From contig NZ_JAHBCL010000002.1 of NCBI RefSeq assembly GCF_018390735.1, forward strand, positions 62,001-126,000: a stretch of DNA of 64,000 nucleotides. The letters run 5' to 3'. Positions 1-64,000 of this stretch are shown here, one piece after another (position 1 is the first letter of the stretch; each line of letters begins with the position of its first letter). Source of the DNA: Fusibacter paucivorans (GTDB lineage Bacteria; Bacillota; Clostridia; Peptostreptococcales; Acidaminobacteraceae). Made by a program: the position numbers and the translations under genes. The notes under the pieces were generated by a model, which was not told where the DNA came from, ran no database searches, and worked only from the letters and a program-made list of their open reading frames with translations.

Positions 1-2
1 GC

Positions 3-1550
3 GAGCCGCTGATGCGCTCTATAGAAGCGCTTTACCGGAGAGCCGGTACATGGTGTATGGAGGCATCCGATATACTGACGGGTCTTACTTATCTTTCTAA
101 GGCAAAGGCCTATGATTTGATTCTAAAAGAGTTTGAAAAAGTTCATATCACAAAAGTAATTGACAATAATCCAGACTTTATCATGTCTGTCTTCAAAAAA
201 ATTCCGGAAGATGTTCGTTTTCGTTACCCGATTGCCTATTTGAGTTATATTGGTTTTTATGTAACCAATATTGATGTGGCTTCAGGTGAGCGCATGCTCC
301 AAGAAGTGGAAAATAATTTGATTGGCACAGAGCGCGTTTCTCAGGATCTGGAAGATCGAATATTTGGTGAAATTGAATTGATCCGCGGATACATGCAGTT
401 TAACGATGTCAGAAAGATGTATGAATATTTTAAGCGTGCCTCACTGATGATGGGTGGCAAATCGGTGGTGACGAACCAAAATAAAATTATTACCTTTGGA
501 TCACCGCATTTTTTATATATGTATTATCAGAAAGCGGGCGGTTTTAAATCAGCGGAACGTTGGCTTTCAAAGATGTTTCCATATTATACCGAAATGGCAG
601 GGGGATGCGGCAAGGGGATTGAAGAAGAGATGAAAGCTGAGATTCATCTTGAGTGCGGCATGATTGATGAGGCGGAAAATTATGCTCAGAAATCAATTTA
701 CAAGGCAGAGACATTGCAACAGGTGTCCGTTGTGCTTTGTGACCGCTTTATTCTCGCAAGGGCGGCGCTGGCACGCGGCAATATGGAGAAGGCACTTGAG
801 ATTATAGATGATCTCGGCATTGAAATTGAAATGTGCAACAGTCCCATTCTCACCAGTGCACATGATTTAGTCATGGGGTACATTGGCGGCATTCTTTGCA
901 ATGGTGTTTATTTTTCTAATTGGCTGAAAGCAGGAGATTTGGAAAGCAGTGACGTCTTATACCAAGGTGCCGGGTTTGCTTATATCGTATATGGCAAGTA
1001 TCTGCTCTTTTTAGAGGATTATATTAAACTAGAAGTTGTCTGTGAGGATATGCGCAGCGCTTTTGATATTTATCACAATATGTTGGGCTATCTGCATATG
1101 TACCTGATGTCAGCTATTGCAAAGTTTCAAATGGGTGAGCTCGCAGCTTCTGAGCTATCGCTGCAGCGAGCTGTTGAGATCGGCATGGCAGATCAACTGA
1201 CGCTGGTGTTTGCAGAATACAGTAAATATTTGCATCCGCTGTTTCAAGCGTTTAAATTTTCCAATGAACAGCAAACGTTTGTCGATAAGCTTACGTCTGT
1301 CATGAAACAGTATGCGATACAGCTTTATACTAAGACGTATCCCGACGATATAAAGCCGAAACTCACAACACGTGAAAAAGAAATTTTAAAGCATATCGTC
1401 AGCGGCAAAATCAATCGCGATATTGCGAAAGCGCTGTTTATTGCAGAAGTAACTGTTCGTAAAAATATTACTTCCATTTATCGTAAACTGGAAGTAAACG
1501 GCCGTGCAGCTGCGGTGAAGAAGGCACTTGAAATGCACTTGATCGAATAA
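3..1550 (+). CDS. LuxR-family (MalT-like) transcriptional regulator, 5' truncated by window
   Basis: The frame is open to the left edge (codons are readable from base 3), so the ATG at 12 need not be the true start and the protein is probably the C-terminal part of a larger regulator. About 440 residues of helical, TPR-like repeat sequence are followed by a LuxR/GerE helix-turn-helix in the last 65 residues (TTREKEILKHI, then IAKALFIAEVTVRKNI, then IYRKLEV). This is the layout of MalT/LAL-type activators, whose N-terminal NTPase would lie outside the window. It lies in front of, and in the same direction as, the peptide-export genes from which a terminator separates it; control of those genes is possible but not shown. 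Confidence 0.85.
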   Translation, partial: EPLMRSIEALYRRAGTWCMEASDILTGLTYLSKAKAYDLILKEFEKVHITKVIDNNPDFIMSVFKKIPEDVRFRYPIAYLSYIGFYVTNIDVASGERMLQEVENNLIGTERVSQDLEDRIFGEIELIRGYMQFNDVRKMYEYFKRASLMMGGKSVVTNQNKIITFGSPHFLYMYYQKAGGFKSAERWLSKMFPYYTEMAGGCGKGIEEEMKAEIHLECGMIDEAENYAQKSIYKAETLQQVSVVLCDRFILARAALARGNMEKALEIIDDLGIEIEMCNSPILTSAHDLVMGYIGGILCNGVYFSNWLKAGDLESSDVLYQGAGFAYIVYGKYLLFLEDYIKLEVVCEDMRSAFDIYHNMLGYLHMYLMSAIAKFQMGELAASELSLQRAVEIGMADQLTLVFAEYSKYLHPLFQAFKFSNEQQTFVDKLTSVMKQYAIQLYTKTYPDDIKPKLTTREKEILKHIVSGKINRDIAKALFIAEVTVRKNITSIYRKLEVNGRAAAVKKALEMHLIE

Positions 1551-1624
1551 ATGCTGAGATCAGCAAATGCTCTATCGCGTGATCGTTAACAATTGAAAAG
1601 TATCTTATGCGATAATTACACGCT

Positions 1625-1660
1625 AAAAAAAACTCTGTTATGATGAAAACAGAGTTTTTT
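1625..1660 (+). terminator. Rho-independent terminator after the LuxR regulator
   Basis: A perfect stem AACTCTGTT / AACAGAG(TT) with a short ATGATGA-type loop is flanked by an A-run and a T-run (GTTTTTT), so it may work on both strands. It lies about 75 bases after the regulator stop codon. Confidence 0.85.
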
Positions 1661-1697
1661 GTTATGTCAATTAAACCATGAAATGGAAGCGATAAGA

Positions 1698-1931
1698 ATG
1701 ACGAAAATTATTGAACTAATGCCAAAAGATGACTTTACACTTTACATTGAATTAAGCAATCATCATAAAATTATATATGATATCAAACCAAGACTGCACA
1801 CCATTCGGTTTATGATGCTAAGGGATCTGGAACTTTTTCGAAAAGCGAGAATCGAAAACGGCAATACCGTCGTATGGGATGCACAGTGTCAGCTAACCAT
1901 TGATGAAATTATGACACAAATAAAGCGATAG
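1698..1931 (+). CDS. Small DUF2442-like protein
   Basis: A 77-residue protein read from the ATG at 1698, which has GGAAG about ten bases upstream; an in-frame ATG at 1659 overlaps the terminator and is unlikely. The order of elements (an initial strand around FTLYIELSNH, an IYDIKP turn, an LRDLELFRKARIENG block, then TVVWDAQCQLTIDEI) resembles DUF2442 proteins, which are often antitoxin-like or of unknown function. It ends 11 bases before the HlyD-like gene and is probably co-transcribed with it. No partner toxin is visible. Its role in the export locus is unknown. Confidence 0.7.
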   Translation: MTKIIELMPKDDFTLYIELSNHHKIIYDIKPRLHTIRFMMLRDLELFRKARIENGNTVVWDAQCQLTIDEIMTQIKR

Positions 1932-1942
1932 GAGGTGTTGCT

Positions 1943-2833
1943 ATGTCAAATACCATTTTTCGAAAGAATTCTTTAGATCAAATTTCTTCACCGGAGCACC
2001 TCAGCGAGTACGTTAAAATTACGGGAACCGGTGTCTGGAGTTTGCTTGTCGGAAGTATAATTCTCTTGTGTGCGATTGGACTGTGGGCAGTATTTGGCGA
2101 TATTCCCAATACGATTAATGCCAATGGTGTTATTTTTCCGCAAAATGGGGTGATCGCAACGATTCCTGTAACAGGCGGACGCATTAATGATATACGTGTT
2201 AAAGTTGGCGATTATGTTGAAGCAGGCCAGATTATTGCGGTTATTGATCAGGAGGAGCTCGTCGATGCCATTCTAGCGTATCAAAACAGCGATGAAATAG
2301 ACGAAGCGACACTGCAATCGCTTTACAGCAATTATGAGCGCCAGGCCATTCTTTACGCGCCGGTATCTGGAACTGTGATTTATGCAAGAAACACCAATGA
2401 GACGGTCTCGGATACTGAGCCTGTTGCGAGAATAGTCAAACAGTCGCAATATGCTGATAATCAGCAAGTGGTGTGTTATGTGCCGTCGGCAACGGCCAAA
2501 CGGCTTAAAGAGGGCATGGCGGTTCAAGTATCCCCAGATTTTGCTTCAAGAGAAGAATATGGTTATATCTATGGACATATAACCAGCATTGGCGCCTATC
2601 CTGTGACGAAATCAGGGATATTGGCATCGCTTGGCAGTGAGCAATATGCGGAGGATTTATGGTCGGGGACAAATGCCGTCGAAGTGCGTATGACACTCGC
2701 AGTGGATGCAGATGCGCAAAATAAACTGAAATGGTCAAATCCGAAAGGAGCTTCGCTATCTCTCGGCATTGGTACTTATACGAATATTCAAATTGTTTTA
2801 AAGCACTATCATCCATATGAGCTTATTTTTTAG
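1943..2833 (+). CDS. HlyD-like membrane fusion protein of an NHLP/NHLM-type bacteriocin export system
   Basis: A 296-residue protein with an AGGAGGTG ribosome site. It has a short cytoplasmic N-terminus, one membrane segment at about residues 33-55 (LLVGSIILLCAIGLWAVFG), then a biotinyl-lipoyl-like half motif (GGRINDIRVKVGDYVEAGQIIA) and its second half (YAPVSGTVIYA). The long coiled coil of classical HlyD is nearly absent, as in the compact adaptors of NHLM bacteriocin systems. It is followed by two exporter ABC proteins in the order typical of these loci. It would link the exporter to the outside of the cytoplasmic membrane. Confidence 0.82.
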   Translation: MSNTIFRKNSLDQISSPEHLSEYVKITGTGVWSLLVGSIILLCAIGLWAVFGDIPNTINANGVIFPQNGVIATIPVTGGRINDIRVKVGDYVEAGQIIAVIDQEELVDAILAYQNSDEIDEATLQSLYSNYERQAILYAPVSGTVIYARNTNETVSDTEPVARIVKQSQYADNQQVVCYVPSATAKRLKEGMAVQVSPDFASREEYGYIYGHITSIGAYPVTKSGILASLGSEQYAEDLWSGTNAVEVRMTLAVDADAQNKLKWSNPKGASLSLGIGTYTNIQIVLKHYHPYELIF

Positions 2834-2872
2834 CTGATTATGGAAGTGATGCATTGACAGGGAGGACATGAA

Positions 2873-5011
2873 GTGGCAAAAGTTGCAAAAGTACCCGTAA
2901 TCATGCAAATGGAAAATCTCGAATGCGGTGCGGCAAGTTTATGCATGGTACTGGCATATTACGGCAAATGGGTGCCGCTGGAACAAGTACGTGTAGACTG
3001 CGGTATTTCAAGAGATGGCAGCAACGCCAAAAATATTATATTGGCAGCACGCGGTTATGGGTTTAAGGCCAGCGGATACCGCAAAGAGCCCGCCGCATTA
3101 AAAGCGTTGCCGCTTCCGGCCATTATACACTGGAATTTTAACCATTTTGTCGTTCTAAATGGGTTTAAGAAAAACAGTGCCGTTATCAATGACCCGGCAC
3201 GCGGCACTGTGGAAGTACCGATGGAAACGTTTGATAAGGCGTTCACGGGAATTGTACTTTGCTTTGAGAAAACAGAGGATTTTGTACAGAGCGGACGCCC
3301 GAAACGCGTTACGGATTTTGTACGCAGCCGCCTTTCAGGTGAAGGCCGTTCATTTGCTTTTGCTGTTGTATCGGGCTTTGTTCTGGCGGGTATCACAATG
3401 GCAACGCCGCTTTTTTCGAAGCTTTTTATGGACTATGTTTTGTCGAAACAGCATCCGGAGTGGCTGTTGCCGCTGATGGGTGCAATGTTCTTTGCGATGT
3501 GTTTTCAATTGCTTGTGCATGCGGTCCAGGATTACTATCTGATGAAGCTGCAGGGCAAGCTCGCCATTGCAGCAAGTACGAATTTTCTTTGGCATATTCT
3601 GCATCTGCCCGTCGATTTCTTTTCTCAAAGACATATTGGTGATATTGTCAATCGGCAGGGTCAGAATGAAACGATTGCCTATACAATGATCAATCAGCTA
3701 GCACCGGTTTTGCTCAATATGCTCATGTTGCTGATCTATGTTGCTGTTATGAGTCAATTCAGTTTGCTCCTCACAGCCGTTAGTGTTTTTGCGGCACTTA
3801 CGAATGTTGTTGCGATGCGTTATATTGGCAGAAAAAGAGCGGTTATGAGTCAGGGGGTCATGCGTGATGCCGGGAAACTCAGCGGTGTGACGATGTCAGG
3901 TTTTGAAATGATGGAAACCATCAAGGCCAGCGGTGCTGAAAACGGTTTTTTTCAGCGATGGGCAGGCTATTTTGCAAAATACATGAATGCTTATACGACA
4001 TTTCAAAAATCAGATCGCGTTTTAGCGGTGCTGCCGTCACTTTTACAGCAACTCACGAATACGGCAGTACTGATGATTGGCGTCTACCTTATTCTCGAAG
4101 GCCATTTTACCATTGGGATGCTTTTAGCATTTCAAGGATTCTTAGCCGCTTTTTTAACACCGGTCAATGAACTGGCGGGAACCGGACAGGCATTTACTGA
4201 GATGCAGGCATCCGTTGCAAGAATTGATGATGTTTTGAAGTATCCGAAAGATGCTGCTTATGAATATTCGAAACAGGAAGAAGGCATTATGCCGCTGAGA
4301 GGAGATTTAACGCTTAACGGGATTACTTTTGGTTACAGCAAGCTGGCACCGCCATTGATCGAAGATTTTAATCTGACCTTAAAACGCGGACAAAGTGTTG
4401 CATTTGTTGGAGGATCAGGCAGTGGTAAATCGACACTGGCCAAGTTGATTGCAGGGTTGTACCAGCCTTGGTCTGGGACGATCACTTTTGATGGCAGATC
4501 GGTATCGACTATTCCACACGACCTTATCACGTCGGGCATTGCTGTTGTCGATCAGGATATTGTGCTATTTGAGGACAGCATTGTCAATAATATTACAATG
4601 TGGGATGATACGGTCGATACGGCAGATGTTGTCAATGCGTGTAAAGATGCTGAGATTCATGAGGACGTGATGAGCCGTCCCGGCGGCTACACATACCAAG
4701 TGCGCGAAGGCGGCAAGAATTTTTCCGGCGGACAGCGACAGCGTTTTGAAATCGCAAGAGCGCTTGCCGGAAACCCGGCTATTATCATCATGGATGAGGC
4801 GACCAGCGCACTTGATACGAAGACGGAGATGGCGATTATGGATGCCGTCAAGCGGCGAAATGTAACGACGATTATTGTAGCCCATCGTTTATCGACGATT
4901 CGAGATTGTGATGAAATCATTGTATTGGATCGCGGTAAAGTTATTGAACGCGGCAGTCACGAGACGCTTATGACGCTTAAAGGCCGCTATGCGGCATTAA
5001 TAGAAAACTAA
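2873..5011 (+). CDS. NHLP-family peptide export ABC transporter: C39 peptidase, permease and ATPase
   Basis: A 712-residue protein starting at GTG with GGGAGGA upstream. Residues about 1-135 are a C39 bacteriocin-processing peptidase with a plausible catalytic Cys18 (LECGAASL), His91 (NFNHFVVLNG) and Asp107 (INDPARG). A six-span exporter domain (about 160-440) and an ABC ATPase follow, with Walker A GGSGSGKST, signature FSGGQRQR, Walker B IIIMDEATS and the H-loop AHR. It would cleave a leader after a double-Gly-type site and export the core peptide. The strong match in layout with NHLM systems comes from its two neighbours. Confidence 0.9.
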   Translation: MAKVAKVPVIMQMENLECGAASLCMVLAYYGKWVPLEQVRVDCGISRDGSNAKNIILAARGYGFKASGYRKEPAALKALPLPAIIHWNFNHFVVLNGFKKNSAVINDPARGTVEVPMETFDKAFTGIVLCFEKTEDFVQSGRPKRVTDFVRSRLSGEGRSFAFAVVSGFVLAGITMATPLFSKLFMDYVLSKQHPEWLLPLMGAMFFAMCFQLLVHAVQDYYLMKLQGKLAIAASTNFLWHILHLPVDFFSQRHIGDIVNRQGQNETIAYTMINQLAPVLLNMLMLLIYVAVMSQFSLLLTAVSVFAALTNVVAMRYIGRKRAVMSQGVMRDAGKLSGVTMSGFEMMETIKASGAENGFFQRWAGYFAKYMNAYTTFQKSDRVLAVLPSLLQQLTNTAVLMIGVYLILEGHFTIGMLLAFQGFLAAFLTPVNELAGTGQAFTEMQASVARIDDVLKYPKDAAYEYSKQEEGIMPLRGDLTLNGITFGYSKLAPPLIEDFNLTLKRGQSVAFVGGSGSGKSTLAKLIAGLYQPWSGTITFDGRSVSTIPHDLITSGIAVVDQDIVLFEDSIVNNITMWDDTVDTADVVNACKDAEIHEDVMSRPGGYTYQVREGGKNFSGGQRQRFEIARALAGNPAIIIMDEATSALDTKTEMAIMDAVKRRNVTTIIVAHRLSTIRDCDEIIVLDRGKVIERGSHETLMTLKGRYAALIEN

Positions 5012-5060
5012 TAAAAAGAAATTAGAGAATGTTTACAGGCATAAAGTGAGGATGGCAAAT

Positions 5061-7241
5061 ATGGCACTTAATCCATTTGAAAAGACACGTAAAAATAAAA
5101 TGAGACGCGAGCAAATGGCTTTTGCCGGTGCGATTGGCGAACTGATGGCGATTATTAATGATCGATCTGATTCGGCAATAAGTCATTTTGAAGAATCGCA
5201 GACATCAAATGCTGTAAGAATCATTTTGAAATATTTTCACATTGAGGCGCCAGATGTTTTGGTGTCTTTTGAGAGTATTGATGAACTGCTTGCCTATTAT
5301 TTGGGGCCTAGCGGCATTATGAAACGTCGCGTCGAATTAACAGGCAAATGGTGGCGTGAGACGACGGGGCCGATCCTCGCATCTGATATGTCAGGTGAAG
5401 CTGTTGCACTGATGCCGACGGGGTTTGGCGGGTATCGATTTTACCATTCGGAAATGGAAAAAATCGTTCGTGTTAATGCGGGGAATGCAGCATTGTTTGA
5501 CGTGGATGCCTTCACTTTTTATGCGGCGTTGCCGAACAAGTCGCTAAAGATTATTGATTTAATCCGATTTATGCTATCACAGCTGAACGCTTCAGATATT
5601 GTACTCTTACTACTGATGTGCTTATCCGTTAGTTTGCTGGGGCTCTTTACCCCCTTTGTGAATCAGCAGGTTTTTAACAATATTATTCCTAGCGGTACAA
5701 AGGGGGATGTGGCGCCGATTGCCATTTTGCTTGCCGGCGCAGCCTTTGGAACAGCTTGTTTTCAAATGTCTCGGAATATGATTCTCATGCGTTTAAAGGA
5801 AAAAGTTGTCATTGCGGTTCAAAGCGCGACAATGGCTAGGCTTTATGCATTGCCAACTTCTTTTTTTAAAAAATATGCAGCAGGAGAGATGAGCAAACGC
5901 GTTATGAGTATCAATGAAATGTCGATTAAATTGTCAGATACGGTATTGTCAAGTTTATTGACGGCACTTTTTGCCATTGTCTACATTTTTCAAATGGCCT
6001 ATTTTGCTCCGATGCTAATGCCGACAGCTATCGGTGTTCTTTTTTGGATGTTTGCCTTTTCAATATGGATCGGCATGCTTCAGCAGAGACTTTTAAAAAA
6101 GCGGTTGAAGGCGTCTGCAAAATTAGAAGGGATGGTCTTTGGACTTTTCTCAGGTGTCCAAAAGATAAAACTAGCGGGTGCGGAAAAGCGAGCCTTTTCC
6201 AAATGGGCATCGCAGTATCGCGTACAGGGCACACTGGATTTTGCACCACCAATGATCTTGCGTATTCAAAAGGCATTATCAGGGATGCTCGTGTTGGCAG
6301 GAACGATCGCCATTTACTACAAAAGTGCAGTTGAAGGTGTTTCGGTTTCAAATTTTATTGCTTTCCAAGTTTCCTATGGTATTGTAAGCAGCGCTATTAT
6401 GGCACTGGCAAATGCCGCCATGACCTTAGCGAGTATAAAACCGCTTATGGATATGGTTGAACCAATCCTTGAAGCTGTGCCGGAAGTCAATGCGCAAAAA
6501 ATACAAGTGACATCACTATCGGGAAAGATTGAGCTATCAAATGTTTCCTTCAAGTACGATACTGACGGACCGACAATATTAAAAAATATTCAATTACAGG
6601 TCCAACCGGGTGAATATATGGCAATCGTCGGTGGCTCCGGTTCCGGCAAATCGACATTGATGCGCTTGTTGCTTGGGTTTGAATTGCCAACCGCTGGTGC
6701 TGTTTATTACGACGATAATGATCTTTCGTCATTGGATATTCAATCTGTCAGGCGGCAAATTGGCACCTGCCTGCAGGACGGCAAGCTCTTTGCCGGTGAA
6801 CTGTTCTCCAATATTATCGTTTCAGCACCTTGGGCGACACTTGAAGATGCGTGGGCAGCGGCAGAAATGGCTGGACTGGCTGACGATATCAAGGCGATGC
6901 CAATGGGGATGAACACCATGATCTCTGAAGGAAGCGGTAATGTGTCAGGTGGTCAAAAACAGCGCATTCTCATTGCACGTGCATTGATAACGAAGCCGAA
7001 TATCCTTTATTTTGACGAAGCGACTTCAGCACTTGACAATATCACTCAAAAGGTAGTAACTGATCAGCTGAATGCCCTTGGCTGTACGAGAATAGTGATT
7101 GCACATCGACTTTCAACCGTAAAGGATTGTGACAGAATCGTCGTTTTAGAAAAAGGAGAAATTGTCGAAATGGGAACCTATCAGTCGCTAATGGCTAAAC
7201 GCGGCCGATTTTACGAACTGGCCATCCGTCAGATTACTTAA
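5061..7241 (+). CDS. NHLM-type bacteriocin export ABC transporter, permease/ATPase without peptidase
   Basis: The start at ATG 5061 is preferred because GAGG (5048-5051) sits nine bases upstream; in-frame GTG 5046 and ATG 5052 are alternatives. The 726-residue protein lacks a peptidase. It has about 150 N-terminal residues with the family-like region GKWWRETTGPILA and GEAVALMPTGFGGYRFYHSE, a multispan exporter domain, and an ABC ATPase (GGSGSGKST, VSGGQKQR, ILYFDEATS, AHR). It is the usual second exporter of NHLP/NHLM loci and would pair with the C39 exporter. The long N-terminal extension of larger members is absent. Confidence 0.85.
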   Translation: MALNPFEKTRKNKMRREQMAFAGAIGELMAIINDRSDSAISHFEESQTSNAVRIILKYFHIEAPDVLVSFESIDELLAYYLGPSGIMKRRVELTGKWWRETTGPILASDMSGEAVALMPTGFGGYRFYHSEMEKIVRVNAGNAALFDVDAFTFYAALPNKSLKIIDLIRFMLSQLNASDIVLLLLMCLSVSLLGLFTPFVNQQVFNNIIPSGTKGDVAPIAILLAGAAFGTACFQMSRNMILMRLKEKVVIAVQSATMARLYALPTSFFKKYAAGEMSKRVMSINEMSIKLSDTVLSSLLTALFAIVYIFQMAYFAPMLMPTAIGVLFWMFAFSIWIGMLQQRLLKKRLKASAKLEGMVFGLFSGVQKIKLAGAEKRAFSKWASQYRVQGTLDFAPPMILRIQKALSGMLVLAGTIAIYYKSAVEGVSVSNFIAFQVSYGIVSSAIMALANAAMTLASIKPLMDMVEPILEAVPEVNAQKIQVTSLSGKIELSNVSFKYDTDGPTILKNIQLQVQPGEYMAIVGGSGSGKSTLMRLLLGFELPTAGAVYYDDNDLSSLDIQSVRRQIGTCLQDGKLFAGELFSNIIVSAPWATLEDAWAAAEMAGLADDIKAMPMGMNTMISEGSGNVSGGQKQRILIARALITKPNILYFDEATSALDNITQKVVTDQLNALGCTRIVIAHRLSTVKDCDRIVVLEKGEIVEMGTYQSLMAKRGRFYELAIRQIT

Positions 7242-7416
7242 TAAAGGAACTTGAAAACGCAATCGGGAAGCGTTATATGTCTGATAGATGGCATTAGACG
7301 TTTAAACCATTTTCAGCAGTGTTTGATGTTGGGATAGATCGTTATAAAAATTGCAATTATTTGCGGTGAAAGTCTTTACAGCTAAAGATAAATTGCATGA
7401 GGAAAAGGAGTACACC

Positions 7417-8520
7417 ATGAAAAAATGGCTCATTTTATTGTTTGTCATATTGCTGACAGGCTGTGCGAAGCAGACAGCATCTGTTTCCAATGAAATCTAC
7501 ATGCCGATTATTGCCGATGCTTCGTGGCTTGAAGCGGATGGCGCATTTCTCAATGGCGTCCATTTGGCAGTGGAAACAATGACAGAAAAATGTGCTGCGG
7601 AAGGTTATACCATACGTGTTGAGATCATTGACGACGGTGCTGTCTATGAGCGTGGTGTGGAAGCGGCAACGGAACTTGCGAATGATCCTGCCGTAACCGC
7701 GGTCTTTAATTTGCAAAACTTTGATGTTTCCAAAACGACAGCTGGTATTTTGTCTGATGGCGGCAAAATGACGCTCTTTGCTTATGGCGCGTACGACAGT
7801 TTGTTTGAACAGAACGACCCATTACTTTTCTGCGGCGTTGCAGCCTTTTCCGATCTCGGAAAAGCGATGGGGCAGTACGCCGTTTCACATGGCTATAATC
7901 GAATAGCCGTATATCACAATGGTATTCAGTCTCAAGAAGAGCTGGTAACGGCATTTGAGCGATCACTTCTCAATACGGATACCAAAGTTGTAGATTATGT
8001 ACCACAGATTGCTTCTTCTGGTGATTTTGATCAAATTGATAAGCGATGGACGGCACTTGGCGTTGATTGTGTGGTTATTTCACAATATGGCCTTGATGAA
8101 GCCTTTAGAGTACTGGATCTCATACGGTCAAAGCAGGCAGAACGCATGGTAATCGGCGAACCCATTTTTAACCGTGCCAACGCACTGGCAGATTTTAAAA
8201 CCATTGCCGAAGGTATGGTCGTGCCGACGACACAAGTTATTGAAAACAGTCAAGCACTTGAAGACTTTGCATTACGATATCAGGAAGTTTATGGCGTCGC
8301 TGCTGATTCATGGGCGATACAAGGCTATGATATGACGTCGATGATCATTGAGACAGCGCTTCAAAATCATACAACAGACAGTTTGACCATTGCAAAAGCT
8401 CTGCATGCAAACGGTTATCAGGGTGTTGGCGGCAACAAAACCTTTTTAGAAGGCGGTGCTTTAGTGGTAGATATTGATGCACTTGAGATGCTGACATGTC
8501 ATGATGGCATGTTTCAATAA
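7417..8520 (+). CDS. Branched-chain-type (Peripla_BP_6) substrate-binding lipoprotein
   Basis: The start is ATG 7417, which has AGGAAAAGGAG directly upstream; the open frame to 7351 is ignored. A 367-residue lipoprotein with signal peptide and lipobox LLTGC. The body has the two-lobe periplasmic-binding fold of Leu/Ile/Val-type receptors (NGVHLAVETM, EIIDDGAVYERGVEAATELANDPAVTAVF, YNRIAVYHN). No LivHMGF permease or ATPase genes follow, so it is an orphan receptor that may serve a distant transporter or a sensor. It is followed two bases later by another lipoprotein gene. Confidence 0.82.
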   Translation: MKKWLILLFVILLTGCAKQTASVSNEIYMPIIADASWLEADGAFLNGVHLAVETMTEKCAAEGYTIRVEIIDDGAVYERGVEAATELANDPAVTAVFNLQNFDVSKTTAGILSDGGKMTLFAYGAYDSLFEQNDPLLFCGVAAFSDLGKAMGQYAVSHGYNRIAVYHNGIQSQEELVTAFERSLLNTDTKVVDYVPQIASSGDFDQIDKRWTALGVDCVVISQYGLDEAFRVLDLIRSKQAERMVIGEPIFNRANALADFKTIAEGMVVPTTQVIENSQALEDFALRYQEVYGVAADSWAIQGYDMTSMIIETALQNHTTDSLTIAKALHANGYQGVGGNKTFLEGGALVVDIDALEMLTCHDGMFQ

Positions 8521-8522
8521 AT

Positions 8523-9017
8523 GTGAAGGGACGTGTGAGCGAAATGATGATTAAAATGATGGGCGGAAATACAGCTGTCAGACGAAAGCCTAGAAGGCAC
8601 GCCATTGTGACAGTACTTTGGCTTGCACTCATGCTAACGGGATGCCAGATTGAGTCGTCGAATGAGCAGCCAAGCAATCTGCTGACGGAGACGGGGACAC
8701 AGTATACGATGTATATAGGGCTAAATGATCAGGACACCTATCAGCAGGTTATTGAAACGGAAGAGGCCGAAACGATTATATCTGAAATCGCATTGGAATA
8801 CGTTGATGGTTTTACAATGACAAATGGTACAGGCGCCTACAAAGATGAAGATAATGTGATTACGTATGAGAACAGCATTATTCTGACGTTCATTGATGTT
8901 TCTGAAGATCAACTTCAGGCCATTATGGATGACGTTCGCACTGCATTGAATCAGCACGCAGTCTTACTTGAAAGTACTGCGATGCACTATACGTTTTATG
9001 AAGGGACTGTCCAATGA
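8523..9017 (+). CDS. Small lipoprotein, possibly DUF3574-like
   Basis: Up to 164 residues; the start is uncertain (GTG 8523, GTG 8535, ATG 8544 or ATG 8556). An arginine-rich N-terminus precedes a hydrophobic stretch with the lipobox LMLTGC, so it is an exported lipoprotein. The mature part starts with TQYTMYIGLNDQDTYQ and includes FTMTNGTGAYKDEDN, which resembles the DUF3574 pattern of an enzyme-like beta-alpha fold of unknown function. The stop codon overlaps the next start (ATGA), indicating translational coupling to the EamA transporter gene. Confidence 0.7.
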   Translation: MKGRVSEMMIKMMGGNTAVRRKPRRHAIVTVLWLALMLTGCQIESSNEQPSNLLTETGTQYTMYIGLNDQDTYQQVIETEEAETIISEIALEYVDGFTMTNGTGAYKDEDNVITYENSIILTFIDVSEDQLQAIMDDVRTALNQHAVLLESTAMHYTFYEGTVQ

Positions 9018-9940
9018 CAAAGACTGAAACCAATATCGTTCTCTTTTCGATTACGCTTTGCTGGGCATCCTCCTATGTGTTTATGAAAAATTTGCCGAGT
9101 GATTTTTCTTCGTTTGCATATTTAGCGATTACATCAGGGATTGCCAGTGCTATTTTCCTCGTCGTTTTTTTTAAGCGGTTAAAGGGCTTTAACAAGTCGC
9201 TTTTGGTTAAGAGTTTTCTTACTTCGGTGGTCTTGAGTATTACACTTATTTTTGAGAAACTCGGCGTAGCGTCGATTCCAGCATCACAGGCGAGTTTTAT
9301 TGCGTCACTAAATATTGTAATCGTGCCAGTGCTGCTGCTATTCTTTCGGAAAAGACCGACACGAAATAATTTGCTCGGGATTGCTTTTATTTTAGCCGGA
9401 CTCTTTTTTACAAGCGGCGTCAAATTAGGCGCAGGTCAGATGAATGCGGGTGTACTCTATATGCTGGCAGCTTGTGTGACGACATCAGTTTATACATTGA
9501 TGATTGATCGCTATGCTAAAGACAGTGACCCGCTTTTGCTGGGGATTGGACAGATGATTTTTTCAACCGTGATTGGACTCGTACTTTGGTTTTTTGAAAC
9601 ACCGTCATTGTTTGCGACGATTCATTTTACAAAGATACTGATTGCCAATATTTTTCTGCTCGCATTTTTTGCCAAAGCCTATGCTTATATTATGCTGATG
9701 TATTCACAAAAATATGCCAATCCCATTAGCGTCACAGTTATTGCAGCGACAGAACCCATCATTACGCTAATCTTGGCAAGTTTGATACCGAGTACTTTCG
9801 GCACGAGTGAAGTGTTTACAATAACAAAACTGACAGGTGCGCTGTTAATTGCAATTGGCGCCTTTTGCGCGGGAACGAATTTCTTAGACCGGAAAGGAGG
9901 GCATTCGTTTGATAGAGCTCATTCAACCGTTCGCTCATAA
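9014..9940 (+). CDS. EamA/DMT-family transporter
   Basis: A 308-residue protein with about ten hydrophobic segments arranged as two EamA repeats, beginning NIVLFSITLCWASSYVFMKNL, typical of the drug/metabolite transporter superfamily. The substrate cannot be told from sequence. It begins within the stop of the preceding lipoprotein gene (4-base overlap), and its 3' end overlaps the following TTG-initiated gene by 32 bases, so all three are probably one operon. Confidence 0.88.
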   Translation: MTKTETNIVLFSITLCWASSYVFMKNLPSDFSSFAYLAITSGIASAIFLVVFFKRLKGFNKSLLVKSFLTSVVLSITLIFEKLGVASIPASQASFIASLNIVIVPVLLLFFRKRPTRNNLLGIAFILAGLFFTSGVKLGAGQMNAGVLYMLAACVTTSVYTLMIDRYAKDSDPLLLGIGQMIFSTVIGLVLWFFETPSLFATIHFTKILIANIFLLAFFAKAYAYIMLMYSQKYANPISVTVIAATEPIITLILASLIPSTFGTSEVFTITKLTGALLIAIGAFCAGTNFLDRKGGHSFDRAHSTVRS

Positions 9941-10694
9941 GCGCGGCCTCGTCAATATCATAATAGTAGCGATGGTTTTTGCCTTTATGGCGGTGCCGTT
10001 TAAGGCAATGACGCTTGTTGAAGGCTTTACGGAAGTCAGACCAGTCAATGCGGTTCCGATTGTCGCGGGGCTGCTGTTTGGACCGGCAGGTGCCTGGGGA
10101 TGTGGCATTGGCAATGTGATTGCAGATTTGTTTGGTGACTTTTCATGGTATTCTGTATTAGGCTTTGTTGGCAATTTTGCCGCCGCCTACGTGCCTTATC
10201 GTATTTGGCATATTATCAGAGGCGAAGAAATGCCTAATGTAAAAACACATGCTAACTTATTGCTCTACGTTTATTTATCAGTTATTGGTGCGATGGCAAC
10301 CAGCATTCTCATTGGCTGCGGCCTTGATGTTTTTTTTGGTTTTTGGTCATGGGAGCTTTTTTTTATTATCTTTTGCAATGATTTTCTTTTTCCTGTTTTT
10401 TTGGGATTGCCCGTGCTAATTGTCTTTACAAGTGACGATCATCAATTTGAGGCTTATACCGCTAAATGGACACATGCAATGCTGAACACGCAATTGGAGA
10501 CTGGTCAAGAGACAAGCAAAAAAGCTGTGTATCGAAACACTGAGAAAATGATTTGCAGGGGATTTGCCTTTGCGACGATTGGCATTTTTGCAGCCCTTAA
10601 CTTTGGCTGTGTAATGTCATCAGAAATATGGTTAATGCTGCTTGGCGTTGTTATGTGTGTTGGAATTATTGGATTGATGGCGACTGACCAGTGA
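9909..10694 (+). CDS. ECF-transporter-S-component-like membrane protein
   Basis: Begins at TTG 9909 with AAGGAGG upstream inside the preceding gene. The 261-residue protein has about six membrane spans. The block EVRPVNAVPIVAGLLFGPAG, then CGIGNVIADLFGDFSWYSVLGF, resembles the QueT/ECF S-component-like families, in which an R-P pair and G-x-x-x-D motif sit in early spans. No EcfA/EcfT genes are nearby, so it would have to use a shared energising module or act alone. The substrate is unknown. Confidence 0.65.
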   Translation: MIELIQPFAHKRGLVNIIIVAMVFAFMAVPFKAMTLVEGFTEVRPVNAVPIVAGLLFGPAGAWGCGIGNVIADLFGDFSWYSVLGFVGNFAAAYVPYRIWHIIRGEEMPNVKTHANLLLYVYLSVIGAMATSILIGCGLDVFFGFWSWELFFIIFCNDFLFPVFLGLPVLIVFTSDDHQFEAYTAKWTHAMLNTQLETGQETSKKAVYRNTEKMICRGFAFATIGIFAALNFGCVMSSEIWLMLLGVVMCVGIIGLMATDQ

Positions 10695-10757
10695 GTTTCG
10701 CTGTTGTGAAATACCTCTTATTTTAGTAAAATAGATGCAGAACGTTAGGAGGTCAGT

Positions 10758-12068
10758 GTGAAGATACGCATTGGTGTTATTGGCCCAAAGGATTCTGTTG
10801 AAAAAATTGGCGCTGTTACAAAAGAATACGAACACAAAGCGCAGTTTGATCTAAGGGAGTATGCGCGCTATCCTGATGTTCTCGAGTTGACATCGGCTAT
10901 TCAGCAGGATTGTGATATCGTAATGTTTTCCGGCGAGGCACCATATGCCGTGGCTCAAAATTTCGGCGTTCTCAATAAGCCGGCGGTCTTTATCCCTCGT
11001 GAAGGGACCAGCTTTTATCGAACGGTTTGGGAAATTGAAAAGAAGCAGCCGGGATTTAAATGCTTGAGCTCTGATATCGTCCTGCCGGATGCCGTACAGG
11101 AAACCATGGAAGAACTGGGGATCCCATACGATCAGACCTATCACTTAAAATATGAATTTAGTTTAGACAGCGATACGATTATTGCCTTTCATACGAAATT
11201 GTGGGAAGCGGGCAAAATTGATGCAGCTGTCACCGGCTTTACAAGTGTTTATGAGGCGCTTAAGCGCAAAGGTATTCACGTGTATAAAGTTTATCCGACG
11301 AAACCGTTAATTCGAGAAACCATTCAGAAAGCCATTTTGCTGGGGACGGTAAAAAAGGAGCAAGCCAGTCAAATTGCTATTCAAGTGGTTCGCATGCGCA
11401 ATTATGATGAAGCGCAAACCTCTGATTATCACTTTATGCTCATTCGAAATCAATTGGAGCAGTCCTTGATCCGTTATACACAGACGAACTTTGGTGCAAT
11501 CTTTCCATTTGGACGCGATGAATTTATGATTTTTACCAATCGCGGCGCGATTACAGATGTTGATGCCATCTACGCGACACAGTTTGGCGACTTAAAAGAA
11601 AATGCCATACTTTCCTCGGGTATTGGCTTAGGTCAAACGGTATATGAAGCAGAGCGAAATGCACGCCACGCGCTGCATTATGCGCTTCAAAAAAAGGTGA
11701 ATTGTATCTTCTTAAAAGATGGCGAGGGTGTTTTATCTGGACCGTTTATGCAGGAATCTGAACGCTGGTTATCGTTTCATACCACATTGAGAAATGATGA
11801 AATGGTTGCAGAAATTGTTGAAAAATCTGGGATCAGTGCTGCTTATATCATGAAGCTCCGAGGATTGCTCGAAAAGTTGAATCATCGTGCTGTCGATGCC
11901 AATACGGTCGCCGATTATCTGGGCATCAGCCCAAGGAGTGCGCGACGCATATTAACAGATCTCGTTACAGCCGGATTTGCCGTCATTGTCGAAGAAGCCA
12001 GTATTGCACAGACGGGCAGGCCCCGCAAGATTTACGAACTGAAAATAGAAACTGGTGAGCGGCACTAA
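10758..12068 (+). CDS. Multidomain transcriptional regulator with PrpR_N-like, degenerate cyclase/GGDEF-like and winged HTH domains
   Basis: GTG start with TTAGGAGG five bases upstream; 436 residues. The N-terminal third (IRIGVIGPKDSVEKI, DIVMFSGEAPYAVA) looks like a Rossmann-type sensor related to PrpR_N. The middle (about 230-330: FGAIFPFGRDEFMIF, then SSGIGLGQTVYEAERNARHALHYA) resembles a degenerate nucleotide-cyclase or GGDEF fold such as that of CdaR-type regulators. The C-terminal 70 residues carry a winged helix (VADYLGISPRSARRILTDLV). It precedes the abg genes and may regulate them, or the upstream transporter genes. The family assignment is by layout only. Confidence 0.65.
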   Translation: MKIRIGVIGPKDSVEKIGAVTKEYEHKAQFDLREYARYPDVLELTSAIQQDCDIVMFSGEAPYAVAQNFGVLNKPAVFIPREGTSFYRTVWEIEKKQPGFKCLSSDIVLPDAVQETMEELGIPYDQTYHLKYEFSLDSDTIIAFHTKLWEAGKIDAAVTGFTSVYEALKRKGIHVYKVYPTKPLIRETIQKAILLGTVKKEQASQIAIQVVRMRNYDEAQTSDYHFMLIRNQLEQSLIRYTQTNFGAIFPFGRDEFMIFTNRGAITDVDAIYATQFGDLKENAILSSGIGLGQTVYEAERNARHALHYALQKKVNCIFLKDGEGVLSGPFMQESERWLSFHTTLRNDEMVAEIVEKSGISAAYIMKLRGLLEKLNHRAVDANTVADYLGISPRSARRILTDLVTAGFAVIVEEASIAQTGRPRKIYELKIETGERH

Positions 12069-12188
12069 TGTTAAAAGACGAAAATCCAACTTAATGTTGT
12101 GAAAGATCAACGAAAAGCAACGATGTCATATCCTTAATTAATAGTGCAAAACTCAATAATAAACAAATAGTTAGTAGCAAATAAAAAT

Positions 12189-12234
12189 AAACCGAAATGG
12201 TTTGATGTAATAATCAAAGTGTTTCGGTTTTTAT
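12189..12234 (+). terminator. Rho-independent terminator
   Basis: Stem AACCGAAA ... TTTCGGTT with an inner TTTGAT/ATCAAA pairing and a following T-rich tail. It ends the regulator transcript about 120 bases after the stop codon. Confidence 0.85.
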
Positions 12235-12340
12235 TGTGTATTTTCCTCATTTAACATGCGAAAGTGCAGTCTTAAACATCTCTATCGAAAATTATTAGAT
12301 AATTAAGATAATTGTATCATACAAATTTTAATCCTTTTAC

Positions 12341-12384
12341 TACAATATGTATCGTTTTCGAAAAACGATAATACAATATATTGT
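12341..12384. promoter_or_regulatory. Extended dyad, candidate operator for abgTAB
   Basis: ATCGTTTT-CGA-AAAACGAT (12351-12369) is nested inside TACAATAT (12341-12348) and ATATTGTA (12377-12384). It lies about 80 bases upstream of the candidate abgT promoter and about 200 bases before the start codon, with no T-run, so an operator is more likely than a terminator. Confidence 0.5.
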
Positions 12385-12455
12385 AGTTGTGGTACGGCTA
12401 AAGGTAATGATATCATTGCCTTAATTCAAAAAAAGGGTGCAAAATATTATGATTT

Positions 12456-12464
12456 TGGTATAAT
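12456..12464 (+). promoter_or_regulatory. Candidate extended -10 promoter for abgT
   Basis: TGGTATAAT (extended -10 form) lies 114 bases before the abgT start. No convincing -35 hexamer is seen at 17 bases. Confidence 0.45.
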
Positions 12465-12577
12465 ATTGTTAGCAATAAAGGACATAACCGAAACAAGACC
12501 GAAACAGTGTTGAAATGAAGTTGAAAGGTATTAACAGAAGGCGATGGGTGGATCGCTAATGACAAAGGGAGGAAACA

Positions 12578-14113
12578 ATGGCGGATTTGAAATCAAATGA
12601 AAAGTCTTCACGCATGATGAAGGTATTCAAATGGGTTGAAAAAGTTGGCAACAAATTGCCGCACCCGTTTACGATGTTCTTATGGCTGCTCGTCATCATT
12701 ATTATTTTATCAGCGGTTTTCGGCAGTATGGGGGTTGCCGTACAGCATCCTGTGAAGGATGAGACAGTTGCCATTAAAAGTTTGTTGACAAAAGAAGGCA
12801 TTCAGTACATTATTCTCAATTTAGTTAAAAACTTCTCTGGTTTTGCGCCGTTGGGATTAGTGCTTTCTATGATGCTCGGGATCGGGCTCGCAGAGCAGTC
12901 TGGTTTTATGGATGCTTTTATGAAACGCTTTATCTTGGGGGCACCCGAGAAATTATTGGTGTTTATGGTGTTTTTAATTGGTATTTGTGGTAATATTGCT
13001 TCGGATGCAGCCGCGGTAGTTGTCCCAGGACTCGCCGGTGCTATTTTCTACGGTGCCAAGAAGAACCCGATTGTTGGTATCATTGCAGGTTATGCAGCAG
13101 CAAATGCCGGTTTTACAGCCAATATCATTGTCGCGGGGACCGATGTGCTGCTCGCTAGTATTACAGGTGAGACGGCTAAGATTATTAACCCTGCAATTGA
13201 AGTATCACCGCTTTCAAATTATTATTTTATGATTGTATCGACGCTTGTGCTCGCTGTGGTTGGCACTTGGCTGACATCAAAAGTCGTTATTAAAATTGCG
13301 GGGGATTATCAGGCTGAAGATCAAGTATTAGATCAAACGCAGGATTATGAAGTGACAGAAGAACAGCGTAGAGGCTTAAAGAGTGCGGGGCTTATTTCGA
13401 TTATTTTTTGGGGGCTGGTTATTGCAGCGCTAATCCCGACAAATTCGCCGCTTAGAGGTGAAGGCGGCAGTTTTATTTCGTCACCATTTATAAAAGGGAT
13501 CGTGCCTTTTTTACTGGTGTGGTTTGTTGCTGTGGGCGTTTCTTATGGCCGTAAAGTCGGTACGGTTACGAAAAGCGCGGACGTACCAAGACTAATGACT
13601 AAGGCAATTGAAGGGATGTCATCTTATATTGTGCTGGTTTTTGTAATGGCTCAATTTATCGGTTTCTTTAACTGGACGAATATGGGCTTAGTTTTGTCTG
13701 TAAAGCTGGCGGATCTGTTGAAAGCCTCCAATTTTACTGGTTATGGTATGGTTGTAGCAGTGATTTTTATTACGATGTTTATCAACCTATTTATTGGCAG
13801 TGGTTCGGCAAAGTGGGCATTGCTCGCGCCAGTATTTGTACCAATGTTCATGATGCTAAACTATTCACCGGCTTTTGCACAAGTTGCTTACCGTATTGGC
13901 GATTCCACAACCAATGCAATTACACCGCTCAGTCCGTATTTTGCCATTGCGCTAGGTTTTATGCAAAAATATAAGAAAGATATCGGCGTCGGAAACTTTT
14001 TCTCACTCGCACTGCCATATGTGTTGGGGTTTGGCATCATATGGATTATATTATTGGCGATCTGGTTCTATTTAAAACTGCCTTTAGGGCCTGGAGCAGG
14101 TATTTTTATGTAA
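12578..14113 (+). CDS. abgT: p-Aminobenzoyl-glutamate transporter (AbgT family)
   Basis: A 511-residue multispan protein with AGGGAGG six bases upstream. It opens with the AbgT-like block KVGNKLPHPFTMFLWLLVIIII and retains the conserved regions GNIASDAAAVVVPGLAGAIF, FIGSGSAKWALLAPVFVPMFM and YRIGDSTTNAITPLSPYF. Length matches E. coli AbgT (about 508). Two peptidase genes closely matching AbgA and AbgB follow, so the substrate is very likely p-aminobenzoyl-glutamate or a similar acyl-glutamate, imported for hydrolysis. Confidence 0.92.
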   Translation: MADLKSNEKSSRMMKVFKWVEKVGNKLPHPFTMFLWLLVIIIILSAVFGSMGVAVQHPVKDETVAIKSLLTKEGIQYIILNLVKNFSGFAPLGLVLSMMLGIGLAEQSGFMDAFMKRFILGAPEKLLVFMVFLIGICGNIASDAAAVVVPGLAGAIFYGAKKNPIVGIIAGYAAANAGFTANIIVAGTDVLLASITGETAKIINPAIEVSPLSNYYFMIVSTLVLAVVGTWLTSKVVIKIAGDYQAEDQVLDQTQDYEVTEEQRRGLKSAGLISIIFWGLVIAALIPTNSPLRGEGGSFISSPFIKGIVPFLLVWFVAVGVSYGRKVGTVTKSADVPRLMTKAIEGMSSYIVLVFVMAQFIGFFNWTNMGLVLSVKLADLLKASNFTGYGMVVAVIFITMFINLFIGSGSAKWALLAPVFVPMFMMLNYSPAFAQVAYRIGDSTTNAITPLSPYFAIALGFMQKYKKDIGVGNFFSLALPYVLGFGIIWIILLAIWFYLKLPLGPGAGIFM

Positions 14114-14169
14114 GGTAAATTACGAATGATCCAAAAAAGTTGTGTTCGATAGAGATGAAAGAGGTCACA

Positions 14170-15552
14170 ATGAAAAAAGAAGAAATGACATTAAGCAAGC
14201 AGGAAAATCAGATGAAGGAAGCAAAAGCAGGTAGGATTGATCGGACATTTGTTAACCGAATTTTGGATGGGTTGACAGAGCAGATTACAGCAGACAGAAG
14301 ACAGTTTCATAAAAATCCTGAAGTTGGCTGGACAGAGTTTCAAACAGCTGTGACAGTGAGTCAGCGATTAAAGAAGCTCGGCTTTAACGTTAGCGAGGGG
14401 AGAGCCGTTATTCACGACGCATCTAGGATGGGCGTTCCCCCTGAAAGCACCTTAACAGAAGCTTATCAACGTGCAATTGATAATGGTTTTGATAAAAAGG
14501 CGCTCGAACCTTTCAAAGGTGGCTTTACGGGTGTTGTCGGAACGATAGTCTTCGGTGAAGGGCCAGTGATCGCGCTTCGCTTCGACATGGATGCTTTAAA
14601 AATTGAAGAGAGTCGCTCAGAAGCGCATTTACCGGCACGTGAAGGCTTTCTCAGTTCAGTTGCAGGGATTATGCATGCTTGCGGTCACGACGGTCATACA
14701 GCCATTGGCTTAGGTGTTGCAGCAGTGCTGAGCAAGCTGAAGCCTTTCATGAATGCAGGGACTGTGAAACTCGTTTTTCAACCTTCGGAAGAAGGGGTTC
14801 GCGGGGCAAAATCGATGGTTAAAGCAGACATATTTGAAGATGTAGATGATGTGTTGGCATGCCATCTCATCGGCAACGAAGCGTTTGGCAAAATCATATG
14901 CGGCTCAAATGGCTTTATGGCCACAACGAAAATGGATGTTCGGTTTTCAGGACGCCCGTCGCATGCGGGATCTTCGCCGAACGCAGGAAGGCATGCAATT
15001 TTAGCGGCAGCCAGTGCAGTGGTGAACATGCATGCAATACCGAGGCATGAAGCTGGTGCCAGCCGCATCAACGTTGGAACATTCAATGGCGGTACTGACC
15101 GCAATGTGATCCCAGAAGAAGCGCTGCTAAAAATTGAAACGCGTGGTGAACAGACGGAGATTAATGATTATATGCGGCAATATGCCTTGCGCATCATTAA
15201 AAATGCGGGCGAGATGCATGGTGTTGAGACGGATGTAACCCTTATGGGGGAAGCAATCGGCGGCAAATCCGATGAATCGCTCGTTGCAGTGATCAAAGAA
15301 GTTGCCGAGGCGATGACAATATTTGACGATATCGTTGGGATTGATAGTCATGCAGGCGGCAGTGAAGACTTTTCCTATATGATGTCTGCTGTTCAGGCAC
15401 ATGGCGGTAAGGCGGCCTATTTTATGGTTGGTGCAGCACCGGTGGGAACAAGCGGTGTTGGGCATCATACCCATGAGTTCGATGTTGATGAACGGGCTCT
15501 GATTGCAAGCGTTCAAGTCATGATTGAAACTGTTGTCAAGCGATTGTCGTAG
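14170..15552 (+). CDS. abgA: p-Aminobenzoyl-glutamate hydrolase subunit A-like M20 peptidase
   Basis: The start at ATG 14170 is chosen for its AAAGAGGTC ribosome site; the frame opens earlier at 14140. The 460-residue protein follows AbgA closely: RRQFHKNPEVGWTEFQTA, FKGGFTGVVGTI, then FDMDALKIEES, MHACGHDGHTAIGLG, FQPSEEGVRGAKSMV, and GGSEDFSYMM. The metal-binding His/Asp/Glu positions of the M20 family are present. With AbgB it would cleave p-aminobenzoyl-glutamate to p-aminobenzoate and glutamate in the cytoplasm. It is somewhat longer at the N-terminus than E. coli AbgA (436 residues). Confidence 0.92.
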   Translation: MKKEEMTLSKQENQMKEAKAGRIDRTFVNRILDGLTEQITADRRQFHKNPEVGWTEFQTAVTVSQRLKKLGFNVSEGRAVIHDASRMGVPPESTLTEAYQRAIDNGFDKKALEPFKGGFTGVVGTIVFGEGPVIALRFDMDALKIEESRSEAHLPAREGFLSSVAGIMHACGHDGHTAIGLGVAAVLSKLKPFMNAGTVKLVFQPSEEGVRGAKSMVKADIFEDVDDVLACHLIGNEAFGKIICGSNGFMATTKMDVRFSGRPSHAGSSPNAGRHAILAAASAVVNMHAIPRHEAGASRINVGTFNGGTDRNVIPEEALLKIETRGEQTEINDYMRQYALRIIKNAGEMHGVETDVTLMGEAIGGKSDESLVAVIKEVAEAMTIFDDIVGIDSHAGGSEDFSYMMSAVQAHGGKAAYFMVGAAPVGTSGVGHHTHEFDVDERALIASVQVMIETVVKRLS

Positions 15553-15681
15553 AAAATTTGTGGTAAAGCGATGACGAGAAGAGCACGCGAATGTCAATGA
15601 ATTAAATTAAATGGCATCATCATGTATATTGTGACAGAGGCTAAGCGTTAATTGCAGCATTAAAGGATTGGAGTTTGATAA

Positions 15682-17142
15682 ATGAGTGCTTTAAAGAGCT
15701 ATTTTGATAAAACGGCAGAGCGGTGGTACGAGGTCAGTGATCGGATCTGGTCATTTTCAGAACTAAAATTTGATGAATATCAATCGGCGAAACTTTTAGC
15801 CGATGAATTGGCGCAAGTGGGATTTGAAATTGAACTGGGGATTGCGGGGATACCGACGGCTTTCAAAGCGTCTTACGGCAAAGGTGAGCCAGTGATTGCA
15901 ATCTTAGCAGAATATGATGCGCTCTCAGGGATGAGTCAATGTGCTGATGTGGATTACCCGCTAAAACGTCATGGCACAGAAAACGGTCACGGCTGTGGGC
16001 ATCACTTGTTGGGGACTGCATCGGCAGCGGCAGCTGCGGCAATAAAGGATTATATGATGCAGCATGAAACGTTGAAAGGGTCAGTTATCGTCTATGGATG
16101 TCCGGGAGAAGAGGGTGGATCCGGTAAAGCATTTATGGCAAGAGCTGGTGTCTTTCAGGCGGTCGATGCTGCCTTAACATGGCACCCTGGAACACATAAC
16201 GGTGTTTTTTCTGCATTTTCGCTTGCCAACTATCAAGTCTATTTTCGATTTGAGGGCGTCAGTGCGCATGCAGCGGCCAGCCCTCACCTTGGAAGGAGTG
16301 CATTAGACGCCGTAGAACTTATGAATATTGGCGTCAATTATTTAAGAGAGCATATGATTTCTGAGGCGAGGATTCACTATGCGGTGACCAATACCGGTGG
16401 CTTTTCACCTAATGTTGTACAATCGGAAGCCGAAGTGCTCTATTTGATTAGAGCGCCAAAATTATCGGAAGTCGAGGCACTTTACCAGCGTGTATGCGAT
16501 GTTGCATCAGGTGCGGCATTAATGACGGGGACGAAAGTTACGGTAGTTTTTGATAAAGCGTGTTCAGATTACATGCCCAATGTAACGCTGGGACAAGTTA
16601 TATCGGATAAAATGCTGGCGATTGGCGCACCACAATTTTCAAAAGAAGATGAACTGACCGCAGAGAGTATCCGCAAGACATTGTCTCAAGCCGATATAGA
16701 AACCGATATGGCACAGGCAAAACAGATGATGGGAGCCTTATCGGACGTGATGATGCCTTCATATCAAAAGAAGTGTTTAGCAGATTGTGTTATTCCCTAT
16801 GATGTATCGCCTCAGCGCTTGTCGGGTTCAACTGATGTCGGCGATGTCAGCCAGCTTGTTCCGACGGCACAGTGCTTTGCGGCATGTGCGAGCATCGGGA
16901 CGCCCATGCATACTTGGCAAATGGTTTCGCAGGGAAAATCGGGCATAGCGCACAAAGGGATGCGCTATGCAGCTGAAGTGCTTGCAGCTGCAGTCGTTGA
17001 ACTTTTAGAACATCCCGAAAAGATTGAAGAAGCCAAAGCAGAACATTTGAAATCTCTAAATGGCAATAGCTATCAGTCACCAATACCAGCTGATGTAATG
17101 CCCAAAATTATTGCTAAAAACGGCATGTTATCTAATAAATGA
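15682..17142 (+). CDS. abgB: p-Aminobenzoyl-glutamate hydrolase subunit B-like M20 peptidase
   Basis: A 486-residue protein with AAAGGATTGGAG upstream, the length of AbgB (about 481). Characteristic blocks are IWSFSELKFDEYQSA, ILAEYDALSGMSQ, ENGHGCGHHLLGT, YGCPGEEGGSGKAFM, TWHPGTHNGVF, SAHAAASPHLGRSALDAVELM and STDVGDVSQLVP. It is the second hydrolase subunit. A 129-base gap without a clear promoter separates it from abgA. A strong terminator follows. Confidence 0.92.
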   Translation: MSALKSYFDKTAERWYEVSDRIWSFSELKFDEYQSAKLLADELAQVGFEIELGIAGIPTAFKASYGKGEPVIAILAEYDALSGMSQCADVDYPLKRHGTENGHGCGHHLLGTASAAAAAAIKDYMMQHETLKGSVIVYGCPGEEGGSGKAFMARAGVFQAVDAALTWHPGTHNGVFSAFSLANYQVYFRFEGVSAHAAASPHLGRSALDAVELMNIGVNYLREHMISEARIHYAVTNTGGFSPNVVQSEAEVLYLIRAPKLSEVEALYQRVCDVASGAALMTGTKVTVVFDKACSDYMPNVTLGQVISDKMLAIGAPQFSKEDELTAESIRKTLSQADIETDMAQAKQMMGALSDVMMPSYQKKCLADCVIPYDVSPQRLSGSTDVGDVSQLVPTAQCFAACASIGTPMHTWQMVSQGKSGIAHKGMRYAAEVLAAAVVELLEHPEKIEEAKAEHLKSLNGNSYQSPIPADVMPKIIAKNGMLSNK

Positions 17143-17197
17143 TAATTGTGATTTAAGAAACCGTTTGTGGCATTTGCCATGCTGCTGCAATGACAAA

Positions 17198-17240
17198 TAA
17201 AAAAGTCAGCATCCCTAAAACAGTGGATGCTGACTTTTTT
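17198..17240. terminator. Bidirectional terminator between abgB and the GntR gene
   Basis: A 15-base stem (AAAAAGTCAGCATCC / GGATGCTGACTTTTT) with A- and T-runs on either side serves the two convergent genes. Confidence 0.93.
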
Positions 17241-17255
17241 GGTATTGTTTATTGT

Positions 17256-17927
17256 TTATTGCTTACCGTTCAACTTCGCCGATACGTTAAGCGCCAATGT
17301 CATATCTTTATCAAGATGAGCTTTAAAAAGGCTTTTAGCAGTGTCAATATTGCCGTTTTGCAGTGCTGTGTTAATAGCTGCGTGATCTTCTTGAATATGC
17401 AGAGCATTTTGCGATTCAAACTGATAGAGATTATAGAGCAGCGTCGTTTGCGCACGCAGTTTTTTTGCGGCAATTTCAAGCCTTGAATTGTTGGCATACG
17501 TATAAAAGATTAGGTGAAAGTCATCAGAGTAATCGCGCCATTTAGCCATGTCACCACTGGCAAGCGCATCTTCAGAATCTTGAATAATCAGATTGAGTTT
17601 GGCTAAAAACTCTAATTTTTTTGGACTGTTCATTGCATATTGCAGTGCGAGGCAATCCAAGTCGCCATTAAACTGAAAAATCTCTTTAATGTCGTTTTCA
17701 TTTAATGTGACAACGGTTACGCCCACATTTGAATAATAGGTAACCAAATTGTCTTCAACCAGCCGCGTCAAAGCTTCGCGAATAGGTGTATGACTGACAT
17801 TAAAACGTTCTTTCAATGCTTTAAGCGTCAGTTTTTCGCCGCATTTTATTTCCTGATTGAGAATATCCTCTCTTAAAATCCTGTAGATTTGCTCTGATAG
17901 CGTCAATTTATTGATGGTCAATGACAT
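17256..17927 (-). CDS. GntR-family (FCD/FadR subfamily) transcriptional regulator
   Basis: A 223-residue protein with AGAAGGAG upstream. The N-terminal winged helix (LSEQIYRILREDIL, GEKLTLKALKERFNVSHTPIREAL, RLVEDNLV) is a textbook GntR domain. The all-helical C-terminus (LDCLALQYAM, FHLIFYTYANNSRLE, HAAINTALQNGNIDTAKSLFKAHLDKD) is an FCD ligand-binding domain, with the His residues that bind metal or carboxylates in this family. It reads in the same direction as and downstream of dppBCDF and is the likely regulator of the peptide-use region. Confidence 0.9.
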   Translation of the reverse strand: MSLTINKLTLSEQIYRILREDILNQEIKCGEKLTLKALKERFNVSHTPIREALTRLVEDNLVTYYSNVGVTVVTLNENDIKEIFQFNGDLDCLALQYAMNSPKKLEFLAKLNLIIQDSEDALASGDMAKWRDYSDDFHLIFYTYANNSRLEIAAKKLRAQTTLLYNLYQFESQNALHIQEDHAAINTALQNGNIDTAKSLFKAHLDKDMTLALNVSAKLNGKQ

Positions 17928-18034
17928 ACACTTCTCCTTCTATCTCTCTGTATTTACTTTAACATTTTGATATGTTGAAAGCAACTGCCGAACACATGAC
18001 TTTACCGCTCCATTAGATAGGTGGCAATAAGGGG

Positions 18035-19009
18035 TCATTTTTGCGCCATATAGGCTTTAACAGCACTTGGACAAGCGACGAAGTGTTTTGGTTCAACTTC
18101 AATAAGTTCAGATTCATAATGGGCACATTGCTCGCCGCAGCCGGGACAACGCTGTGCAAAACGACATCCGGGAAGCGGGTTAATTGGACTGACGACTTCG
18201 CCTTTTACGGTTTCGATTGCCTTATGCCGCATGCTTGAACTCGGAATGGGAATAGCGGACAACAAGGCTTTTGTATAAGGGTGAACAGGATTTTTAAAAA
18301 GTACCTTTGAAGGTGCCATTTCAACACACTGGCCAAGGTACATGACCGCAATATTGGTCGAAATATGTCTGACAACACTTAAATCATGTGTGATAAAAAG
18401 ATAAGTCAGAGAGAGCTCTGCCTGTAAATCCATCAATAGATTCAAAATTTGTGCTTGGATGCTGACATCCAGTGCAGAAACGGGTTCGTCACAGACGATG
18501 AAACGCGGTTTCATCGCAATAGCGCGCGCGATTCCAATACGCTGACGCCTTCCGCCGTCAAGTTCATGGGGATAGGCCATGGATAGACGCTGTGAAAGAC
18601 CGACGAGTGCCATAAGACGATCCACTTCCTTCATTAACTCTTTTTTATTTGAAATAATTTTATTGACAATGAGCGGTTCTGCAATAAGTTCTTTAACAGT
18701 CATTCTCGGGTTGAGAGAAGCGTAAGGATCCTGAAAAATAATTTGCATATCACGGCGAACATCTGCGAGTTCTTTACGGTTTAACTTGGTAATATCGCGA
18801 CCATCGTAGCGGATAATGCCATCGGTTGGCTCGACGAGTCGCAGCAGTGTTCTACCAAGCGTACTTTTACCACAGCCCGATTCGCCGACGACGCCGAGGG
18901 TTTGCCCCTCAAAAATGCTTAGACTGATATCGTCAAGGGCGTGTAATTTTCCCTCTTTGACGGGAAAGTATTTTTTTAAGTGTTCAATTTCTATAATCGG
19001 CTGTTTCAT
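18035..19009 (-). CDS. dppF: Peptide ABC transporter ATPase, DppF/OppF type
   Basis: A 324-residue ATPase with Walker A GESGCGKST, Walker B FIVCDEPVSALD, H-loop THDLS and the C-terminal Cys-rich extension (CRFAQRCPGCGEQCAHYE) that is typical of OppF/DppF and may bind an iron-sulfur cluster. The ABC signature reads LDGGRRQR instead of LSGGQRQR, two changes in the most conserved motif. Its start overlaps the dppD stop by four bases. It would energise uptake with DppD. Confidence 0.9.
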   Translation of the reverse strand: MKQPIIEIEHLKKYFPVKEGKLHALDDISLSIFEGQTLGVVGESGCGKSTLGRTLLRLVEPTDGIIRYDGRDITKLNRKELADVRRDMQIIFQDPYASLNPRMTVKELIAEPLIVNKIISNKKELMKEVDRLMALVGLSQRLSMAYPHELDGGRRQRIGIARAIAMKPRFIVCDEPVSALDVSIQAQILNLLMDLQAELSLTYLFITHDLSVVRHISTNIAVMYLGQCVEMAPSKVLFKNPVHPYTKALLSAIPIPSSSMRHKAIETVKGEVVSPINPLPGCRFAQRCPGCGEQCAHYESELIEVEPKHFVACPSAVKAYMAQK

Positions 19010-20046
19010 GGATTAGCTCCTTTATCGGGTTCGGCGGTATTGGTATCAGCTTTGCCGGAATCCGACGGAGATTGCGCGATGTCGGAAAACAGGTGGCACT
19101 TGATCTGATGCTTGCCGGAGATCGTATACGTTTTAGGGGCTTCTTGACAAATTGGCATGACTTTAGGACAACGGTCCATGAATTTGCATCCAACAGGCAA
19201 ATTAGTCGGATCCGGCATTAAGCCGTCTATGGTATAGAGGCGTTCAACATCCTGATCAAGGCTTGGAATAGAGCCAAATAAACCTACCGTATACGGATGA
19301 TGTACAGGGGCATCAAAGATATCCTCCATCATGCCGTATTCAACGATTTCACCGGCATACATAACGGCGACTTCATCGCAGGTTTGTGCGACAATGCCGA
19401 GGTCATGCGTGATCATAATCATGGCTGTTTGCAGTTCAGATTTCAAATCGTTTATCATTTGAAGGACTTGCGCCTGAATGGTGACGTCCAGCGCCGTCGT
19501 TGGTTCATCAGCGATAATAAGTTTTGGCTTGCATGCCAATGCAATGGCGATGATAACACGCTGTTTCATACCGCCTGAGAATTGATGCGGATAGTCGCCT
19601 TTACGCTGAGGTGAAATGCCGACCATTTTAAGCGAAGCATCGACGCGATCTTCAATGTCATCACGAGACATCCCGTCTGGATTGTGGAGAATCAAAGCTT
19701 CGGCAATCTGTTTGCCAATGGGAATGACGGGATTTAATGCTGTCATAGGATCCTGAAAGATCATGGCGACTTTTTCACCGCGAACTTTTCGCATGGCTCT
19801 TTCAGAGTAAGTGAGTAAATCTTCGCCTTCAAATTCAATTTTGCCGGATTTAATGATCCCGGTTCTGTCCGGCAGCAGTCTTAGAATTGACAGTGCCGTC
19901 GTCGTCTTGCCGGCACCGGTTTCGCCGACGATTCCCAGCGTCTGCCCTTTATGAATAGCAAACGAGATGCCGTTGACTGCGGCGACTGTTTCCAAATCCG
20001 TCTGATAGGCGACGGCAAGATTTTCTATAGAAAGTAATGGTTTCAA
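19006..20046 (-). CDS. dppD: Peptide ABC transporter ATPase, DppD/OppD type
   Basis: A 346-residue ATPase: Walker A GETGAGKTT, a canonical signature FSGGMKQR, Walker B LIIADEPTTALD, H-loop THDLG, and a C-terminal Cys cluster (CKFMDRCPKVMPIC). It is the partner of DppF, and the signature here is normal, in contrast to that subunit. It begins 16 bases after dppC and shares a four-base overlap with dppF. Confidence 0.92.
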   Translation of the reverse strand: MKPLLSIENLAVAYQTDLETVAAVNGISFAIHKGQTLGIVGETGAGKTTTALSILRLLPDRTGIIKSGKIEFEGEDLLTYSERAMRKVRGEKVAMIFQDPMTALNPVIPIGKQIAEALILHNPDGMSRDDIEDRVDASLKMVGISPQRKGDYPHQFSGGMKQRVIIAIALACKPKLIIADEPTTALDVTIQAQVLQMINDLKSELQTAMIMITHDLGIVAQTCDEVAVMYAGEIVEYGMMEDIFDAPVHHPYTVGLFGSIPSLDQDVERLYTIDGLMPDPTNLPVGCKFMDRCPKVMPICQEAPKTYTISGKHQIKCHLFSDIAQSPSDSGKADTNTAEPDKGANP

Positions 20047-20062
20047 TGGATACCTCGCTTTT

Positions 20063-20929
20063 TCAGTTTTTCAGTTTAGGGTCTAGTGCATCACGCAGAC
20101 CATCGCCAACTAGGTTAAAGGAAAGTGCCGACATGAGAATGGCAACCCCAGGGAAATAAAGCAAATAGGGTGCTTTAAACATATACTGACGTGCTTCTGA
20201 GAGCAGTGACCCCCATTCCGGCGATGGCGGCTGAACCCCCATCCCAATGAAGGAAAGGCCTGCGGCAGAAAGAATCATAACAGCAATACTCATGGTTGTA
20301 TTGACGATAATTGGTCCCATGGCATTTGGCAAAATATATTTTAATATAATGCGAAAATCCGAAGTGTTGTAAGACTGTGCGGCTTCAATATAATCTTGAT
20401 CGGCGATTGAAATGACGACAGACCGTACCAGCCGTACTGTGCTTGGAATACATGAAATCGTAATGGCAATCAAAAGATTTCTAAGGTTGGCACCTAATGC
20501 GGCGACGACGGCCAATGATAAGAGAACGGGGGGTATCGACATGATGACGTCCATCAGTCGCATGACAAGATTATCAAAACGACCGCCGTAATAACCGCAA
20601 AAGGCACCTAATAAACCTCCAATAATGAGGGAAATAACACTGGTTGAAATACCGATAAGCAATGAGTAACGTGAGCCGTGTACGACTCGGGCGGCAAAGT
20701 CACGTCCTAAGTGATCGGTTCCAAAAGGGTGCGCCATACTTGGACTTAAAAGCCGGTCCGTACCAACTTGTTTAATGGCTTTTTCATAAGGCACGATGAG
20801 ATCGGCAAAAATGGCGACAAATAAAATAATAAGTAATAAATATAAACCAATCATGGCAGAATGATTCTTTTTAAATCGGCGCCAGATTTCTCTGAGCGGA
20901 TGATTGTCTCGTAATAATTTCAGTTTCAA
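20063..20929 (-). CDS. dppC: Peptide ABC transporter permease, DppC type
   Basis: A 288-residue permease with an N-terminal OppC_N-like segment, six membrane spans and the EAA-like loop (EAAQSYNTSDFRIILKYILPNAMGPI). The block FGTDHLGRDFAARVVHGSRYSL is typical of DppC. It follows dppB by nine bases with AGGAGGC upstream. Confidence 0.93.
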   Translation of the reverse strand: MKLKLLRDNHPLREIWRRFKKNHSAMIGLYLLLIILFVAIFADLIVPYEKAIKQVGTDRLLSPSMAHPFGTDHLGRDFAARVVHGSRYSLLIGISTSVISLIIGGLLGAFCGYYGGRFDNLVMRLMDVIMSIPPVLLSLAVVAALGANLRNLLIAITISCIPSTVRLVRSVVISIADQDYIEAAQSYNTSDFRIILKYILPNAMGPIIVNTTMSIAVMILSAAGLSFIGMGVQPPSPEWGSLLSEARQYMFKAPYLLYFPGVAILMSALSFNLVGDGLRDALDPKLKN

Positions 20930-20938
20930 GCGTGCCTC

Positions 20939-21871
20939 CTATTTTGCGTACTTGGATTTAATGCGCGGGTCGATAAAGGCATAGAGCAAGTCGACGATGA
21001 GCATAATAATGGAAAAGAGAAATGCCAGTAAAAGCGTACTAGCCAGTACGACTGGTATGTCCTTTTGCCGGATCGCCGTTACAATATGTGTGCCTAGACC
21101 AGGCATGCCGAAGACGGATTCGATAATGATTGCACCGCCCAATGAAGCGCCAAAGTTCATCCCAAGTGAGGTGATAACTGGGAGCAGGGCGTTTTTAAGC
21201 GCATGGTGAATGATGACGCGTTGTTCGCCGGCACCCTTTGCTCGCGCTGTGCGAATGTAATCCTGCCGGATAGTCTCCAACATGGTTGACCGCGTTAAGC
21301 GCAACAGGCCGGCGGCACTTCCCACCGATAATGTAATGGTTGGCAATACGAAATGTTTCCATGTATCGACACCGTTTGAGGGAAGCCATCCGAGTTTTAG
21401 TGAAAATAGCAGCATGAGCATGAGTCCGAACCAGAAGCCGGGAATGGCTGCAAAGAACATCGCTAAAATAGTAAAGAAGCTGTCAATATAAGAATATTGC
21501 TTGACGGCAGAAACGATGCCAAGCGTAATCCCTGTAATGGAGCTGAGGATAATAGAAGCCACTGCCAGTTTAAATGTGTGTGGAAACTTTGATAGGATTT
21601 CGATAAAGACAGGTGTACGTGTACGGTACGAGATACCAAAGTCAAAATGCACGACGATGTCTTTAACGTAATTGAAAAATCGAACCAAAAAAGGCTGATA
21701 ATAGCCAAGTTCCGTATTTAACTGCACAATGTCCTTTTTGTCTGCGGTCATGCCGAGTATCAATGTGCCCGGATCGCCAGGTGTTAAACTCATAATTGCA
21801 AACACGAGGAAGATAGAGCCCAAGAGTACGGGGATCGTCAGAACCAAGCGTTTAAATACATACCTTGCCAT
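20939..21871 (-). CDS. dppB: Peptide ABC transporter permease, DppB type
   Basis: A 310-residue permease with six spans, the N-terminal block MARYVFKRLVLTIPVLLGSI and the loop YIRTARAKGAGEQRVIIHHALKNALLP typical of DppB. AGGAGGC lies upstream. It is the first gene of the minus-strand dppBCDF operon. Its start is divergent from the flavoprotein gene at 22046, sharing a 174-base control region. Confidence 0.93.
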   Translation of the reverse strand: MARYVFKRLVLTIPVLLGSIFLVFAIMSLTPGDPGTLILGMTADKKDIVQLNTELGYYQPFLVRFFNYVKDIVVHFDFGISYRTRTPVFIEILSKFPHTFKLAVASIILSSITGITLGIVSAVKQYSYIDSFFTILAMFFAAIPGFWFGLMLMLLFSLKLGWLPSNGVDTWKHFVLPTITLSVGSAAGLLRLTRSTMLETIRQDYIRTARAKGAGEQRVIIHHALKNALLPVITSLGMNFGASLGGAIIIESVFGMPGLGTHIVTAIRQKDIPVVLASTLLLAFLFSIIMLIVDLLYAFIDPRIKSKYAK

Positions 21872-22045
21872 ATGTGCCTCCTAAAAAGAACTAAAAATTT
21901 ATCTTAGCTTAGCACAAATATTAAAATTCAGCAATATATTTTGTATTTAATATGTTGCAAAATCCAAAATAGTCTGATAATATGACTGAAAAGGTCACAA
22001 TTGATGAACAATCGCTGATGACCAATCTAACGAAAGGAAAATATC

Positions 22046-24007
22046 ATGAACGATATAGAATGGCAGTATCAATCTGAAATTTCAAAAACAGCTTATCATG
22101 ATAGCGACGTTCTGGTACTTGGCGGCGGTATAGCAGGCTGTATGGCGGCAATAGATGCAGCAAAGAGCGGTATGCGCGTAACCGTGGTGGAAAAAGCTGG
22201 CATTAAGCGCAGTGGCGCAGGTGGCTCAGGTTGTGACCATTGGGAAAATGCAGCGACTAATCCGGGTTCGACCGTTTCAGCAGAAACGTTGACCGCTGCA
22301 ATGATGGATGATAATGACGGTTACAACAATGCTATATCACATTATATAGAAGCACGTGAAGGCTGGCATTATCTCTCACAAATTGAAACAATGGGTGGCA
22401 AAATCAGAGATGATGAAGATCTCTATAAAGGGGCCGCTTTTCGAGATGAAAAGACGAAACTCCTTTACGCTTATGATTATGATAGCAAAACGACGCTCAG
22501 AATTTGGGGGTCTACTTTTAAACCGGCAATGGTTAAAACGATGCGTTCACTTGGCATTGAAATTGTCGAACATACGATGGTAACTAGTTTGCTGACAACG
22601 GAAGAAGGTGTGACAGATTCGCAGCGTACAAAACGTTGTATTGGTGCAATGGGTTTCCAGACGCGAACAGGCGCTTTTCATGTATTTCATGCAAAATCTG
22701 TGATTATGGCAATGTCAAGACCTGCAAGGATCTGGTTGTTTTCCGCTTCATACCCCGGCATTTGTGAATTTAGGCCAATGTCTTGTATTGGTGACGGCCA
22801 TGCGATGGGCTGGCGTGCCGGTGCAGAGTTTAATATGATGGAAAAGTCAGTGCGAGCACAGTTTTCTTCATCCGGACGTTCTTTTCCGCCTTACAGTACG
22901 GGAAATAATCACAATACGTGGTATCCTGCTTCCATGGTTGATTCAAGAGGAAAGACTATTCCGTACATGGATCGTGACGGCAATGTACTCGAACGCGTTG
23001 AAGATCGTTTTAAACCAGCGAACAATCAAGCCTTTTTCTTAAAGGGCGGTAATATTGAACAGGCAAAATATGCTTATGACGGTCCGGAGACAATGCCTTA
23101 TGAAAAACTAAATGAGCTGGGGTACAAATTGCCGTTTTATGCTGATTTAACGGATATGCCTGAGATGGAACGCGATATTATTTGGGGCATGATGGTTGGT
23201 GAAGAAGGCAAAACGAAAATTCCTGTGCTGAAGCATCATACAGATGCCGGTTTTGATCCGAAACGCGATGTTCTGCAGTGCTATGGAGTCGGCTGGCAAA
23301 GTGCTTCATTCTTGCCGCAAGAACGCCAGTTATTTGGTCTTCCAGGCGGTTTTATGAACGACTGGCACCTTGAAACAAATATTGAAGGCCTTTATGCTGC
23401 CGGTGATGCATTATTCTCTTCAAACTGTTATGGTCATGCCGCTTCAACAGGCGGTTATGCCGGCAGACATGCTGCGGAAGGCGCTAAAAATCGCACACTT
23501 CTCAAAGTATCACCTGAAACTGTTGAAGCTGAAAGAGCGCGTGTTTATGCACCGCTTTACAGAGCATATGAAAGCGGCATGACGTGGAAAGAACTCAATC
23601 ACGGTATTGCCAAAACGATGCAGCTGCATTGCGGCGAAATAAAAGAAGCCAATCTTTTAAAGGCAGGTCTTTCAATGCTTGAAACGTATGAAGCAGAGAT
23701 GATCCCGCAGACAGTTGCAGCGAATCCTCACGAGCTGATGCGGCTGCATGAAGTCTACAATATTTTAACGGTATCTCAGTTGATACTCGAAGCATCACTA
23801 TCACGAAAGAAGAGTGTTCCGAAACTGGAGTTTTATCGTAATGACAGTGATGAAAGCGCAGAAGAATCATTTATCGTCATTAAGCAAGAAGCGGGTAAAG
23901 TCTATTGTCGCGATGTATCACTCAATTTTGCAGGCGATGATTTAAAAGCAGCCTATGAACGTTTTAATCCTTCAATGGCTGCTGTGAAAGGAGATGATGA
24001 TCATTAG
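22046..24007 (+). CDS. FAD-dependent oxidoreductase, AprA/fumarate-reductase flavoprotein-like
   Basis: A 653-residue protein with a GAAAGGAAAAT ribosome site. An N-terminal FAD site (VLVLGGGIAGCMAAIDAAKSG, VVEKA), central regions (RSGAGGSGCDHWENA, FRPMSCIGDGHAMGWRAGAEFNMME) and the C-terminal FAD loop (LYAAGDALFSSNCYGHAASTGGYAGRHAAEGA) place it in the AprA/SdhA/FrdA flavoprotein superfamily, closest in layout to the adenylylsulfate reductase alpha subunit. No sat or qmo genes are nearby, so sulfate reduction is unlikely. The next gene is a matching ferredoxin whose start overlaps it. The substrate is unknown; a role in oxidising or reducing a peptide-derived acid is only inference. Confidence 0.85.
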   Translation: MNDIEWQYQSEISKTAYHDSDVLVLGGGIAGCMAAIDAAKSGMRVTVVEKAGIKRSGAGGSGCDHWENAATNPGSTVSAETLTAAMMDDNDGYNNAISHYIEAREGWHYLSQIETMGGKIRDDEDLYKGAAFRDEKTKLLYAYDYDSKTTLRIWGSTFKPAMVKTMRSLGIEIVEHTMVTSLLTTEEGVTDSQRTKRCIGAMGFQTRTGAFHVFHAKSVIMAMSRPARIWLFSASYPGICEFRPMSCIGDGHAMGWRAGAEFNMMEKSVRAQFSSSGRSFPPYSTGNNHNTWYPASMVDSRGKTIPYMDRDGNVLERVEDRFKPANNQAFFLKGGNIEQAKYAYDGPETMPYEKLNELGYKLPFYADLTDMPEMERDIIWGMMVGEEGKTKIPVLKHHTDAGFDPKRDVLQCYGVGWQSASFLPQERQLFGLPGGFMNDWHLETNIEGLYAAGDALFSSNCYGHAASTGGYAGRHAAEGAKNRTLLKVSPETVEAERARVYAPLYRAYESGMTWKELNHGIAKTMQLHCGEIKEANLLKAGLSMLETYEAEMIPQTVAANPHELMRLHEVYNILTVSQLILEASLSRKKSVPKLEFYRNDSDESAEESFIVIKQEAGKVYCRDVSLNFAGDDLKAAYERFNPSMAAVKGDDDH

Positions 24008-24278
24008 TGCCTTTTCATTAAAACGCGTTTTACCGGCAATGCCAATTCACATTGATGAAGCTAAGTGCATTGGCTGTATGAAATGTGTGGATAATTGTCC
24101 CATTGATCTCTTTATGCCCTCAGCACAAAAGGGCGCAAAACCAATCGTCGCCTATCCGGAAGAATGTTGGTATTGTGGCGTCTGCGCTATGGAATGCCCC
24201 AAAGATGCCATTCGCCTTCAGCACCCGCTTATGAACAGACCTAAATGGGTGGCGAAGACATCTTTGCATGAAGAATAA
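23994..24278 (+). CDS. 2[4Fe-4S] ferredoxin, AprB-like electron-transfer subunit
   Basis: Up to 94 residues, overlapping the flavoprotein gene by 14 bases. The ribosome site AAAGGAG abuts the first ATG, so the true start may be ATG 23997, a non-ATG codon just after, or ATG 24039 (MPIHIDEAKC). Two cluster motifs are clear: CIGCMKCVDNCP and CWYCGVCAMECP, with extra residues between as in AprB. The C-terminal tail that wraps AprA in true AprB is absent. It would pass electrons to or from the flavoprotein. Confidence 0.88.
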   Translation: MMIISAFSLKRVLPAMPIHIDEAKCIGCMKCVDNCPIDLFMPSAQKGAKPIVAYPEECWYCGVCAMECPKDAIRLQHPLMNRPKWVAKTSLHEE

Positions 24279-24280
24279 CA

Positions 24281-24324
24281 ATCACCATGAGAAAATGCGA
24301 ATCACCATGTGGTAGAATGGTGAT
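24281..24324. promoter_or_regulatory. Direct and inverted copies of ATCACCAT, candidate operator
   Basis: ATCACCATG occurs at 24281-24289 and 24301-24309 (20 bases apart), and its inverse ATGGTGAT at 24317-24324. The last two form an 8-base hairpin without a T-run. It lies between the ferredoxin and the M42 peptidase genes. Confidence 0.4.
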
Positions 24325-24384
24325 ATTGCCAGAGAAGACGTTGGCGAAAAACATAATTACAATCATATGATATAGGAGAGACTC

Positions 24385-25401
24385 ATGGATACTTTAAAGG
24401 AATTGACACAGTTGTGGGGTGTCGCAGGACGTGAAAAAGCTGTTCGCTTGTATATTAAAGATGCCGTTTTGCCATATGTTGATGCTTGTTATGCAGATGC
24501 ACTTGGAAACCTGATTGCCGTTAAAAAGGGTAATGGCAAAGGTAAAAAAATCATGATGGCTGCGCATATGGATGAAATCGGACTCCAAGTCATTAAAATT
24601 GAACCGGATGGCCGAATTAGAGTGCATGCTGTCGGCTGGGTGTGGGCTGCATCGCTTTACAATGACAAAGTGATTTTTCAAAACGGCGTCATCGGCGTCG
24701 TTGGATGTGACGGCAAAATTGAGGATGCAAAAAATGACAGTGCGAAACTGTACATTGATATTGGTTGCAAAACGAAAGAAGCGGCAGAAGCACTTGTCAA
24801 TATTGGCGACTATTGCGGTTTTATCGGGCCATACTACGAACTTGCCAATGACTGCATCTGTGCGAAATCGATTGATGACCGCGTTGGCTGCTATATTTTA
24901 ATGGAAGTGATCAAAAACATTAAAGCGCCCATTGAAAATGATCTGTATTTTGTATTTACAGTACAAGAAGAAGTGGGCTGTCGAGGGGCAGTTGTCGCAG
25001 CAGAACGCATTAAGCCGGATATTGGACTCGCCATTGACATTACGCCGGATCATTTTTATCCAAGCGACTTGATGGGGCAAAATCAAGTTGGCGGCGGTGT
25101 AGCCATTAAGATTGGCGATCCATCGGCAATGGTTGATGAAAAACTCTACGATCAGATGATTGCTTGCTGTGATAAAAACGATATTAAGTATCAAAGAGAC
25201 GTGATCAATCGCGGCGGTACCGACATTTCCAGTATCAATCAGTCTTATGAAGGGGTTCGCGTTGCGGGGATGTCCGTTGTGACACGCTATCCGCACAGTC
25301 AAAGCGCATTGATTGCAAAGGAAGATGTCAAGGCTACAATAGACCTCATCAAACATTATGTACAAGAGTCTTTTGTGTTTGATGATGAGATATACAAATA
25401 A
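24385..25401 (+). CDS. M42-family metallo-aminopeptidase
   Basis: A 338-residue protein with TATAGGAGAG upstream. Metal ligands and catalytic residues of the M42 family (PepA, YsdC, FrvX) are present: AAHMDEIG, CAKSIDDRVG, the catalytic Glu pair in TVQEEVG, the Asp in LAIDIT and the His in TRYPHSQS. These are cytoplasmic, tetrahedral, dodecameric aminopeptidases. It sits between the electron-transfer pair and the peptide-binding protein, consistent with breakdown of imported peptides. Confidence 0.92.
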   Translation: MDTLKELTQLWGVAGREKAVRLYIKDAVLPYVDACYADALGNLIAVKKGNGKGKKIMMAAHMDEIGLQVIKIEPDGRIRVHAVGWVWAASLYNDKVIFQNGVIGVVGCDGKIEDAKNDSAKLYIDIGCKTKEAAEALVNIGDYCGFIGPYYELANDCICAKSIDDRVGCYILMEVIKNIKAPIENDLYFVFTVQEEVGCRGAVVAAERIKPDIGLAIDITPDHFYPSDLMGQNQVGGGVAIKIGDPSAMVDEKLYDQMIACCDKNDIKYQRDVINRGGTDISSINQSYEGVRVAGMSVVTRYPHSQSALIAKEDVKATIDLIKHYVQESFVFDDEIYK

Positions 25402-25419
25402 ATCCATGAGGGGGATACT

Positions 25420-26991
25420 ATGAAAAGAAATTTAATGTTAATGCTGATGATTTCAGTGCTGCTTGTAGCGCTGACAGCATGTGGCGGTTCGTCAAGTGAA
25501 CCGGCAGGAGAAGCGCAATCAAATGAATCGAGCAATACAGCTGCATCATCTGGTGGGGAGGCAGCCGGTGCTGTCAAGGATTCAATTGTCCTCGCTGTCC
25601 AATCAGACGTGACAACACTGCACCCATCCGATACGAGTACGACACCGGAAATGGACATTACGGATCAGATTTATGACAAATTGATGGACATTGCACATGA
25701 CGGATCAGGCTTTTATGTACCGAGAATTGCCGAAAGCTATGAGATCAGCGAAGATGGGCTCGTGTACACTTTCCATCTTAGAGAAGATGCAACATTCCAT
25801 GACGGTACTCCGGTTACAGCGGAAGATGTAAAATTCTCAGCAGAGCTGTATCAGGCTTCAAAATTCCAGGGGTCGTTGGTAGACGGTCTTTCATCCATTG
25901 AAGTGATTGATCCATATACAATCGCGTTCAAGACGGATGAGATGTATTCGCCGTTTTTAGAAAATGTTATCAGCATTAAAATCGCTTCAAAAGCATACCA
26001 CGATTCTGTTGATGAGATGACATTTGCCAATAATCCAATTGGGTCAGGCCCATATCAATTCGTTTCACATGATGCCGGCAGCAAAATCGTCTTAAAAGGT
26101 TATGAAGGCTACTACGAAGGGGCACCAGCCATTAAAGATGTAACGTATAAAGTTCTTACGGATGATACAACGGTAGCCATTGCACTTCAAACAGGTGAAA
26201 TTGATTTTTCCGATATTACGGAATCAAATTACGCCAACCTTGAAGGCGTTGACGGCATTGTCATTGAACAAGTTCCTATGTCTCGATTTGGTTTTATATC
26301 AATGAACTATGATAAAGCACCATATAATGACGTGAAATTTAGACAAGCAGTCTCTTATGCCATTGACAGAGAAAAACTCATCAATCTTGCAATGGATGGA
26401 CTTGGTATAGTCAATTCCAATATTTTGAGCCCACTGCGATTTGGTTACTCCGAAGATCAGCCGGAATATACCTATGATCCTGAAAAAGCAAAACAACTGC
26501 TTGCCGAAGCAGGGATTACGACGCCTTATGATTTAGGTGTTATGTACATTGCAGAATCTTACAGCACGCAAGCACAAGTTATCCAAAGCGACTTAGCAGA
26601 AGTTGGTCTCAATGTAACACTTGAAATCTTGGAATTCAATGCTTATATTGACAAACTAATGAATGGCGAATGCGGCATTACAATGCTGTCGATGAGTCTT
26701 GAAGGTTCAACGCAACAATATGCGATGGCATTCCAATCACAATTTATTGGTGCTGCGAATAATGTTCGTTACTCAAACCCTGAAATTGACAAACTCTTTG
26801 ATGAGGCTGCAAAAGAAGTTGATCCGGTTAAACGTTTTGACCTATACAATGCGATTTTCACAAAAGTTCAAGAAGATGCTGTCTACGTTGTTCTTTACAA
26901 TAGCATTGGGTTATATGCACATAGTGATGAACTGACATGCCATCCATTTGTTCTTGAAGGACGCTACCGTATTTACGATTTTACATGGTAG
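25420..26991 (+). CDS. dppA: Peptide-binding lipoprotein of an ABC transporter (SBP_bac_5, DppA/OppA-like)
   Basis: A 523-residue lipoprotein: signal peptide with lipobox LTACGG, a Ser/Glu-rich linker, then the SBP_bac_5 fold with YTFHLREDATFHDGTPVTAEDVKFS, NNPIGSGPYQFVSH and VKFRQAVSYAIDREKLI. It is the only peptide receptor near dppBCDF and is the likely receptor for them, although encoded on the other strand and 3.5 kb away. It follows the M42 gene by 18 bases with GAGGGGG upstream, so the two are co-transcribed. Confidence 0.9.
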   Translation: MKRNLMLMLMISVLLVALTACGGSSSEPAGEAQSNESSNTAASSGGEAAGAVKDSIVLAVQSDVTTLHPSDTSTTPEMDITDQIYDKLMDIAHDGSGFYVPRIAESYEISEDGLVYTFHLREDATFHDGTPVTAEDVKFSAELYQASKFQGSLVDGLSSIEVIDPYTIAFKTDEMYSPFLENVISIKIASKAYHDSVDEMTFANNPIGSGPYQFVSHDAGSKIVLKGYEGYYEGAPAIKDVTYKVLTDDTTVAIALQTGEIDFSDITESNYANLEGVDGIVIEQVPMSRFGFISMNYDKAPYNDVKFRQAVSYAIDREKLINLAMDGLGIVNSNILSPLRFGYSEDQPEYTYDPEKAKQLLAEAGITTPYDLGVMYIAESYSTQAQVIQSDLAEVGLNVTLEILEFNAYIDKLMNGECGITMLSMSLEGSTQQYAMAFQSQFIGAANNVRYSNPEIDKLFDEAAKEVDPVKRFDLYNAIFTKVQEDAVYVVLYNSIGLYAHSDELTCHPFVLEGRYRIYDFTW

Positions 26992-27063
26992 TAAATGATT
27001 GATAAAATCAGCATTTGCATTTTGACAACAACAGATATTGCTAACAGTTGATTAGGAGCGGTC

Positions 27064-28296
27064 ATGATTTTAATTCAAAATACCAATGTCCTTACCATGC
27101 AGGGCGATGAGGTTCTAGAGAACGTTGACGTTCTGACGGATAAGGGTAAAATTATAAAATTGGTAAAACATGCACCAAATTATTCTGAAAAAGATGTGCG
27201 AATTGTCAAAGGCGAAGGGCGTTATTTAATGCCCTCGCTATTTGATGCACATGCGCATCTCAACTCAAGTGAAATGAGTTACTTGTTCATCGCCAATGGT
27301 ATTACGGGGATTCGTCATTTAAGTGGTGGCGAAATGGCCATGGCTTTTGCCGCTTCCATTGAACGTGGTGAGCATATTGGGCCTAATGTCTATGCATCCG
27401 GGCCAATATACGATGGTTCAGAGGCGATAGATAAATCACCGACATACCGATATATCGCAACAAAGGAAGAAGCGATCAAGGCGGTTGATGATACCATCGC
27501 CGAAGGTTACCGATGGGTAAAAACATACCCTGCTATTTTACCGGAACATTTGGAAGCTTTAATGGCGCACGCCCGTGAACGAGGGATTAAAGTCTGCGGC
27601 CACATGAGCTATCATGTTGATCACAAGACATTGTGCGACTGGGGTTACCACTGCTGCGAGCACAGCAGCAGTTTACCGAATGATCCGGAATCGATTGCCT
27701 ATTTAGCAGAAGCCGGCATGTGGTTTTGTCCAACACAAGTTGTCTGTGAAACGTTGCCGGATTATGTGTGGAATAGGAAGAAGCTGACGGATTTGCCGCA
27801 TTATGAGTATGTGCCGCAAAAAATTCGCGACTTTTGGGAAGCTAAAAATGAGAAAATCATCGAAGGCTATAAAAGACGTGGTATGAAACCGGACATTAAC
27901 GTCGTTATTAATCGCGGCAAAACTTTTATGGCGCATTCAAAACGCGTCATGGCAGGCAGCGACACGATGTATCCCGGTATGATTGCTGGTTTTTCACTGC
28001 ATGATGAACTCTATAAATTGGTACACCTCTATGGTCAAACCAACGGGGATGTCTTAAGGATGGCTACGGTTAATCCCGCGGCCTATATAGGGCTTTCGGA
28101 TTGCAAAGGACAAGTACGTGTAGGCTTTGATTCAGATCTGCTCTTGCTAAACGGCAACCCACTTGAAGATATCACAGCAACACAGAAAATTGAAGGTGTC
28201 ATGAAGGGTGAAACCTATTACGACAGATCTGCGCTTGATGACTTGTTAAAACGATCTCAGACGGAACCCGTTGATTTTTTTGAAAGATTGTTTTAA
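27064..28296 (+). CDS. Metal-dependent amidohydrolase (prolidase/imidazolonepropionase-like)
   Basis: A 410-residue protein with TTAGGAGCGGTC upstream. It has the small beta domain at both ends and a TIM-barrel with ligands HAH (LFDAHAHLNS), a possible carboxylated Lys (RWVKTYPAI), His (VCGHMSYH), His (CCEHSSS) and Asp (VMAGSDTMYPG), plus the C-terminal NPAAYIGLSDCKGQVRVGFDSDLLLL. Family members cleave cyclic or N-acyl amide bonds, including Xaa-Pro or aspartyl dipeptides. The context suggests action on a peptide taken up by Dpp. Confidence 0.88.
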   Translation: MILIQNTNVLTMQGDEVLENVDVLTDKGKIIKLVKHAPNYSEKDVRIVKGEGRYLMPSLFDAHAHLNSSEMSYLFIANGITGIRHLSGGEMAMAFAASIERGEHIGPNVYASGPIYDGSEAIDKSPTYRYIATKEEAIKAVDDTIAEGYRWVKTYPAILPEHLEALMAHARERGIKVCGHMSYHVDHKTLCDWGYHCCEHSSSLPNDPESIAYLAEAGMWFCPTQVVCETLPDYVWNRKKLTDLPHYEYVPQKIRDFWEAKNEKIIEGYKRRGMKPDINVVINRGKTFMAHSKRVMAGSDTMYPGMIAGFSLHDELYKLVHLYGQTNGDVLRMATVNPAAYIGLSDCKGQVRVGFDSDLLLLNGNPLEDITATQKIEGVMKGETYYDRSALDDLLKRSQTEPVDFFERLF

Positions 28297-28319
28297 CATG
28301 AAAGCAGGGGCGGATGACC

Positions 28320-28454
28320 ATGTCAAAGTATAAACGGACACCTGAAGAGCGACAAAATTTGATGCGCATTGTCAAAATGTTTATGAAGAGTATGCTGGTG
28401 GGGATTGCAATGGTTCTCGTTGCAGTCTGTATTTACCAGTTCTTTATCTTTTGA
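28320..28454 (+). CDS. 44-residue single-span membrane protein
   Basis: A short gene beginning MSKYKRTPEERQNLMRI, with a charged N-terminal half, then one hydrophobic segment (MLVGIAMVLVAVCIYQFF) at the C-terminus. AGGGG lies about ten bases before ATG 28320; in-frame ATG 28314 is an alternative. It follows the amidohydrolase by 23 bases and precedes the terminator, so it is likely the last gene of that operon. Resembles the small single-span partners of membrane complexes, function unknown. Confidence 0.6.
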   Translation: MSKYKRTPEERQNLMRIVKMFMKSMLVGIAMVLVAVCIYQFFIF

Positions 28455-28541
28455 AATTCGCAGTCATCATAAAATAAATAATTGAGACAATTGCATTATT
28501 GACAATTTCCTCAATTGACAGACTGAGTCTGACCAGTTAAA

Positions 28542-28569
28542 CATCTGCGCCAATGCGCAGATGTTTTTT
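28542..28569 (+). terminator. Rho-independent terminator
   Basis: Perfect stem CATCTGCGC / GCGCAGATG with a CAAT loop and TTTTTT tail. It ends the peptide-use operon. Confidence 0.93.
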
Positions 28570-28587
28570 GCATAAATGGGATGATAC

Positions 28588-28703
28588 GAAAATATGTCTG
28601 TAATATGGAATAATATGCCATAATATGCCTGTGCTACGCGGAATTATGCTTGTAATATACGAAAATACGCCTATAATATGTGATAATACGCTTGAAATAC
28701 GCC
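28588..28703. repeat. Degenerate short tandem repeats, about five copies
   Basis: Copies of roughly AATAYGCYTGTAATAYG are spaced about 20-25 bases apart (for example near 28590, 28642, 28662 and 28685), with a shorter, more divergent form between. The tract is non-coding and lies between a terminator and the MotA-like gene. Confidence 0.55.
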
Positions 28704-28782
28704 CGCTGGTGTATAGTCGAAGCAGCGGCGGTTGCGTTATGATGTGTCAAAAGGAACGATTATATTATTCTAGGAGGTAATA

Positions 28783-29226
28783 ATGATGTATTTAATTGGA
28801 ATTGGTATTTTTCTAGCTTTTGTCGTCTTTTTGACTTTTGTAGCTTCTGGTTACGCGCTCTACATTGATTTTCCAAGCGTTATCGTTATACTGGGAATGA
28901 CGATTCCGGTGTTGATGGCATCTGGACTCATAAAAGATTTTGTGAATGGCTTTAAACTGATGAATCAGCGAGAAGTGATGTTTTCTAAAATGGAAATTCA
29001 TAAAATTGTGATTGCAGTGACATTGGGGATTCGTACGATTCTGGTTTCATCGTTTTTGGGTGTACTCGCGGGCGGTATAACAATTTTGGCACAACTCTCA
29101 ACAATCGAAAGTATTTTGCCCTCTCTTTCTGTCGATTTTATCATATTATTTTATGGCCTTATTTTTATAACCATTTTATTGCCGATTCGCGCTAAAGCGG
29201 AAGCTGTGCTTAAAACGATGGATTAG
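28783..29226 (+). CDS. Miniature MotA-like membrane protein
   Basis: A 147-residue protein with TAGGAGGTAAT upstream. About four membrane spans: YIDFPSVIVILGMTIPVLMA matches the N-terminal MotA pattern (x-D-x-P-S-h-x-h-V-h-G), while VDFIILFYGLIFITILLPI matches the last MotA span and its LxxhhYGhhhhhhhLPI ending. The large cytoplasmic loop of MotA, which contacts the flagellar rotor, is missing. No MotB-like gene is adjacent. It is followed eight bases later by a membrane-bound LuxR protein that has similar spans, so the pair is probably a signalling unit rather than a motor. Confidence 0.7.
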   Translation: MMYLIGIGIFLAFVVFLTFVASGYALYIDFPSVIVILGMTIPVLMASGLIKDFVNGFKLMNQREVMFSKMEIHKIVIAVTLGIRTILVSSFLGVLAGGITILAQLSTIESILPSLSVDFIILFYGLIFITILLPIRAKAEAVLKTMD

Positions 29227-29234
29227 GTGAGCAG

Positions 29235-29894
29235 ATGCAGTTTAATCATTTGAAATGGATGGGACCGATTGTCTATTTGATCGTCGTCATCACACTTTTT
29301 AAAATAAATATTGGCATTCTGATCCAGCCATTGCCGCTGATAACAGTTTTGGGAGGCGGCGTAATTCTAGCAGCCAGCCGTAGGCGTGACAGCACTCGAT
29401 GGTTGGACGCTTTTGGCACAGGCGTGCTGTATGCGGGGGCACTAGCGAGCTTACTGCTTTTGTTATCGGCGGCATTAAGTGGTTTGAACGCGCTGGCTGA
29501 AGCATTTGTACCGGGAATCTATGCGGGTTTTGTCTATTTGATTATTCATTTTTATCAGGGCAAACCGGAAGGCGCCGTTATAAAATCGGAAGAGCCTGAA
29601 CAAACACAATTGGCAGGTGATGATCGTTCCCCAGTGAATACCTTGCGATCGGACTGGGATTCTGAACGTACTGCGACGCCGTTTTTGCTTGCTTATGCCC
29701 TGACACCTCGTGAATCACACGTAGCGCTGAAGATGATTCAAGGTATGGACAATCGCAGTATTGCAGAATCGCTTTTTATTTCAGAAGCAACCCTTAAAAA
29801 ACACGTTCAAAATATCTATCGGAAATTGGATTGCCACGACCGTCAAAGTTTTATGACGGCATACATGACGTTTATAACCGCTAAAAGGGGATAA
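29235..29894 (+). CDS. Membrane-anchored LuxR-type regulator with MotA-like N-terminal spans
   Basis: A 219-residue protein. Residues about 10-115 contain membrane segments (IVYLIVVITLF, PLPLITVLGGGVILAA, a long pair from FGTGVLYAGAL to YAGFVYLIIHFY) whose spacing and the P-S/P-L-h-x-h-x-GGG pattern recall MotA. A hydrophilic linker then leads to a LuxR/GerE helix-turn-helix (TPRESHVALKMI, then NRSIAESLFISEATLKKHVQNIYRKL) in the last 65 residues. It is therefore a predicted one-component, membrane-bound transcription factor, encoded with the preceding MotA-like protein. Confidence 0.75.
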   Translation: MQFNHLKWMGPIVYLIVVITLFKINIGILIQPLPLITVLGGGVILAASRRRDSTRWLDAFGTGVLYAGALASLLLLLSAALSGLNALAEAFVPGIYAGFVYLIIHFYQGKPEGAVIKSEEPEQTQLAGDDRSPVNTLRSDWDSERTATPFLLAYALTPRESHVALKMIQGMDNRSIAESLFISEATLKKHVQNIYRKLDCHDRQSFMTAYMTFITAKRG

Positions 29895-29984
29895 AAACGC
29901 GCGAACAGGCTGTATTAGTGAATTATAGCTTTTTCCTAATTGACTGCAACGGTGAAACGAGATACAATCTACTTAGTAAAAATG

Positions 29985-30160
29985 AATAACGCCAATATAG
30001 GTCCGCTCATTCCTTGCGGATAATAGGGAAGTCAGGTGAAATTCCTGCACAGTCCCGCTGCTGTAATAGCTGAGTCGTTTGCAAATGCCACTGTCTTCTA
30101 AAGATGGGAAGGCGCAAATAATGAAGATGCTTAAGTCAGAAGACCTGCCTGTATTGATTT
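29985..30160 (+). ncRNA. Cobalamin riboswitch (aptamer)
   Basis: Diagnostic elements are in order: GGGAA at 30026, then GTCAGGTGAAATTCCTGCAC and the conserved AGTCCCGCTGCTGTAAT core, GAGTC, GCCACTG near 30087, GGGAAGGC near 30106, GATG, and AAGTCAGAAGACCTGCC near 30133-30149. It lies upstream of the btuFCD-type genes, matching cobalamin control of B12 uptake. Confidence 0.95.
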
Positions 30161-30220
30161 GCTGAAAACTCTACGGATGATAGAGGGCAATCAAGGTCTG
30201 TTTCTTTTAGATTCTTATAA

Positions 30221-30250
30221 GCTGCCATCATACCGATGTGCAGTTTTTTT
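30221..30250 (+). terminator. Terminator of the riboswitch expression platform
   Basis: CTGCCATC pairs with GATGTGCAG (one bulged base), followed by TTTTTTT. It lies between the aptamer and the first gene, consistent with ligand-dependent premature termination. Confidence 0.75.
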
Positions 30251-30327
30251 ATTTAGATAAGACGTTTTCCGCCATCCGACAGCATTGCGATTTCATTTTG
30301 TTATCAGTATGATTTGAGGAGGATATA

Positions 30328-31422
30328 ATGAAAAAAACAATGTTTAGTGTCGCACTTGTATTGGTCCTGATCTTTGGCATGACAGGATGCGGTGCAAAAA
30401 GTGAGACCCCAGTACCTGAAAGTTCCCCCGCAGAGAACACCCCAGCTGAAAGCACTCCTGCTGAAAGCGATGCCGCTCAAAGTGAAAGTGCTTCAAATGA
30501 AACGTCAGCGTCTTCTGAAGGCGATGATTCGTATTACCCAGTGACGGTAACGACGTATACGTATGCAAAAGAACCCATTGAAGTAACGTTTGAAAAGGCA
30601 CCTGAAAAAGTATTTGCCGTCTATCAGGATTCTATTGAGACACTGCTGGCACTAGGGCTAGAAGAGCGAATTGTCGCTGGCGCAGGTCTGGACCAAGATG
30701 TGAAGGCAGATTACCAGTCTGCATTTGAAAAGGTGAATTATCTTACAGAATTTACGCCGGATAAAGAAAGTGTTATCATGCTCGAACCCGATTTTATTTT
30801 GAGCTGGTATTCTTATTTTAGTGATAAACGGTTAGGGGAAGTAACTTACTGGCATGATCGCGATATTCAAACCTATATTATGCTCAATTCTGGATGTGCG
30901 CCTGAAAGAGTACTCGAAAATGAATATACGGATATTCTTAATTTGGGGATTATTTTCAATGTAACGGATAAAGCAGAAGCCATTGTAGCAGAAATGCGTG
31001 AAGCTGTTGAACAAGTTGCGAAAAAAGCTGGAGAAATGGATGTGAAGCCAAGTGTACTTTTGATGGAAGTTGAAAAGGACGGCATTCGTGTTTACGGTGA
31101 TAATACACTTGGCGGCGATATGATTAAGCAGCTTGGCGCGGACCTCGTCGTTGCACCAGAAAACCATATGAGTAGTGAAGACTTAATTGAGACGAATCCT
31201 GATGTGATCTTTACCGTCTATTTCGGAAGTTCGGATAGTATTGCCGATGCTGAAGCTGCGGTTTCAAAATTAGTGGATGATCCAAAATACCAAAGTCTTA
31301 CGGCTATTCAAAACAACCGCGTTTATGCCATTTCCCTTGGCGAAATGTATTGCAGCGGTACGCGGACATTAGACGGCATCAATCGATTGGCAGAAGGTAT
31401 TTATCCGTCGATGAGCGAATAG
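30328..31422 (+). CDS. btuF: Cobalamin/iron-chelate-type binding lipoprotein (BtuF-like)
   Basis: A 364-residue lipoprotein with GAGGAGGATAT upstream; lipobox MTGCG and a low-complexity PAES-repeat linker at about residues 30-65. The mature part is a class III binding protein with a single long helix between lobes (KVFAVYQDSIETLLALGLEERIVA, VIMLEPDFILSWYSYF, LGADLVVAPENHM, NPDVIFTVYFG). The upstream cobalamin riboswitch makes cobamide the likely ligand; sequence alone would also allow siderophores. Confidence 0.85.
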   Translation: MKKTMFSVALVLVLIFGMTGCGAKSETPVPESSPAENTPAESTPAESDAAQSESASNETSASSEGDDSYYPVTVTTYTYAKEPIEVTFEKAPEKVFAVYQDSIETLLALGLEERIVAGAGLDQDVKADYQSAFEKVNYLTEFTPDKESVIMLEPDFILSWYSYFSDKRLGEVTYWHDRDIQTYIMLNSGCAPERVLENEYTDILNLGIIFNVTDKAEAIVAEMREAVEQVAKKAGEMDVKPSVLLMEVEKDGIRVYGDNTLGGDMIKQLGADLVVAPENHMSSEDLIETNPDVIFTVYFGSSDSIADAEAAVSKLVDDPKYQSLTAIQNNRVYAISLGEMYCSGTRTLDGINRLAEGIYPSMSE

Positions 31423-32562
31423 ATGATGACGACAAAGCAAGATAAATTGGCAGAAGGTACTGTTCACTTGAAGGAATCGACTGCTGAAGAAAATGTAAAA
31501 ATGAAAAAGATGCGTTTAAGAATTGGTTATGGTCTGACCGTATTGCTGCTGATTGTCGGTATTGTGATATCGGTTGGATTGGCTGTTGCCATTGGATCGA
31601 CGACGATCCATGCAAAAGATGTCTATCGCGTTATCTGGTATGAGTGCTTTCATCCGTCTGCGCTTGCAGACTACGCATCCGGTGCAATCCACGATGTAAT
31701 CTGGCTGATTAGATTACCGAGGATAATGCTTGCCGTTGCCGTCGGTGGTGGACTGGCGATTTGCGGTATTGTTATGCAGGCATTGGTGAGAAACCCGCTG
31801 GCGGATCCTTATCTGCTGGGCATCTCATCTGGTGCGTCACTGGGGGCTACCGTTGCTATACTGCTTGGCGTGGGCACATTTTTTGGAGAGAATTATGTGG
31901 GGATTGTCGCCTTTATCGGCGCATTCTCCGCATCCATTCTCGTTTTAACCATTGCCAATACAGGATCAAGGGCAAATCCCGTAAAACTTTTACTGTCAGG
32001 TCTTGCGGTCAATGCAGTTTTCTCGTCGTTTTCAAGCTTCATTGTCTATGTGGCAAATGACAAGGATGGTATCCAAGATATTACCTTTTGGCTGATGGGA
32101 AGTCTAGGCGGGGCGAAGTGGTCCAATGTCATTTGGATTTATATCGTCGTCTTTGCAGGCATGTTCTTTTTCATGACGCAGTATCGCACCCTGAATATGA
32201 TGCTGCTAGGTGATGAAGTGGGCATTACCCTTGGGATATCACTGCATGCACCAAGACAGTATTATATGATTATCACATCCTTGATGATTGGTTTTATTGT
32301 CTTTGCATCGGGCATGATTGGCTTTGTCGGTTTGATGATGCCGCATTTTGCCAGAATGCTCTTTGGAACGGATCATAAAAAAAATATGCCCATTGCCTTT
32401 TGCTTTGGTGCGATTTTTATGATCTGGGCAGATGTATTGTCGAGGATTGTGATTCCCTACACCGAACTTCCCATCGGGATATTTGTTTCTATGTTTGGCT
32501 CACCATTTTTTATCTACATGCTCGTACGCAGACAATACGGATTTGGAGGCGGGAAATCGTGA
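31423..32562 (+). CDS. btuC: FecCD/BtuC-type ABC permease
   Basis: A 379-residue permease with about ten spans and the family blocks IRLPRIMLAVAVGGGLAICGIVMQALVRNPLADPYLLGISSGAS and MIGFVGLMMPHFARMLFGTDHKKNMP. The ATG lies directly after the btuF stop codon; a hydrophilic N-terminal 35 residues is longer than usual, so ATG 31501 is an alternative. Together with BtuF and BtuD it completes the uptake system. Confidence 0.92.
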   Translation: MMTTKQDKLAEGTVHLKESTAEENVKMKKMRLRIGYGLTVLLLIVGIVISVGLAVAIGSTTIHAKDVYRVIWYECFHPSALADYASGAIHDVIWLIRLPRIMLAVAVGGGLAICGIVMQALVRNPLADPYLLGISSGASLGATVAILLGVGTFFGENYVGIVAFIGAFSASILVLTIANTGSRANPVKLLLSGLAVNAVFSSFSSFIVYVANDKDGIQDITFWLMGSLGGAKWSNVIWIYIVVFAGMFFFMTQYRTLNMMLLGDEVGITLGISLHAPRQYYMIITSLMIGFIVFASGMIGFVGLMMPHFARMLFGTDHKKNMPIAFCFGAIFMIWADVLSRIVIPYTELPIGIFVSMFGSPFFIYMLVRRQYGFGGGKS

Positions 32563-33341
32563 AATTAACCTGTGAAAATATAAATGTAACGCTGGATGAT
32601 AAGGAAATCGTCAAGTCGCTGACACTGCATGCAGCGGATAACGCCTTTGTCGGTATTGTTGGGCCCAACGGATGCGGGAAGTCGACGTTCTTGAAAACGG
32701 TTTATCGGGTGTTAAAACCAAAAGCGGGTACTGTCTTTTTAGATGATGCCAATGCATTAAAAATGAGCTATCGGCAGTCGGCGCAGAAACTGGCAGTCGT
32801 TGCACAGCACAATCATCAGGACTTTGATTTCACGGTGGGAGAAGTGGTGATGATGGGACGTGCACCACATAAACGTGCATTGGAAAGGGATCACGCCGAG
32901 GATTTTAGAATTGTCAATGATGCACTTGATCGCGTTCAGATGGGTACATTTAAGGAACGCTTGTTTGCCAGTCTATCCGGTGGCGAACAGCAGCGTGTCA
33001 TTCTAGCAAGAGCGCTGGCACAAAAAACACAGTGCCTTATATTGGATGAACCAACCAATCACCTCGATATAAAATACCAGCTTCAAATGCTGGAACTCGT
33101 TAAGTCAATGAAAATGACGGTTGTTGCCGCGATTCACGATTTAAACCTTGCTATGATGTATTGTGACTACGTTTATATTATGGACGCCGGCAGGATTGTA
33201 GGGCACGGCAAACCTGAGGATGCATTGACAGAAGCGATGATCGAAAAAGTATATGGTGTTCGTGTTAAGCATATGACGGATCCTGAAAGCGGTTGCCGCA
33301 TGCTGGCATTTTTGCCGTCCAATAAAACGCATATCATATAA
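32559..33341 (+). CDS. btuD: Cobalamin/iron-chelate-type ABC ATPase (BtuD/FecE-like)
   Basis: Begins at GTG 32559, with GGAGGCGGG upstream and a four-base overlap with the permease stop; the frame is open further upstream, but only as read-through inside the permease gene. The 260-residue ATPase has Walker A GPNGCGKST, signature LSGGEQQR, Walker B LILDEPTNHLD and H-loop AIHDLN. Confidence 0.93.
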   Translation: MKLTCENINVTLDDKEIVKSLTLHAADNAFVGIVGPNGCGKSTFLKTVYRVLKPKAGTVFLDDANALKMSYRQSAQKLAVVAQHNHQDFDFTVGEVVMMGRAPHKRALERDHAEDFRIVNDALDRVQMGTFKERLFASLSGGEQQRVILARALAQKTQCLILDEPTNHLDIKYQLQMLELVKSMKMTVVAAIHDLNLAMMYCDYVYIMDAGRIVGHGKPEDALTEAMIEKVYGVRVKHMTDPESGCRMLAFLPSNKTHII

Positions 33342-33355
33342 ACGAGGGGTGGATC

Positions 33356-33691
33356 ATGAAACGCATTGCAATTTTATCATGTTTGGAAGCAACCGCCGTA
33401 TGTAGCGGCGCAGCATGTTTCAAAGCACTGAACAGCCGAATGGCGTCATTTGAACGGTATCGCGATGAGGCTGTTGAAGTCGTTGCTTTCTGGCACTGCA
33501 ACGGATGCCAGTGTGACTATCAAAAAGACGCTGCTTTTCTCGAAAAAATTGAAGCAGTTGTTGCCCTTAAACCCCATGCCGTACACATTGGGAAATGCAC
33601 CGTTACAAATGGGCAGCGTTGCTCAGTCATAACCGATATAGCGTCATATTTGGAAGTGCATGACATTCAGATTATTCAAGGTACACATTAG
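33356..33691 (+). CDS. CGGC-domain protein, putative metal-binding
   Basis: A 111-residue cytoplasmic protein with ACGAGGGGTGG upstream. Conserved cysteines sit at ILSCLEATAVCSGAACFKA and WHCNGCQCDY, then GKCTVTNGQRC, as in the CGGC family (putative metal-binding, unknown function). It follows btuD by 14 bases and so lies under the cobalamin riboswitch, which suggests a role in corrinoid or metal handling. This last step is inference. Confidence 0.8.
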   Translation: MKRIAILSCLEATAVCSGAACFKALNSRMASFERYRDEAVEVVAFWHCNGCQCDYQKDAAFLEKIEAVVALKPHAVHIGKCTVTNGQRCSVITDIASYLEVHDIQIIQGTH

Positions 33692-33755
33692 GCGCTGTTT
33701 TTAAATAGAAACAGTCAAGAGTACGGAATGAATCGTTTGAGGATCGGCATTGTCC

Positions 33756-33772
33756 TGAGAATTGGATTCTCA
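33756..33772. promoter_or_regulatory. Candidate upstream activator site for the sigma-54 promoter at 33863
   Basis: A perfect palindrome TGAGAAT-TGG-ATTCTCA centred about 126 bases before the expected transcription start of the promoter at 33863-33878, the usual distance for a bacterial enhancer-binding protein. Confidence 0.55.
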
Positions 33773-33862
33773 TTGGAAAAATGTACAGAAATTTGAACAG
33801 TTTTTTGATAGGATAATACGGTGTTTGAATAATGCCTTGGCATTTCCAACGCTTTCGTGTTT

Positions 33863-33878
33863 TGGCATCGGATTTGCA
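33863..33878 (+). promoter_or_regulatory. Sigma-54 (-24/-12) promoter
   Basis: TGGCAT-CGGAT-TTGCA: GG and GC with the fixed ten-base spacing. It lies 65 bases upstream of the membrane protein start at 33943. Confidence 0.85.
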
Positions 33879-33942
33879 ATATGTGTTCACAAGCGTTTGT
33901 TCTTTATAGGGGTATGAAGACAAATTGAAAGGTTGGGGTGAA

Positions 33943-35175
33943 ATGAACACATATCAAATCGAAAGAAGATTTAAGAATCCTCTTGTGAGCGGCGTTATCG
34001 CCGTCCTTTTGGCGACGGTAATTGCATCGGTTTTTTGGCCGATTTGGGGGCTGATCGCTAAAAGCATTATCTCAGTGCTCGCTGCAACGGGTTTAGCGCA
34101 GTGTGAACCGGCTGCGGCGAGTGCATATATCAAAGATGTCACTGAAGGGACTTTCTTCTGGATGTCCATTAATTCTTGGATCTGGTTTACACTTATCTTT
34201 AGTAATTACGGTAAGTATGCAAAAACGCACAGTCAGCCTGCTGCCGGTTTCCGCTACAGTATCCTCGCATTTTTATCAGGTATTTTGGGCTATTTCATTC
34301 TTGTAGGTCTTATTGGCATATGGTGGAAACCGTTTAATCTAGGCATTATGCTGATGCCGAAGACAGCAGCAGAAGTTGCGCTGGCAACAGAGGGATGGGC
34401 GGCTGCAAACTTCTATGCAGTACCTGTACTCATCTGCCAAATTGCATACGTTGCACTCTTTGGCAAATGGCCATTCACGAAAGCGGGCGCACCTTGGGAT
34501 AGCTTTGGCGCTATGATGACTTCAACCGTAGCGGCACTACTTGTCTGGTTCGCCATGTTTGTGCCTTCATTTCTTAAGTTTCAGCTTGCAGGTGAAGCTG
34601 CTGTCATACAGCCAATGGGCTCGTTCCCATCGGTTTTGGCATGGTGTCAGTGTTTTATCGTCTGGTTTCTGTTTCCGGTTATTTGTACAGAAGGATATCC
34701 GGCAAAAATCTTTGCAAAAGAACAGCCGGCAAGAGGTTTTATCGGTTTTGCGATTGCCTTTGTCATGGCATTTGTCATGCGTGCTGCACTAAGAGTCGTT
34801 TTAGGACCGTTGGATTTATTAAATGGTCAGCCCGTTGACTTGGTGGTAACGTCGTTTGTACTTTCTATTATTACAGTTGGTTTGACATGGCATCATCAGT
34901 TCTTCGACTTTCCTGATAAAGAAAAGATGCCAAATGAAGTGCCGCGCGTTTTAACCAGATTGCTGATTGTTCTTGTCCTCGGGTCAATTTTCGGTGTCTT
35001 TTGGATGAAGACATACACTTATCTGCCATTTGGTGCCAATGATATGGGACTCGGGTATCCGACGCTGGGCCTTATTGCAGGTCAGTTCCTGTATATGATG
35101 CCAATGCTGTTCCTGAACACGTTCTTCGACAAATGGCCATTGACAAAAGTGGTAATGGTCAAGGAAGACAAGTAA
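33943..35175 (+). CDS. Multispan membrane protein of unknown family
   Basis: The start is ATG 33943 with a GGGGTG ribosome site; an in-frame TTG at 33925 is less likely. The 410-residue protein has about ten hydrophobic segments and no motif I recognise. Recurrent features are Trp-rich loops (FWMSINSWIWFTLIF, GIWWKPFNLGI, LFGKWPFTKAGAPWDSFGAMM) and a second FDKWPLTKV near the C-terminus, suggesting an internal duplication. It is the only gene of its transcription unit, has its own sigma-54 promoter and is followed by a strong terminator. A transporter is likely, but the substrate is unknown. Confidence 0.8.
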   Translation: MNTYQIERRFKNPLVSGVIAVLLATVIASVFWPIWGLIAKSIISVLAATGLAQCEPAAASAYIKDVTEGTFFWMSINSWIWFTLIFSNYGKYAKTHSQPAAGFRYSILAFLSGILGYFILVGLIGIWWKPFNLGIMLMPKTAAEVALATEGWAAANFYAVPVLICQIAYVALFGKWPFTKAGAPWDSFGAMMTSTVAALLVWFAMFVPSFLKFQLAGEAAVIQPMGSFPSVLAWCQCFIVWFLFPVICTEGYPAKIFAKEQPARGFIGFAIAFVMAFVMRAALRVVLGPLDLLNGQPVDLVVTSFVLSIITVGLTWHHQFFDFPDKEKMPNEVPRVLTRLLIVLVLGSIFGVFWMKTYTYLPFGANDMGLGYPTLGLIAGQFLYMMPMLFLNTFFDKWPLTKVVMVKEDK

Positions 35176-35281
35176 TTTTTAGACAGCTGTATGCAGAATA
35201 AGTTGTATAAAAAGGTCGTACAAAGTGCCTGTAGAATAAACATCTGGTACAAATACCGCTCATTTTGAGAAGCAGTGATTG

Positions 35282-35322
35282 AAAAGCCTCGATTCTTATC
35301 GTCAGAAGAATCGAGGCTTTTT
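35282..35322. terminator. Rho-independent terminator
   Basis: A 16-base stem AAAAGCCTCGATTCTT / AAGAATCGAGGCTTTT with T-tail; the A-run upstream could allow bidirectional use. Confidence 0.93.
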
Positions 35323-35333
35323 GCGATACAATT

Positions 35334-35368
35334 CATAACGTTTAATACACGAAGCATTAAACGTTATG
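35334..35368. repeat. 13-base perfect inverted repeat
   Basis: CATAACGTTTAAT and ATTAAACGTTATG separated by nine bases, directly after the terminator and without a T-run. An operator or attachment-like site is possible. Confidence 0.6.
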
Positions 35369-35483
35369 GATTATTGCTGCAGGCAGTAGATAAGCAGCTG
35401 CTCTCACATCTTCCTCACATTTGCCCGCTATACTTTCAGTAAACGAATGTGTATGAAACACAATGACAAATTGGAGGCAAATC

Positions 35484-35552
35484 ATGAAGAGAATGAGCTA
35501 TTTTTTCGCTAATATCCGGCTGGGTAGTCGATTTAGCGTTTCAATAAACTGA
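35484..35552 (+). pseudogene. Possible remnant of a chemoreceptor N-terminus (22 codons)
   Basis: A frame of 22 codons with a strong TTGGAGGC ribosome site begins MKRMSYFFANIRLGSRFSVSI. The block F-x-N-I-R-L-G-S-R-F resembles the first residues of methyl-accepting chemotaxis proteins, but the frame stops at once. It may be decayed or a short leader peptide. Confidence 0.35.
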
Positions 35553-35592
35553 TGGATGAAATAAAACAGATATGATGAATGAGGAGGTTCAA

Positions 35593-36531
35593 ATGAAATT
35601 TTTTAAGCGTTTTGTTATCAGTTTTACAGTATTCAGTATGGTTATAGCCAATGCCGGATTTGGTGCGGCGGCGACAGCACAGACGGTATCCGAAAATGCA
35701 GCGGCAAACGATACAATGATGGAAACGGAGGTTGCTGTTGAAGGAAGTGTGTGGACACCACTTGAAACGACGGCGCGTACTGAGCAGGCAAAAGTTAATT
35801 ACGATTTGCTGTTTGGCGACCTGACGTCAACGATGAATGTTGATAATCCGGAATATGTAGACAGCATTAATAATTTTATTTACGGTGATATCTTCAATCA
35901 AAGTGATTTGCTGGATTTTAAGCAAAAAGAAATGATTGCACTGGTTTCACTGACAACAAATCGTTCCTATGAACTGTTAAAACTGCATGCTGTCGGTGCT
36001 GTTAAAGCGGGATTAACACCTGAAGAAGTGATGGAAGCTGTTTATCATTGTACGCCTTACGTCGGCATTGCAACAACTTATGAAGCGGTCTATGCGGTTA
36101 CAGAAGCATTTAAAGAAAATGAAATTGAGATGCCGCTGACGCCTCAGACAATCATTGAAGACGATATGCGCTATACTGCCGGAAATGAAGCACAAGCAGC
36201 TGTGTTTGGCGCATTTATGCGCCGTGACAAAGATACTGTTCAGGATGATATTTCAGTATATGTGACAGAATGGTGCTTTGGTGACTTTTACACACGCGGT
36301 ACAATTGATCTTGAGACACGCGAAATGTTAACCATGTGCATTTTAGCGAATACGGGCGCCGATCAACTGCGTGCTCATGTTTTTGGTACGCGCAATGTCG
36401 GATTCTCACAAGAAGCAATTATGGCGGCCATAACGCAGTGTATGCCCTATATGTGGACACCACTGACATTATCGGCAGTGAGCGTTGTCAATGATGTATT
36501 CGCACCTGAAGATTCAGAAGCTCAGGAATAA
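35593..36531 (+). CDS. Exported protein with two carboxymuconolactone-decarboxylase-like domains
   Basis: The start is ATG 35593, preceded by GAGGAGGTTC. The 312-residue protein has an N-terminal signal peptide (FVISFTVFSMVIANAGFGAAATA) without a lipobox Cys, then two repeats of the CMD fold: FKQKEMIALVSLTTNRSYELLKLHAVGAVKAGLTPEEVMEAVYHCTPYVG and LETREMLTMCILANTGADQLRAHVFGTRNVGFSQEAIMAAITQCMPYMW. Each keeps one Cys rather than the CxxC of AhpD. Export of CMD proteins is unusual. Function unknown. Confidence 0.85.
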   Translation: MKFFKRFVISFTVFSMVIANAGFGAAATAQTVSENAAANDTMMETEVAVEGSVWTPLETTARTEQAKVNYDLLFGDLTSTMNVDNPEYVDSINNFIYGDIFNQSDLLDFKQKEMIALVSLTTNRSYELLKLHAVGAVKAGLTPEEVMEAVYHCTPYVGIATTYEAVYAVTEAFKENEIEMPLTPQTIIEDDMRYTAGNEAQAAVFGAFMRRDKDTVQDDISVYVTEWCFGDFYTRGTIDLETREMLTMCILANTGADQLRAHVFGTRNVGFSQEAIMAAITQCMPYMWTPLTLSAVSVVNDVFAPEDSEAQE

Positions 36532-36568
36532 GTTCTTTATAACAATTACTTCAATAGAAAAAGAATGA

Positions 36569-36630
36569 AGCACTATTTAACAAGCAGTTAATTCACAAGG
36601 CTGTTACTGTTAAATGGTGCTCTATTTTTT
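36569..36630 (+). terminator. Rho-independent terminator
   Basis: AGCACTATTTAACA pairs with TGTTAAATGGTGCT (one mismatch) across a 25-base loop, followed by CTATTTTTT. Confidence 0.75.
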
Positions 36631-36880
36631 GTTGGGATGTATTTTTTTATTAGTAGTTAAAAGCGGTTTGACAACAATGTCACAAAATTTGAGAAACTGC
36701 ATACAAAGCAGATTAACCTCTTTGCCTGAGTCCAAATCGCCGCTGTTTTCAAGGATTCTGAGAGTATAATAAGGCGAAAATTGCTAGGCGGCGTCGCCCC
36801 AGCATGTTACAATCAATAGTGTCAGAAACGATGCTGATACTATCTTAGATAATAAAACCGATAAAGAGCGGCGTCAAAAC

Positions 36881-36916
36881 ATTCAAATGTGAAATGTCGT
36901 GGTTTCAATCGTGAAA
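36881..36916. promoter_or_regulatory. Two tandem upstream activator-type sites, TTTCA-N4-TGAAA
   Basis: ATTCA-AATG-TGAAA (36881-36894) and TTTCA-ATCG-TGAAA (36903-36916) are centred 22 bases apart, that is about two helical turns, and about 107 and 129 bases before the expected start of the sigma-54 promoter at 36991. The same palindrome occurs at 43678. Confidence 0.65.
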
Positions 36917-36990
36917 TTATCATGACACAAAATTAACATATCTGATATGAGGACATTGTATTTTCAATAGATTAAGCTAAAAATTGAAAT

Positions 36991-37006
36991 TGGCATCAAT
37001 TTTGCA
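36991..37006 (+). promoter_or_regulatory. Sigma-54 (-24/-12) promoter of the tct operon
   Basis: TGGCAT-CAATT-TTGCA with the ten-base GG-GC spacing. It lies about 268 bases before tctC, leaving a long leader. Confidence 0.87.
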
Positions 37007-37131
37007 ATTATATTTTAGTAACGTCTATTGAAAGGGGGAAAAGTGTTTCAAACGATGTTAATACTGACATGTTATCTAAGCAAGATGTGAGGCTATAAGG
37101 TTTGGCTAATGAAAGCATTGATTAAATTGGG

Positions 37132-37257
37132 ATGTTGATGCATCAAAGAAATGGCTATGCATTTGGCAGTGTAGACAACCAGAAGGGCCAAGTTCTCATT
37201 ATTAGAAAGAAACATGTCTTAAATGTTGTAAATTCATATTTGGTATTTGAAAATTAA
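37132..37257 (+). CDS. Possible 41-residue small protein in the tctC leader
   Basis: A frame of 41 codons starting MLMHQRNGYAFGSVDNQ and ending before tctC. The ribosome site is weak (TTGGG directly before the ATG), and no family is recognised. It could be a chance frame or a decayed gene. Confidence 0.25.
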   Translation: MLMHQRNGYAFGSVDNQKGQVLIIRKKHVLNVVNSYLVFEN

Positions 37258-37274
37258 AATGCAAAGAGAGGTTT

Positions 37275-38312
37275 ATGATGGGCAAATTAATCAACAAAAA
37301 AGTATTGGTATTAGGATTGATTGTACTAATGATGATGATGACTGCGTGTAGTCAAAGCACACCTGACCAACCAAAAGCTGAGACTCCCGCAACAACTGAA
37401 ACGACCGAATCAACTGAGCAGCCAGCTGAAACTGAAAATGCAGCAGATGAGTGGCCAAATCAGCCAATTAACATTATGGTACCGGCATCTGCAGGCGGTG
37501 CAACCGATATTTTCTCTAGAACGTTAGGCGAATATATAACGGAAGCAACGGGTGCCCCAGTTGTTATTACAAATATGTCAGGGCTTTCCGGTTATGAAAT
37601 GGTACGTACCCAAGAACCGAATGGCTATAATTATGCAATGGCAATTACAGGACTTTTAATATCAAAGGCCCAAGGTGATTTGCCATATGGTCATGAAGCG
37701 TTTGACCCAGTGACATCAATTACAGCAGATCGTACAACGGGTATTATCGTCAGAGGCGATTCCCCTTATCAAACACTAGCAGATTTATTTGAAGCCATTA
37801 AGGCTGATCCGCAGTCTATAACAGGCGGTATTTCAATGACGGGCTACCCATACCTTTACATGCTCGCTATTGAAGATATGCTTGGCTCTGAAATGTACTG
37901 TGTCGATGCAGGAAACTCAGCAGAAAGAAATACAGCGCTTCTTGGCGAACAAGTTGATTTTATTATTTCAAACGCTGCCGTAACAAAACCATATTTAGAA
38001 TCAGGAGATTTTAGATATTTGGGAATCGCAGCACCTGAGCGCAATGAATTTATCCCTGATGTACCAACATTTGAAGAAGAAGGGTATGACCTTGTATTCC
38101 CAAGTCAAGGAGCCTATGTTGTTGCACCAAAAGGGACAGATCCAGAGGTTATCAAAAAATTCAATGCGATACTGTCTGAAATATTTGATAAAGATGACTA
38201 TCGCGAAAAAATGATGGGTATGAATTTTGCAGTTGGCGCTGGGCTTACAGTGGAAGAAACGCAAGCTGAACTTGATGAATCTGCAAAGGTCTTTGAAAAA
38301 TATACTGAATAA
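37275..38312 (+). CDS. tctC: Tripartite tricarboxylate transporter substrate-binding lipoprotein (TctC/Bug family)
   Basis: A 345-residue lipoprotein (ATG 37275 or 37278, AGAGAGG upstream) with lipobox MTACSQ and a Thr/Glu-rich linker. The Bug fold is clear: WPNQPINIMVPASAGGATDIFSRTL, PVVITNMSGLSGYEMV, GVVAPKGTDPEVIKKFNAILSE-type C-terminal block and the VPTFEEEGYD turn. It delivers a carboxylate substrate to TctAB. Together with tctB and tctA it forms a secondary, ion-driven uptake system. Confidence 0.93.
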   Translation: MMGKLINKKVLVLGLIVLMMMMTACSQSTPDQPKAETPATTETTESTEQPAETENAADEWPNQPINIMVPASAGGATDIFSRTLGEYITEATGAPVVITNMSGLSGYEMVRTQEPNGYNYAMAITGLLISKAQGDLPYGHEAFDPVTSITADRTTGIIVRGDSPYQTLADLFEAIKADPQSITGGISMTGYPYLYMLAIEDMLGSEMYCVDAGNSAERNTALLGEQVDFIISNAAVTKPYLESGDFRYLGIAAPERNEFIPDVPTFEEEGYDLVFPSQGAYVVAPKGTDPEVIKKFNAILSEIFDKDDYREKMMGMNFAVGAGLTVEETQAELDESAKVFEKYTE

Positions 38313-38357
38313 TAATACGACAGCCAACTTTGGCTAGATATTCAAAATAGTGTTTAG

Positions 38358-38387
38358 AGCAGCTTGGATGAATCGATCTAAGCTGCT
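38358..38387 (+). promoter_or_regulatory. Intercistronic hairpin between tctC and tctB
   Basis: AGCAGCTTGGAT pairs with ATCTAAGCTGCT (one mismatch, six-base loop) and is followed by TTTAAAAAAG rather than a long T-run. Such hairpins after a binding-protein gene often stabilise its mRNA or lower expression of the membrane subunits. Confidence 0.6.
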
Positions 38388-38424
38388 TTAAAAAAGATTA
38401 CGTGATTTTTGGAGGTAATAAATT

Positions 38425-38973
38425 ATGGCGAAAAGGATTGACGCACTGATTAGTTCAATCATATGTGCCTTTCACCTGTACAGTGATATTGTCATGGGTG
38501 TTCTCGTAGCTGGCGCATCTGCTTTGCTATATGTCAATGCATCTCACTTAAAAATATCATCTCAGTCAATAACATCATTAGACAGTGCGCAATTTGTACC
38601 AAAACTGACATTTGGCATTTTGATTGTTCTGGGAATTATAATCGCTTTGCAAGGCATAAAGAAAATAAACGCAAACAGGGAGACGCTGCCAAGTGGCGAT
38701 GTATTAGCCGCGTCTATTATAGGCTTTAAACGTTCTTTTATAGCCGTTTTGAGTATTGCAATCTTTATCTTTTTAATGACGCGATTAAGCTTTATTATAG
38801 CGGCGATTATCTATTTAGTCTTTAGTATGTATTATATGGTGGAAAGACGTGGTTGGAAACACAAAACTTATTTTATCGTTGCGATAACGATTTCGGTATC
38901 ATGTTACTATTTATTTGACCGATTCATCTACGTTAAGTTACCATTAGGATTTTTAAAAGGGGTGATTGGCTAA
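38425..38973 (+). CDS. tctB: Tripartite tricarboxylate transporter small membrane subunit (TctB)
   Basis: A 182-residue protein with TTGGAGGTAAT upstream and four to five membrane segments (IVMGVLVAGASALLYVNASHL, FVPKLTFGILIVLGIIIAL, FIAVLSIAIFIFLMTRL, FIIAAIIYLVFSMYYMV). The DSAQFVPKLTFGIL block is typical of TctB. Its stop codon shares one base with the tctA start. Confidence 0.9.
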   Translation: MAKRIDALISSIICAFHLYSDIVMGVLVAGASALLYVNASHLKISSQSITSLDSAQFVPKLTFGILIVLGIIIALQGIKKINANRETLPSGDVLAASIIGFKRSFIAVLSIAIFIFLMTRLSFIIAAIIYLVFSMYYMVERRGWKHKTYFIVAITISVSCYYLFDRFIYVKLPLGFLKGVIG

Positions 38974-40487
38974 TGACAGCACTTATAGGTGGTGCGGTTG
39001 CGCTGTTGACCGCAAAAAATATTATTCTGATGTTTGTAGGTGTCGTTGTCGGCATACTCTTTGGGGCTATCCCAGGTCTCAGTTCAACAATGGCCATTGC
39101 GCTCTTTTTGCCGGTTACGTTTGGTCTTAGTACTTATGAATCATTTGCACTATTAGTGGCATTATATATTGGCGGCGTCTCTGGTGGGTTAGTGTCTGCT
39201 ATTTTGATTAATATTCCAGGATCTGCAATGTCGATTGCGACGACTTATGATGGTCATCCAATGGCAAAAAACGGTCAGGCTCACCGAGCACTTGGCATTG
39301 GCGTCATGTTTTCGTTTCTGGGAACGGTCTTTGGCCTTGCGATTATGATCTTTGCTGCACCTGTATTGGCGAGTTTTGCCATTACCTTACAGCCATTTGA
39401 ATACTTTGCACTTTCTTTTATGGCTTTGACATTAATTGCCAGTGTCAGTGGTCAAAATATATTTAAAGGCCTTTTAGCAGGCTTTCTGGGCATTGCTTTT
39501 TCGACAATTGGCATGGCGCCAATAGATGGTGTTGTCAGGTTTACATTTGGCAATATTCAGTTGATGAATGGTTTTACCCTTCTGCCGGCCGTCATCGGTA
39601 TGTTTGCTGTAACTGAAATTATGTTGAATGTTGTGAAACCAATTTCGGCGGATAAAATTGACCAACAGGAGCGAGAACATATTAAAGGCTTTGGCTTTTC
39701 AATGAAGGAAATGCTGGGACAAGCGAAAAACTTTATCGTTGCTTCGACCATCGGTACTGTCGTAGGCTTTTTGCCGGGAATGGGCGGCTCACTGGCGAAT
39801 CAAGTGGCATATGTTGCGGTGCAGAAGACATCGAAACATCCTGAAAAGTTCGGGACGGGTATCATGGACGGTATCGTCGCTTCGGAATCTTCGAACAATG
39901 CCTCTATCGGTGGCGCAATGATCCCGCTTCTAGCACTCGGTATTCCCGGTGATGGGCCAACCGCGATGCTTCTAGGCGCTTTTATGATCCACGGTCTCGT
40001 AGCGGGACCGATGCTCTTTAAAACAAGTGGTGATCTCGTCTATCTTATTTTCGCAGCGTTGATTATTTGTAGTGTTATTATGGTGGTTGTTGAATTCTAT
40101 GGTATTCGGCTCATCGTTAAGGCGCTGGATGTACCGAGAGAAATATTATATCCAGTCGTTATTACCATTTGCGTTGTCGGTGCCTATGCAACCAATAACA
40201 ACATGTTCGACGTTTGGACGCTATTGGTCTTTGGTTTGTTAGGTTTCTTTATGGCAAAAGTAAAACTGCCTCGTGCATGCTTTGTCCTAGGATTTGTACT
40301 TGGGACGCTGGTTGAAACAAACTTAAGACGTGCAGTTCAACTTAGTCGAGGTTCTTTTATGCCTTTTGTAACGAGGCCTATTACGGCGGTATTGCTCGTT
40401 GTTGCCATCATTATTATTATAAGAACAGTTTGGGTTCAAATTATAAAACCGATGAGAAATTCAAAAACAAGTAAGGAGTCAGCATAA
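38973..40487 (+). CDS. tctA: Tripartite tricarboxylate transporter large membrane subunit (TctA)
   Basis: A 504-residue protein with about eleven spans and the TctA signature regions GVVVGILFGAIPGLSSTMAIALFLPVTFGL, LYIGGVSGGLVSAILINIPGSAMSIATTYDGHPMAKNGQAHRALG and VGFLPGMGGSLANQVAY, IGGAMIPLLALGIPGDGPTAMLLGAFMIHG. Overlaps tctB and the next gene by one base each. Confidence 0.95.
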   Translation: MTALIGGAVALLTAKNIILMFVGVVVGILFGAIPGLSSTMAIALFLPVTFGLSTYESFALLVALYIGGVSGGLVSAILINIPGSAMSIATTYDGHPMAKNGQAHRALGIGVMFSFLGTVFGLAIMIFAAPVLASFAITLQPFEYFALSFMALTLIASVSGQNIFKGLLAGFLGIAFSTIGMAPIDGVVRFTFGNIQLMNGFTLLPAVIGMFAVTEIMLNVVKPISADKIDQQEREHIKGFGFSMKEMLGQAKNFIVASTIGTVVGFLPGMGGSLANQVAYVAVQKTSKHPEKFGTGIMDGIVASESSNNASIGGAMIPLLALGIPGDGPTAMLLGAFMIHGLVAGPMLFKTSGDLVYLIFAALIICSVIMVVVEFYGIRLIVKALDVPREILYPVVITICVVGAYATNNNMFDVWTLLVFGLLGFFMAKVKLPRACFVLGFVLGTLVETNLRRAVQLSRGSFMPFVTRPITAVLLVVAIIIIIRTVWVQIIKPMRNSKTSKESA

Positions 40488-41332
40488 TGTCTAAAGAGAT
40501 AAAAGCAGTAAAAGAAACATTAGAAGAGCGGACACTTCGCATGCTGAATAATCCTTGGGATTTGTATAATGCACCTTTTAAAATCGTCGATGATGTTTAT
40601 TTTGTAGGGACAAATTGGGTTTCGATCTTTTTGCTGGATACAGACGAGGGACTCGTTCTAATTGATTGCGCGATGCAAGAGACGCTTTATCTGCTCATTG
40701 ATTCCATTCATCGCTTGGGATTTGACCCGCGTGATATTTCTAAAATATTATTGACACATGGTCATTTTGACCATGTTGGTGCAGTGAGATCACTTCAGGA
40801 AATCAGTGGCTGTGAAGTGTGGATTGGTGAAGGGGACGGCTTTTTCTTTACAGAACGTCGCGATCTAATTGTCTTTGAGGATCGTGTGCCGCCTTTTAAA
40901 ATTGACCATTATTATGACTATAACCAAAAGATCCAAATAGGCGATTTTTCTATTGAGCCCGTTCACTGTCCGGGTCATACGCCGGGTACCTCGTCACTGT
41001 TTTTCGACATAGAGCGTAATGGTGAAGTGCTAAAGTGCGCTGTGCATGGCGGTCTTGGCGCAGCAGTCATGTCTAATGCATATCTAACGGCGAATAAGCT
41101 GCCGGTGTCGCTTCAAACTGATTATTTAAACAGTATTGACAAAGTTGTTGACCGAAAAGTCGATATTGTTCTGCCATCGCACGCAGGGCATTGTGTCGAT
41201 CATGATTTCTTAAGCTTCGCCAATACAGATGGAAGCAAATTCATTGATCCTAGTGCGTGGCGACGCATGCTGCTTGCCAAAAAAGCGGAAATCGTTAAAA
41301 TTATTGAAAATGAAAAAAACGAAACGCTATAA
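40487..41332 (+). CDS. Metallo-beta-lactamase-fold hydrolase
   Basis: A 281-residue protein whose start overlaps the tctA stop (TAATG), with AAGGAGTC upstream. The metal-binding motif LTHGHFDHVGA and later ligands (PVHCPGHTPGTSSLFF, a VLPSHAGH near the C-terminus) are present. Family members hydrolyse thioesters, lactones and related bonds. Co-transcription with the tct transporter suggests that it acts on the imported compound, for example opening a lactone or ester. Confidence 0.88.
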   Translation: MSKEIKAVKETLEERTLRMLNNPWDLYNAPFKIVDDVYFVGTNWVSIFLLDTDEGLVLIDCAMQETLYLLIDSIHRLGFDPRDISKILLTHGHFDHVGAVRSLQEISGCEVWIGEGDGFFFTERRDLIVFEDRVPPFKIDHYYDYNQKIQIGDFSIEPVHCPGHTPGTSSLFFDIERNGEVLKCAVHGGLGAAVMSNAYLTANKLPVSLQTDYLNSIDKVVDRKVDIVLPSHAGHCVDHDFLSFANTDGSKFIDPSAWRRMLLAKKAEIVKIIENEKNETL

Positions 41333-41354
41333 ATCGTCATCATGATCCCCCTCT

Positions 41355-41404
41355 AAACAGCCATTGCAAATCACAGTTGATTGATTTGTAGTGGCTGTTT
41401 TTAT
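41355..41404 (+). terminator. Rho-independent terminator of the tct operon
   Basis: AACAGCCA / TGGCTGTT stem with inner TTGCAAATCA / TGATTTGTAG partial pairing and a TTTTT tail. Confidence 0.85.
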
Positions 41405-41493
41405 CAGTCGAAAAATGATGGTACAGTACAATGATTAGCTGATTGCGAGATTGAGAAAAGTATTTGGATAAATCGAAAACTGCCATAGAAATA

Positions 41494-41502
41494 TGGTATG
41501 AT
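41494..41502 (+). promoter_or_regulatory. Candidate extended -10 promoter of the sigma-54 activator gene
   Basis: TGGTATGAT, an extended -10 form, lies 78 bases before the start codon. No sigma-54 element is seen here, so the activator is probably made constitutively. Confidence 0.4.
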
Positions 41503-41580
41503 CAAAGAGAAAAAGCTATTGTATAGAAAACTGAAATAGTGTGATGGTATTGAAAATGAAGTTGAAAAGAGGTTTGTCCG

Positions 41581-43659
41581 ATGAATAATGAGATAATTGT
41601 CATATCAACAACGGCTGCCGTTACAAAAAAGGTACATGAAGTACTCATTGCGCGAGCGTTGCCTTTTCCGGTATTTGAAGCAACAATGGAAGCGGCGCTG
41701 CAAATTTCTCAACGTGAAATTGCAAATGGCACGAAAGTCATTATTTGCAGGGGGGGGACCGCAACCTACCTTAGGGAACGCGTCGATGTTCCCGTAGTCG
41801 ATATTCGCCATGGCTTTATTGACATTTATTTTTCTGTGAAAGAGGCAAAACTCATTTCAGATAAGATTGGCGTCGTCGGTTATAGCAATTTATGTGAAGC
41901 AGCTGCGGATTACATTAAAATTATGAATATGGATATGCCAATCTCTATCGTCAACTGCGATGAAGAAATCGAAGCAAAGCTGCTTGAATTAAAAGAACAG
42001 GGCATTGAAGTCTTTATCGGCGGTTTTCAGTTATTGGGGATTGCAGAAAAACACGGCGTTGCGCATATTATGGGTGAAGCAGACCCGGCAGCCATTAATC
42101 AATCAATTGATGAGGCACTACATGACTTGAAGATAGAACACGAACGAAAAGAAAAGTTTGAAACCATTAACGCTATCTTAAACTGTACTTCTGAAGGGAT
42201 TATCGCAATTGATCAGTTTGGCAAGGTTTTGCATATCAATGAAATTGCGAAAAAGATTTTTGCCTATCAAAATGAAAGGCATATCAATGAAATTATCCCG
42301 AGCTCTCATTTGTTGGATACAGCGATCAATGGCAGTGAACATCTAGGTGAGTTTTTAAAGTCTGGCAGTGAAGCGATTGTTGTCAGCAGTGTGCCTATCA
42401 AAATGGAGAACCGTACGATTGGCGCGGTTGCGACGATACAGGAAGAAGTTAAAATACAGACGATTGACCATGAAATCAGAAAGAAAGACCTCGGGATCGG
42501 ACACTTTGCAAAAAAGACGTTTAAGGACATCGTTGGGACATCTGTTGAGATTAATCAGGTGATGCGGCAGGCATCTCGATATGCGAAAGCGGACAGCACT
42601 GTTTTGATTCATGGTGAAACCGGCACCGGGAAGGAGATCTTTGCACAGAGTATTCACAATTATTCTAAACGCAGTGAGCAGCCTTTCGTTGCCATTAACT
42701 GTGCGGCGCTTCCAGAGAATATTTTGGAGAGTGAATTGTTTGGCTATGTAAAAGGCGCTTTTACAGGTGCGAGCAAGGAAGGGAAAGCGGGCATTTTTGA
42801 GCTTGCACATAATGGCACTGTTTTTTTAGATGAAATAGGGGAAATATCAACAAATGTTCAGGTAAAACTACTTCGCGTTATCCAAGAAAAAGAAGTCTCT
42901 CGCATCGGCGATGATAAAATCATTCCAATTAATGTAAGAATATTAGCGGCCACAAATAAGAATCTTATAGAAGAGATCCACAAGGGGAATTTTAGAGAAG
43001 ACCTTTACTTTAGATTATGCGTCTTAGAACTTGAGCTCCCCCCTCTTAGAGCACGACGAAGTGACATTAAAGAGCTTGCAAACTATTTCATTGAGGAAAA
43101 GTCGTTAAAGAAAATTCGATTTACAAAAGAGGCACTCGATGTTTTTGAATCCTATGATTGGCCCGGAAACATCAGACAGCTTTCGAATGTCATCGAGCGG
43201 CTGATTGTCATCAGCGAAGACGGAATGATTTCAGAAGCACTTGTTCGAGATGCGTTAAAAGGTGCCAATATGCTGAGGCCGGATCGAAAACCGAGCAATC
43301 AAAAAACGTCTGATCTTGAAGTAAAACTCATTCGCATCATAGAGAACATGTTATCGGTCGACACGCAACTGAAGGTTGGTGAAAAGCCTTCTGCCAGTCA
43401 AATGGATGAGGCGGCTTCTGAGAATGACCGTGGGGATGACGATGGCGTTGAAGTAGCAGAAGCGAACAAGAAACCTGATATTATGCATCTTCGAAATGGC
43501 TTGGATATTGATCGCTATCTTGAGCAGCGGGAGGCTGAAATTATTGTAGCAGCTTTGGAGCGCTATGATGGCAATCGAGAGAAGACAGCTGAATTTCTGG
43601 GGATTAGTAAAGCGACCCTTTGGCGTAAAATGAAAAAGTTAGATTTGCTGTCGTCATAA
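41581..43659 (+). CDS. Sigma-54-dependent activator with PrpR_N, PAS, AAA+ and Fis-type HTH domains
   Basis: A 692-residue protein with GAAAAGAGG upstream. Residues 1-180 are a PrpR_N propionate-catabolism-activator-type sensor (IICRGGTATYLRERVDVPVVDI, IGVVGYSNLCEAA). A PAS-like domain follows (about 195-295). The AAA+ domain has Walker A GETGTGKE (about 345), the sigma-54 contact loop GAFTGA (392-397) and Walker B TVFLDEIGE. A charged linker leads to the Fis-type helix-turn-helix (ALERYDGNREKTAEFLGISKATLWRKMKKL). Sigma-54 promoters with shared palindromes lie on both sides of this gene, which are its likely targets. Confidence 0.95.
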   Translation: MNNEIIVISTTAAVTKKVHEVLIARALPFPVFEATMEAALQISQREIANGTKVIICRGGTATYLRERVDVPVVDIRHGFIDIYFSVKEAKLISDKIGVVGYSNLCEAAADYIKIMNMDMPISIVNCDEEIEAKLLELKEQGIEVFIGGFQLLGIAEKHGVAHIMGEADPAAINQSIDEALHDLKIEHERKEKFETINAILNCTSEGIIAIDQFGKVLHINEIAKKIFAYQNERHINEIIPSSHLLDTAINGSEHLGEFLKSGSEAIVVSSVPIKMENRTIGAVATIQEEVKIQTIDHEIRKKDLGIGHFAKKTFKDIVGTSVEINQVMRQASRYAKADSTVLIHGETGTGKEIFAQSIHNYSKRSEQPFVAINCAALPENILESELFGYVKGAFTGASKEGKAGIFELAHNGTVFLDEIGEISTNVQVKLLRVIQEKEVSRIGDDKIIPINVRILAATNKNLIEEIHKGNFREDLYFRLCVLELELPPLRARRSDIKELANYFIEEKSLKKIRFTKEALDVFESYDWPGNIRQLSNVIERLIVISEDGMISEALVRDALKGANMLRPDRKPSNQKTSDLEVKLIRIIENMLSVDTQLKVGEKPSASQMDEAASENDRGDDDGVEVAEANKKPDIMHLRNGLDIDRYLEQREAEIIVAALERYDGNREKTAEFLGISKATLWRKMKKLDLLSS

Positions 43660-43672
43660 CGACAGCTTTTTT
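43647..43672 (+). terminator. Rho-independent terminator overlapping the activator stop codon
   Basis: GCTGTCG / CGACAGC stem with the TAA stop in its loop and a TTTTTT tail. Confidence 0.88.
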
Positions 43673-43675
43673 ATT

Positions 43676-43695
43676 GCATTTCATTTTTGAAATGC
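43676..43695. promoter_or_regulatory. Candidate upstream activator site, TTTCA-N4-TGAAA
   Basis: A perfect palindrome GCATTTCA-TTTT-TGAAATGC with core TTTCA-N4-TGAAA, the same core as at 36903. A weaker copy, CTTCA-AAAT-CGAAA, follows at 43721-43734. They lie about 146 and 104 bases before the expected start of the promoter at 43806. Confidence 0.65.
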
Positions 43696-43805
43696 TATCA
43701 CAAAATTGAAATTAATGCCTCTTCAAAATCGAAATGAATTGTTGAATAATTCACGAGAACGGACTAAAATCAGGCGAATTTCAATGAAAATAGGGCATAA
43801 TCTTT

Positions 43806-43821
43806 TGGCATGCTAATTGCT
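43806..43821 (+). promoter_or_regulatory. Sigma-54 (-24/-12) promoter
   Basis: TGGCAT-GCTAA-TTGCT with correct spacing, 39 bases before the TTG start of the dehydrogenase gene. The first possible ATG (43810) lies inside it, ruling out that start. Confidence 0.87.
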
Positions 43822-43860
43822 ATATATAATAGCAACGTTATGTTGAAAGGAGAGAATCGT

Positions 43861-44823
43861 TTGAAAATCGCTTTAATTGGTATTTTTCCAAGTGGCACAT
43901 ATGAAATGTTCGACGAAATGATACCAAAAGACCTATTCGAAATTGAGATCATTGATACTCAAGAAAAATACGAAGCCCTGACTGATGCCGAAATTATGGT
44001 TTTAAGATTGTTCAAAATCACGAAAGCGGATATTGAAAGAAATCAGAATTTAAAACTCATTCAAAAGTGGGGGGCGGGTTATGACACCGTTGATATTGAA
44101 GCTGCCGGCAAACAAGGGGTTTATGTTGCCAATTCTCCTGGTGCAAACGCATATGCTGTATCGGAAATTGCAATATTGCAGATTTTAGCTGTCTACAGAA
44201 ACCTGATTATACAAGATGAGGCGATGCGTAAAGGTGAATGGACCAAAACGGTTTACGTTGATCGCTCATACTGTATCCTAAATAAAGTTGTTGGCTTAGT
44301 TGGTTGCGGCAATATTGGGAAAGACGTTGCAAAGAGAGTCCAAGCTTTTGGTGCAACGGTACAATACTATGATATGTATCGTATGAGTCAAGAAGAAGAA
44401 GCAAAACTGGGTATGACATATGTTGAGATGGATGAGCTGTTTAAAACATCAGATATCATCAGCTTGCATTTACCGCTCAACGAACACACAAAACACATTG
44501 TCAATCGCGACAAGCTGGCATTGATGAAAAATACCGCAATTATTATTAATACTTCTAGAGGTGGCATTATTAAAGAGGATGATTTGATTGAAGCACTTGA
44601 AAAAAATCAAATCTTAGGTGCGGGGTTAGATTGTATAGAAAATGAACCCGTTCAAGCAAGCGACCCAATTTTGTCAGCGCCAAATGTAACATTAACACCG
44701 CATATTGGCGGTACATCTGCTGATTTGCTGGTACACATGGTGCCGTTAATGGTGAACAACATTATCGCATTTGGTCGAGGCAATGAAGTCAATTATGTTG
44801 TCAATAAACAATATTTAAAATAA
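43861..44823 (+). CDS. D-2-hydroxyacid dehydrogenase, NAD-dependent
   Basis: The start is TTG 43861 with GAAAGGAGAG five bases upstream; earlier in-frame ATGs overlap the sigma-54 promoter (43810) or precede the ribosome site (43840). The 320-residue protein has the SerA/D-lactate-dehydrogenase layout: a split substrate domain, Rossmann motif VGLVGCGNIGKDVAKRV, catalytic Arg (NTSRGGIIKEDDL), Glu (DCIENEPVQASDPI) and His (LTPHIGGTSADL). It would interconvert a 2-hydroxyacid and a 2-oxoacid in the pathway fed by TctABC. Confidence 0.92.
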   Translation: MKIALIGIFPSGTYEMFDEMIPKDLFEIEIIDTQEKYEALTDAEIMVLRLFKITKADIERNQNLKLIQKWGAGYDTVDIEAAGKQGVYVANSPGANAYAVSEIAILQILAVYRNLIIQDEAMRKGEWTKTVYVDRSYCILNKVVGLVGCGNIGKDVAKRVQAFGATVQYYDMYRMSQEEEAKLGMTYVEMDELFKTSDIISLHLPLNEHTKHIVNRDKLALMKNTAIIINTSRGGIIKEDDLIEALEKNQILGAGLDCIENEPVQASDPILSAPNVTLTPHIGGTSADLLVHMVPLMVNNIIAFGRGNEVNYVVNKQYLK

Positions 44824-44839
44824 TTTTGGAGGCACGAAA

Positions 44840-45535
44840 ATGAGTGTAGGCAATAGAGTGTATTTAAAAAGAGAATTACCGTCAAAAGAGATTATAGAAG
44901 CATTTAAAACTATTCCGGCTGCTAATATTGAAGATTGCATGAACAGAATTTACGGTTTAAACCCTGAAATTAAGCGCATGTCAAACCCTGGAAAGAACAT
45001 GGTTGGTGTCGCATTGACCGTTAAAACGCGTCCTGGTGATAACTTAATGATTCATCAAGCGCTCGAAATGGCTGGCGAAGGTGATATCATTGTCGTTTCA
45101 AATGAAGGTGATAGAAGCAGAGCGCTCATTGGTGAAGTCATGGCACAATATGCGCAATGCACGCGAAAAGTTGCAGGGCTCGTCTTTGACGGTGCTATTC
45201 GAGATATTGATGAAATTGCACAAATGGCTTTGCCGGTATATGCTTCCGGTTATACGCCTAGCGGCCCTTTTAAAGAAGGTCCTGGTGAAGTGAATGTTCC
45301 GATTGCAATTGGCGGTGTACCAGTGATGCCTGGCGATATTCTCGTCGGTGATGGTGATGGCGTTATCGTTATTCCAAAAGCTGATGCAGCAGCTGTATTG
45401 GCAGAAGCAAAAGTTGTATGTGAGAAAGATGCTGAAAAAGTCAAAGCGGCTAAAGAAGGCACATCTAATAAGCAATGGGTTGGTGAAAAATTAGCGAAAA
45501 AAGAATGTGAATTCATCGATGATATCTGTAAGTAA
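44840..45535 (+). CDS. RraA-family protein (4-hydroxy-4-methyl-2-oxoglutarate aldolase-like)
   Basis: A 231-residue protein with TTTTGGAGGC upstream. It contains the RraA/HMG-aldolase core: ANIEDCMNRIYG, RPGDNLMIHQALEMAGEGDIIVV, the GEVMAQYAQ helix and GLVFDGAIRDIDEI with the metal and substrate-binding Asp-x-x-x-Arg-Asp. The VMPGDILVGDGDGVIVIP region is also conserved. Such proteins cleave 4-hydroxy-2-oxoacids to pyruvate plus a second oxoacid. The preceding dehydrogenase could produce the 2-oxoacid, making an aldol cleavage plausible here. Confidence 0.88.
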   Translation: MSVGNRVYLKRELPSKEIIEAFKTIPAANIEDCMNRIYGLNPEIKRMSNPGKNMVGVALTVKTRPGDNLMIHQALEMAGEGDIIVVSNEGDRSRALIGEVMAQYAQCTRKVAGLVFDGAIRDIDEIAQMALPVYASGYTPSGPFKEGPGEVNVPIAIGGVPVMPGDILVGDGDGVIVIPKADAAAVLAEAKVVCEKDAEKVKAAKEGTSNKQWVGEKLAKKECEFIDDICK

Positions 45536-45651
45536 CCCCTGATTATTTAAATGATACCGCTGATCGGTCAAAGGATAGTATCACTTGACTGGACAATTGA
45601 CAAGAGGCATGGTAACGTGAAAAGTATTCAAACTGCAAAAAGGAAGATAAG

Positions 45652-46785
45652 ATGATTGACTTGATTATTAGAAACGGTAGGGTCATTGACCCCTATAATG
45701 GACTGGATAAAATATGTGATGTCGCTATTCACGGCGGAAAAATAGCCAGTGTCGGTGATTTGAAAGATCTTGTATCGGAAAAGGAAGTGAATGCAAAAGG
45801 GTGCTTGGTTACACCTGGTCTCGTGGACTTTCACGCGCATGTGTCGCCTTTAGCAGAAATTGGTATTCCGGCAGAAGTGACGTGCTTTACATCTGGTATA
45901 ACGACGATTGTCGATGCAGGCAGTACCGGCTGTGCTAATTACGAATCTTATCGCGGTTTTTTAGCGAACAGCAAAGTCAGAATCAAATGCTTTCTCAATA
46001 TGTCTTCTGCTGGGCTTGTCACGAGCAGTTATCATGAAAACATTGATCCCGAACACTTTAATTTGTCGAAGATAGAACGCCTTTTCGAGAAGTATCCCGG
46101 CGATTTGCTAGGGCTAAAAATTCGATTTTCAAAAGCCCTCGTCGGAGAAATGGGACTCAAACCACTAAAGCAGACCATTGCACTCGCAGATAAAATAGGT
46201 GTACCGGTTGTTGTTCACTGTACTGATTCACCAATTCCAATAGCCGCTATCCTCGAACAGCTTCGTCCCGGCGATGTCCTGACGCATGCGTTCCACGGCA
46301 TTGGCAATACGATTTTAGATGAAGATGGTAAAATTGCAAATGCTGTCTTTGCCGCAAGAGAAAAGGGTGTTATCTTTGATGTGGCAAATGCGCGATTTCA
46401 TTTTGCTTTTAAAACGGCGAGGGTTGCACTTAACAGCGGATTTTTGCCGGATGTGATCAGTACGGATTTAACGGTGAAAAGCCTTTATAAAAAACCGCAG
46501 ATCTTTAACATGATGTTTTTGCTTTCAAAGTATTTAAATATGGGAATGAGTGTTATGGAAGTCTTTGAGCGATGTACCAGCAGACCCGCGGAACTGATGG
46601 GAATGGCCGGTGAGATTGGTTGCCTTTCGCCGGGTGCATCCGGTGATGTTGCTGTGATTAAGTGTTTATCGCGCAACGTTCATTTTGAAGACTGGGAAGG
46701 CGGACAGTTAGATGGGAATAAACTGCTGCGTACGATGATGACTGTCAGAGACGGGCAGATTGTTTTTCGAGATATTGAATTGTAA
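45652..46785 (+). CDS. Dihydroorotase-like amidohydrolase/deacetylase
   Basis: A 377-residue protein with AAAAAGGAAGA upstream. Motifs are VTPGLVDFHAHVSP (HxH), a possible Lys ligand in LGLKIRFSKALVG, VVVHCTDSP, THAFHGIGNT, and DVISTDLTVKS, followed by a C-terminal beta domain (GCLSPGASGDVAVIK). It fits the amidohydrolase/deacetylase metallohydrolase group. It lies 116 bases after the RraA gene with no promoter or terminator between, so it is probably the third gene of the sigma-54 transcript starting near 43830. The substrate is unknown. Confidence 0.87.
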   Translation: MIDLIIRNGRVIDPYNGLDKICDVAIHGGKIASVGDLKDLVSEKEVNAKGCLVTPGLVDFHAHVSPLAEIGIPAEVTCFTSGITTIVDAGSTGCANYESYRGFLANSKVRIKCFLNMSSAGLVTSSYHENIDPEHFNLSKIERLFEKYPGDLLGLKIRFSKALVGEMGLKPLKQTIALADKIGVPVVVHCTDSPIPIAAILEQLRPGDVLTHAFHGIGNTILDEDGKIANAVFAAREKGVIFDVANARFHFAFKTARVALNSGFLPDVISTDLTVKSLYKKPQIFNMMFLLSKYLNMGMSVMEVFERCTSRPAELMGMAGEIGCLSPGASGDVAVIKCLSRNVHFEDWEGGQLDGNKLLRTMMTVRDGQIVFRDIEL

Positions 46786-46832
46786 ATCATTTAAAGAGCA
46801 TAAATCGAAGTTGATATTGGCTGAAATTTGAG

Positions 46833-46874
46833 GCATCGCAAACCTGATTAATGAGGAGAAGCGATGTCTTTTTT
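46833..46874 (+). terminator. Rho-independent terminator
   Basis: GCATCGC / GCGATGT stem with inner CCT/AGG pairing and a TTTTTTT tail, after the amidohydrolase gene. Confidence 0.7.
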
Positions 46875-46971
46875 TCGTTTTGAGAACTTTATATTTAACC
46901 CTTAATTTAGGAGAATTATGCAATATTGTTTTGTGAGATGAAAAGGAAGGCATTCAAATTTTTTATGTATC

Positions 46972-46989
46972 TGTACAAAATATTGTACA
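46972..46989. promoter_or_regulatory. Candidate upstream activator site for atoDA
   Basis: A perfect palindrome TGTACAA-AATA-TTGTACA centred about 122 bases before the expected start of the sigma-54 promoter at 47077. Its core differs from TTTCA-N4-TGAAA, so a different activator is likely. Confidence 0.55.
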
Positions 46990-47039
46990 TGCTGTCCAAC
47001 TTATTACACAAGTGCAGCGTATTATAGATTTGATAGAAA

Positions 47040-47055
47040 TGTTGAAATTTCAACA
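47040..47055. promoter_or_regulatory. 16-base perfect palindrome near the atoDA promoter
   Basis: TGTTGAAATTTCAACA ends 21 bases before the -24 element. It could be a repressor or second regulator site. Confidence 0.45.
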
Positions 47056-47076
47056 CTAGATGACTGCTTTTCGTCT

Positions 47077-47092
47077 TGGCACTGAACTTGCA
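47077..47092 (+). promoter_or_regulatory. Sigma-54 (-24/-12) promoter of the atoDA-crotonase-hbd operon
   Basis: TGGCAC-TGAAC-TTGCA, an exact consensus match, 89 bases before the atoD start. Confidence 0.9.
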
Positions 47093-47180
47093 CTAAAGGA
47101 ATATATCACAGAAACGCTCAAACATACCCCTAAGAAAGAACGGCTGTGATTCATCCATAATATTTTTCGGAGGTGTAGGA

Positions 47181-47897
47181 ATGGCTGAAGTAAAAACAGT
47201 GCAAGAATGTGCAAGTATGGTTGCGGATGGCGCATCCGTAATGGTTGGCGGTTTTCTAGGTGTTGGTGCACCGCTTCAAATGATTGATCAGCTCGTAGCA
47301 AATGGCACAAAAGAATTGACGCTGATCAGCGTTGTCGGTTCTTATCCGGGCGGTGGATTCGATATCGGTAAATTAACCGCAGGTAAACAAGTCAAAAAAT
47401 TTATCGGTGCACATATTGGGACGGACCCAGCGCTGGTATCCGGTTACAATACGGGAGAAATTGATGTGGAATTCAACCCAATGGGTACGTTTATTGAACG
47501 TATTCGTGCTGCCGGTGCAGGACTTGGTGCTGTTGTAACACCAGTTGGCATAGGTACTGAGGTAGAAGAAAATGCATCAAAACAAAGTTTTTATGGGAAA
47601 GACTACTTAGTGTTTCCGCCGTTGGGGGCAGATTTTGCCATTATTAAGGCCAAAAAAGCGGATCACTATGGCAACTTATGTTATGATGGTACATCAATGA
47701 ATACCAATACAACAATGGCGACAGCGGGCAAAGTTGTAATTGCAGAAGTAGATGAGATTGTTGAAGTCGGCACATTGGCTCCTAACGAAATTGGCACGCC
47801 CGGCATATTCGTCGATTATATCGTCAAGGGCTTTTCAACGGATGAGCGCAAGGCAATATTCGGCGAAATATGGCAAAAGGGCAATAAATTAAAATAA
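47181..47897 (+). CDS. atoD: Acetate/butyrate-acetoacetate CoA-transferase subunit A
   Basis: A 238-residue class I CoA-transferase alpha subunit with TTCGGAGGTG upstream. Blocks include VMVGGFLGVGAPLQMIDQLVANG, IGAHIGTDPALV, NPMGTFIERIRAAGAGLGAVVTPVG and KADHYGNLCYDGTSMNTN, ending FVDYIVKG. The subunit order A then B and the downstream beta-oxidation genes support transfer of CoA to a short-chain acid such as acetoacetate. Confidence 0.92.
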   Translation: MAEVKTVQECASMVADGASVMVGGFLGVGAPLQMIDQLVANGTKELTLISVVGSYPGGGFDIGKLTAGKQVKKFIGAHIGTDPALVSGYNTGEIDVEFNPMGTFIERIRAAGAGLGAVVTPVGIGTEVEENASKQSFYGKDYLVFPPLGADFAIIKAKKADHYGNLCYDGTSMNTNTTMATAGKVVIAEVDEIVEVGTLAPNEIGTPGIFVDYIVKGFSTDERKAIFGEIWQKGNKLK

Positions 47898-47911
47898 GGG
47901 AGGATGTCAAT

Positions 47912-48565
47912 ATGAACAGCAGAGAAATTATTGCAAGAAGAATAGCGCAGGAATTCAACGACGGCGAAGTCGTCAACTTGGGATTTGGCATGCCGACCAT
48001 GGCGGCCAATTATATTCCAAATGGAATCAATGTCATTTTGCAGACTGAAAATGGCGGACTTCGATTTGGCGGGGCCCCAAAAGCCGGTGAACAAAATCCG
48101 GATCTGGGCAATGCGGGTGGTGAGCCGATTACAATGCTTCCCGGCGGTTCTGCATTTGACCTCGCTTTTTCATTCTGTATCATTCGCGGCGGCCACGTTG
48201 ATGCAACGGTTCTCGGAGCACTCGAAGTAGATCAAAACGGTAATATTGCAAATTGGAAAATTCCAGGTAAATTTGTACCCGGCATGGGAGGCGGTATGGA
48301 TCTCCTCGTCGGCGCCAAAAAAGTGGTTGCCGCCTTGGCACATACGGACAAAGCAGGAAACTCCAAAGTACTTAAGTCATGTACACTGCCGCTTTCGGCA
48401 GCAGGTGTCGTGAAACGAATCATTACTGATAAAGCTGTATTCAATGTATCGTCTAAAGGACTTGAATTAATTGAAATTGCACCGGGTCTTACAGAAGCAG
48501 ACGTAAAAGCGGCAACTGAAGCGGATTATCAAGTGGCAACAAACGTTAAAACAATGACTTTTTAG
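47912..48565 (+). CDS. atoA: Acetate/butyrate-acetoacetate CoA-transferase subunit B
   Basis: A 217-residue class I beta subunit with AGGGAGGATG upstream. The catalytic Glu is expected in VILQTENGGL; other blocks are VNLGFGMPTMAANYIP, LPGGSAFDLAFSFCIIRGGHVDATVLGALEVDQNGNIANW and PGKFVPGMGGGMDL. Fourteen bases after atoD. Together they form the CoA-transferase heteromer. Confidence 0.93.
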   Translation: MNSREIIARRIAQEFNDGEVVNLGFGMPTMAANYIPNGINVILQTENGGLRFGGAPKAGEQNPDLGNAGGEPITMLPGGSAFDLAFSFCIIRGGHVDATVLGALEVDQNGNIANWKIPGKFVPGMGGGMDLLVGAKKVVAALAHTDKAGNSKVLKSCTLPLSAAGVVKRIITDKAVFNVSSKGLELIEIAPGLTEADVKAATEADYQVATNVKTMTF

Positions 48566-48602
48566 AGGGATCAATCTTTTATGGATTTGAGGAGGAAGTC
48601 TT

Positions 48603-49382
48603 ATGCAGTTTGAAACGTTGACCATTGCGATAGAAAATCGCATTGGCATATTGACCGTCAATCGTCCAAAAGCATTGAATGCGCTTAACAGTCAAGTGCT
48701 TGAAGATTTGGAGAAAGCCGTCGAAGCCATTGAAGCCAATAAAGAAATTGATGTTGTCATCCTGACAGGTGAAGGCAAGGCATTCGTGGCGGGTGCAGAC
48801 ATTACGGAAATGAAAGATATGAATGCTGATGAAGGACGGACGTTTGGTGCGTATGGCATGCACGTCTTTCGAAAAATAGAACTTTCATCAAAACCCTATA
48901 TTGCCGCTGTCAATGGTTTCGCACTTGGTGGCGGATGTGAACTCGCCATGAGCTGTGATATCCGCGTGGCAAGTGAAAAGGCAAAATTCGGTCAGCCTGA
49001 AGTGGGCTTGGGAATCACACCTGGATTTGCTGGAACACAGCGCCTTGCGAGGCTGGTGGGAACCGGAAAAGCAAAGGAACTCATTTTTACGGCAGATATT
49101 ATCAGTGCTGTGGAGGCTGAAAAAATCGGCCTTGTCAATGCGGTTGTGGCACCGGATGATTTAATGCAAACCGCGAAGACCATGGCCGAAAAAATTGTCG
49201 CCAATGCACAGCTTTCTGTTCGCTATGCCAAAAGCGCCATTAACCGTGGTTCAGAGACAGACATAGAGACGGCGATGGTGATTGAACAGGATTTATTTGG
49301 TCTTTGTTTTGCAACTGAGGACCAGAAAGAGGGGATGACGGCATTTGTTGAAAAACGAGCGCCGAAGTTTGTAACCCGATAA
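48603..49382 (+). CDS. Enoyl-CoA hydratase (crotonase family)
   Basis: A 259-residue crotonase-fold protein with TGAGGAGGAAG upstream. Both catalytic Glu positions are present (LGGGCELAMSCDIRVA and FGQPEVGLGITPGFAGTQRLARLVG), as is the oxyanion-loop AFVAGADITEM. It would hydrate crotonyl-CoA to 3-hydroxybutyryl-CoA or run in reverse, next to the dehydrogenase that uses that product. Confidence 0.93.
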   Translation: MQFETLTIAIENRIGILTVNRPKALNALNSQVLEDLEKAVEAIEANKEIDVVILTGEGKAFVAGADITEMKDMNADEGRTFGAYGMHVFRKIELSSKPYIAAVNGFALGGGCELAMSCDIRVASEKAKFGQPEVGLGITPGFAGTQRLARLVGTGKAKELIFTADIISAVEAEKIGLVNAVVAPDDLMQTAKTMAEKIVANAQLSVRYAKSAINRGSETDIETAMVIEQDLFGLCFATEDQKEGMTAFVEKRAPKFVTR

Positions 49383-49397
49383 AGAGGGAGGCATTTT

Positions 49398-50246
49398 ATG
49401 AAAAAAGCAGGTGTAATCGGCGCCGGTACAATGGGTTCGGGTATTGTTCAGGCTTTTGCCGCAAGTGGGTATGAAGTTATCATGCGCGATATTCAGGAGT
49501 CCTTTGTCGTGAGAGGGATGTCGATCATTGACGGGAACTTATCGAGGAATGTTAAAAAAGGCAAAATGTCAGAAGGTGAAAAAGAAGCGATTATGGCGCG
49601 TATTCATCCGACAACTGAAGTAGAAGATTTGGTTGATTGTGATATTATCGTTGAAGCAGCCGTAGAGGACATGGCGATTAAAAAGAAAATATTTGCTGAA
49701 CTTGATGATATCGTCAATGAAAAGGCTATTTTAGCGACCAATAGTTCATCACTGTCTATTACCGAAGTGGCAAGTGCAACGAAAAGACCCGAAAAGGTTA
49801 TCGGAATGCACTTCTTCAATCCGGTTCCCATGATGAAGCTCGTCGAAGTCATTCGGGGCATTAAGACGTGTGATGAAACCAATCAGGCGGTTATCAAACT
49901 GTCGGATGCGCTTGGCAAAGTGCCTGTTCAAGTTGATGAAGGCCCAGGGTTTGTGGTCAATCGAATTCTCATTCCAATGATCAATGAAGCTATTGGCATA
50001 CTAGCTGATGGCGTTGCAACGGCAGAGGATATCGACAATGCTATGAAACTGGGCGCGAACCATCCTATTGGTCCATTGGCACTGGCAGATCTTATCGGCA
50101 ATGATGTCAATCTGGCAATTATGGAAGTACTATATCAGGAGTTTGGCGATCCCAAGTATCGTCCGCATCCATATCTGCGAAAAATGGTGAGAGGCGGTAT
50201 GTTAGGTCGTAAAACAGGAAAGGGTTTTTATGACTATCAGTCATAA
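49398..50246 (+). CDS. hbd: 3-Hydroxybutyryl-CoA dehydrogenase
   Basis: A 282-residue protein, the usual length of the clostridial Hbd, with AGAGGGAGGC upstream. Features are the NAD fold [22 protein letters not shown], the catalytic His in [18 protein letters not shown], and the C-terminal [25 protein letters not shown]. It interconverts 3-hydroxybutyryl-CoA and acetoacetyl-CoA. No thiolase or butyryl-CoA dehydrogenase gene is in the operon. Confidence 0.94.
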
Positions 50247-50280
50247 GACTGATTGTCGTATGGTGATAGCATGAGCATGT

Positions 50281-50525
50281 TTAGACGGATTCAACAATCG
50301 AGATACGCCTTTCTGTCATAGGATGGTTTTTTTTATAAGGCGGTAGTGTTGGATAATCCCTATCCGTCGTATGGTCATGCGCACCGCGAAGATTCAATTG
50401 TTGATCCCGGACAATAACAATGTGTAAATTGAATAAACCACCTAGCTGACAGGTGTCTACCATGGGCTCAGTCTCTGTTTGCCATACAGAGGCCAAGGAA
50501 TGACATGAGAGACCCGTCAATTAAT
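50281..50525 (+). ncRNA. Candidate structured RNA ending at a terminator
   Basis: No convincing gene. The region can form a closing helix (TTAGACGG 50281-50288 with CCGTCAA 50514-50520) that encloses several local hairpins: TACGCCTT 50304-50311 with 50337-50345, GGATA 50351 with TATCC 50361, TTCAATT 50393 with AATTGAA 50427, CACCT 50439 with AGGTG 50451, and CTCTGT 50473 with ACAGAG 50486. A strong terminator follows. I do not recognise the class; it could be a free RNA or a structured hbd 3' end. Confidence 0.35.
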
Positions 50526-50555
50526 AAACCCGCGCATTTTGCGCGGGTTTTTCTA
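50526..50555. terminator. Rho-independent terminator
   Basis: AAACCCGCGCA / TGCGCGGGTTT with a TTT loop and TTTTT on the plus strand. It follows hbd and the candidate RNA and also lies just after the convergent HD-GYP gene. Confidence 0.92.
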
Positions 50556-50575
50556 TAGAAAATACAGATGTTGAA

Positions 50576-52273
50576 TTAACGAAGTTTTTGCTGTTCACTT
50601 TGCTTCTTAAAAATTTGTCGAAAGATCTTATCGCGAACGCCCTCTGAAATGCTCTTGTATTCAAAATCGAAAATAGTAAGTTGAGCACTTTTGTAAGACC
50701 TCGAAATTTGTCCGGGAATGGCAAGTGTTTCGCCGTCATCAAAAGTAATATTGAGATGGTATAGCTTTTCTTTTGCAACAGCGATTTCTTTTAATGTCTC
50801 GGTATAGAGATAAAAAGTAATGGCATTGCCGCCGATGCGTTGAATCGTCATATTGAGGCTTTGGCTTCGATCCATTAATATTTGTCCGGATAATTGCCAA
50901 TACAAGGCAAAGTATTGATCAATTGGTTTTAAAACGAGATCAGAAATATAAACTGTATTTTCATGCATTCGCCTAAACTTGACAATGAACTCATATAGGG
51001 CGCCGCCGCGAAAGAGGACGAGCGAACAGTTGGTAATTTCGGTCTTATTAAAATAACTTTCATCATCAAAATTGTAGTGGTTGGTAATAAACTTATAACC
51101 GTGTTCAGTCTTAATCACATCACCTTGTACGTTATTAAATCCAATAGGTGTCGTAAAGAGCAATGTTCCCCATGAGATGGCACCGATCAGATGATCTAAA
51201 TCAACTTTTCGACTGCCAATGATTTTAACAATGATATCGGTGAGTTTTGGGTCAAATTGTTTGCCGCTGCATCGCTTGAATTCTGCAATTACTTCACTGA
51301 GGGTTTTTGATTTTTTATATTTCCGATCAGAGAGCATGGCATCCAGTGAATCGGCAACACAGATAACACGGCTAAACAGGGGAATGCTGTCGTCTTTCAG
51401 ACCGTCTGGATACCCCATGCCGTCATAGCGTTCATGATGATGTCGTATCACATGTGCGATATGGGAAAGGTCTGCGGCATCATAAGCAAGTTCTTTAACA
51501 ATGTTGGCGCCATAGAGTGTGTGCATGTGCATCATTTGCGTATCGACATCATCGTAAACTTCTGATTTGTTAATGAGCTCGTTTGGTAGGTAGAGTGTCC
51601 CGATATCGTGGAGGATTGAGGCAATGTATAGATTGAAGTGCTCTGTTTCACTTAAATTAAGCTCTGCGGCAATCATCGTGCTCCAATACGCGACATTATA
51701 GGGATGATTGACTTGAGCGTATTGATTATTATAGATTTCACTGAAAATATTCATTTGAGAGAAAAAGCGGTTACGTTCATGATAGGCTTTGTATTGGATT
51801 GTAAAGGCGTTGAGCACATTACCTAAGACCGTTTGATCAATCTCTGCCATTGCCTGCTTGTATGTAATTTTAGGTTTATGATAGAGAAAGCCCAGATAAA
51901 TACAACCGATGACTTTCAAGGAGCCGTCTTGGTCGGCGAGAACCGGCAGGTAAAACTCATGCTCCATATGAATGTTAAGCGGGTTATAACAATGATCGTT
52001 GTAGAAAAGTACTTTTTCATCACTTGACAGTACCGATTTTGATTCGCAGACGATATTGAGATATGTATCATTGGCTGAAATGTCAACGATGTTGCTGGTG
52101 TGCTGAAATTCCTTTCGATTTGGGAGTGTTTTAAAAATTGTTGCTACTTTTTTGTGTTCGTCAAGTAAAAAAAAGTGACAAACATCAAATTGGTACATTG
52201 CCTGAAATTTTGAAAAAGCGTTTTCAAAGATCATTTCGGGGTCCGTTATGACTGCTTTGTATTGTTTATGCAA
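50576..52273 (-). CDS. GAF-like/HD-GYP/PilZ-like protein, probable c-di-GMP phosphodiesterase
   Basis: The start is TTG 52273, with AGAAGGAGG just upstream on the minus strand; the frame extends further but without a ribosome site. The 565-residue protein has a GAF-like N-terminal domain (about 1-165), an HD-GYP domain with ASILHDIGTLYLP (HD about 222-223), HVIRHHHERYDGMGYPDGL (GYP about 287-289) and IPLFSRVICVADSLDAM, and a C-terminal region (about 365-565) that ends like a PilZ domain (IFDFEYKSISEGVRDKIFRQIFKKQ). It would hydrolyse c-di-GMP. It has no membrane span. Confidence 0.88.
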   Translation of the reverse strand: MHKQYKAVITDPEMIFENAFSKFQAMYQFDVCHFFLLDEHKKVATIFKTLPNRKEFQHTSNIVDISANDTYLNIVCESKSVLSSDEKVLFYNDHCYNPLNIHMEHEFYLPVLADQDGSLKVIGCIYLGFLYHKPKITYKQAMAEIDQTVLGNVLNAFTIQYKAYHERNRFFSQMNIFSEIYNNQYAQVNHPYNVAYWSTMIAAELNLSETEHFNLYIASILHDIGTLYLPNELINKSEVYDDVDTQMMHMHTLYGANIVKELAYDAADLSHIAHVIRHHHERYDGMGYPDGLKDDSIPLFSRVICVADSLDAMLSDRKYKKSKTLSEVIAEFKRCSGKQFDPKLTDIIVKIIGSRKVDLDHLIGAISWGTLLFTTPIGFNNVQGDVIKTEHGYKFITNHYNFDDESYFNKTEITNCSLVLFRGGALYEFIVKFRRMHENTVYISDLVLKPIDQYFALYWQLSGQILMDRSQSLNMTIQRIGGNAITFYLYTETLKEIAVAKEKLYHLNITFDDGETLAIPGQISRSYKSAQLTIFDFEYKSISEGVRDKIFRQIFKKQSEQQKLR

Positions 52274-52577
52274 CTTGAACCTCCTTCTATATGCATTTTT
52301 AATGGTTAAATACCCTTTACAGATATGAGGGCTTGGCGATGTTGTCCGATTGGATTGAATGAACCGGAGATGTGCGTACATATCTGACCTTTATTATTAT
52401 ATTTATATCTTTTTTTTGACCTTTGAAACGCAATAAATGACAGCCTAACCCAGAATGGGGTATAATGATGGCATACAATAGAGGCTGTGTGACGGTTTGA
52501 GCCGTAAATACTTCCTAAAAAATAATTGTAATTTTAAAAGCGTATGGATTGGGTATGGGCTAAGGAGGTATGAATAC
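52274..52577. other. 304-base divergent promoter region
   Basis: Lies between the HD-GYP gene (minus) and the binding-protein gene (plus). A TATAAT at 52461-52466, with TGACA about 18 bases upstream, is a plausible plus-strand promoter. Nothing else is seen. Confidence 0.5.
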
Positions 52578-54020
52578 GTGAATAAGTTTGTAAAGGCGAT
52601 GTGTTTGAGTTTAACCATGATGAGTATCATCATAACATTAGCAGGATGTACAGATGATAAACAAGGGGATACACTACTTGATCCTGATAAACCGATTATT
52701 GTAACGATGTGGCATTATTACAATAGCAGTTCTAAAGAAGCGTTTGACAGGCTTGTTTCTGAGTTTAATGAAACCGTGGGAATGGAAAAGGGCATTGTCG
52801 TGGATGCGAAGAGCCAAGGCGATATCAGTCAGCTGGCAACGGCAGTTTTTGATGCGGCAAACGGATCGATTGGTTCATCGCCGATGCCGAATATTTTTGC
52901 CTCTTATCCTGATAATGCTTTCCGTGTTAATCAAATTACACCACTGGTCAGTTTAGACACCTATTTTTCGGAAAGCGAACTTTCAGTCTATCGAAAGGAA
53001 TTTCTGGAAGAAGGTAAATTTATGACGGATCAACGTTATTACATTGTCCCCATTGCAAAATCTTCTGAAAATTTATACATCAATAAAAATCTCTGGGAAC
53101 CATTTGCATTATCAAATGGTTATACCAATGAAGACCTTTCAACATGGGACGGATTGTATGATGTTGCAAAGACATATTATGAATTGACTGGCAAAGGCTT
53201 TTTCAGCTTAGATGCCAGTGCCAACTTTATGCTTGTTACAGCGATGGCATATGGGCAGGAAATGTATATTTACAATGAGGATGGAACGGCGCGTTTTAAT
53301 ATGTCGGAAGAAGCGGCACACAAAATATGGGATATTTATGCCAAGGGCTATATCAATGGTTACTTTGAGAAGACTGGGCGTTTTAGTTCGGATGACGCCA
53401 AAACGGGAACGGTCATCAGTTACACGGGCTCAACTGCCGGTGCTGCGTATTTTCCGACGGCAGTGGTCATCGGCGAAGAAATGCCCATGACAGTTGAACC
53501 TATTGTGATGCCGTATCCCCATCATGAAGCGCTTCAAAGCATTTCAATACAGCAGGGGGCCGGCATGTGTATTGCACATAGTGACGAAGCGCATGAGTAT
53601 GCTGCGGCACTTTTTTTAAAATGGTTTACAGCAGCAGAGCAAAATACAAAATTTGCTGTTTCAACGGGCTATTTTCCGGTGACAAATGATGCGCTGGAAG
53701 GTGAACGGCTAGGGAAACAAGCAGAAGCGCTCAGCATTGACAATGCAGCAATATTGGGGTCTATCAGTGCATCCAAAACGATGTTTGAAACCTATACGCT
53801 TTATAATAATAAACCTTTTGAAGCCAGTTATGAAATGCGTGAATTGCTGGAAACACATCTTTTTAATCAGGTTATTGGAGACTTGGCAATCGTGGATCGT
53901 GCAGTCCAAAACGGTGAGGATCGAGAGGCTGTTATACAGGAGTTGACATCAGAAAAAGCATTTATGGCGTGGTATACGGATCTGAAAAATCAGGCGGAGC
54001 AGCTTTTAAGCAGGCAGTGA
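52578..54020 (+). CDS. Extracellular solute-binding lipoprotein (family 1, sugar type)
   Basis: The start is GTG 52578, since AAGGAGGT lies eight bases upstream; the frame continues to 52497. The 480-residue lipoprotein has the lipobox LAGCTD and the family 1 fold (IVTMWHYYNSSSKEAFDRLVSEFNE, AIAKSSENLYINKNLWE-type region, AAALFLKWFTAAEQNTKFAVSTGYFPVTNDAL). No ABC permeases are adjacent; instead a membrane GGDEF sensor follows ten bases later, so it may be a sensory receptor rather than a transport component. Confidence 0.87.
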   Translation: MNKFVKAMCLSLTMMSIIITLAGCTDDKQGDTLLDPDKPIIVTMWHYYNSSSKEAFDRLVSEFNETVGMEKGIVVDAKSQGDISQLATAVFDAANGSIGSSPMPNIFASYPDNAFRVNQITPLVSLDTYFSESELSVYRKEFLEEGKFMTDQRYYIVPIAKSSENLYINKNLWEPFALSNGYTNEDLSTWDGLYDVAKTYYELTGKGFFSLDASANFMLVTAMAYGQEMYIYNEDGTARFNMSEEAAHKIWDIYAKGYINGYFEKTGRFSSDDAKTGTVISYTGSTAGAAYFPTAVVIGEEMPMTVEPIVMPYPHHEALQSISIQQGAGMCIAHSDEAHEYAAALFLKWFTAAEQNTKFAVSTGYFPVTNDALEGERLGKQAEALSIDNAAILGSISASKTMFETYTLYNNKPFEASYEMRELLETHLFNQVIGDLAIVDRAVQNGEDREAVIQELTSEKAFMAWYTDLKNQAEQLLSRQ

Positions 54021-54030
54021 GAGGAAACAC

Positions 54031-56175
54031 ATGGATCATATGACCGAACATTCAATAAACCGAACAGTACATCAAAAAACCATTGTCACGAAACTAACGC
54101 GTTTTGTTCTTGGCATTATTATATTACAAGCCATTATCTTCAGTGTTATTCTCATTGTTGGCGGCGTTATTGAGCAGGCACGTGAAAGTGCATTTCAACT
54201 CTTTCATGATAAAGTAACCAATCGGAGAGATTACGTTCAGCGCGAAATGAAGAACAGCTGGATTAATTTTGATCCCTATGTTTCGAATATTGTCGAATAT
54301 TTGCCGATGGATTCAACTTCTCCGGATCGTTTCTTTGAAAGTGCTGTTCAGGATTTGATTGCAATGCTTAGAGCAACACAAGTGACAGGAGCCTATGTTA
54401 TTCTGATTCCAGAATACAGCCGTATGAGCAATGATCTAAAGAGCTTGCCAGCACTCTATCTCAGAGATTATGATCCGTTAATGAACAGTTATGGCGATGA
54501 TGATATCTATATGCTCTGCGGTCCATCTGGACTCGCTGGGCAGTTAAAACTGCCATTGGATCAAACATGGCTTAAAACATTGAATGTTGCGCAAGCCGAT
54601 AATGCATTTATAGCAAGACCTTATCAGAATGTGACCACAGCATCAAAAGCGGCTTATTATGGCTATTGGAGCAAACCGTTTAAACTCAGTGACAATGATG
54701 TTGCCATCGTCACGTATTCCATGCCGCTGTTTGATAAATCCGGAACGCTTCGAGGCATTATCGGCATCGATTTAACCCTTAATTATCTTGCAGAATATTT
54801 GCCGGCATCAGAATTGCAGCCTCAGGATTCGCTGGGATATCTCATTGCATATCGCGAGCTGGATGAAAGAGGCGAATTTGCTTATTATCCAATGATTATG
54901 GGAGGCCCACTACAGCAGCGTATGATCGATTCCAACAGCGCACTTTCACTAAAAAATGTTGATGATAATTTAGGGATTAGCGAGCTGATTAATCATGAAG
55001 GGAATGAGGCGCTCTATGCTTCAATGGAAAGAATTGGGCTCTATCAAACCAATACGCCATTTGAAGATGAAGAGTGGTATCTGGTTGGGATTATGCGTTC
55101 AGATTATTTGTTCAGCTACGTTAATCGTATTCGACAGACGCTGGTGGTGTCGTTATTTGTCGCCATTTTAATTGGTGCTATTGGGGGTATTATTATCAGT
55201 ATCCAAATGACAAAACCCATTGTCGCCTTGGCCAAACAGGTGAAAGAGGGTGAGCGCCATCGCGAAATAAAATTTGAGCCCACAGGGCTTGCGGAATTGG
55301 ATGCACTGGCATCAGCAGTTGAAAGTGCAAATCAGGCGATGATGGAATCCGCTTCGAGATTGTCAAAAATTGTTGATATGTTCGAACTGCCAATTGGTGC
55401 TTTTGAAATGAATATGACGATGAACAGAGTCTATATTACGGATCATTTTGGTGAAATTATTGGTTGGCCGGAGATTGGTGAACACACTGAAATGACGCCT
55501 GAAGCATTTACCTCCGTGCTTCAAGCGGTTTTTACAGTCCCCGAAGGCGACAGCCCAGATGTATTTGAAATTGGTGATCGCTGGATACGGTTTAAAAAGA
55601 CGGACAATGGCATTGGCATTGTCATGGATGTAACGGATGAAATATTAGAAAAACGTCAAATGATATTAGAGCGGGATCACGATGCACTAACGATGATTCT
55701 TAACCGCAAGGGATTCCAGTGGGCGTTTGAACGATGGTATGCATCTAAGCGAGAAGGTGAAGCGGCACTTATCATGCTGGATCTCGATAATCTTAAGGGT
55801 ATCAATGACAGCTATGGTCACCACTGGGGCGATCAGTACATTATCTATGCTGTTAAGCATCTCATAGGGATGGCATCAGCGGAGAATACAATCATTGGAC
55901 GGCGGTCGGGCGACGAAATCGTCGTATTGCTGCACAGCTTTGAAACGAAAGCGATTATTCGGCAGCATCTGGATTCTTTCTATGAAACATTAAAAGACAG
56001 TCCGATGTCATTTCCGAATGATACGTGGAAAACGGTTACAATATCCGCAGGTGTCATGTGGATTGAATCGGATTCTATGACATATGAAGGACTGCTTCAC
56101 TATGCAGATGAAGCGTTATATGAGGCAAAACGAAGCGGTAAAGACCATTATGTGGAAAGTGATAGAATCAGCTGA
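54031..56175 (+). CDS. Membrane sensor diguanylate cyclase (GGDEF)
   Basis: A 714-residue protein with GAGAGGAAAC upstream. An N-terminal span (FVLGIIILQAIIFSVILIVGG), a large extracellular region of about 310 residues (dCache-like), a second span (VVSLFVAILIGAIGGIIISI), a HAMP-like linker, a PAS-like segment and a C-terminal GGDEF domain. The active-site motif reads SGDEI (626-630) rather than GGDEF; other core residues (ALIMLDLDNLKGINDSYGHHWGDQ, the ADEALYEAKRSGKDH end) are intact. No RxxD inhibitory site is seen before it. Activity is likely but not certain. Confidence 0.87.
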   Translation: MDHMTEHSINRTVHQKTIVTKLTRFVLGIIILQAIIFSVILIVGGVIEQARESAFQLFHDKVTNRRDYVQREMKNSWINFDPYVSNIVEYLPMDSTSPDRFFESAVQDLIAMLRATQVTGAYVILIPEYSRMSNDLKSLPALYLRDYDPLMNSYGDDDIYMLCGPSGLAGQLKLPLDQTWLKTLNVAQADNAFIARPYQNVTTASKAAYYGYWSKPFKLSDNDVAIVTYSMPLFDKSGTLRGIIGIDLTLNYLAEYLPASELQPQDSLGYLIAYRELDERGEFAYYPMIMGGPLQQRMIDSNSALSLKNVDDNLGISELINHEGNEALYASMERIGLYQTNTPFEDEEWYLVGIMRSDYLFSYVNRIRQTLVVSLFVAILIGAIGGIIISIQMTKPIVALAKQVKEGERHREIKFEPTGLAELDALASAVESANQAMMESASRLSKIVDMFELPIGAFEMNMTMNRVYITDHFGEIIGWPEIGEHTEMTPEAFTSVLQAVFTVPEGDSPDVFEIGDRWIRFKKTDNGIGIVMDVTDEILEKRQMILERDHDALTMILNRKGFQWAFERWYASKREGEAALIMLDLDNLKGINDSYGHHWGDQYIIYAVKHLIGMASAENTIIGRRSGDEIVVLLHSFETKAIIRQHLDSFYETLKDSPMSFPNDTWKTVTISAGVMWIESDSMTYEGLLHYADEALYEAKRSGKDHYVESDRIS

Positions 56176-56196
56176 TCGTGGCGGGCAAGAGCCTGC

Positions 56197-56985
56197 TTAG
56201 ACTGGCAGTGTCAAAATTAGATACCCGCCTAAGACCAAGCTAGCCAGATTAGCAACAATGGCGTAAAGAATGCGTCGAAGCGCACGATGTTCACGAATAA
56301 AGAGCCCAAAGGCAAAGCTTTCGACGATGATGATCCAGAATTCATAATAGACGAGTCCGAATATAGCGTAACCGTTATAAGGTGAAAACATGCTCAAAAG
56401 GTAATTGAGAGTGCCTTGTGTTATGAGGTTAATGATAAGGAAGCCAATCCAGCTGCGGCGTGTACGGAAGCCAAAGAGCCAAAAGGCAGCACCTTCTAAA
56501 AGCAATGTCAACATGACGCGAAGTGAGATCAGCAAGGCGTTGCGTGATGGCAGCTTGCCTTCTGTAATAGAACGTGTTGCTACATCCAGTGTCACAATGC
56601 TGTTATAATGATTGAGCAATTCAGGCGGCAATGTGATCAGAAAATGATCTTCGGCAGTATCAACATATAAACTCGCATTGGAATCTAAAAACTCGTGACG
56701 GTAAAAGGCGGTATAATTTTCCCAAGCTGCTTTTCGCTGATTGCCCGATGTTACGGACAAGTGTCCCGATTCATCGTAAGCTTCGGAGTCTGAAAGAAAA
56801 GCGTCACTTGTTACCAGTGCTTCTACAGCCGTTAAATCGGGCTCATCATCGCTGTTGACGAGTAAGACCGTCGTATCATCCGGTATGATAACGATCAGCG
56901 AAGGGGGTTCTGCGGCATTGGCAAAAGCAGCTGACTGACATGTAATAACTGCAGCGATTATGAATAATAGTATGTATCGGCGCAT
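56197..56985 (-). CDS. Exported membrane protein of unknown function
   Basis: The start is ATG 56985, with TTAGGAGGTATCACC upstream; the frame extends upstream without support. The 262-residue protein has a cleavable signal peptide (YILLFIIAAVITCQSAAFANA), an extracellular domain of about 130 residues starting EPPSLIVIIPDDTTVLLVN, and four C-terminal membrane spans. Similar layouts occur in conserved clostridial proteins of unknown function. Convergent with the GGDEF gene, divergent from the DUF523 gene. Confidence 0.75.
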   Translation of the reverse strand: MRRYILLFIIAAVITCQSAAFANAAEPPSLIVIIPDDTTVLLVNSDDEPDLTAVEALVTSDAFLSDSEAYDESGHLSVTSGNQRKAAWENYTAFYRHEFLDSNASLYVDTAEDHFLITLPPELLNHYNSIVTLDVATRSITEGKLPSRNALLISLRVMLTLLLEGAAFWLFGFRTRRSWIGFLIINLITQGTLNYLLSMFSPYNGYAIFGLVYYEFWIIIVESFAFGLFIREHRALRRILYAIVANLASLVLGGYLILTLPV

Positions 56986-57104
56986 GGTGATACCTCCTAA
57001 GATTAAGCATAGAATTAATTGGGTATAGTTTATCATAAATATGTGGCGATTACGTGTCCTAAATAAAAAGCGAGGCATTTTGGCGCCAATTGGAGGATGA
57101 AAAG

Positions 57105-58049
57105 ATGTCCAACCAACCGATCATTATCACAACCAAACTTAAAATTGGCATTAGCGCATGTTGCATGGGATGTCCAGTACGATACAATGCAAAAGGTTGG
57201 GACTTGGTGAAGTCCCTCGGCAGAGAGAAGAGCGACTTTGTCTGGGTACCGGTCTGTCCGGAAAGTATGGCGGGGCTTGGCGTGCCGAGAAATCCTATAC
57301 ATGTGGTAGGTGCTGATGGTCGTGCGATTTGGACGAATGAAGCAAAAGTAGTTAATCGCGGCGGCGCTGAAGTAACCGATGCTGTAAAGGCTGGTGCGTC
57401 AGCCTGTATGGAAGCGCTTGAAAGAGCTGACATTACTGCTTATATCTATATGGATGGCAGCCCGACATGCGGTGTATACCGAACGACATTAAAAAAACAG
57501 AAACGTGGCAATCCGCCTGGCGTCTTTGGTGCGTTATTGCTGGACAAGGGTTACTTTCTCATTCCGGCATCTGATCTTCAAAGTCCATTGAAATGGTGGG
57601 ACTGGCGTAGGCGGCTTTTAGCTTTTCATTGGATCAAAACTGTTGAGATTGAAGATATGAAGACATTGTATGCTGTTTGGCATCAGTTGAAATTCATTTG
57701 TCAAGAGCTTGATGAACCTTGGGCAAGAGCGTTGGGGAAAAAACTGGCGGCTGTTAATCGAGAGGCTTTTATGGATTTTGTCGAAGTTTTTCGCAGTGAA
57801 ATTATGATGGTTCTGAGAAAACCGTCAACACCGGCTAAGATTACCAATCGGCTTTGGAAGCATTATGCGCATTATCGAAAAGCGAGCGGTAAATCAATTC
57901 CGGAAATTAACGAACCGACTTTTAAGCGCAATGTCACGACGATTGCAGGTGAATTGATTAAAATGGAAAGAGCAGCCGTTGACGATGGTATTTTATTTGG
58001 CAATACGCCGGTCATCTACCGTCACCGTAAACCGGATTACGATTCATAG
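57105..58049 (+). CDS. DUF523-domain protein with a C-terminal DUF1722-like region
   Basis: The start is ATG 57105 with GGAGG ten bases upstream. The 314-residue protein opens with a DUF523 domain (KIGISACCMGCPVRYN, WVPVCPESMAGLGVPRNPI, ACMEALERADITAYIYMDGSPTCG). The cysteines are conserved. A C-terminal 150 residues (HWIKTVEIEDMKTLYAVWHQLKFI) vaguely resembles the DUF1722/YbgA partner domain. The biochemical function of the family is not firmly known; the domain is linked to thiouracil desulfuration. Confidence 0.8.
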   Translation: MSNQPIIITTKLKIGISACCMGCPVRYNAKGWDLVKSLGREKSDFVWVPVCPESMAGLGVPRNPIHVVGADGRAIWTNEAKVVNRGGAEVTDAVKAGASACMEALERADITAYIYMDGSPTCGVYRTTLKKQKRGNPPGVFGALLLDKGYFLIPASDLQSPLKWWDWRRRLLAFHWIKTVEIEDMKTLYAVWHQLKFICQELDEPWARALGKKLAAVNREAFMDFVEVFRSEIMMVLRKPSTPAKITNRLWKHYAHYRKASGKSIPEINEPTFKRNVTTIAGELIKMERAAVDDGILFGNTPVIYRHRKPDYDS

Positions 58050-58092
58050 ATAAAACGGGTGAAGGCAATGGCGGTAGTGTGATCAATCTTGA

Positions 58093-58123
58093 TAAAAAAC
58101 AATCCTTTTGGGATTGTTTTTTT
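58093..58123 (+). terminator. Rho-independent terminator
   Basis: AACAATCC / GGATTGTT stem with TTTTG loop and TTTTTTT tail, after the DUF523 gene. Confidence 0.9.
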
Positions 58124-58211
58124 ATTGCGGTCAGCATTCAAATGATGCGATTGGTAGCAGCCGAAATGCACTTCGATTTAATGAGGCATTTGATGTATAT
58201 CTGACGGATCG

Positions 58212-58249
58212 TTGTATCATAAATGTGACGATTTTCATGAAACATACAA
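58212..58249. promoter_or_regulatory. Dyad upstream of the SSS operon promoter
   Basis: TTGTAT ... ATACAA flanks the 10-base palindrome TTTCATGAAA (58233-58242). The centre is about 105 bases before the expected start of the sigma-54 promoter, so it is a candidate activator site, though less regular than the others. Confidence 0.35.
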
Positions 58250-58312
58250 TGCTTATAGATGATTATATCTCAAGAATGCTCAAAAAAACTCAGTTTACTG
58301 CGCTATTGCGAT

Positions 58313-58328
58313 TGGCATGTCATTTGCA
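58313..58328 (+). promoter_or_regulatory. Sigma-54 (-24/-12) promoter of the SSS operon
   Basis: TGGCAT-GTCAT-TTGCA with correct spacing, 61 bases before the first gene. Confidence 0.87.
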
Positions 58329-58388
58329 ATAGTATAGGGCACGTTCGCAGATAGGCCTGCTGCGGGTAGTAAATGACAGGAGGGTTTT

Positions 58389-58835
58389 ATGGAAATTGGT
58401 CAATACAAAACACAAATGGTTTTATTGATTACGGGGTTATGGGTTGCCATTACTTTGTGTGGTTGGTTTGGTCACTGGTATATTGGTTTACATCTCAGTG
58501 TTGTCCTTATGCTTTTGCATATGATGATGGGCGCGGCTCAAAATGGTAAGCTGGATCGAAAGCTGCTCGTTTATCCGATGCTGACGTGGGCGGTCGTATG
58601 GATTATAGGCTTCGTATTGGCAAAACAGAATTCAGATGCATTCTTAAATATGGCGCCAACATACAAAATATTCGGTTTTCATCCTTCTTTTGCATGGATT
58701 ATTCTTTGCTATTGGATTGGTGGTGTGCTGACTTTGACCATTGGGTTTGTTAAATACAAAAACCTATGGCTCAGTGATGAAGCTTGGGATCGTTTTACTG
58801 AGAAAATGAAGCAATTCAATAAAGGAGGTCAATAA
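58389..58835 (+). CDS. Small membrane protein, probable SSS-symporter partner
   Basis: A 148-residue protein with GACAGGAGGGTTTT upstream and four membrane segments (MVLLITGLWVAITLCGWFGHWYI, IGLHLSVVLMLLHMMMG, YPMLTWAVVWIIGFVLA, FAWIILCYWIGGVLTLTIGFV). It lies one base from a sodium:solute symporter gene, in the arrangement of yhdT-panF and similar two-gene symporters. The precise family was not recognised. Confidence 0.75.
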   Translation: MEIGQYKTQMVLLITGLWVAITLCGWFGHWYIGLHLSVVLMLLHMMMGAAQNGKLDRKLLVYPMLTWAVVWIIGFVLAKQNSDAFLNMAPTYKIFGFHPSFAWIILCYWIGGVLTLTIGFVKYKNLWLSDEAWDRFTEKMKQFNKGGQ

Positions 58836-58836
58836 G

Positions 58837-60363
58837 ATGACGGATTCGGTTAAGTGGCTTATACTACTTTTTTCATTTGGAATGATTGTTGTTTCATTTC
58901 TCATTGGCTGGGCAGCGAAGAAAAAGGCATCAGATGCACAGTCGTTTTTTGGTGGAACGGCGCTTTTTGGTCCCTTGACGGTAAGTTTATCAACGGTTGC
59001 TGCCGTTGCCAGTGCTTTTGCGGTAGTTGGCGTTCCAGGGCTTATTTACTCGACGGGCAATACGATGAACCTCTGGATGCTGTCATCTTGTGCTTTTGCC
59101 ATGGCGTATATGGCAATTGGCAAGCGTATTCGTGCAATGGCAGAAGTGGCGCCGATTGCCAGTTTGGGTGATATAGCCGACTTGAGATACGGCTATCACA
59201 GAGGTATTAAAGCATTGTTGTCTTTGGTGCTGTTTATTGGTGCCATTGCCTATTTAGCATCTCAAATTAGTGCTTGTTCAGCACTTTTTGCGCATTTGTT
59301 GGGATGGGATCCCTATGTTGCTGGGTTTATTATTTTTGGTATTTTAACGGTTTATACAAGTTTGTCGGGTGAAGTTGGTGGCGTGCTGACACAGGCTTTT
59401 CAAGGTTTTATCATGGTGCTGGCAGGGCTTATTATGATTATTGCATTTTTCTTTATTACAGGTGGCTTCAGTGGTGTTGTGGACATCGTCTCATCAGCGG
59501 GTTCTGTTTCAGCTGTGGTTGACGGGAAGGAAATCGTAAAGCAGTTTACGCCAAATGCTATGAATGCGTGGGGAGCACTTCCAGGTTCTATAGCCATGGC
59601 GTGGATGGTTATTCCGATTATTGGCACAATGGGACAGCCGCAAGTCTTAACCCGCATGTATGCATTAAAAAATCCAAAGGATATGCCGAGTTTAGGGCTT
59701 TATGCCGGACTTGGACACTTTGTCGTCGGTTTTTTTGCACTGACCATGGGCTATGCAGCACTTTACCTCGTTGGAAAGGGACTGATATCACCTTTGGCAG
59801 TTGCAGACAATGCTATTTTTGCCGTTGCCGATTATGTTGGCGTTTATGCGCAGCTATTTGTCTACGCGGCGATTCTTGCGGCATCCATGTCAACAGCGTC
59901 CATGTTTTTAACACTTTCAGCCAATATATTATCACGTGATTTGCCCAATGCATTCGGCTTGCGTCTGGAAGGCAAGAAGCAAATGAATGTCTCCAGAGGG
60001 ATTACCGTTGTGATCGGAATCGTGTCAATTTTGTTTGCGTTATCCAGCGGGGAGGCGGTTGCCATATTAGGAACATTTGGCTGGGGGACATTAATGTCTG
60101 CAACTTTTCCAACATTTATACTGGGTCTGAACTGGAAAGGCGCCAGCAGTGAAGGTGTCTTTGCCGGGCTTATTACGGCCTTTGTCGGCAATATTGGCAG
60201 CCTTTGGCTCAATAATCACGGTTTTGTTTGGCCTGGTGGATTGCCATGGTATGTCAATGTCATCACGGCATCTATCGTCGTAACAGTTATCGTTTCATTG
60301 GTGACAAAATCAAATAAGGAAACACAGATTGATCCGCGCGTTGATGCTGTGATTGATTTATAG
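58837..60363 (+). CDS. Sodium:solute symporter (SSS family)
   Basis: A 508-residue protein with AAAGGAGGTC upstream and about thirteen spans. Family features are the N-terminal LLFSFGMIVVSFLIGWAAKKKASDAQSFFGG, ASAFAVVGVPGLIYSTGNTMN, GIKALLSLVLFIGAIAYLASQ, and ASMSTASMFLTLSANILSRD. It imports an organic acid or amino-acid-like solute with sodium; the substrate is not evident. Confidence 0.92.
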   Translation: MTDSVKWLILLFSFGMIVVSFLIGWAAKKKASDAQSFFGGTALFGPLTVSLSTVAAVASAFAVVGVPGLIYSTGNTMNLWMLSSCAFAMAYMAIGKRIRAMAEVAPIASLGDIADLRYGYHRGIKALLSLVLFIGAIAYLASQISACSALFAHLLGWDPYVAGFIIFGILTVYTSLSGEVGGVLTQAFQGFIMVLAGLIMIIAFFFITGGFSGVVDIVSSAGSVSAVVDGKEIVKQFTPNAMNAWGALPGSIAMAWMVIPIIGTMGQPQVLTRMYALKNPKDMPSLGLYAGLGHFVVGFFALTMGYAALYLVGKGLISPLAVADNAIFAVADYVGVYAQLFVYAAILAASMSTASMFLTLSANILSRDLPNAFGLRLEGKKQMNVSRGITVVIGIVSILFALSSGEAVAILGTFGWGTLMSATFPTFILGLNWKGASSEGVFAGLITAFVGNIGSLWLNNHGFVWPGGLPWYVNVITASIVVTVIVSLVTKSNKETQIDPRVDAVIDL

Positions 60364-60387
60364 CAAATGCAAACAGGAGGAAATAAA

Positions 60388-60996
60388 ATGAAGGCAATTG
60401 GTATTTGCGGCAGTCCGAGGGAGGGCAATACGGAAACTTATATTAAAAAAGTTTTGTCACAGCTCTCACAGGCCGATCACGACACAATTTATTTGCCGCT
60501 AAGGCTTTTAAACATAGCGCCATGTGAAGGTTGTTATCAGTGTGTGAAAGAGGGGCGCTGTGTGATTGAAGATGATTTTCAAGCGGTGTTTAAACACATG
60601 ACGGAGGCGGATTGCCTTGTTGTTGGCAGCCCGGTCTACAACGGTTCAATAACGCCAAAACTGAAAGCGCTTCTGGATCGCGCAGGATTTTCCGCAAGGT
60701 GGATGAAGAATGCACTTGAGACTTCCGATGATAATTATCAATGGGGAAAGATGGTGTTTTCGGGGAAACTCTTTGCACCCATCACAGTGGCGCGCAAAAC
60801 CGGACAGACATTTGCACTGGCGCAGCTGATGCTGTGGGCGCAGGTAAACGACTTGATAACGGTGGGCTCAAATTATTGGACGGTGGGAACTGCCGGGACT
60901 TCCGGCAGTATTAATGCCGATGAAGATGCAGAGGGCATGTCGATTATGTCCCACCTTGCAGAAAATTTGAATTTTTTAATGGAACGCATTGGTTAA
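60388..60996 (+). CDS. Iron-sulfur flavoprotein, NAD(P)H-dependent FMN reductase family
   Basis: The start is ATG 60388, with CAGGAGG upstream. The 202-residue protein has the flavodoxin-like fold (AIGICGSPREGNTETYIKKVL, CLVVGSPVYNGSITPKLKALLDRAGF) and the Cys motif CEGCYQCVKEGRCVIEDDF, as in Isf-type proteins. It ends the sigma-54-driven SSS operon and may reduce the imported compound. Confidence 0.88.
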   Translation: MKAIGICGSPREGNTETYIKKVLSQLSQADHDTIYLPLRLLNIAPCEGCYQCVKEGRCVIEDDFQAVFKHMTEADCLVVGSPVYNGSITPKLKALLDRAGFSARWMKNALETSDDNYQWGKMVFSGKLFAPITVARKTGQTFALAQLMLWAQVNDLITVGSNYWTVGTAGTSGSINADEDAEGMSIMSHLAENLNFLMERIG

Positions 60997-61194
60997 AAGA
61001 TTACGCATGATCGGCGGCATCCGAAAAAAGAGGCCGTTAAACAGCATCTTATTTAGAATACACTGACGATGTTCAGTGCCTCGAGCACATCCAAGAACTG
61101 AAACATTGATTTGAAATGAGATGTTTTCATAAAGAATGGTCATTAAAACGAAAGTCGTCTATTAATTCAGTAATTCAACGCAGTATTATTATGA

Positions 61195-61232
61195 ATGCCC
61201 GCAGTCACTTTAAAGGACTGCGGGCATTTTTT
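61195..61232. terminator. Bidirectional terminator
   Basis: ATGCCCGCAGTC / GACTGCGGGCAT with a nine-base loop and TTTTTT. It serves the flavoprotein gene and the convergent M56 gene. Confidence 0.92.
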
Positions 61233-61235
61233 AAT

Positions 61236-63686
61236 CTATTCCATTTCCGGTAGCATTGTAAGCATAAGGTATGATTTGGGATAGCGTTCGCGCATTTCAT
61301 CTTCTCCTATGGCGGATAATTTATTCTGTCCGTGTTCACGCCATGTGTTAAAATACGCCTGGCCACTCTCTGCGGCTATAGGCATCCCATCGTTGGCAAT
61401 CAAGTCGTCCATTACAATCCGCATGAGGCGTCCTTTCAGACCTATCTGACCACCTTTCAGAAATTCTGAAAATATATACTGCAAGGTATAATCACCGTAG
61501 TAGGTTAATTCACGATAATCCAGTCTATGCGCAACAATATAATCTTCCGGATTGGAAGAACCTGCTGGAGAAGACATCAATCTATCAAAAAGGTTTTCAA
61601 TAATGGAAGTGGTATCAAGTTGTTTATAAATGATGGCTTGAGCATAGCTATTCTGAATTTGTGCCAAAATATACTTTTGTGTATCCAGTGCATCAGCCCA
61701 GATGGCAGGGGGGAATTTTTCTTTAATATCGGGCCCATAATAAGAACCATCGCGAGGAATCCAGTATTCTTTTAATAGGTAATTTCCAGATTTATTTACA
61801 TCGAAGGTTATAGCTGTCGGAATGTGACTGCCTCCAACCGGATCCAAGCCATCATTTACAAAGTCGTATTTCTGAACAAGTACCATTGTATAAACGGTGA
61901 CCATATCAACATTCTCGCTGTTGCCTGTCGGACTGTGTCTTTCGGTCATTAGTGTCACGTGGCTTTCACAGAGAAACTCGCTACTGGAGCTGTCTTTTTC
62001 TCGATCCAAAATCGCAGCAGAGATTGCAAGTTCAAGCGGATCAATAAACGCCTGTTCGCCGCCGTCTGTTCCAACACCGGCAATTTCAAAGTTGCCAGTG
62101 CCTAAAGCCTTTACATATAACTCGCGGAACAAGTTCTGAAAAGTTCCTTTCCCGGAGGCGCCGTCACCGGGGGCAAAGTATTCCTCTGATGCTGTGGCAA
62201 TGTCGTAGTTAACCCGTACCACATAGTGGTATTCCATATCCGTCCATTTTTGCCCCACCTTAGGATCGCCGGCAATGACTGTGACTGCATTGATTGTGTA
62301 GTCTGCAATCCGTTCTGTTGAGGCAATATTTTCTTCCATATGAGACTTTAACCAGATATTCGCTGCGGTTTCGCCGATGACCTGTACAGGTTCATCAGGC
62401 TTGATAAAAAAGGAAAGTGCGATGTGCTGTGAAGGGGTTGATTTTTCGGAATTTTCAGTGATTTCGGACGTTGCGCTGCTAGGGGCTGTTGAATTTTGCG
62501 ACTGCTTTACAAAAGAAATGTAGAATCCTTCAAAATCCTCTAGGTAAATGATGTTTTCATTCAGACCGCTCTGATACAAGTGGTTTCCTGCATATTTTTC
62601 ATCCAGTCCCACACCTTGAAAATTGTGTTCCGGCATACTGCCGGGAATGTGCAGAATGCTGTCTAATGTACCTATTTCATAAGCGTTGGCAGGGAGCGCA
62701 CCAACAGTTTTACGATTGCTTTCATATAGTGCATTATTTGTCATAATGATTGCTTTGCTGCGAGGGTTTGCCATAAGGCCGACAATCATGGTACCGCAAA
62801 ACACGATGGCTATCACTGCAATCCAGAAAGGCTGTTTTTTATAGTTCAGCACATTTTTGATGCGGCTTTTCGTATCCCCTTCGCCAAAGGCCAAAGGAGT
62901 ACCGCCGATCATCCGTCGTTCGACAGCAAGAGAGAGTAGTGAGGCAGAGTATTCTTTTTTTACATCATTACCCAGTTTTTTGATAACTGTTTCATCGCAG
63001 GACATTTCCATATCCCGACCAGAGAGGAAAAACGCTACCCATGCCAATGGGTTGAACCAATGAATACAAAGCACCAGAAAGCTGACAAGCTTAATAAGAT
63101 AATCAAGCCTGCGGATATGCGTCTGCTCGTGAAGCAGAATGTAGCGTTTTTCCGTTTTGGAAAGTGACAGCGGTAGATAGATTTTAGGCTGAATCACGCC
63201 CATGACAAAGGGCGTCGACAAGTTGGCTGAAAGATAAATATTCTCCGTATCATGTACAGCGCCTTTGAGCTGTTTTTTCAGTTTCAGCATCATCATTAAA
63301 TTGTAAATCATCAAAGTAGCTATCCCTATGAGCCAAATCAATGTAAAGATATTATCGAAAAGAGGTTCTTTCAGCGCATGAGAAACAGGGGCTAGCATTA
63401 TCCCGTCCCCATTAGTGATCACAGAGCTGTGGACTGTTCCCAGCGTCACAAATTGTTCGGGAAGAGGCTGAAACTGCTCTGTAGTTCTTCCGCCTATTGA
63501 TAGCAAGCTGAAAGCACTTTCAAATGACCACGGGCAGATGAGCCGAAATAAGACGACGCTCCACAGCGTATAGGAAAAACGCTTAGGCGCTTTTTTGATC
63601 AAAAGTCTTATCAATAGAACAGCAAGGATGACATAGCTGGCGGTATAACTCATATTTAGGATCTTTAAAAAAACTGTATCCAGCAC
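61236..63686 (-). CDS. M56-family membrane metalloprotease, BlaR1/MecR1-like
   Basis: An 816-residue protein. Residues about 1-300 form the M56 membrane protease: four spans, and the zinc motif LLHEQTHIRRLDY (HEQTH 186-190), CIHWFNPLAWVAFFLSGRDMEMSCDE, and SYSASLLSL-type region ending near the fourth span. A long extracellular C-terminus (about 500 residues) is not a penicillin-binding sensor; it includes a region resembling DUF4825 (TVGALPANAYEIGTLDSI). It would cleave the BlaI repressor encoded immediately upstream after sensing a signal. Confidence 0.88.
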   Translation of the reverse strand: MLDTVFLKILNMSYTASYVILAVLLIRLLIKKAPKRFSYTLWSVVLFRLICPWSFESAFSLLSIGGRTTEQFQPLPEQFVTLGTVHSSVITNGDGIMLAPVSHALKEPLFDNIFTLIWLIGIATLMIYNLMMMLKLKKQLKGAVHDTENIYLSANLSTPFVMGVIQPKIYLPLSLSKTEKRYILLHEQTHIRRLDYLIKLVSFLVLCIHWFNPLAWVAFFLSGRDMEMSCDETVIKKLGNDVKKEYSASLLSLAVERRMIGGTPLAFGEGDTKSRIKNVLNYKKQPFWIAVIAIVFCGTMIVGLMANPRSKAIIMTNNALYESNRKTVGALPANAYEIGTLDSILHIPGSMPEHNFQGVGLDEKYAGNHLYQSGLNENIIYLEDFEGFYISFVKQSQNSTAPSSATSEITENSEKSTPSQHIALSFFIKPDEPVQVIGETAANIWLKSHMEENIASTERIADYTINAVTVIAGDPKVGQKWTDMEYHYVVRVNYDIATASEEYFAPGDGASGKGTFQNLFRELYVKALGTGNFEIAGVGTDGGEQAFIDPLELAISAAILDREKDSSSSEFLCESHVTLMTERHSPTGNSENVDMVTVYTMVLVQKYDFVNDGLDPVGGSHIPTAITFDVNKSGNYLLKEYWIPRDGSYYGPDIKEKFPPAIWADALDTQKYILAQIQNSYAQAIIYKQLDTTSIIENLFDRLMSSPAGSSNPEDYIVAHRLDYRELTYYGDYTLQYIFSEFLKGGQIGLKGRLMRIVMDDLIANDGMPIAAESGQAYFNTWREHGQNKLSAIGEDEMRERYPKSYLMLTMLPEME

Positions 63687-63688
63687 AG

Positions 63689-64000
63689 CTATCCCTCCTT
63701 ATGTGTGTCAATCAAACGTTGGATCTCCAAAATTTCTTTTTCGCTCAATTTATTTCTGCGGGTGAAAGCGGCAAGAAACTGCGGCAGAGATCCATCAAAC
63801 GTTTCTGTCAAAAACTGTTCCCCCTGTATGACTAAAAAATCTTCACGGGCGATTAGCGCCGTAACCGTTCCCTTTTGGTTTTCAAATATACCCCTGTCAC
63901 ACAATCTTTTGAGCATGGTGTACGTCGTGGATTTTCTCCAGTCAAATGCTGTATCACAAAGCTTGACAAGCTCTCCTGAGGAAATCGGTTCACGCTGCCA
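63689..64000 (-). CDS. blaI: BlaI/MecI-family repressor, 5' end cut by window
   Basis: The frame is open to the right edge (WQREPISSGELVKLCDTAFDW, then RKSTTYTMLKRLCDRGIF), so the protein is longer than the ATG-started part at 63916. The visible 103 residues hold the winged helix with the TTYTMLKRL recognition helix and the C-terminal dimer region (LPQFLAAFTRRNKLSEKEILEIQRLIDTH). Three bases separate it from the protease gene. The pair would form a BlaI-BlaR1-type signal unit. Confidence 0.93.
   Translation of the reverse strand, partial: WQREPISSGELVKLCDTAFDWRKSTTYTMLKRLCDRGIFENQKGTVTALIAREDFLVIQGEQFLTETFDGSLPQFLAAFTRRNKLSEKEILEIQRLIDTHKEG

Follow-up and report, generated by a model that had tools for sequence, protein, structure and literature searches.

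A loopless MotA relative paired with a membrane-bound LuxR-type protein in Fusibacter paucivorans, a likely transmembrane transcription regulator

Two adjacent genes of Fusibacter paucivorans, located in a stretch of 64,000 nucleotides (contig NZ_JAHBCL010000002.1, positions 62,001 to 126,000; henceforth called the window), encode a small membrane protein (P1) and a membrane protein with a LuxR-type helix-turn-helix (P2). P1 is a relative of MotA stripped to four membrane helices and is not a torque stator, and the pair is likely a transmembrane transcription regulator of a MotA-fold type, no example of which was found described. The relation to MotA, the LuxR domain, the pairing of the genes, and the fusion of the same membrane module to another DNA-binding domain were all computed here. 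That P1 and P2 together make up one such regulator of two subunits, with a membrane part derived from a stator, is considered reasonably probable. The features of the locus in window coordinates are:

28539..28569, + strand: 12-bp perfect inverted repeat followed by a T-run, likely terminator of the preceding gene
28591..28700, + strand: five imperfect 16-base repeats (starts at 28591, 28622, 28643, 28664, and 28685) upstream of P1
28650..28677, + strand: promoter-like TTGTAA-16-TATAAT inside the repeat array, a consensus match only
28783..29226, + strand: P1, 147 aa, ATG start, four membrane helices, loopless MotA-like
29235-29894, + strand: P2, whole gene, 219 aa, membrane domain and LuxR/GerE helix-turn-helix
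29235..29585, + strand: P2 membrane domain, residues 1-117, four helices
29697..29849, + strand: P2 LuxR/GerE helix-turn-helix, residues 155-205

The window genome (G000) comprises 4.43 Mb in 96 contigs. P1 and P2 are encoded in the same direction with an intergenic gap of 8 bases, and P1 has a strong ribosome site (AGGAGG, 5 bases ahead of the ATG), that of P2 being weaker. The upstream gene, encoding an amidohydrolase, ends at 28296; the inverted repeat behind it was not listed by the terminator scan, and its T-run was read directly from the letters. Since this likely terminator (inverted repeat and T-run) ends the preceding gene, P1 and P2 seem to constitute a separate unit of two genes. 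Downstream of P2, a cobalamin riboswitch (29982-30166; Rfam RF00174, 120.8 bits) is followed by an operon for a substrate-binding protein, a FecCD permease, and an ABC ATPase. An earlier note on this DNA had stated that a MotB partner was missing, and this was supported, as the gene next to P1 is the LuxR-type gene and 0 of 10 flanking proteins given to Pfam matched MotB (small frames being outside this test set). One of these ten proteins (33925-35175, 416 aa, a membrane protein by eye) had no Pfam match at 1e-5. An ordinary motA is located elsewhere in the window genome (L116), and the gene behind it is motB by eye.

As a single sequence, P1 matched the NCBIfam PomA model with an E-value of 5e-4 (residues 4-68), far under the model cut-off, and did not match Pfam MotA_ExbB. 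A profile of the P1 family with seven rows (A1; P1 and six relatives) was searched against PDB chains and matched PomA with an E-value of 9.1e-16, along with several MotAs. Profile blocks 3-69 and 88-137 aligned with PomA 4-69 and 151-201, i.e., with helices 1-2 and 3-4, and PomA 70-150 stood opposite profile positions 70-87 alone, which means that P1 lacks about 63 residues of this cytoplasmic loop. Both the torque-generating, rotor-contacting loop between helices 2 and 3 and the cytoplasmic tail after helix 4 are absent, and the two profile blocks agree with the earlier description of P1 as keeping the first and last spans of MotA without the rotor loop. Alignment of the P1 profile to five MotAs with hhalign yielded an E-value of 1.1e-15 and a score of 103. 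The best of 60 window-shuffled profiles, in which the hydrophobic pattern was kept, scored 32.4 and the reversed profile 18.2; chance resemblance between P1 and MotA was rejected because these controls scored far lower. Across the family, NCBIfam PomA matched 25 of the 30 P1 members and Pfam MotA_ExbB 15 of the 30 (both at E <= 0.01), the latter with a best E-value of 2.2e-11.

The AlphaFold2 model of P1, calculated from five rows, had a mean pLDDT of 75 and a pTM of 0.67. When this model was searched with Foldseek, the best 19 rows were all PomA/MotA chains, but their E-values were weak (0.013 at best, with none reaching 0.001). In a second structural alignment, PomA/MotA chains occupied the best ten rows (Z 10.4-13.4; next unrelated row 8.5), including 8zyv_E (Z 13.4, 124 residues, 2.5 Å) and 8gqy_A (Z 13.1, 145 residues, 3.8 Å), whereas the listed TolQ/ExbB chains reached Z 6.5-7.7. 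According to a warning of the aligner, Z under about 13 can be common among helical bundles, and the weight of the MotA relation is therefore placed on the sequence profiles. The refuting outcome named beforehand, i.e., no relation to MotA/ExbB/TolQ in profile and structure comparisons, did not occur (E 9.1e-16 and Z 13.4, respectively, to PomA/MotA).

P2 combines four predicted helices and a subsequent DNA-binding domain in one protein. The latter was identified as GerE by Pfam (residues 155-205, E 9.5e-16, 57.6 bits against a cut-off of 23.5), and GerE was present in all 17 P1 partners tested (E <= 0.01), in line with the LuxR helix-turn-helix that had been assigned to the end of P2. The P2 membrane-domain profile (14 rows) aligned with the P1 family along its length with a probability of 85.8% and a score of 39.2; the best of 60 shuffles scored 27.9, and the reversed profiles 13.0 and 13.5. 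Compared directly with MotA (profile-profile), the P2 membrane domain gave no match (probability 2%). It is probably a distant relative of P1, and the earlier claim of similar spans in P2 thus holds as a resemblance to P1 (86% probability) but not as a direct sequence match to MotA. The structure model of P2 had a low pTM of 0.43 and contained four long helices in the first 117 residues. MotA chains were absent from the best 50 Foldseek rows for P2. In the second structural alignment, the membrane part of P2 was aligned with MotA/PomA chains among the rows listed, namely with 8ucs_G (residues 4-111, Z 9.1, 107 aligned, 3.8 Å) and 9ijm_C (Z 9.0, 89 aligned, 5.9 Å), and also with 8brd_D (Z 10.2, 148 aligned over both domains), a poor fit at 8.6 Å. 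ExbB/TolQ chains were absent among the P2 structural matches listed, which says little.

Relatives were searched by profile or sequence in overlapping samples, i.e., 148 relatives, 391 genomes of the class, 398 of the phylum, 247 of the order, 250 of family f37, and 22 of family f31. The short MotA type was found in 33 genomes in all, and the locus was read in 30 of them, the loci of G172, G1032, and G1227 being outside the 30 and a second copy in G025 being outside the family counts. Within the class sample, 117 of 391 genomes matched, 10 of which had the short full-length type, and in most of the remainder, MotA-sized frames were matched in part. Matched genomes kept as the short type were 10/16 for the order, 2/7 for the phylum, 19/19 for family f37, and 3/3 for family f31. 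From the relatives sample, 35 of 148 matched; the 8 with full-length short frames were all within the order sample, and weak partial matches (e.g., G090, G059, G070, G072, G134, and G138) were not included in the counts.

The pair, for which a search in other genomes had been proposed beforehand, was present in 17 of the 30 loci read, where a membrane-LuxR gene directly follows P1 at a spacing of -23 to +45 bases (based on the first start codons of the frames). This partner has four helices in 15 of the 30 loci and two helices (by eye) in 2 (L041 and L102). Six members (L044, L045, L106, L107, L110, and L111) are XRE/Cro fusions with an N-terminal helix-turn-helix and a C-terminal P1 part, and Pfam HTH_3 was detected in six of the 30 family members; L044 and L045 were recovered with a fusion-free profile at E-values of 8.6e-23 and 7.5e-22. 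Neither LuxR nor XRE was seen beside P1 in the other seven loci (L007, L040, L043, L086, L095, L099, and L100), L086 being ambiguous. At L086 (1483-2917), a 244-aa multi-helix protein without a Pfam match at E 0.01 is encoded upstream of the short MotA-like gene, and its end is helix-turn-helix-like by eye. In the reverse search with the P2 membrane profile (E <= 1e-4), 8 of 247 genomes of the order and 4 of 250 of family f37 were matched, 12/12 with an adjacent P1; lone P2s could be missed in this survey, since its profile was built from P1-adjacent proteins. The second P2 copy of G025 adjoins a P1 that is split into two frames. Loop charges agree with a location of both protein ends inside the cell (the N and C ends of P1 are predicted to be cytoplasmic), and such an orientation is compatible with XRE at the N-terminus as well as with LuxR at the C-terminus.

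In the P1 tree, partner types were grouped, with 5 changes compared to a shuffled mean of 13.5 (as low in 0 of 200). The window P1 was located in a starred set of six LuxR-paired rows, and L045 was placed apart from the other five XRE fusions; L111, L045, L086, L110, and L107 have long branches, and their placement is unsure. Distances of P1 and the P2 membrane domain were correlated with r 0.83 (14 pairs), those of P1 and the helix-turn-helix with 0.79 (partial 0.45). As P1 correlates nearly as well with the helix-turn-helix, common descent may explain the P1-P2 correlation.

Searching genome contigs with P1 alone confirmed nothing, and searching with the alignment yielded four loci in draft records (JAAYMO010000246.1, JAJGRE010000005.1, JAUQXG010000509.1 (Lutispora), and JAIUOA010000006.1), one of which is labelled Calditrichales though its proteins seem not to fit. 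A common genomic neighbourhood was not found among the loci read, where neighbours differ except for the following cases. A leucine-rich-repeat protein, possibly an extracellular input, is encoded directly upstream of the pair in L005 (1934-3028) and L006 (273-1478; Pfam for L006). Similar genes are located downstream of the orphan short MotA in L040 (2180-2869; weak SurA-like Pfam match) and L099 (2215-2907). In L131 (2144-4070; G1001:C18), the short motA, with the LuxR partner behind it, is overlapped at its start by a full-length motA, and no motB was seen by eye on this 10.4-kb contig.

Mobile or defensive modules were disfavoured. No relative was confirmed in viral contigs (45 pattern-matched stretches) or phages, and PHROGs gave only weak matches (E 0.0028 and 0.0069), namely to two uncharacterised families. 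The sole match in the plasmid collection was in a 2.6-Mb record labelled plasmid, which is probably a chromosome. For a defence system of Zorya type, PADLOC matched neither P1 nor its relative L038; for P2, two CARF3 models were matched (E 8e-9 and 9e-4) in the helix-turn-helix region only.

P1 could also be an independent small membrane protein or channel encoded beside P2, the membrane-bound regulator of the operon, without a joint complex. Six of the seven members with no DNA-binding partner seen beside them fall into a single supported clade (100/99); P1-like proteins are therefore probably able to function without P2, and the module may have other roles. This separation of P1 from P2 is nevertheless rather unlikely for the pair, given that XRE fusions join both parts in one polypeptide in 6 of 30 members, that the P2 membrane domain is a probable homologue of P1, and that P1 adjoins the P2 membrane domain in every one of the 12 genomes of the reverse search.

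A second alternative is a sensor of ion flow or proton-motive force in which the conductance of a MotA-like channel sets the activity of the LuxR domain. In PomA, T158, T185, and T186 are pore threonines lining the ion path, and the ion-carrying Asp is supplied by MotB. P1 Asp29 (at the place of PomA D31) and Tyr124 (at the place of PomA Y188) are present in 30/30 members. The three pore positions are T, T, and T in 5/5 MotAs and V, I, and L in the window P1. Across the 30 members of the P1 family, Thr/Ser occupies the T158 equivalent in 18 (12 Thr, 6 Ser) and the T185 equivalent in 20 (12 Thr, 8 Ser), and the T186 equivalent is never Thr and is Ser in one member. The MotA fold of P1 and the Thr/Ser residues at the first two positions in its relatives would suit such a sensor, but the residues of the window copy and the missing MotB neighbour speak against stator-like ion flow in it, and, judged by these residues, ion conduction by the window P1 is unlikely. 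The loss of pore threonines would argue against stator-like flow, not against some other pore in relatives. Furthermore, ordinary MotA (E <= 1e-6) was not among the matches listed in G166 and G497, which belong to the 10 class-sample genomes carrying the short type; flagella may thus be dispensable for the module. The sensing of ion flow put forward in the earlier note was thus not borne out, and we consider the ion sensor improbable. That the short MotA arose by duplication of the flagellar stator gene and is degenerating, next to an unrelated neighbour, is disfavoured and highly improbable, since the overlapping full-length motA of G1001 (no motB seen on the contig) and the broken P1 of the second G025 copy stand against intact frames across several families, the fully conserved Asp29 and Tyr124, a strong Shine-Dalgarno sequence, and identical partner order in 17/30 loci.

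The preferred reading remains that P1 and P2 form one transmembrane transcription regulator. The attachment of two unrelated DNA-binding domains to the same membrane module is a strong argument that transcription is controlled from the membrane, and the role of membrane-embedded transcription factor suggested in the earlier note is supported as the likely one by the MotA fold, GerE in 17/17 partners, and the XRE fusions. P1 and P2 would co-assemble via MotA-type helix packing into one hetero-oligomer, with both protein ends in the cytoplasm and the C-terminal LuxR helix-turn-helix of P2 on this side. A membrane or envelope signal may alter this assembly, and the altered assembly would present or hide LuxR dimers, allowing or blocking their pairing on DNA. 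Sensing of the membrane state by the pair is possible. Far more tentatively, the stator fold without torque loop and MotB might have been reused to provide transcription factors with a general module for signal input at the membrane, in which a stator-like ring of P1 and P2 (or XRE-P1) reads membrane energy or envelope state and directly switches DNA binding through two unrelated helix-turn-helix types.

The promoter of the pair itself may be one target, via the phased repeats. Start-to-start distances in the array are 31, 21, 21, and 21 bases, i.e., the repeats are helically phased, and the lag-21 match of 0.50 was reached in 0 of 2000 base shuffles. With up to two mismatches, the repeat consensus had 6 occurrences in the window, including 5 within the array (0.77 expected). 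A 20-mer of one repeat (up to three mismatches) matched a single genomic site, the one it was taken from, and a backward control pattern also occurred once. Promoter-like sites in the scanned stretch numbered 11 compared to 6.0 expected. The array is a possible operator of the pair, but no more than a lead, because a comparable array was not found upstream of any of the 11 relatives checked.

BcrR of Enterococcus is an XRE-type protein with four helices. It is described as a one-component membrane sensor of bacitracin that binds DNA and has no obvious extracellular domain (available text of PMC3968067), and the pair resembles it as a putative membrane-bound, DNA-binding sensor without such a domain. 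In Coriobacteriia, known LuxR proteins include ones with 10-12 helices, DadR of Eggerthella and its kin being such membrane-spanning LuxR regulators, three of them shown to be transcription activators (available text of PMC9734109). P2 has the same order of N-terminal membrane domain and C-terminal LuxR helix-turn-helix; unlike these single proteins, it has four (or, in two loci, two) helices and a partner gene. Transmembrane transcription regulators (ToxR, TcpP, BcrR, and others) are widespread, and some have an accessory partner protein (PMC10269533, as far as available). P2 likewise has its DNA-binding domain held at the membrane, whereas the membrane part of the pair is MotA-derived; LuxR, GerE, and MotA are not mentioned anywhere in the main text of the survey cited.

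Like MotA/PomA (PF01618 MotA_ExbB, PF20560 MotA_N), P1 has four membrane helices, D-x-P-S after helix 1, a partly kept G-T-x-x-G region in helix 3, and P and Y around helix 4, and its family shares two collinear profile blocks with them. Unlike MotA/PomA, it lacks the torque loop (about 63 residues) and the C-terminal cytoplasmic tail, no MotB was found beside it, and the pore threonines of its family are partly or wholly changed. A 2025 survey distinguishes flagellar from generic ion transporters among MotA relatives, and the generic ones (ExbB, TolQ, and AglR) have a cytoplasmic domain of two or three helices and a B partner (available text of PMC12505986). P1 belongs to the same superfamily and has a reduced cytoplasmic domain, but neither the cytoplasmic helices nor the B partner kept by these transporters were found within or beside it, and LuxR or transcription did not occur in the available text of the survey. 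Because this loopless, MotB-less branch linked to transcription factors is unlike the surveyed MotA relatives, P1 is regarded as a MotA relative and not as a stator. No description of a pair of MotA with LuxR or another helix-turn-helix protein was found in literature searched by title and abstract start, with subscription papers mostly outside the coverage, nor was an earlier description of such a loopless branch found in this literature and the available survey texts.

The cut-down clostridial MotA, which is linked to a DNA-binding domain by gene pairing or by fusion, suggests that the fold of a motor channel was reused as a membrane-bound regulator. The known roles of MotA relatives are in machines driven by ions, and the loopless branch without MotB would show that this fold can serve signalling instead of movement. 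The pair also occurs in the named strain Acetoanaerobium noterae DSL2 (L117; 20-base overlap) and could therefore be studied outside metagenomes. It would offer a small testable system for transcription control by a membrane protein without an external domain, which has been called poorly understood (available texts of PMC10269533 and PMC3968067).
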